In this document: positions 1 to 15,045 of the stretch, piece by piece | Layout of the letters: every line of letters begins with the position of its first letter | Numbering within the stretch: position 1 is the first letter of the stretch | Assembly (NCBI GenBank): GCA_023381945.1 | Contig: JAMCQY010000364.1 | Coordinates: forward strand, 1-15,045 | Source of the DNA: Deltaproteobacteria bacterium | Lineage (GTDB): Bacteria > Desulfobacterota > Desulfobaccia > Desulfobaccales > 0-14-0-80-60-11 | Length of the DNA stretch: 15,045 nucleotides | Reading direction: 5' to 3' | Translations under genes and position numbers: made by a program | The notes under the pieces: model-generated | Told to the model about the DNA's origin: nothing | Seen by the model: the letters and a program-made list of their open reading frames with translations, nothing else | Database searches by the model: none

Positions 1-1292
1 AAAAATCGAGCCGCTTTTAGCGACTCCAGGACAGACCGCTCCCCGGATAACCTTGCCAAATCCCGGCCAGCCTTGGGATGCTCAGCTTATCAGCTTAAGC
101 AACTGGTCGGCAAACAGGGCGATGACGCCAAACATGAGGTGGAGCCCAACCTTCTGAGCGCCCCGCACCATCACGTTGCCGCCGCCAAACTCCTCTTTCA
201 GGCGGCCGTTAAACCGCTCCGAGGCCGTCCGTTCTTTGTACCGGGCCGCCTCATGGGGAGCCAGGGGGATGACGTCTCGCCCCCGGCCATTTTTGTCGAT
301 GATGGGGACGTGCCCCAGGCTGCGGCTTACCTCGTAGATCGGTTTGGCGTCGTAAGCCGCATCCATCAGATCATACAGGTAATCCACCCGTTCGCTGGTC
401 AGCTTCATCAGCGGGATGGCCACCTGGCTGTCATGCACCGAAGCCGCAGTCAAGGCCACGCTGATGGGCAAGCCGCAGTCATTGACGTCGGCGTGCAGTT
501 TGTAGCCGATCCAGGTGGCCTTATGACCCTTGGAGTTCTTCTTGCGGCCCACGTCGCAGTGCGCCGGCAACTCCCCCAGGGCCTCCGCCGCCGGTTGCCG
601 GACCTGGCGCTCCAGCCGGGTTTCCGGTTTAGGTTCCCGCACCTCCCCCCGCCGCGGGCGGCCTCTTTTTCGGGGCGCCGGTTTAGCGGGCTGCGGCTGC
701 ACCACGGGTTTCTCCCGCCCCTCGATGGCGGTGGCATCCCGGCTGATATGCCCCACCAACTCCGGTTTCACCCACTCTGCCACCAAGGCCGCATGGACCT
801 TCTCCCCCAGTCCCAACCGGGCAAATTCCGCAAAGGCCCGAGAAAAGGTGGCCTCGGAGGGGATGTCGGCCAGCCTCACAAAACCGCAGAGGCGCCGGAA
901 GCCTGGGGAACCCTGCAAGGCTTCGATGGTGGCGCGGGTGTGGGCGTGGTTATACACCGCCTTGGCCACAAAGGCCCGGGCCAGGGCGGGGCGCTCCCAC
1001 GGTTTCCGGCCAAATCTCCTGGGGGGCCGACCGACAAATTTCTCGATTTGGAGCACTTCCAGGATGCTGGCTAATTGTTGCTCTTTCTCGGTTAAGGGGC
1101 GCTCGCCACATTCTTCCAGGCGAGGGAATAGATACCGTTGTAAAGTCCCCATTAACCATGATACTCTGTCTCCAAGCTTCATCGGTCCCTCCAAGGCTGT
1201 GGTGTTTTCTCGCAAACTCACCTTAGCACAGGCGCACCGATGAGGCTTATGTTTTCAATAAATCGATCCTAAAAGAGACTTTTGCAAGAGGC
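1..1292 (-). mobile_element. Insertion sequence, IS4/IS5-superfamily type, left end probably outside window
   Basis: The element is defined by the DDE transposase gene it carries. The right edge is placed near 1292 because the AT-rich stretch around 1270-1292 (agacttttgcaagaggct) looks like an IS terminus reading outward. No convincing matching inverted repeat is visible in bases 1-81, although a weak shared CTTTTAG occurs near 15-21 and on the opposite strand near 1270. The left terminus is therefore probably clipped by the window. Exact family (IS5 or IS1182 group) and target duplication cannot be settled here. Confidence 0.55.
82..1182 (-). CDS. DDE transposase (IS4/IS5 superfamily, DUF772-like N-terminus)
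   Basis: This 366-residue protein cuts and rejoins the ends of its insertion sequence. The N-terminal half has the DUF772-type pattern ending in IPSEATFSRAFAEFA (about 107-121). The catalytic half shows D149 in HISRDATAIEG, an Asp in DLMDAAYDAK (D274 most likely) and E322 in ERTASERFNGRLKEEFG, with an intact spacing. Between the first and second Asp lies a Pro/Arg-rich insert (about 158-200) with an AT-hook-like core, RKRGRPRRG. I chose ATG at 1182 because a strong GGAGGG site sits 5 nt upstream; a GTG at 1221 would add 13 residues but has no such site. The frame is uninterrupted, so the gene may be active. It is divergent from the arylsulfatase gene to its right. Confidence 0.85.
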   Translation of the reverse strand: MKLGDRVSWLMGTLQRYLFPRLEECGERPLTEKEQQLASILEVLQIEKFVGRPPRRFGRKPWERPALARAFVAKAVYNHAHTRATIEALQGSPGFRRLCGFVRLADIPSEATFSRAFAEFARLGLGEKVHAALVAEWVKPELVGHISRDATAIEGREKPVVQPQPAKPAPRKRGRPRRGEVREPKPETRLERQVRQPAAEALGELPAHCDVGRKKNSKGHKATWIGYKLHADVNDCGLPISVALTAASVHDSQVAIPLMKLTSERVDYLYDLMDAAYDAKPIYEVSRSLGHVPIIDKNGRGRDVIPLAPHEAARYKERTASERFNGRLKEEFGGGNVMVRGAQKVGLHLMFGVIALFADQLLKLIS

Positions 1293-1432
1293 TTCCTAAT
1301 TTATCAGTTTTCTGGGCCGACCATAACCTGCGGCAATTGCGGATCAGACCTGGAATTACCATTAGGTGCTGCGAAAAAACAAGTAATTGTCAGAATTTTT
1401 AGTCAACTGCCGTTCTCTAAAAGGAGGAACAG
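1223..1432. other. Intergenic leader of first arylsulfatase
   Basis: This stretch holds the presumed IS right end (to about 1292) and the 5' region of the sulfatase gene. I see an 8-bp palindrome GCAATTGC at 1333-1340 but no convincing -35/-10 pair. The last 30 bases closely resemble the leader of the second sulfatase gene at 8649-8678. The promoter may lie in 1292-1400, or transcription may start within the IS. Confidence 0.4.
1421..1427 (+). promoter_or_regulatory. Strong ribosome binding site of arylsulfatase A
   Basis: AAGGAGG lies 5 nt before the ATG at 1433 and fixes that start. The block CTAAAAGGAGG is repeated as TTAAAAGGAGG before the second arylsulfatase. Confidence 0.8.
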
Positions 1433-3211
1433 ATGCAGCGACTATCCAAAACAATCCTGGCAGTCTTGGTGGTGGTGGTACTGGCCCTAACGCTGTTGGC
1501 CGCAGTGGTCAGCCCGGCCGCGGCCCAAGAAAAGGAAAAACCCAAGAAATCAGCTGCCGGTCCGGCGGCCCAGGAAAAAGGCAAGGACAAGAAGCCCAAC
1601 ATCCTGTTCATCATGGGCGATGACATTGGCTGGATGCAGCCGAGTTGCTATCACCGGGGCTTGATGGTCGGGGAGACGCCGAACATTGACCGCCTGGCGA
1701 ACGATGGTGCGATTTTCATGGACTACGTTGCCATGCAGAGCTGCACCTCCGGGCGCAATGCCTTCGTCACCGGCATGTATCCGCTACGCACGGGCATGAT
1801 TCCGCCGCAGTTGCCCGGCAGCCCGTCGTACCTACGACCCGGCACTCCCTGCATCGCCAAGTTCCTGCTGGACCTGGGCTATGCCACCGGTCAGTTCGGC
1901 AAGAACCACCTGGGCGACCACCCGGATGCCCTGCCGACGGCTCACGGCTTCCAGGAGTTTTGGGGCTATCTGTACCACCTGGACGCCATGCAGCAGGTGA
2001 GCTTCCCGGACATCAACAAGAGCCCGACCGAGCAAGGCATCGCGCCGCCTATGAAGATGGCGCCCATTCCCGGCATCCCGGAAACCCCGGGGGCGATTTC
2101 CCCTAAAGAAGGCGTCTGCCTGGCACCGCCGCGCCCGTTGCTCTGGATGAAGTCCCCTGACGGCACGGCGAAAAACCAAACGGGCAAGGACGAAGGCCCC
2201 CTGACGTTGGAGCGGTCGAAAACCATCGACGAGGAAATCTCGGCCCACGTCATCGATTGGCTCGACCGGAACGACCCCAAGAAGACCGGCAAGCCGTTCT
2301 TCTGCTACTACAACCCGGCGCGCATGCACATCACGACCATGCTGTCGGACAAGTACCTGGCCATGCTGGGTGTGAAGGGCGGCAAGGACTGGGGCATCAA
2401 CGAAGCCGGCATGAAGCAGATGGACGACAACATCGGCTTGGTGCTCAAGAAGCTCGAGGACATGGGTGAGCTTGACAACACCATCATTGTCTTCACCACC
2501 GACAACGGCGCCGAGACGGTCACCTTCCCCGACGGCGGCATCACGCCCTTCAAGGGTCAGAAGGGCGAGGCCTGGGAAGGCGGTTACCGCGCTCCATGCG
2601 TGGTCCGCTGGCCGGGTCACATCAAGCCGGGTACGATCAAGAAGGAACTCTTTGCGGCCCTGGACTGGCTGCCGACATTGGTAGAGATTGCCGGCGGTCC
2701 CAAGGGCAACGATCTGAAGAAGCAGATCGAGGCCGGCAAGTACCCGGGCATCGTCAAGACGACGCTGGACGGCGTCAACCAACTGGCCTATCTCGAAGGC
2801 AAGTCGGAGAAATCGGCGCGCGACTACTTCTTCTACTACTCGGGCGCGACGCCGTCCGCGGTGCGTTACAAGAACTGGAAATTCTACTACACCATGTCGC
2901 AGGGCGGGGCGCCCGGCTGGCTCGAGCCCCTGGTCAGCTATCACTGGACCATGATCCAGAACATCAAGCGCGATCCCTTCGAGCAGGCCGCCGGGATATC
3001 CGGTCAAAAGACGGTGATGGGCCTTGGCGGTGCCCTGGCCGCTCCGAGCACCGCCTATCTCTACGACTGGAACATCCTCCCCATCGGCCAAATGTTGTGG
3101 GAGAAGGAGCTGATGTCGTACAAAACGTTCCCGCCGCTGCAGGCTCCCGAGACCTACAACCTGGACATGATCCTGAAGCAGGTGCAAGCGGCCGGTCACC
3201 CAAGCGACTAG
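1433..3211 (+). CDS. Secreted arylsulfatase with variant C-T-S-G-R active-site motif
   Basis: This is a 592-residue periplasmic sulfatase that should hydrolyse sulfate esters to sulfate and an alcohol or phenol. A signal peptide covers about residues 1-31 (cleavage near SPAAAQ), followed by a Lys/Ala linker. Sulfatase signatures in order are the metal-binding pair D63-D64 in IMGDDIGW, TPNIDRLA, the nucleophile region SCTSGRNAFVTG with Cys104, GKNHLGD, D357-N358 in TTDNGAE, and K374 in PFKGQKGEAWEGGYRAP. GKNHLG and the C-terminal part place it in the bacterial arylsulfatase group that usually has C-T-A-G-R. Here the third motif position is Ser rather than Pro or Ala, so formylglycine formation may differ. 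Length is normal for the family. It opens a same-strand cluster; the next gene begins 77 bp downstream after a hairpin. The natural substrate is unknown. Confidence 0.92.
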   Translation: MQRLSKTILAVLVVVVLALTLLAAVVSPAAAQEKEKPKKSAAGPAAQEKGKDKKPNILFIMGDDIGWMQPSCYHRGLMVGETPNIDRLANDGAIFMDYVAMQSCTSGRNAFVTGMYPLRTGMIPPQLPGSPSYLRPGTPCIAKFLLDLGYATGQFGKNHLGDHPDALPTAHGFQEFWGYLYHLDAMQQVSFPDINKSPTEQGIAPPMKMAPIPGIPETPGAISPKEGVCLAPPRPLLWMKSPDGTAKNQTGKDEGPLTLERSKTIDEEISAHVIDWLDRNDPKKTGKPFFCYYNPARMHITTMLSDKYLAMLGVKGGKDWGINEAGMKQMDDNIGLVLKKLEDMGELDNTIIVFTTDNGAETVTFPDGGITPFKGQKGEAWEGGYRAPCVVRWPGHIKPGTIKKELFAALDWLPTLVEIAGGPKGNDLKKQIEAGKYPGIVKTTLDGVNQLAYLEGKSEKSARDYFFYYSGATPSAVRYKNWKFYYTMSQGGAPGWLEPLVSYHWTMIQNIKRDPFEQAAGISGQKTVMGLGGALAAPSTAYLYDWNILPIGQMLWEKELMSYKTFPPLQAPETYNLDMILKQVQAAGHPSD

Positions 3212-3238
3212 CCACCTGAGGCGAGCGAGTTAGAACGC

Positions 3239-3261
3239 GGGCGCCCCGACCAGGGGCGCCC
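3239..3261 (+). terminator. GC-rich hairpin between sulfatase and phosphatase genes
   Basis: A perfect 9-bp stem (GGGCGCCCC / GGGGCGCCC) encloses the loop GACCA. No T-run follows, so it is a poor intrinsic terminator. It may attenuate transcription, act as a processing or stability element, or slow ribosomes. A similar hairpin occupies the same place in the second cassette (11363-11384). Confidence 0.5.
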
Positions 3262-3288
3262 CCATCATACCAACCAGGAGACGAGCGG

Positions 3289-4314
3289 GTGAAAAAAAGC
3301 GGTGTTTTTGGCAAGATTGTTGTCATTGGCATTATCGGAGCCTTTGCCGCTCTGGCTCTAAGCAACCCGGCCCTGGCCCAGGACCCTTTGGCCTCTTGGA
3401 ACGAGAGCCCAGCCAAGCAGGCCATCTTGAGCTTTGTCCAAAAGGTCACCGATAAATCCAACTCCGCCTACGTGCCGCCGGCGGACCGCATCGCCACCTT
3501 TGACCAGGACGGCACCTTGTGGGTGTCGCATCCTTTGTATACCCAGGCCATATTTGCCCTGGACCGGGTGCATGAATTGGCTCCCAAACATCCGGAGTGG
3601 AAGAACAAACAGCCCTTCAAAGCGGTTCTCACCAACGGCCGGGAGACCATGGCCAGGTTCACCGAGCAGGACTGGGCCAAAATCATCGGGGTCACCCATG
3701 CGGGCATGACCACCGATGCATTTCTCAAGATTGTCCAGGAATGGCTGGGCAAGGCGAAGCACCCCCGCTTCCAGCGGCCCTACACCGAACTCATTTACCA
3801 GCCCATGCTGGAAGTCATGCAATATCTCCGGGCCAACGGTTTCAAGACCTACATCGTCACTGGTGGTGGCCAGGAGTTTGTCCGCGTCTATAGTGAGAAG
3901 GTCTACGGCGTGCCGCCGGAGCAAGTGGTGGGCTCCAGCATCGCCACTAAGTATGAATACCAGGACGGCAAGCCGGTGCTGATGCGGCTGCCCAAGGTGT
4001 TTTTCATCGACGACAAGACCGGCAAGCCCATAGGGATCAATCTATTCATTGGCAAACGCCCCTTTGCTGCCTTCGGGAACTCCGGCGGCGACCGGGAGAT
4101 GCTGGAGTGGACCACCGCGGAGAAAGGCCCCCGGCTCGCGATGCTCGTCCTGCACGACGATGCCAAGCGCGAGTATGCCTACGGTCCTGCCGAGGGACTG
4201 CCGGATACCAAGGTGGGTACCTTCAGCCAGACATTATACGACGAGGCGAAGAAGCGTGGCTGGGTCGTTATCTCAATGAAGAATGATTGGAAGAAGATCT
4301 TCTCCTGGGAGTAG
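3289..4314 (+). CDS. Periplasmic HAD-family phosphatase
   Basis: This 341-residue exported hydrolase belongs to the haloacid dehalogenase superfamily and probably removes phosphate from a small organic phosphate in the periplasm. The signal peptide is residues 1-30 (ending NPALA, before QDP). HAD motif I is FDQDGTLW with nucleophile D72 and acid/base D74. Motif II is T191 in YIVTGGGQEF. The motif III Lys is in the region KVFFIDDKTGKP. Motif IV is GNSGGDREML (263-271, D268 binding Mg). The FDxDGTLW plus GNSxGD pattern fits the phosphoserine-phosphatase-like group of unknown substrate. Translation starts at GTG 3289, with AGGAG 8 nt upstream. Its signal peptide is nearly the same as that of the protein at 11415. 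It lies just after the arylsulfatase and before an outer-membrane barrel, so co-transcription is likely. Confidence 0.85.
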   Translation: MKKSGVFGKIVVIGIIGAFAALALSNPALAQDPLASWNESPAKQAILSFVQKVTDKSNSAYVPPADRIATFDQDGTLWVSHPLYTQAIFALDRVHELAPKHPEWKNKQPFKAVLTNGRETMARFTEQDWAKIIGVTHAGMTTDAFLKIVQEWLGKAKHPRFQRPYTELIYQPMLEVMQYLRANGFKTYIVTGGGQEFVRVYSEKVYGVPPEQVVGSSIATKYEYQDGKPVLMRLPKVFFIDDKTGKPIGINLFIGKRPFAAFGNSGGDREMLEWTTAEKGPRLAMLVLHDDAKREYAYGPAEGLPDTKVGTFSQTLYDEAKKRGWVVISMKNDWKKIFSWE

Positions 4315-4325
4315 GGAGGAGCGCC

Positions 4326-4400
4326 GTGAAGGGACTGAAGATCACAGCAACGCTCAGCATAGAAGAATTGCATTACCGGGAGGCGACTAGTCAGCATTAA
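4326..4400 (+). CDS. Possible small ORF, 24 codons
   Basis: A GTG codon preceded by GGGAGGAG about 5 nt upstream opens a short frame encoding VKGLKITATLSIEELHYREA and four more residues, ending at TAA. It fills the gap between the phosphatase and the barrel gene. It could be a leader peptide, the decayed start of a lost gene, or chance. There is no homology I recognise. The strong ribosome site is the only support. Confidence 0.2.
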   Translation: MKGLKITATLSIEELHYREATSQH

Positions 4401-4410
4401 GGAAGAGGGG

Positions 4411-5330
4411 ATGAAAACAAGGAGGAGTTTACTCAACCTGTTAACGGCGATGACTCTGGGCCTCCTCATAGCCGGAGGCGCCAGGGCCGGGCTGGCTGCC
4501 ATCGACCTTAAAGATGCTTCCGAAGCCACTAAGCCCGAGGACATGCAGGAAGTGGCAAGCAGCTCAACAACCCGGTCAGTTCCATCTGGAACATCACCAC
4601 CCAGAGCAACATGACCTTTCTCAAGGGCAACCTCTCCCCGTCCTACCGCGGGCAGTTCACCTTCAACTTCCAGCCGGTCTTGCCCATTCCCTTGACCAAG
4701 GACTGGAACTTGATTCCCCGGCCGGTGATCCCGTTCCTGTCCAACCCCTATATCCGGGGGGTGAATACCAGTATCGGGACGCTCGACTGGGGCCGCACCG
4801 CGGGTATGGGGGATATGGCCTTCGTTGCCTTGCTCTCTCCAAACATTCAGAAATGGATCCTGGGGGTGGGACCTACCTTCATTTTCCCCACAGCCAGCAC
4901 CCTGGACTTGGGGCAGGGCAAGTTTCAGATGGGGCCGTCAGGAGTAGCGGGTTTCCTTACGAAAAATTGGATAGGCCTCATCTTTGTCCAGAACTGGTGG
5001 TCCCTGACAGGCACCCACCAAACTCCGGTGACTAATCAAATGAACCTCCAGTACGTCCTGGTGCGCATGCTGCCGGAGGCTTGGCAAATCCAGATGACCC
5101 CCAACGTCCTGGTCAATTGGCGGGCCACCGGCGGCAACTCCCTGACTTTCCCCATCGGAATCGGGGTCGGCAGAACGTTCCGCATCCATCCGGGGCTGCC
5201 GCCCATTTCCATGGCCCTGGAGTTCCAATGGATGGCGGCGCACCCGGATGATTTCGGTCAGCGCTTCAACATCCGCTTCATCTTTAAGCCGGTGCTTCCT
5301 AACTTAGTCAAGAAACCGATCTTGGAATAA
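4411..5330 (+). pseudogene. Outer-membrane beta-barrel protein ("neuromedin U"-type family), split by a 1-nt frameshift
   Basis: The first 67-codon frame (4411-4614) gives a signal peptide (cleavage near GGARA) and the start of the mature protein. The rest (4611-5330, 239 codons) lies in another frame. Reading across the break with one extra base near 4558 gives AKQLNNPVSSIWNITTQSNM, joining smoothly to MTFLKGNLSPSYRGQFTFNFQPV. This NNPVSSIWN...NFQPVLPIPL pattern is typical of bacterial outer-membrane barrel proteins often auto-annotated as neuromedin U. The repaired product would be 306 residues. Alternating strands, a GPTFIFPTA block and FGQRFNIRFIFKPV near the C-terminus fit a barrel. A missing A in GCAAAGCAG is the simplest explanation, either a real mutation or a sequencing error. 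The fragments overlap as ATGA, but the second lacks an export signal, so reinitiation would not rescue function. Confidence 0.8.
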
Positions 5331-5410
5331 TGGACGCCGGATGGCGATGCCGGCTGCAAGAACCCAAGGCAATAACTATCAATAATTATTCAACAACCGA
5401 GGAGGGGACT

Positions 5411-5866
5411 ATGAGACCAAATTGGACACCTTTATCGGACCATGGGCGGTGGCTAAATGGAATGTTTCTGGTTGTTCTGGGCTTCTTTCTAATGGGCTGC
5501 ACCGCCGCCGGCGGCCCCCCAATTAGCCAGCAGGTGCCCCCGCCACAAACTGCCGAACAGTTGCTGTCCGCCGCCGGCTTCAAGCAAATCTACCCCACCA
5601 CCCCGGCCCAAAAAGCGCGGCTGAACAATATGCCCCAGAAGCAAATCTTCTTGATCAGCAAGGGCACAAAGGTCTACTATGTCTATGCCGACGCCAGCGG
5701 CTGCGGCTGCCTCTATCGCGGCAACCAGCAAAATTATCAGAACTTCCAAAACCTGCTGGCCCAGGCCCAGATGGCCGCCGAGCGCTACCAGGCCGCCCAG
5801 ATGGCTGCCTGGGACTGGAATACCTGGGGGCCAGGCTGGTGGGGGGAGACGGGAGAGATGGAGTGA
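5411..5866 (+). CDS. Small outer-envelope lipoprotein of unknown function
   Basis: This 151-residue protein has a hydrophobic segment (18-28) ending in the lipobox LMGC, with C30 as the probable lipidated Cys. The following GGPP and PPPQ residues form a flexible tether. The mature part contains LLSAAGFKQI, KGTKVYYVYADASGCGCLYR with a Cys-Gly-Cys pair, a Gln/Ala-rich helix (about 105-135) and a Trp-rich tail WDWNTWGPGWWGE. I recognise the KxYYVYAD-GCGCLY pattern from uncharacterised proteobacterial lipoproteins but know no function. ATG 5411 is chosen because AGGAGG lies 5 nt upstream; a frame extending back to 5330 overlaps the barrel stop and has no such site. It lies between the barrel and the cytochrome gene. 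Confidence 0.75.
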   Translation: MRPNWTPLSDHGRWLNGMFLVVLGFFLMGCTAAGGPPISQQVPPPQTAEQLLSAAGFKQIYPTTPAQKARLNNMPQKQIFLISKGTKVYYVYADASGCGCLYRGNQQNYQNFQNLLAQAQMAAERYQAAQMAAWDWNTWGPGWWGETGEME

Positions 5867-5954
5867 TTCGGCGGGCTCTCTGAGGAGATTGCCGGGGTTA
5901 TTCAGGCCAGAGGCTCAAATTTGCCTTCGGTAGAAGTGCTGCGGGGTTGGTCTT

Positions 5955-8369
5955 ATGACAGGTTCTTGCCGGCTAATCGTCAGGGTGGCGGCCATGGCCG
6001 TTTTGATTTTCAGTTATTGCTCCGGGTTGGCCCATCCCACCGACCCAGCCCCTCCCATGGAACTCTCCCTATACGCCGGCTCCAAGAGCTGCATCGAATG
6101 CCATGGCAAGTTTTACCAGCTTTGGTCCACCTCCAGGCACGGCTTGGCTATGCAGCCATACACCCCGGAGTTCGCCCGGGCCAATCTTTCCCCCCAGGCC
6201 AAAGACCTGGCCATCGGCAAGCATCGATACCATGCCGACATTGGCCCCTCGGCCGGTTTGGTCCTGGAAACCGGTCCCAAAGGCAAGAAGAAAAAATACC
6301 CCATTCTCCACGCCATGGGTGGCAAGAACGTCTATTATTTCCTGACCCCTTTGGAGCGGGGCCGCCTGCAGACCCTGCCGGTGGCTTATGATGTGCGCAG
6401 CAAACAGTGGTTTGATACCGCAGCCAGCGGAGTGCGCCACTTCGGCTCCGGGCCGCCCGAGGAGCCGGTCCACTGGAAGGAGTGGCCTTACACCTTCAAC
6501 ACCGCTTGCTTCAACTGCCACGTCAGCCAGCTCAGCACCAACTTTGACCTGAAAACCGACACCTACCGAACTACCTGGGCAGAAGCGGGCATCAATTGCG
6601 AAACCTGTCACGGCCCCTCCAAGGAACACAACGAAGTGATGCAAGCCGCGCCGAGGGGCCAGACCCCCCCGGATCTAAAGATCATCAGCGTCAAGAAGTT
6701 CACCTCTGAGCAGCACAACGCGGCCTGCGGCTCCTGCCATGCCAAAGGGTCCCCCCTGACCACGACTTTTCCCCCGGGGAACCGGTTTTTTGACCACTTC
6801 GACCTGGCAACTCTGGAGAACCCGGACTACTACCCTGACGGACGGGACCTGGGGGAGAACTATACTTATACCACCTGGCTCATGAGTCCCTGCGTCAAAT
6901 CCGGAAAATTGCATTGCCTCAAGTGCCACACTTCCAGCGGCCGCTACCGCTTTAAAGACGAAGCCAAAGCCAACGAGGCCTGCCTTCCCTGCCACGCCGA
7001 ACGGGTGGCCAAGGCCGCGGAGCACATCCATCACCCGGCCGATAAGCCGGGGACGCCCACCAGGTGCGTCACCTGCCATATGCCCATGACTGCGTTTGCC
7101 CGCATGAACCGGAGCGACCACTCCATGCTGCCGCCGGCGCCGGCCGCGACCATGGCTTTCGGCTCGCCCAACGCCTGCAATCTTTGCCATAAGGATAAAA
7201 ACGCAGCTTGGGCCGACCAGAACGTGCGGCAGTGGCGGACCCGGGACTACCAGTCCCCGCTTCTTCTGCGGGCCGGTCTCATTGAGGCAGCCCGGAAGCG
7301 CGACTGGCAAAAACTCCCGGAAATGCTGGCCTATATCACCAGTCAGGAGCGGGATGAGGTCTTCGCCGCTTCCCTTATCCGCCTGACCATGGCCGCTACG
7401 GATGAGCAGGTTCGCCTTACTTTGCTCAAGTCAATCCAGGACCCCTCGCCCCTGGTGCGGGCTGCGGCGGCTGAAGCTCTCTCGGTCCGGCCAGGCAAAG
7501 ATAGCTTCCAGGCACTGGCAACGGCGGCTGGAGATGACTACCGTTTGGTGCGGATCAGGGCTGCGGCTTCCCTATCCCGTTATCCTGCAGGGTGGCTTCA
7601 GGATGAGGACCAGGTTAAGGTGAAGCAGGCCACCGGCGAGTACCTGGCTTCTCTTACGGCCCGCCCGGATCAGTGGTCCTCCCATTACAACCTGGGCAAC
7701 TATTACCTTAACCGGGGCGACGCCAGACAAGCCCTGGCTTCTTACGACACCGCTCTCAGGCTCGAGCCCCGGGCGGCCATGGTAATGGTCAACGCCGCCA
7801 TGGCTTACGCCCAACTGGGCGACAACAGCGAGGCTGAAAAGTCCCTCGCAAAATCCATCAAAATTGCCCCGGATAATCCCGCGGCCCACTTCAATCTGGG
7901 GCTGCTCAAGGCCGAGCAGAACCGGAGCAAAGAGGCAGAGCGTGAGCTTAAGGAAGCCTTCCGGCTCGATCCCAAGATGGCCCCGGCGGCTTATAACCTC
8001 TGCATCCTCACCATTAAAGACCGGCCTTCGGAGGGTTTATCCTGGTGCCGGAAAGCCGCGGCACTGAATCCCCAGGAGCCCAAATACGCCTTTACCCTGG
8101 CCTTTTACCAAAGGGAGCAGGGGGACCTTAAAAATGCCGCGGCAACTTTGCAGGATATTCTGATGCAGCAGCCCGGTTTCACTGACGGTTTCCTGTTGCT
8201 ATCTGAGATTTATGTTGAACGGGGGGACCACTCTCAGGCCGAAACGCTGCTCAGGCAGGCGCTCCAGATGGAAAACCTTGCGCCTCGGGACCGGGCCAGG
8301 GTTACCGCGGCGCTACAGAAATTGGACCAGGCAGGACCCCAAAAGGAAGACAAGCCCGGCAATCGCTGA
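5955..8369 (+). CDS. Octaheme c-type cytochrome with HEAT-like and TPR repeats
   Basis: This 804-residue exported protein probably transfers electrons in the periplasm or at the outer membrane. A signal peptide spans about 1-26 (ending GLAHP). Eight CXXCH haem sites are visible at residues 46 (CIECH), 185 (CFNCH), 215 (CETCH), 258 (CGSCH), 321 (CLKCH), 343 (CLPCH), 371 (CVTCH) and 408 (CNLCH). The arrangement resembles the cytochrome c554/doubled-CXXCH family. Residues about 465-548 form HEAT-like helices (for example DPSPLVRAAAAEALS and DYRLVRIRAAASLSRYP). About 575-790 are five to six TPR units (for example NLGNYYLNRGDARQALASYD and NLGLLKAEQNRSKEAERELK), likely a docking surface. The ribosome site before ATG 5955 is weak (GGGGTTGG); Met at 5994 is a less likely start because it would truncate the signal. 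It closes the first cassette. The electron partner is unknown. Confidence 0.9.
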   Translation: MTGSCRLIVRVAAMAVLIFSYCSGLAHPTDPAPPMELSLYAGSKSCIECHGKFYQLWSTSRHGLAMQPYTPEFARANLSPQAKDLAIGKHRYHADIGPSAGLVLETGPKGKKKKYPILHAMGGKNVYYFLTPLERGRLQTLPVAYDVRSKQWFDTAASGVRHFGSGPPEEPVHWKEWPYTFNTACFNCHVSQLSTNFDLKTDTYRTTWAEAGINCETCHGPSKEHNEVMQAAPRGQTPPDLKIISVKKFTSEQHNAACGSCHAKGSPLTTTFPPGNRFFDHFDLATLENPDYYPDGRDLGENYTYTTWLMSPCVKSGKLHCLKCHTSSGRYRFKDEAKANEACLPCHAERVAKAAEHIHHPADKPGTPTRCVTCHMPMTAFARMNRSDHSMLPPAPAATMAFGSPNACNLCHKDKNAAWADQNVRQWRTRDYQSPLLLRAGLIEAARKRDWQKLPEMLAYITSQERDEVFAASLIRLTMAATDEQVRLTLLKSIQDPSPLVRAAAAEALSVRPGKDSFQALATAAGDDYRLVRIRAAASLSRYPAGWLQDEDQVKVKQATGEYLASLTARPDQWSSHYNLGNYYLNRGDARQALASYDTALRLEPRAAMVMVNAAMAYAQLGDNSEAEKSLAKSIKIAPDNPAAHFNLGLLKAEQNRSKEAERELKEAFRLDPKMAPAAYNLCILTIKDRPSEGLSWCRKAAALNPQEPKYAFTLAFYQREQGDLKNAAATLQDILMQQPGFTDGFLLLSEIYVERGDHSQAETLLRQALQMENLAPRDRARVTAALQKLDQAGPQKEDKPGNR

Positions 8370-8502
8370 GGACGGTTTGGCATCGGATAGGAGGCTTCAA
8401 CGCTCGATGGCCGGCCCCGCCTTCATACTCGTTCTATAACGCCTGCGCAGTGCCCATCATTATCCCAAGGTTCTCCCCGGGTATCGCTTTTAATCCTGCA
8501 AA

Positions 8503-8526
8503 GATAATTCCTTGGAAATAATTATC
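8503..8526. promoter_or_regulatory. Inverted repeat GATAATT-N10-AATTATC, candidate operator
   Basis: Perfect 7-bp arms flank a 10-bp spacer. The outer GATAAT...ATTATC arms recall a Fur-type box, but total length is 24 rather than 19 bp, so the regulator is open. It lies about 150 bp before the second sulfatase start. Confidence 0.4.
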
Positions 8527-8541
8527 GGCACTTGAAAACAT

Positions 8542-8557
8542 TTTAAGTGTTCTTAAA
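8542..8557. promoter_or_regulatory. Inverted repeat TTTAAG-TGTT-CTTAAA, candidate operator
   Basis: Perfect 6-bp arms with a 4-bp centre lie in the AT-rich promoter region, 16 bp after the first dyad. It could be a repressor site or a chance AT palindrome. Confidence 0.35.
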
Positions 8558-8678
8558 GTTTAAATTATTCCTCTTAACAAGGGTTCGAAGTTACTCACAG
8601 AGCCATACCCTTCATCAATCCTTTCCTGTCGGGGCTCTGACGCTGAAGCTAACCGCCATTCTTTAAAAGGAGGGAAGG

Positions 8679-11315
8679 ATGCGACGACCTTCTAAAACTC
8701 TCTGCATATGGCTTATGGCGATTCTGGCCGTGCCGCTGGCCATGGCCCCGGCCCTGGCCCAGCAGGCCGCTCCACCTAACCAGCCCACACCGGCAGTGGA
8801 AGGCCCAGGCAGGGTACCCCAGGAACTCACCGAGCCCAAGGGCGTACCGCAAAGTGACCGGTGGGCCAGCTCGGTTAGCCCACAGGTCACCGGTGTGCCG
8901 GGTTCCCCCAGTGCTACCACGACCATCAGCGGGCAGCAATTGCCGCCGCCGCCACCCAAGTTCGGCGGCAAGATCGAACGCACCACCAAGGGTTCCAAGC
9001 CCTGGTGGCCGCCCCGGGTGGTGCCGCCCAAGGGGGCACCCAACATCTTGCTCATCATGACCGACGACTGCGGTTTCGGCGCGCCTAGCACCTTCGGCGG
9101 CGTCATCCCCACCCCGGCCCTGGACCGGGTCGCCAAGATGGGCCTACGCTACACCAACTTCCATTCCACCTCCCTGTGCTCGCCCACCCGGGCGGCCCTG
9201 ATCACCGGGCGCAACCACCATTCGACGGGCTACGGCGTGATCGCCGAGCAGGCCACGGGCTATCCGGGCTACGACAGCATCATCACCAGGGACAAGGCCA
9301 CCATCGGCAAGGTCCTGAAGGACAACGGCTACCGCACCTCGTGGTTCGGCAAGAACCACAACACGCCGTCCTTCCAGGCGACCCCCACCGGACCTTTCGA
9401 TCAGTGGCCCGTCGGCATGGGTTTCGAGTACTTCTACGGCTTCATGGGCGGCGACACCAACCAGTGGCAGCCCGCCAATCTGGCCCGCAACACCACTTAC
9501 ATCTATCCATTCCTGGACAACCCCAAGTACAACCTCATCACCGCCATGGCGGACGAAGCCATCGCTTACATGAATCAGGTCAATACGCTGACGCCGGATC
9601 AGCCGTTTTTCGTCTATTACGTGCCGGGCGCCACGCATGCGCCGCATCACCCGACGCCGGAATGGATCAAAAAAGCTACCGATTTGCATCTCTTTGACCA
9701 GGGCTGGAACAAGCTGCGGGAGCAAATCTTCGAGAACCAGAAGAAACTTGGGGTGATCCCGGCCAACGCCAAGCTGACCCCGTGGCCCAAGGACCTACTG
9801 AAGGAATGGGACCAGCTTACGGCTGACGAGAAGAAGATGTTCATCCGCCAGGTGGACGTCTACGCCGCGTATCTCATGTACACCGACCACGAAATCGGCC
9901 GGGTCATCCAGGCGGTGGAGGACATGGGCAAGTTGGATAACACCCTGATCATCTACATCAGCGGCGACAACGGCTCCAGCGCCGAGGGCACTCTGGTGGG
10001 CACGCCCAACGAGGTCGCCATGTTCAACGGCGTCGAAGTGCCGGTTGATGTTCAGCTAAAGGATTTCTACGACGTCTGGGGCTCCGACAAGACTTACAAC
10101 CACATGGCGGTGGGCTGGACCTGGGCCTTCGACACACCATTTTCCTGGACCAAGCAGATCGCCTCCCACTTCGGCGGCATCAAGCAGGGCATGTGCATCG
10201 CCTGGCCCAAGGTAATTAAAGATGTCGGCGGCATCCGCCACCAGTTCCACCACGTCATCGACATCGTGCCTACGATTCTTGAGGCGACCAAGATCAAGGC
10301 GCCGAAGATTGTCGACGGCATCAAGCAGGCGCCCATCGAAGGCGCCAGCCTGATGTACACCTTTGACAAATCGAACGCCAACGCCCCCTCACGGCACAAG
10401 ACTCAGTACTTCGAGATGTTCGGCGACCACGCCATTTACCACGACGGCTGGATCGCCAGCACTCGGGTGATGCGGCCGCCGTGGGAAGTCGCGGGCGGAG
10501 TCGGCGCGGACCCCGCCAAATACCCCTGGGAACTCTACAACCTCAAGAATGACTGGACCCAGTCGGAGGATCTCGCCGCCAAGAATCCGGCGAAGGTGAA
10601 GGAACTGGAGGCGATTTTCTGGCGGGAGGCGAAGAAATACCAGGTGGAGCCACTTGACGCTACTGTGGTGACCCGCCTCATCACGCCGCGGCCCAGCATC
10701 ACCGCCGGCCGCAACGTCTTCACCTGGACCGGGCCGCTCACCGGGACGCCCAACGGCGACGCGCCCAGCGTTCTCAACGCCTCATATAATTTCAAGGCCG
10801 AAGTGGAGATCCCGGAGGGCGGCGCCGAGGGCATGCTCATCACCCAGGGCGGCCGCTTCGGCGGCTACGGCTTTTACGTGCTCAAGGGCAAGCCGGTCTT
10901 CCTCTGGAACCTGGTAGACCTGAAGCGTATCCGCTGGGAAGGCCCCGAGGCGATCTCGCCCGGCAAACACACCCTGGAGTTTGACTTCAAGTACGATGGC
11001 CTGGGCATGGGCACCCTGGCCTTTAATAACATTAGCGGCATCGGCCGTTCAGGCACCGGCGTCCTCAAAGTGGACGGCAAGGACGTGGCCACCCAGAAGA
11101 TGGAGCGCACGATACCATTCATTCTGCAATGGGACGAGAACCTGGACGTCGGCTCCGACACCGGCACCCCGGTGGACGACAAAGACTACCAGGTGCCGTT
11201 CAAATTCACTGGCAAGATTAACAAGATCACCTTGACGATCGACCGGCCGAAACTTTCGCCCGAGGATATCAAGAAACTCGAAGCGGCGCAGCGGAACAAC
11301 CGCGCCTCGGAGTAA
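8679..11315 (+). CDS. Large secreted arylsulfatase with C-terminal beta-sandwich extension
   Basis: This 878-residue periplasmic sulfatase hydrolyses sulfate esters. The signal peptide is about 1-27 (ending APALA, before QQ), then a Pro-rich linker to about 110. The catalytic domain shows D129-D130 in IMTDDCGFGAP, the canonical formylglycine motif SLCSPTRAALITGR with Cys167, SWFGKNHNTP, and SGDNGSSAEGT. Residues about 700-860 look like a beta-sandwich (FKAEVEIPEGGAEGMLITQGG, GYGFYVLKGKPVF, HTLEFDFKYDG), the usual tail of the long AtsA-type arylsulfatases, possibly for carbohydrate binding or stability. ATG 8679 follows AAAAGGAGG with close spacing. It differs strongly from the protein at 1433 (motif, length, tail), so they are not a recent duplication, yet their leaders match. 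The active-site Cys needs a maturing enzyme not seen here. Confidence 0.94.
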   Translation: MRRPSKTLCIWLMAILAVPLAMAPALAQQAAPPNQPTPAVEGPGRVPQELTEPKGVPQSDRWASSVSPQVTGVPGSPSATTTISGQQLPPPPPKFGGKIERTTKGSKPWWPPRVVPPKGAPNILLIMTDDCGFGAPSTFGGVIPTPALDRVAKMGLRYTNFHSTSLCSPTRAALITGRNHHSTGYGVIAEQATGYPGYDSIITRDKATIGKVLKDNGYRTSWFGKNHNTPSFQATPTGPFDQWPVGMGFEYFYGFMGGDTNQWQPANLARNTTYIYPFLDNPKYNLITAMADEAIAYMNQVNTLTPDQPFFVYYVPGATHAPHHPTPEWIKKATDLHLFDQGWNKLREQIFENQKKLGVIPANAKLTPWPKDLLKEWDQLTADEKKMFIRQVDVYAAYLMYTDHEIGRVIQAVEDMGKLDNTLIIYISGDNGSSAEGTLVGTPNEVAMFNGVEVPVDVQLKDFYDVWGSDKTYNHMAVGWTWAFDTPFSWTKQIASHFGGIKQGMCIAWPKVIKDVGGIRHQFHHVIDIVPTILEATKIKAPKIVDGIKQAPIEGASLMYTFDKSNANAPSRHKTQYFEMFGDHAIYHDGWIASTRVMRPPWEVAGGVGADPAKYPWELYNLKNDWTQSEDLAAKNPAKVKELEAIFWREAKKYQVEPLDATVVTRLITPRPSITAGRNVFTWTGPLTGTPNGDAPSVLNASYNFKAEVEIPEGGAEGMLITQGGRFGGYGFYVLKGKPVFLWNLVDLKRIRWEGPEAISPGKHTLEFDFKYDGLGMGTLAFNNISGIGRSGTGVLKVDGKDVATQKMERTIPFILQWDENLDVGSDTGTPVDDKDYQVPFKFTGKINKITLTIDRPKLSPEDIKKLEAAQRNNRASE

Positions 11316-11362
11316 CCGGAAGGAATGGCAAATAGTCTGATGATCAGGTGGGCTTAACAAGT

Positions 11363-11384
11363 GGGCCCCCCGGACAGGGTGCCC
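11363..11384 (+). terminator. GC-rich hairpin upstream of the glycine-heptad protein gene
   Basis: Arms GGGCCCCC and GGGTGCCC pair over 8 positions with one mismatch, loop CGGACA. As at 3239-3261, it lies between an arylsulfatase and the next secreted-protein gene, and no T-run follows directly. Attenuation or mRNA processing is as likely as termination. Confidence 0.45.
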
Positions 11385-11414
11385 CCAATTTACTACCCAA
11401 AGGAGAAGGAGCGT

Positions 11415-11978
11415 ATGAAAAGAAACGGTGTTGTCGGCAAGATGGTCATCCTCGGTATCCTCGGGGCCTTTGCGGCCCTGGCCCTGGCCACTCCGGCCCT
11501 GGCCCAGAAAGCCCAGGAGCTTAAAGACGCCCACAAGATGATGTCGGATGGGTGGAAGATGTACAACGACGGCCAGCGTGATGTCATCAAAGGCAAGGAA
11601 ATGAACGACCTGGTGGCCGTGCAAATGGGTTTTCAGGATAAGATGGTCCAGGGCGACAAGATCATCCAGGATGGCCGGAATACCCAAACCCAGGCGGCCA
11701 CCTTATTTGCCAAGGGTGACAAAACCTTCTCGGAAAATATGTCGACCCCAAGCGTGGCCAAACAAGGCCTGAAGGAAATGAGCGACGCCTTCAAAATGGC
11801 CAATGACGGCGGGAAGATGATCGGAGAAGGGATGAGAATGAACAACAAGGTGGCCGAAGGCGCCGGCGCGATTGAAAAGTTCGCCCAGGGCAACCAGGTT
11901 ATTGAAACCGGTATGAAGACCATGGCCCAAGGAGCCCAGTTGTTCCTGAAAGGCGAGAATATGGTTTTGAAGAAATAG
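11415..11978 (+). CDS. Small secreted helical protein with Gly-x6-Gly heptads
   Basis: This 187-residue protein has a signal peptide (1-30, ending TPALA before Q) that is nearly the same as that of the phosphatase at 3289: both have GAFAALAL and PALAQ. The mature part is Lys, Met, Gln and Gly rich with no Cys and looks all-helical. Glycines recur seven residues apart at 46/53, 80/87, 132/139 and in a run at 159, 166, 173 and 180, each framed by hydrophobic residues (for example QGDKIIQDG, QGNQVIETG, QGAQLFLKG). I do not recognise a family. ATG 11415 is preceded by AAAGGAGAAGGAG; an upstream frame from 11361 runs through the hairpin and is rejected. It lies between arylsulfatase and outer-membrane barrel genes, so a periplasmic adaptor, chaperone or scaffold role is possible but unproven. 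Confidence 0.8.
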   Translation: MKRNGVVGKMVILGILGAFAALALATPALAQKAQELKDAHKMMSDGWKMYNDGQRDVIKGKEMNDLVAVQMGFQDKMVQGDKIIQDGRNTQTQAATLFAKGDKTFSENMSTPSVAKQGLKEMSDAFKMANDGGKMIGEGMRMNNKVAEGAGAIEKFAQGNQVIETGMKTMAQGAQLFLKGENMVLKK

Positions 11979-11988
11979 CAACGGGAAA

Positions 11989-12015
11989 GGCTCGGCTGGT
12001 TTTGCCGGCCGGGCC
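11989..12015 (+). terminator. Strong 11-bp hairpin after the glycine-heptad gene
   Basis: Arms GGCTCGGCTGG and CCGGCCGGGCC pair over 11 positions in RNA (two G-U pairs) around the loop TTTTG, 11 bases after the stop codon. No T-run follows, so it is either a weak terminator or an mRNA-stabilising structure inside the operon. Confidence 0.5.
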
Positions 12016-12078
12016 TATCCGGGTGGGGGAACATAGCAACTTCCGGACGAAATATAGTCTCGACGCGAGGGGAAAACT

Positions 12079-13020
12079 ATGCAGAATTTGAAAAAAGCTC
12101 TTATAGTCATTACTTTACTGCTCATGTTGCCCTGTAGCGCGGGATATGCCGCCGGGGAGGCCGGGAAGCCGCCGGAGGAGGCCGTTCAGGCCAAAGAAGA
12201 TGAGCCGGTCCCGGTGCAAAAAGAAGAATGGCAGTTCTTTGTGGCCCCCTACTTATGGATCCCAGGGGCCAGCATCAATACCACTTTCTCAGGCCATACC
12301 TCCTCGATTAGCGAGGGCTGGTATGATATTGTGCCCCACCTGTTTAGCAACGCGCTCGGCGCCATGGGTCGCTTCGAGGCCTGGAAGGGCAGATGGGGGA
12401 TTTATGTGGATAGCTATTATCTCTATATCGGCGACAGCGTCAGCGATAGCGCCGGGAAAACCATTTTTTTGGGTCCGCGGGGGCGTATCCCGGCCAGCCT
12501 ACTGCTCAACGGTGACCTCAAGTTTATCAGCCGGGCTGCCAGTGTGGATTTCGGGCCGCGCTACCTGGTGGGAACCATGCCCTTAAGCGGGGACAAGCCC
12601 TTGCCGCTATTGTCCTTCGAGGTGCTGGGCGGAGGGCGCTATAATTTTTACAACCAATATTTGAAGCTGGGTTTGAGCGCTACCCTGAGCGGCCCCTTGG
12701 GAAATCTAAGCATTACCAGAGGCGGATCTTTCGTTAACAAGATCGAAAGATCCTTCCTCGAGCCTTTCCTGGGGATGCGCCTCGGCTTGTATCTCAACCC
12801 CAAGGTGGTTGCCCTCCTGCGGTTCACCGTCGGAGGCTTTGGCTTTGCCGAGGACAATAACTTTGATATGGATATGGAACTCGACGTCGGTTATAAGGTC
12901 CATAAGAATATATACGCCTATGCCGGCTGGCGCGCCCGCTATGTGAGTTTTTCCACGGATGGCCTCTCCTTAAATGTCTGGTTCAATGGCCCTGTCTTGG
13001 GAGCGGTATTTGCTTTTTAA
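12079..13020 (+). CDS. Outer-membrane beta-barrel protein, unknown substrate
   Basis: This 313-residue protein has a signal peptide of about 24-25 residues (ending SAGYAA), a short acidic linker (EEAVQAKEDEPVPVQKE) and then a long run of alternating polar/hydrophobic strands rich in aromatic and Gly residues: EWQFFVAPYLWIPG, WGIYVDSYYLYIG, RYNFYNQYLKLGLSATLSG, MRLGLYLNPKVVALLRFTVGG, NIYAYAGWRARYVSF. It ends in Phe (VLGAVFAF), the usual signal for assembly by the BAM complex. The ribosome site is GAGGGG before ATG 12079. It occupies the same cassette position as the broken barrel at 4411 but is not obviously related to it. A porin-like role letting sulfated compounds in or products out is inference from context. 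Confidence 0.8.
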   Translation: MQNLKKALIVITLLLMLPCSAGYAAGEAGKPPEEAVQAKEDEPVPVQKEEWQFFVAPYLWIPGASINTTFSGHTSSISEGWYDIVPHLFSNALGAMGRFEAWKGRWGIYVDSYYLYIGDSVSDSAGKTIFLGPRGRIPASLLLNGDLKFISRAASVDFGPRYLVGTMPLSGDKPLPLLSFEVLGGGRYNFYNQYLKLGLSATLSGPLGNLSITRGGSFVNKIERSFLEPFLGMRLGLYLNPKVVALLRFTVGGFGFAEDNNFDMDMELDVGYKVHKNIYAYAGWRARYVSFSTDGLSLNVWFNGPVLGAVFAF

Positions 13021-13069
13021 GTGATCGGGGTCTGCCCGTTGTTGAATGATCTCCGGGTGCTTAACTTAA
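13021..13069. other. Probable recombination junction between barrel gene and integrase remnant
   Basis: Coding sequence of the barrel ends at 13020, and integrase-like sequence starts at 13070 in the middle of its core-binding domain. The 49 bases between show no gene or repeat that I can identify. A deletion or insertion endpoint most likely lies here. Confidence 0.4.
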
Positions 13070-13809
13070 GCCAAACTACTGCTCAAGGCCACCTTCAACC
13101 TGGCAGCCAAGGATGGCCTACTGACCCGTAATCCCTGCCTGGGAATTAGCAAGTTTCCAAACCAGAAGGCCGTAAAGTATGTCCCGCCGCGGGAGCACAT
13201 CGCCCAGGTGCTTCTCCTGGCGAAACCGTTGGACCGGGCCTATCTTACAACCATCTGGCTCACTGGGGCCAGGGTCAGGGAAATCAATCACCTCACTTGG
13301 GAAGATGTCTTCTTTGGCAAGGGGCTCGTTTGCCTTTGGACCCGGAAGAAGAAGGGAGGGGACCGCACCCCGCGACTGATCAAAATGATCCCTGAAGTGG
13401 AAAGAGCCCTACGTTATGCCTGGGACCATAAGGTGAAGGAGTCCCCCTGGGTATTTACTAATGAGGACATGCTGAAAAAGTATCCGGGGGAACCTGGAAA
13501 GTGGGCATATGATTACCGAGACAAGTTTTTAGGGACCTTGTGCAGGCGCGCCGGGGTTCCGGAATTCACCTACCATTGCCTCCGCCATCATACCGCTTCC
13601 ACCCTGGGCGAACGGGGCGCCTCCCTGCCCTCCATCCAGAAAATCCTGGGTCATGAGCGGGCCACAACCACCGATACCTACCTGCGGTCACTGGGGATTT
13701 CCGCCGAGGCAGCCATGGGCCTTTTGGAGGAAAGTACGACTGAAGGTACGACTGACAGAAACTTAGTTAAAACTTCTAATTTAGAATCTACTAATTTTCT
13801 TATCAAATC

Positions 13810-13840
13810 TGGCGCGCCTGGCAGGATTCGAACCTGCGAC
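13810..13840. other. Putative att core in 3' end of tRNA-Arg
   Basis: The tRNA 3' half (T arm, acceptor, CCA) directly abuts the integrase remnant. By analogy with tRNA-targeted islands, the crossover core should be a segment of this region, repeated at the far end of the island. No second copy is visible in this window, so the far end would lie left of base 1 or has been lost. Confidence 0.45.
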
Positions 13841-13886
13841 CCACGGATTAGAAGTCCGTTGCTCTATCCAACTGAGCTACAGGCGC
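13810..13886 (-). tRNA. tRNA-Arg (anticodon UCU)
   Basis: All arms can be drawn on the minus strand: acceptor GCGCCTG/CAGGCGC, D stem GCTC/GAGC, anticodon stem ACGGA/TCCGT with loop CTTCTAA (anticodon TCT), a 5-nt variable region, T stem GCAGG/CCTGC with loop TTCGAAT, discriminator G and an encoded CCA. Total 77 nt. It decodes AGA. Its 3' end faces the integrase, so it is the likely attachment site of the island on the left. Confidence 0.96.
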
Positions 13887-13990
13887 TCTGGTTTTGCGGA
13901 CATGCCTTAAATCAGGTACCCATATTAGTGTCTAATGCCACCAATATGAAAACCAAAATTCAGCTGGTTTGTTCTGCTACCAGGGATTGA

Positions 13991-14316
13991 GTTCTTCCCA
14001 GCTCACAGTGTTATACCTCTTGAAGACTTGCAAAGCCTTCTGGCCGCACGTAGTCATTATACGGAAGTAGTCATGGCCCTGCAACCGCCAGTTATTGATC
14101 GCTGGCGGCTCAGATCATGGAAGGTGAATCCCAATGCTGGTATGCCTATCGGCTGTCTCAAAGGACCGCGTGATTGACCCACAAAGTGCCAGGCGTAAGT
14201 AGACATCTGTATTTGTGGGAGCGGAAAATCCCTGCGCAGGTCTTTTAACATCCACACCATTCTTCCATCGCTCGTCTGAGTCTGATCGCGAAATCGGCAA
14301 ATTAATATAACTGCAT
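13991..14316. other. Non-coding stretch without identifiable gene
   Basis: I see no supported gene here. Minus-strand open frames (14057-14380, 14115-14435) lack domain patterns and ribosome sites and overlap the arsR promoter region. Base composition is lower in GC than the sulfatase cluster. No tRNA-like fold, CRISPR or long repeat was found by eye. Confidence 0.4.
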
Positions 14317-14325
14317 TTTGCCAAT

Positions 14326-14355
14326 TTGGCTGTTGAACTTGAGGCATAATATAAT
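14326..14355 (+). promoter_or_regulatory. Possible upstream sigma-70 promoter of arsR-type gene
   Basis: TTGGCT (14326-14331) is followed after 18 bp by a perfect TATAAT (14350-14355). The -35 element overlaps the dyad GCCAA-T-TTGGC at 14320-14330, a possible operator. Confidence 0.45.
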
Positions 14356-14416
14356 TGCCGGGAGTCCGATGTCCAGCCATCCCGAGGCAGCTTGCACCGT
14401 TGGAGGCATTTACGCC

Positions 14417-14445
14417 TTGACAAAGAAGCGGGCAAGCAGTACTAT
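14417..14445 (+). promoter_or_regulatory. Proximal sigma-70 promoter of arsR-type gene
   Basis: A perfect TTGACA (14417-14422) is followed after exactly 17 bp by TACTAT (14440-14445). Transcription would start about 14452, at the ATG 14453, implying a leaderless or very short-leader mRNA, unless translation begins further downstream. Confidence 0.5.
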
Positions 14446-14467
14446 TGTTGCAATGATTCGCAACAAT
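14444..14467. promoter_or_regulatory. Inverted repeat ATTGTTGC-N8-GCAACAAT, candidate autoregulatory operator
   Basis: Perfect 8-bp arms flank an 8-bp spacer and overlap the end of the -10 element, the expected transcription start and the ATG at 14453. ArsR-family repressors commonly bind such dyads over their own promoter, so this is the best operator candidate. Confidence 0.55.
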
Positions 14468-14851
14468 TCAAAAGCAGCCCCTACTTCGGAAGAATCCTCC
14501 CAAGACTCGGCCCGGCTCTGGGAACTGCAGGCCGAGATTTGCCAGCTCATGGCCAATCCTAAACGGCTGCAGATTCTCAACCTGCTGAAATGGGGGGAGC
14601 TCTCCGTGGGCGCCATGGTGCAATCCTTGGGGATACCCAAGGCCAATCTCTCCCAGCATTTGGCCCTGATGCGGCAAAAAGGCATCCTGGCCACCCGCCG
14701 TCAGGGCACCACCATCTTTTACCGCTTGGCCACTCCGGACATTACCACCGCCTGCGAGATCATGCGGGAAGTGCTGCTGGACACGCTGAGCACCCGGGGA
14801 CGCCTCTCCCGCAATCTCCAGGCCCTCGAGGACGAGGCGCCGGAGGAGTAG
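14453..14851 (+). CDS. ArsR/SmtB-family transcriptional repressor with two candidate sensing cysteines
   Basis: This 132-residue cytoplasmic DNA-binding protein has the ArsR winged-helix fold: ANPKRLQILNLLKWGELSV (helices 1-2), VQSLGIPKANLSQHLALMRQKGIL (helix-turn-helix, about 56-79) and the wing TRRQGTTIFYRLA. It has no ELCVCDL-type arsenic site. Two Cys, C30 in AEICQLM and C101 in TACEIMRE, lie before the first core helix and in the last helix, a layout that could form a thiol switch as in persulfide-sensing ArsR proteins; this is inference. The start is uncertain: the frame is open from 14318 and ATG 14369 has GGGAG upstream, but the -10 at 14350 leaves that site almost leaderless. ATG 14453 is preferred because the domain begins soon after. 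The gene is monocistronic here, since an insertion sequence begins 21 bp downstream. Confidence 0.85.
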   Translation: MIRNNSKAAPTSEESSQDSARLWELQAEICQLMANPKRLQILNLLKWGELSVGAMVQSLGIPKANLSQHLALMRQKGILATRRQGTTIFYRLATPDITTACEIMREVLLDTLSTRGRLSRNLQALEDEAPEE

Positions 14852-14872
14852 TACTACCCCTCTACTGCCCCT

Positions 14873-15045
14873 CAGGGCAATCGCATGTAAAAATTACGTT
14901 GTAAGAACTTTGAGCAGATAAGCATGGTCCCAGGCGGCCTTGAGGCGTTTGGTTTGAATGCCCCCCTTTAGGGAGTTTTCCCGTTTAAGCATGTTGGTCG
15001 CCAGGTGGCGCAAGATGGCCAAATTTTCCGGGCCATGGTCTTTGC
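14873..15045 (-). mobile_element. End of an ISAs1-family insertion sequence (partial)
   Basis: The CAGGGCAATCGCATG sequence starting at 14873 lies just outside the transposase stop and looks like an ISAs1-type terminal repeat. The element continues beyond the window. Target duplication cannot be checked because the other end is missing. Confidence 0.6.
14894..15045 (-). CDS. ISAs1-family transposase, C-terminal 49 residues (5' part outside window)
   Basis: Read on the minus strand, the sequence encodes KDHGPENLAILRHLATNMLK, then KRENSLKGGIQTKRLKAAWD and HAYLLKVLTT, ending at TAA (14894-14896); the two quoted pieces overlap at one Lys. The ENLAILRHLA...LLK...GGI..KR..AAWD..YLLKVL pattern is the characteristic tail of ISAs1-family (DDE) transposases. 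The N-terminus and catalytic triad lie beyond base 15045, so integrity is unknown. It converges on the arsR-type gene. Confidence 0.8.
   Translation of the reverse strand, partial: KDHGPENLAILRHLATNMLKRENSLKGGIQTKRLKAAWDHAYLLKVLTT

Follow-up and report, generated by a model that had tools for sequence, protein, structure and literature searches.

S1 formylglycine sulfatases carry the motif Cys/Ser-x-Pro/Ala-x-Arg, and hydrolases of phosphate and phosphonate esters likewise have the S1 fold. Polysaccharide utilisation loci with sulfatases are a known kind of gene cluster, and the known octahaem cytochromes include tetrathionate reductase and hydroxylamine oxidoreductase. The presence of sulfatases in anaerobic sulfate reducers is already in print. 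In the parts of the single-cell genome study of uncultured Desulfatiglans-related bacteria considered here (PMC6129605), sulfatases were proposed to provide these bacteria with sulfate and carbon, and in group 1 they occur with maturases. The multihaem cytochromes of that group are not tied to a specific process in the same parts of the paper, and, different from the locus reported below, no sulfatase-cytochrome cluster is described there.

The locus lies in a window of 15,045 nucleotides, which is the whole stretch of DNA analysed (Table 1). Its parts are known kinds of proteins or small nameless families; their combination is new. A literature search of limited extent yielded no description of the partnership between sulfatases and this cytochrome or of the copied leader reported below. 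As in polysaccharide utilisation loci, exported sulfatases are clustered with outer-membrane proteins, but no SusC/SusD or glycoside hydrolase appeared among the window proteins scanned (nine against Pfam and ten against NCBIfam). We consider it probable that the window holds a mosaic cluster of a Desulfobaccales-like bacterium, organised around an octahaem cytochrome with HEAT and TPR repeats and serving the use of sulfate esters outside the cytoplasm.

Table 1. Features of the window.
Feature	Position	Strand	Description
Transposase	82-1221	-	left flank
RBS and first codons, sulfatase A	1405-1452	+	77% identity over 48 nt to 8651-8698
Sulfatase A	1433-3211	+	592 aa, S1-type (PF00884), Sec-like signal peptide (by eye)
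GC hairpin behind sulfatase A	3239-3261	+	9-bp stem
Leader module, copy 1	3239-3381	+	hairpin, RBS and signal peptide of HAD gene
Secreted HAD-superfamily hydrolase	3289-4314	+	341 aa, GTG start, solved relative 4ovy over residues 31-338
Barrel A gene	4411-5330	+	frame change between signal-peptide part and barrel part (4611-5330)
Small lipoprotein-like protein	5411-5866	+	MGC lipobox (by eye)
Octahaem c-type cytochrome with HEAT and TPR repeats	5955-8369	+	804 aa, 8 CXXCH
Gap between cytochrome and sulfatase B	8370-8678		309 nt, GC 0.47 (window 0.58)
RBS and first codons, sulfatase B	8651-8698	+	counterpart of 1405-1452
Sulfatase B	8679-11315	+	878 aa, catalytic part matching arylsulfatase 1hdh over residues 120-648, C-terminal extension
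Leader module, copy 2	11363-11507	+	weak hairpin, RBS and signal peptide of helical gene
Secreted four-helix protein	11415-11978	+	187 aa
Outer-membrane beta-barrel (barrel B)	12079-13020	+	313 aa
Integrase-type ORF	13208-13990		fragment lacking the N-terminal part, ends over antisense tRNA-Arg
tRNA-Arg	13810-13886		antisense to the end of the integrase-type ORF

Gene content of the window

An earlier note on this DNA had read it as two parallel cassettes, each running sulfatase, GC hairpin, secreted protein and outer-membrane barrel, the first of them also holding a lipoprotein and an octahaem cytochrome. The layout does exist in the window, and a real, strong hairpin stands behind sulfatase A (z -4.2 by shuffling); however, barrel A is frame-broken, and the hairpin behind sulfatase B folds no better than chance (z +0.31). 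The lipoprotein and the cytochrome are both present, but the latter is no mere extra, since the recurrence described below was found through it. Named relatives of the window proteins belong mostly to Desulfobaccales, and the one locus that the genome scan yielded is from a Syntrophobacterales MAG.

Like S1 formylglycine sulfatases, sulfatases A and B have a PF00884 domain (152 and 189 bits, respectively; curated cut-off 25) and an active-site cysteine motif. The motif of sulfatase B, CSPTR at residue 167, fits the S1 pattern, whereas that of sulfatase A, CTSGR at residue 104, has Ser at the third position. Relatives of sulfatase A mostly have CTAGR, and CTSGR was found once among 54 sulfatase frames (two merged ORF lists in which some sulfatases are counted double and four frames lack the motif). 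Also different from S1 sulfatases are the long C-terminal extension of sulfatase B and the location of both enzymes with an octahaem cytochrome. The two are distant relatives (26% identity over 352 alignment columns) and are separated by a well-supported branch when 42 sulfatases are placed in a tree. Among solved structures, sulfatase B matched 7all over residues 120–441 (188 bits) and 1hdh, which is P. aeruginosa AtsA (178 bits); each of its six best matches there bears the name arylsulfatase. The solved relative of sulfatase A is 7aj0. By family and motif, both enzymes are predicted to hydrolyse sulfate esters in the periplasm.

The haem-binding motifs of the cytochrome start at residues 46 to 408. 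Cytochrome_C554 (PF13435) was detected above its cut-off, and the octahaem tetrathionate reductase and hydroxylamine oxidoreductase families were not seen among the best 25 of 31 Pfam and 34 NCBIfam matches. Nearly all of the 60 listed matches to solved structures were TPR matches; one of the exceptions was 6i5b over residues 321–460 (E 8e-9). The eight haem sites and the likely periplasmic location are shared with the octahaem cytochromes treated in the parts of PMC8528874 considered here; unlike those, the window cytochrome is fused to HEAT and TPR repeats.

The HAD hydrolase aligned with 4ovy with an E-value of 4e-103; 4ovy is named merely a HAD-domain hydrolase, whereas the protein in the window has sulfatases and a cytochrome as neighbours. 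Relatives of barrel A (26–30% identity) adjoin cytochrome and sulfatases at two other loci (L118 and L122). The lipoprotein-like protein had no Pfam family and no relative in 43 cytochrome pieces searched. The four-helix protein (hereafter helical) had no Pfam or PHROG match and belongs to a set of 147 proteins at E ≤ 0.001, itself included. Barrel B, which forms a single closed barrel after a signal peptide, had no Pfam match; 229 proteins, itself among them, were found for it. No gene in the window was identified as a sulfate transporter or as an enzyme acting on the desulfated product. Two further proteins were scanned against Pfam, and an ArsR-type regulator lies to the right of the integrase-type ORF. 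The low-GC gap before sulfatase B, with a single promoter-like match (8532–8559, 9/12), is likely the start of a second transcription unit. The genes are likely arranged in two units, 1433–8369 and 8679–13020.

Recurrence of the cytochrome-sulfatase linkage

The partnership of sulfatases with the octahaem-HEAT-TPR cytochrome is real and recurs in the phylum. Of 42 cytochrome loci, 23 had a sulfatase within 10 kb (0.84 expected) and 13 had one within 1 kb (0.2 expected), the expectation being calculated from how many sulfatases each genome contains and how large it is, with sizes rounded. The count omitted the 13 weakest PF00884 rows, merged two fragment rows of one contig (G001:C4), and took once a cytochrome apparently split over contigs C108 and C61 of genome G014. 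The homologues are thus not scattered singly, the outcome that the earlier note had named as speaking against its reading; the repeated co-occurrence it had looked for extends to HAD, DUF1254, DUF2092, and barrel genes.

Among 43 cytochrome pieces, 23 had a sulfatase, 10 a HAD gene, 5 DUF2092, 4 DUF1254, 4 relatives of barrel B, and 2 relatives of barrel A. Some queries came from these loci, and their self-matches are counted (DUF2092 from L001; the alkylsulfatase and one DUF1254 from L053; likewise, the patatin, bestrophin-like, and one sulfatase query were from L044). Fifteen pieces had neither a sulfatase nor any tested partner; four of them are on contigs shorter than 6 kb, and L098 carries the second half of a gene that is linked.

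The linked cytochromes were spread over a tree of 40, with 10 changes of linkage, of which at least 6 were forced by well-supported branches; the label was only mildly clustered (36 of 500 shuffles were as low). From this tree L132 was dropped by hand and L001 and L131 for length, and L049 gave no match. L098 was first labelled as unlinked, its half L049 being linked, and a repeat with the corrected label gave the same 10 changes, 6 of them forced. Forced changes are gains or losses, and one old linkage possibly was lost several times. Since the genomes are related and the linkage may be one old gain followed by losses, the loci are not fully independent.

Across 29 genomes of the order, which also represent the class, PF00884 was detected in 18 and the cytochrome in 7 (E ≤ 1e-60), so sulfatases do without the cytochrome. 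At the cut-offs applied, HAD was found in 5 of the same genomes, and the helical protein in 4 (one at E 1e-99, three weak at 1e-11 to 9e-17). Among 395 genomes sampled from the phylum, at least 35 had the cytochrome and 31 had HAD; the cytochrome search scored two candidates per genome, and its counts are lower bounds. Both genes were present in 14 of the 395 genomes by hand count versus about 2.7 expected (Fisher p 1e-8), on the assumption, made from the genome handles, that both searches drew the same 395 genomes.

The anaerobic sulfatase maturase anSME (TIGR03942) exceeded its cut-off in 2 of the 29 relatives and in 10 of 31 further cytochrome genomes. Maturase genes lay within 10 kb of the cytochrome in 1 of 11 cases (G169) in the further cytochrome genomes, and none of the FGE-domain genes listed for the 29 relatives shared a contig with any cytochrome of those relatives.

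Gene order at other loci

Sulfatase neighbours elsewhere included DUF1254, bestrophin-like, patatin, type III alkylsulfatase, and cytochrome genes, in varying order and orientation. The locus with the nearest cytochrome (L044) runs cytochrome, A-type sulfatase, patatin, bestrophin-like, and sulfatase B, and contains one A-clade and one B-clade sulfatase; its cytochrome and sulfatase B are 80–82% identical to those of the window and its sulfatase A 41%. The order in L104 is A-type sulfatase, bestrophin-like, cytochrome, and sulfatase B. L053 has sulfatase B, an alkylsulfatase of type III by Pfam (PF14863/PF14864), DUF1254, and cytochrome, and a relative of this alkylsulfatase adjoins sulfatase B in L056. 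In L042, maturase, trigger-factor-like, sulfatase B, A-type sulfatase, HAD, and DUF1254 follow one another; a maturase is also among the sulfatase neighbours in L122. L001 contains the helical gene, barrel B, and DUF2092 behind a broken cytochrome, with no sulfatase between the cytochrome remnant and the helical-barrel B pair. The order of the two cassettes was not found at the other loci examined, where barrels were sought with two queries, which unlike barrels may escape. A fixed order of sulfatase, secreted protein, and barrel finds no support: elsewhere, the neighbours, their order, and their orientation differ. At two other loci the A-clade sulfatase is likewise followed by a hairpin, in L044 one like that behind sulfatase A (z -3.1) and in L042 one whose sequence is unrelated (z -3.0).

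A leader shared by the HAD and helical genes

The HAD and helical families have homologous leader DNA. In the window, the repeat search matched 3283–3381 to 11409–11507 (77% identity over 99 nt), and a gapped alignment widened the match to the full modules of Table 1, from the hairpins to the signal-peptidase site. The two genes thus have in common about 145 nt, running through the RBS to the signal-peptidase site, and nothing beyond; comparison of the helical family with the HAD protein by hhalign gave the 32-residue leader as the sole match (69% identity, E 5e-8). The leader appears to have been copied and now precedes two mature proteins that are unrelated to each other, direction and mechanism being our inference from this homology, and the copied stretch of hairpin, RBS and signal peptide explains in part why the window looks like two parallel cassettes. 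The 'regulatory and export frame' that the earlier note envisaged is physically present in this homologous DNA.

As a control, leaders of 310 putative secreted ORFs, chosen by a crude self-made rule from 59 sources (the window and 58 loci), were compared in pairs without homology in the mature part (807 within and 45,526 between loci). The HAD-helical pair scored 100, more than all 806 other within-locus pairs (next best 46); the between-locus maximum was 40. Convergence of two ordinary signal peptides would be favoured by the limited composition of such peptides and by the ALAQ ending of many of those here. This explanation is extremely improbable: the match is at the DNA level and continues beyond the start codon into the RBS and the hairpin upstream, none of the other 46,332 non-homologous pairs exceeded 46, and the best between-locus pair again joined the helical gene of the window with a HAD gene, that of L042.

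Among the listed homologues, the highest score between a HAD and a helical leader was 122 (median 26, 99th percentile 82), whereas barrel B leaders reached 50 at most against either. This comparison used the 120 listed of 147 helical, of at least 8000 HAD, and of 229 barrel B proteins and omitted those starting with a residue other than M, V, or L. It contained a second type of matching leader, shared by HAD protein P0126 and helical proteins P0116, P0099, and P0058. A search of the 29 relatives with one leader peptide returned two HAD genes first (E 0.002 and 0.009) and otherwise weak matches (E ≥ 0.047), so this is not a general leader of the order.

The idea that such clusters copy leaders habitually was rejected, because the other high scores dissolved and, among non-homologous pairs, only the HAD-helical pair stands clear. 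The score of 240 in L111 came from two overlapping ORFs. That in L101 (71, then 46 in the control) seems to come from tandem sulfatase paralogues with homologous 3' ends that precede the next start, because the longer match lies entirely before the two starts. The match of sulfatases B and A in L042 (136) also spans the 3' end of the trigger-factor-like ORF, and a larger duplication explains it; this pair, being homologous proteins, was left out of the control.

Discussion

The cluster most likely serves the use of sulfate esters in the periplasm. Small organosulfates would enter through the outer-membrane barrels, and the exported S1 sulfatases of two subfamilies would strip sulfate from different substrates, with the HAD hydrolase probably acting on a further ester. 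The cytochrome, docked by its repeats, may carry electrons in the same compartment, perhaps from the oxidation of the freed alcohol or phenol, and the freed sulfate could be used in respiration.

The sulfatase-fold enzymes and the HAD protein could instead belong to an envelope-remodelling or phosphate/phosphonate-ester system with substrates other than sulfate esters. The wider reach of the S1 fold is compatible with this, as are a match to NCBIfam PehA, far below its cut-off, and the membership of the HAD partner in a phosphatase superfamily. The type III alkylsulfatase that L053 has between sulfatase B and cytochrome, the related gene next to sulfatase B in L056, and the arylsulfatase names of the best solved matches of sulfatase B argue for sulfate esters, and we regard other substrates as unlikely. 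That two unrelated operons were joined by chance on a mobile island is quite unlikely, although a transposase on the left, an integrase fragment and tRNA-Arg on the right, and the broken barrel A would suit it. The same kinds of genes recur together in the phylum, with a linkage that disfavours chance; A-clade and B-clade sulfatases also accompany the nearest cytochrome, and left of the tRNA in the window no copy of the tRNA-Arg end longer than 14 nt was found.

The cytochrome might be a dedicated sulfatase partner, its repeats holding exported sulfatases and its haems taking the electrons of an oxygen-free step, either periplasmic oxidation of the active-site Cys to formylglycine or that of the desulfated product. 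This is favoured by the lack of a maturase above the TIGR03942 cut-off in 17 of 23 genomes with a cytochrome-linked sulfatase, genomes that may be incomplete. It is disfavoured by the same incompleteness, by sulfatases that occur without the cytochrome, by the broad FGE domain PF03781 in 28 of the 29 relatives, both with and without sulfatases, and by maturase-like genes below the cut-off in G012 and G017; we consider it very unlikely. Even less credit is due to a fixed frame of sulfatase, hairpin, secreted protein, and barrel behind which accessory genes are swapped, as the earlier note had it. The copied leader and the hairpins behind A-clade sulfatases in L042 and L044 fit such a frame, but its doubled order is missing from the other loci as searched with two barrel queries, which may overlook unlike barrels, the hairpin behind sulfatase B is at chance level, and the helical-barrel B pair of L001 has no adjacent sulfatase. 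Because the arrangements differ among loci, they support a mosaic cluster and not a fixed frame.

The copied leader shows that exported proteins can gain a ready-made start for expression and export, joined at the signal-peptidase site. For anaerobes, sulfate esters are a hidden source of sulfate, and a cytochrome family travelling with sulfatases across the phylum points to a putative redox step in anaerobic desulfation, for the probing of which this cluster supplies genes.

Sulfatase motif and the barrel A frame

The CTSGR motif of sulfatase A occurred only in this protein among the 54 sulfatase frames compared, in which some sulfatases are present twice. Its nearest relative, from locus L106 of another genome, and the rest of its 12-row clade in the sulfatase tree have CTAGR instead. 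The reading frame of barrel A shifts between the signal peptide and the barrel part, which may be due to either a sequencing error or decay.

Features of the window and of compared loci (L) in other genomes
Locus	Position	Feature	Remark
Window	82-1221	IS5/IS1182-like transposase	left of cluster
Window	1742-1756	Sulfatase A catalytic motif CTSGR	residues 104-108
Window	4411-5330	Barrel A gene	frame-interrupted
Window	13208-13990	Tyrosine integrase	truncated
Window	13810-13886	tRNA-Arg	antisense to integrase ORF
Window	14318-14851	ArsR-type HTH regulator	past integrase
L001	5354-7738	Cytochrome relative	broken across several frames
L042	2850-3800	Trigger-factor-like ORF	relatives in L043 and L060
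L042	3744-3879; 6313-6455	Repeated stretch	two copies
L053	2159-4144	Type III alkylsulfatase	PF14863/PF14864
L056	6545-8521	Relative of L053 alkylsulfatase

Borders of the cluster

The integrase ORF reads in frame through the tRNA-Arg, an overlap resembling the end of a genomic island that extends leftward. No second copy of the tRNA-Arg end longer than 14 nt was found in the window. The ArsR-type regulator is possibly unrelated to the cluster.

Gene neighbors in other loci

Both alkylsulfatases lie alongside sulfatase B, and that of L053 is additionally accompanied by DUF1254 and the cytochrome. Locus L001 contained no sulfatase; an intact helical-barrel B pair was located close to the broken cytochrome relative.

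In L042, the repeat comprises the 3′ end of the trigger-factor-like ORF together with sulfatase B's RBS and signal peptide, and its second copy precedes sulfatase A; it is apparently a leftover of local duplication. The ORF itself, flanked by a radical-SAM sulfatase maturase on one side and the sulfatases on the other, had the N- and C-terminal domains and no match to the PPIase domain. It is possibly a dedicated chaperone holding sulfatases unfolded for modification.
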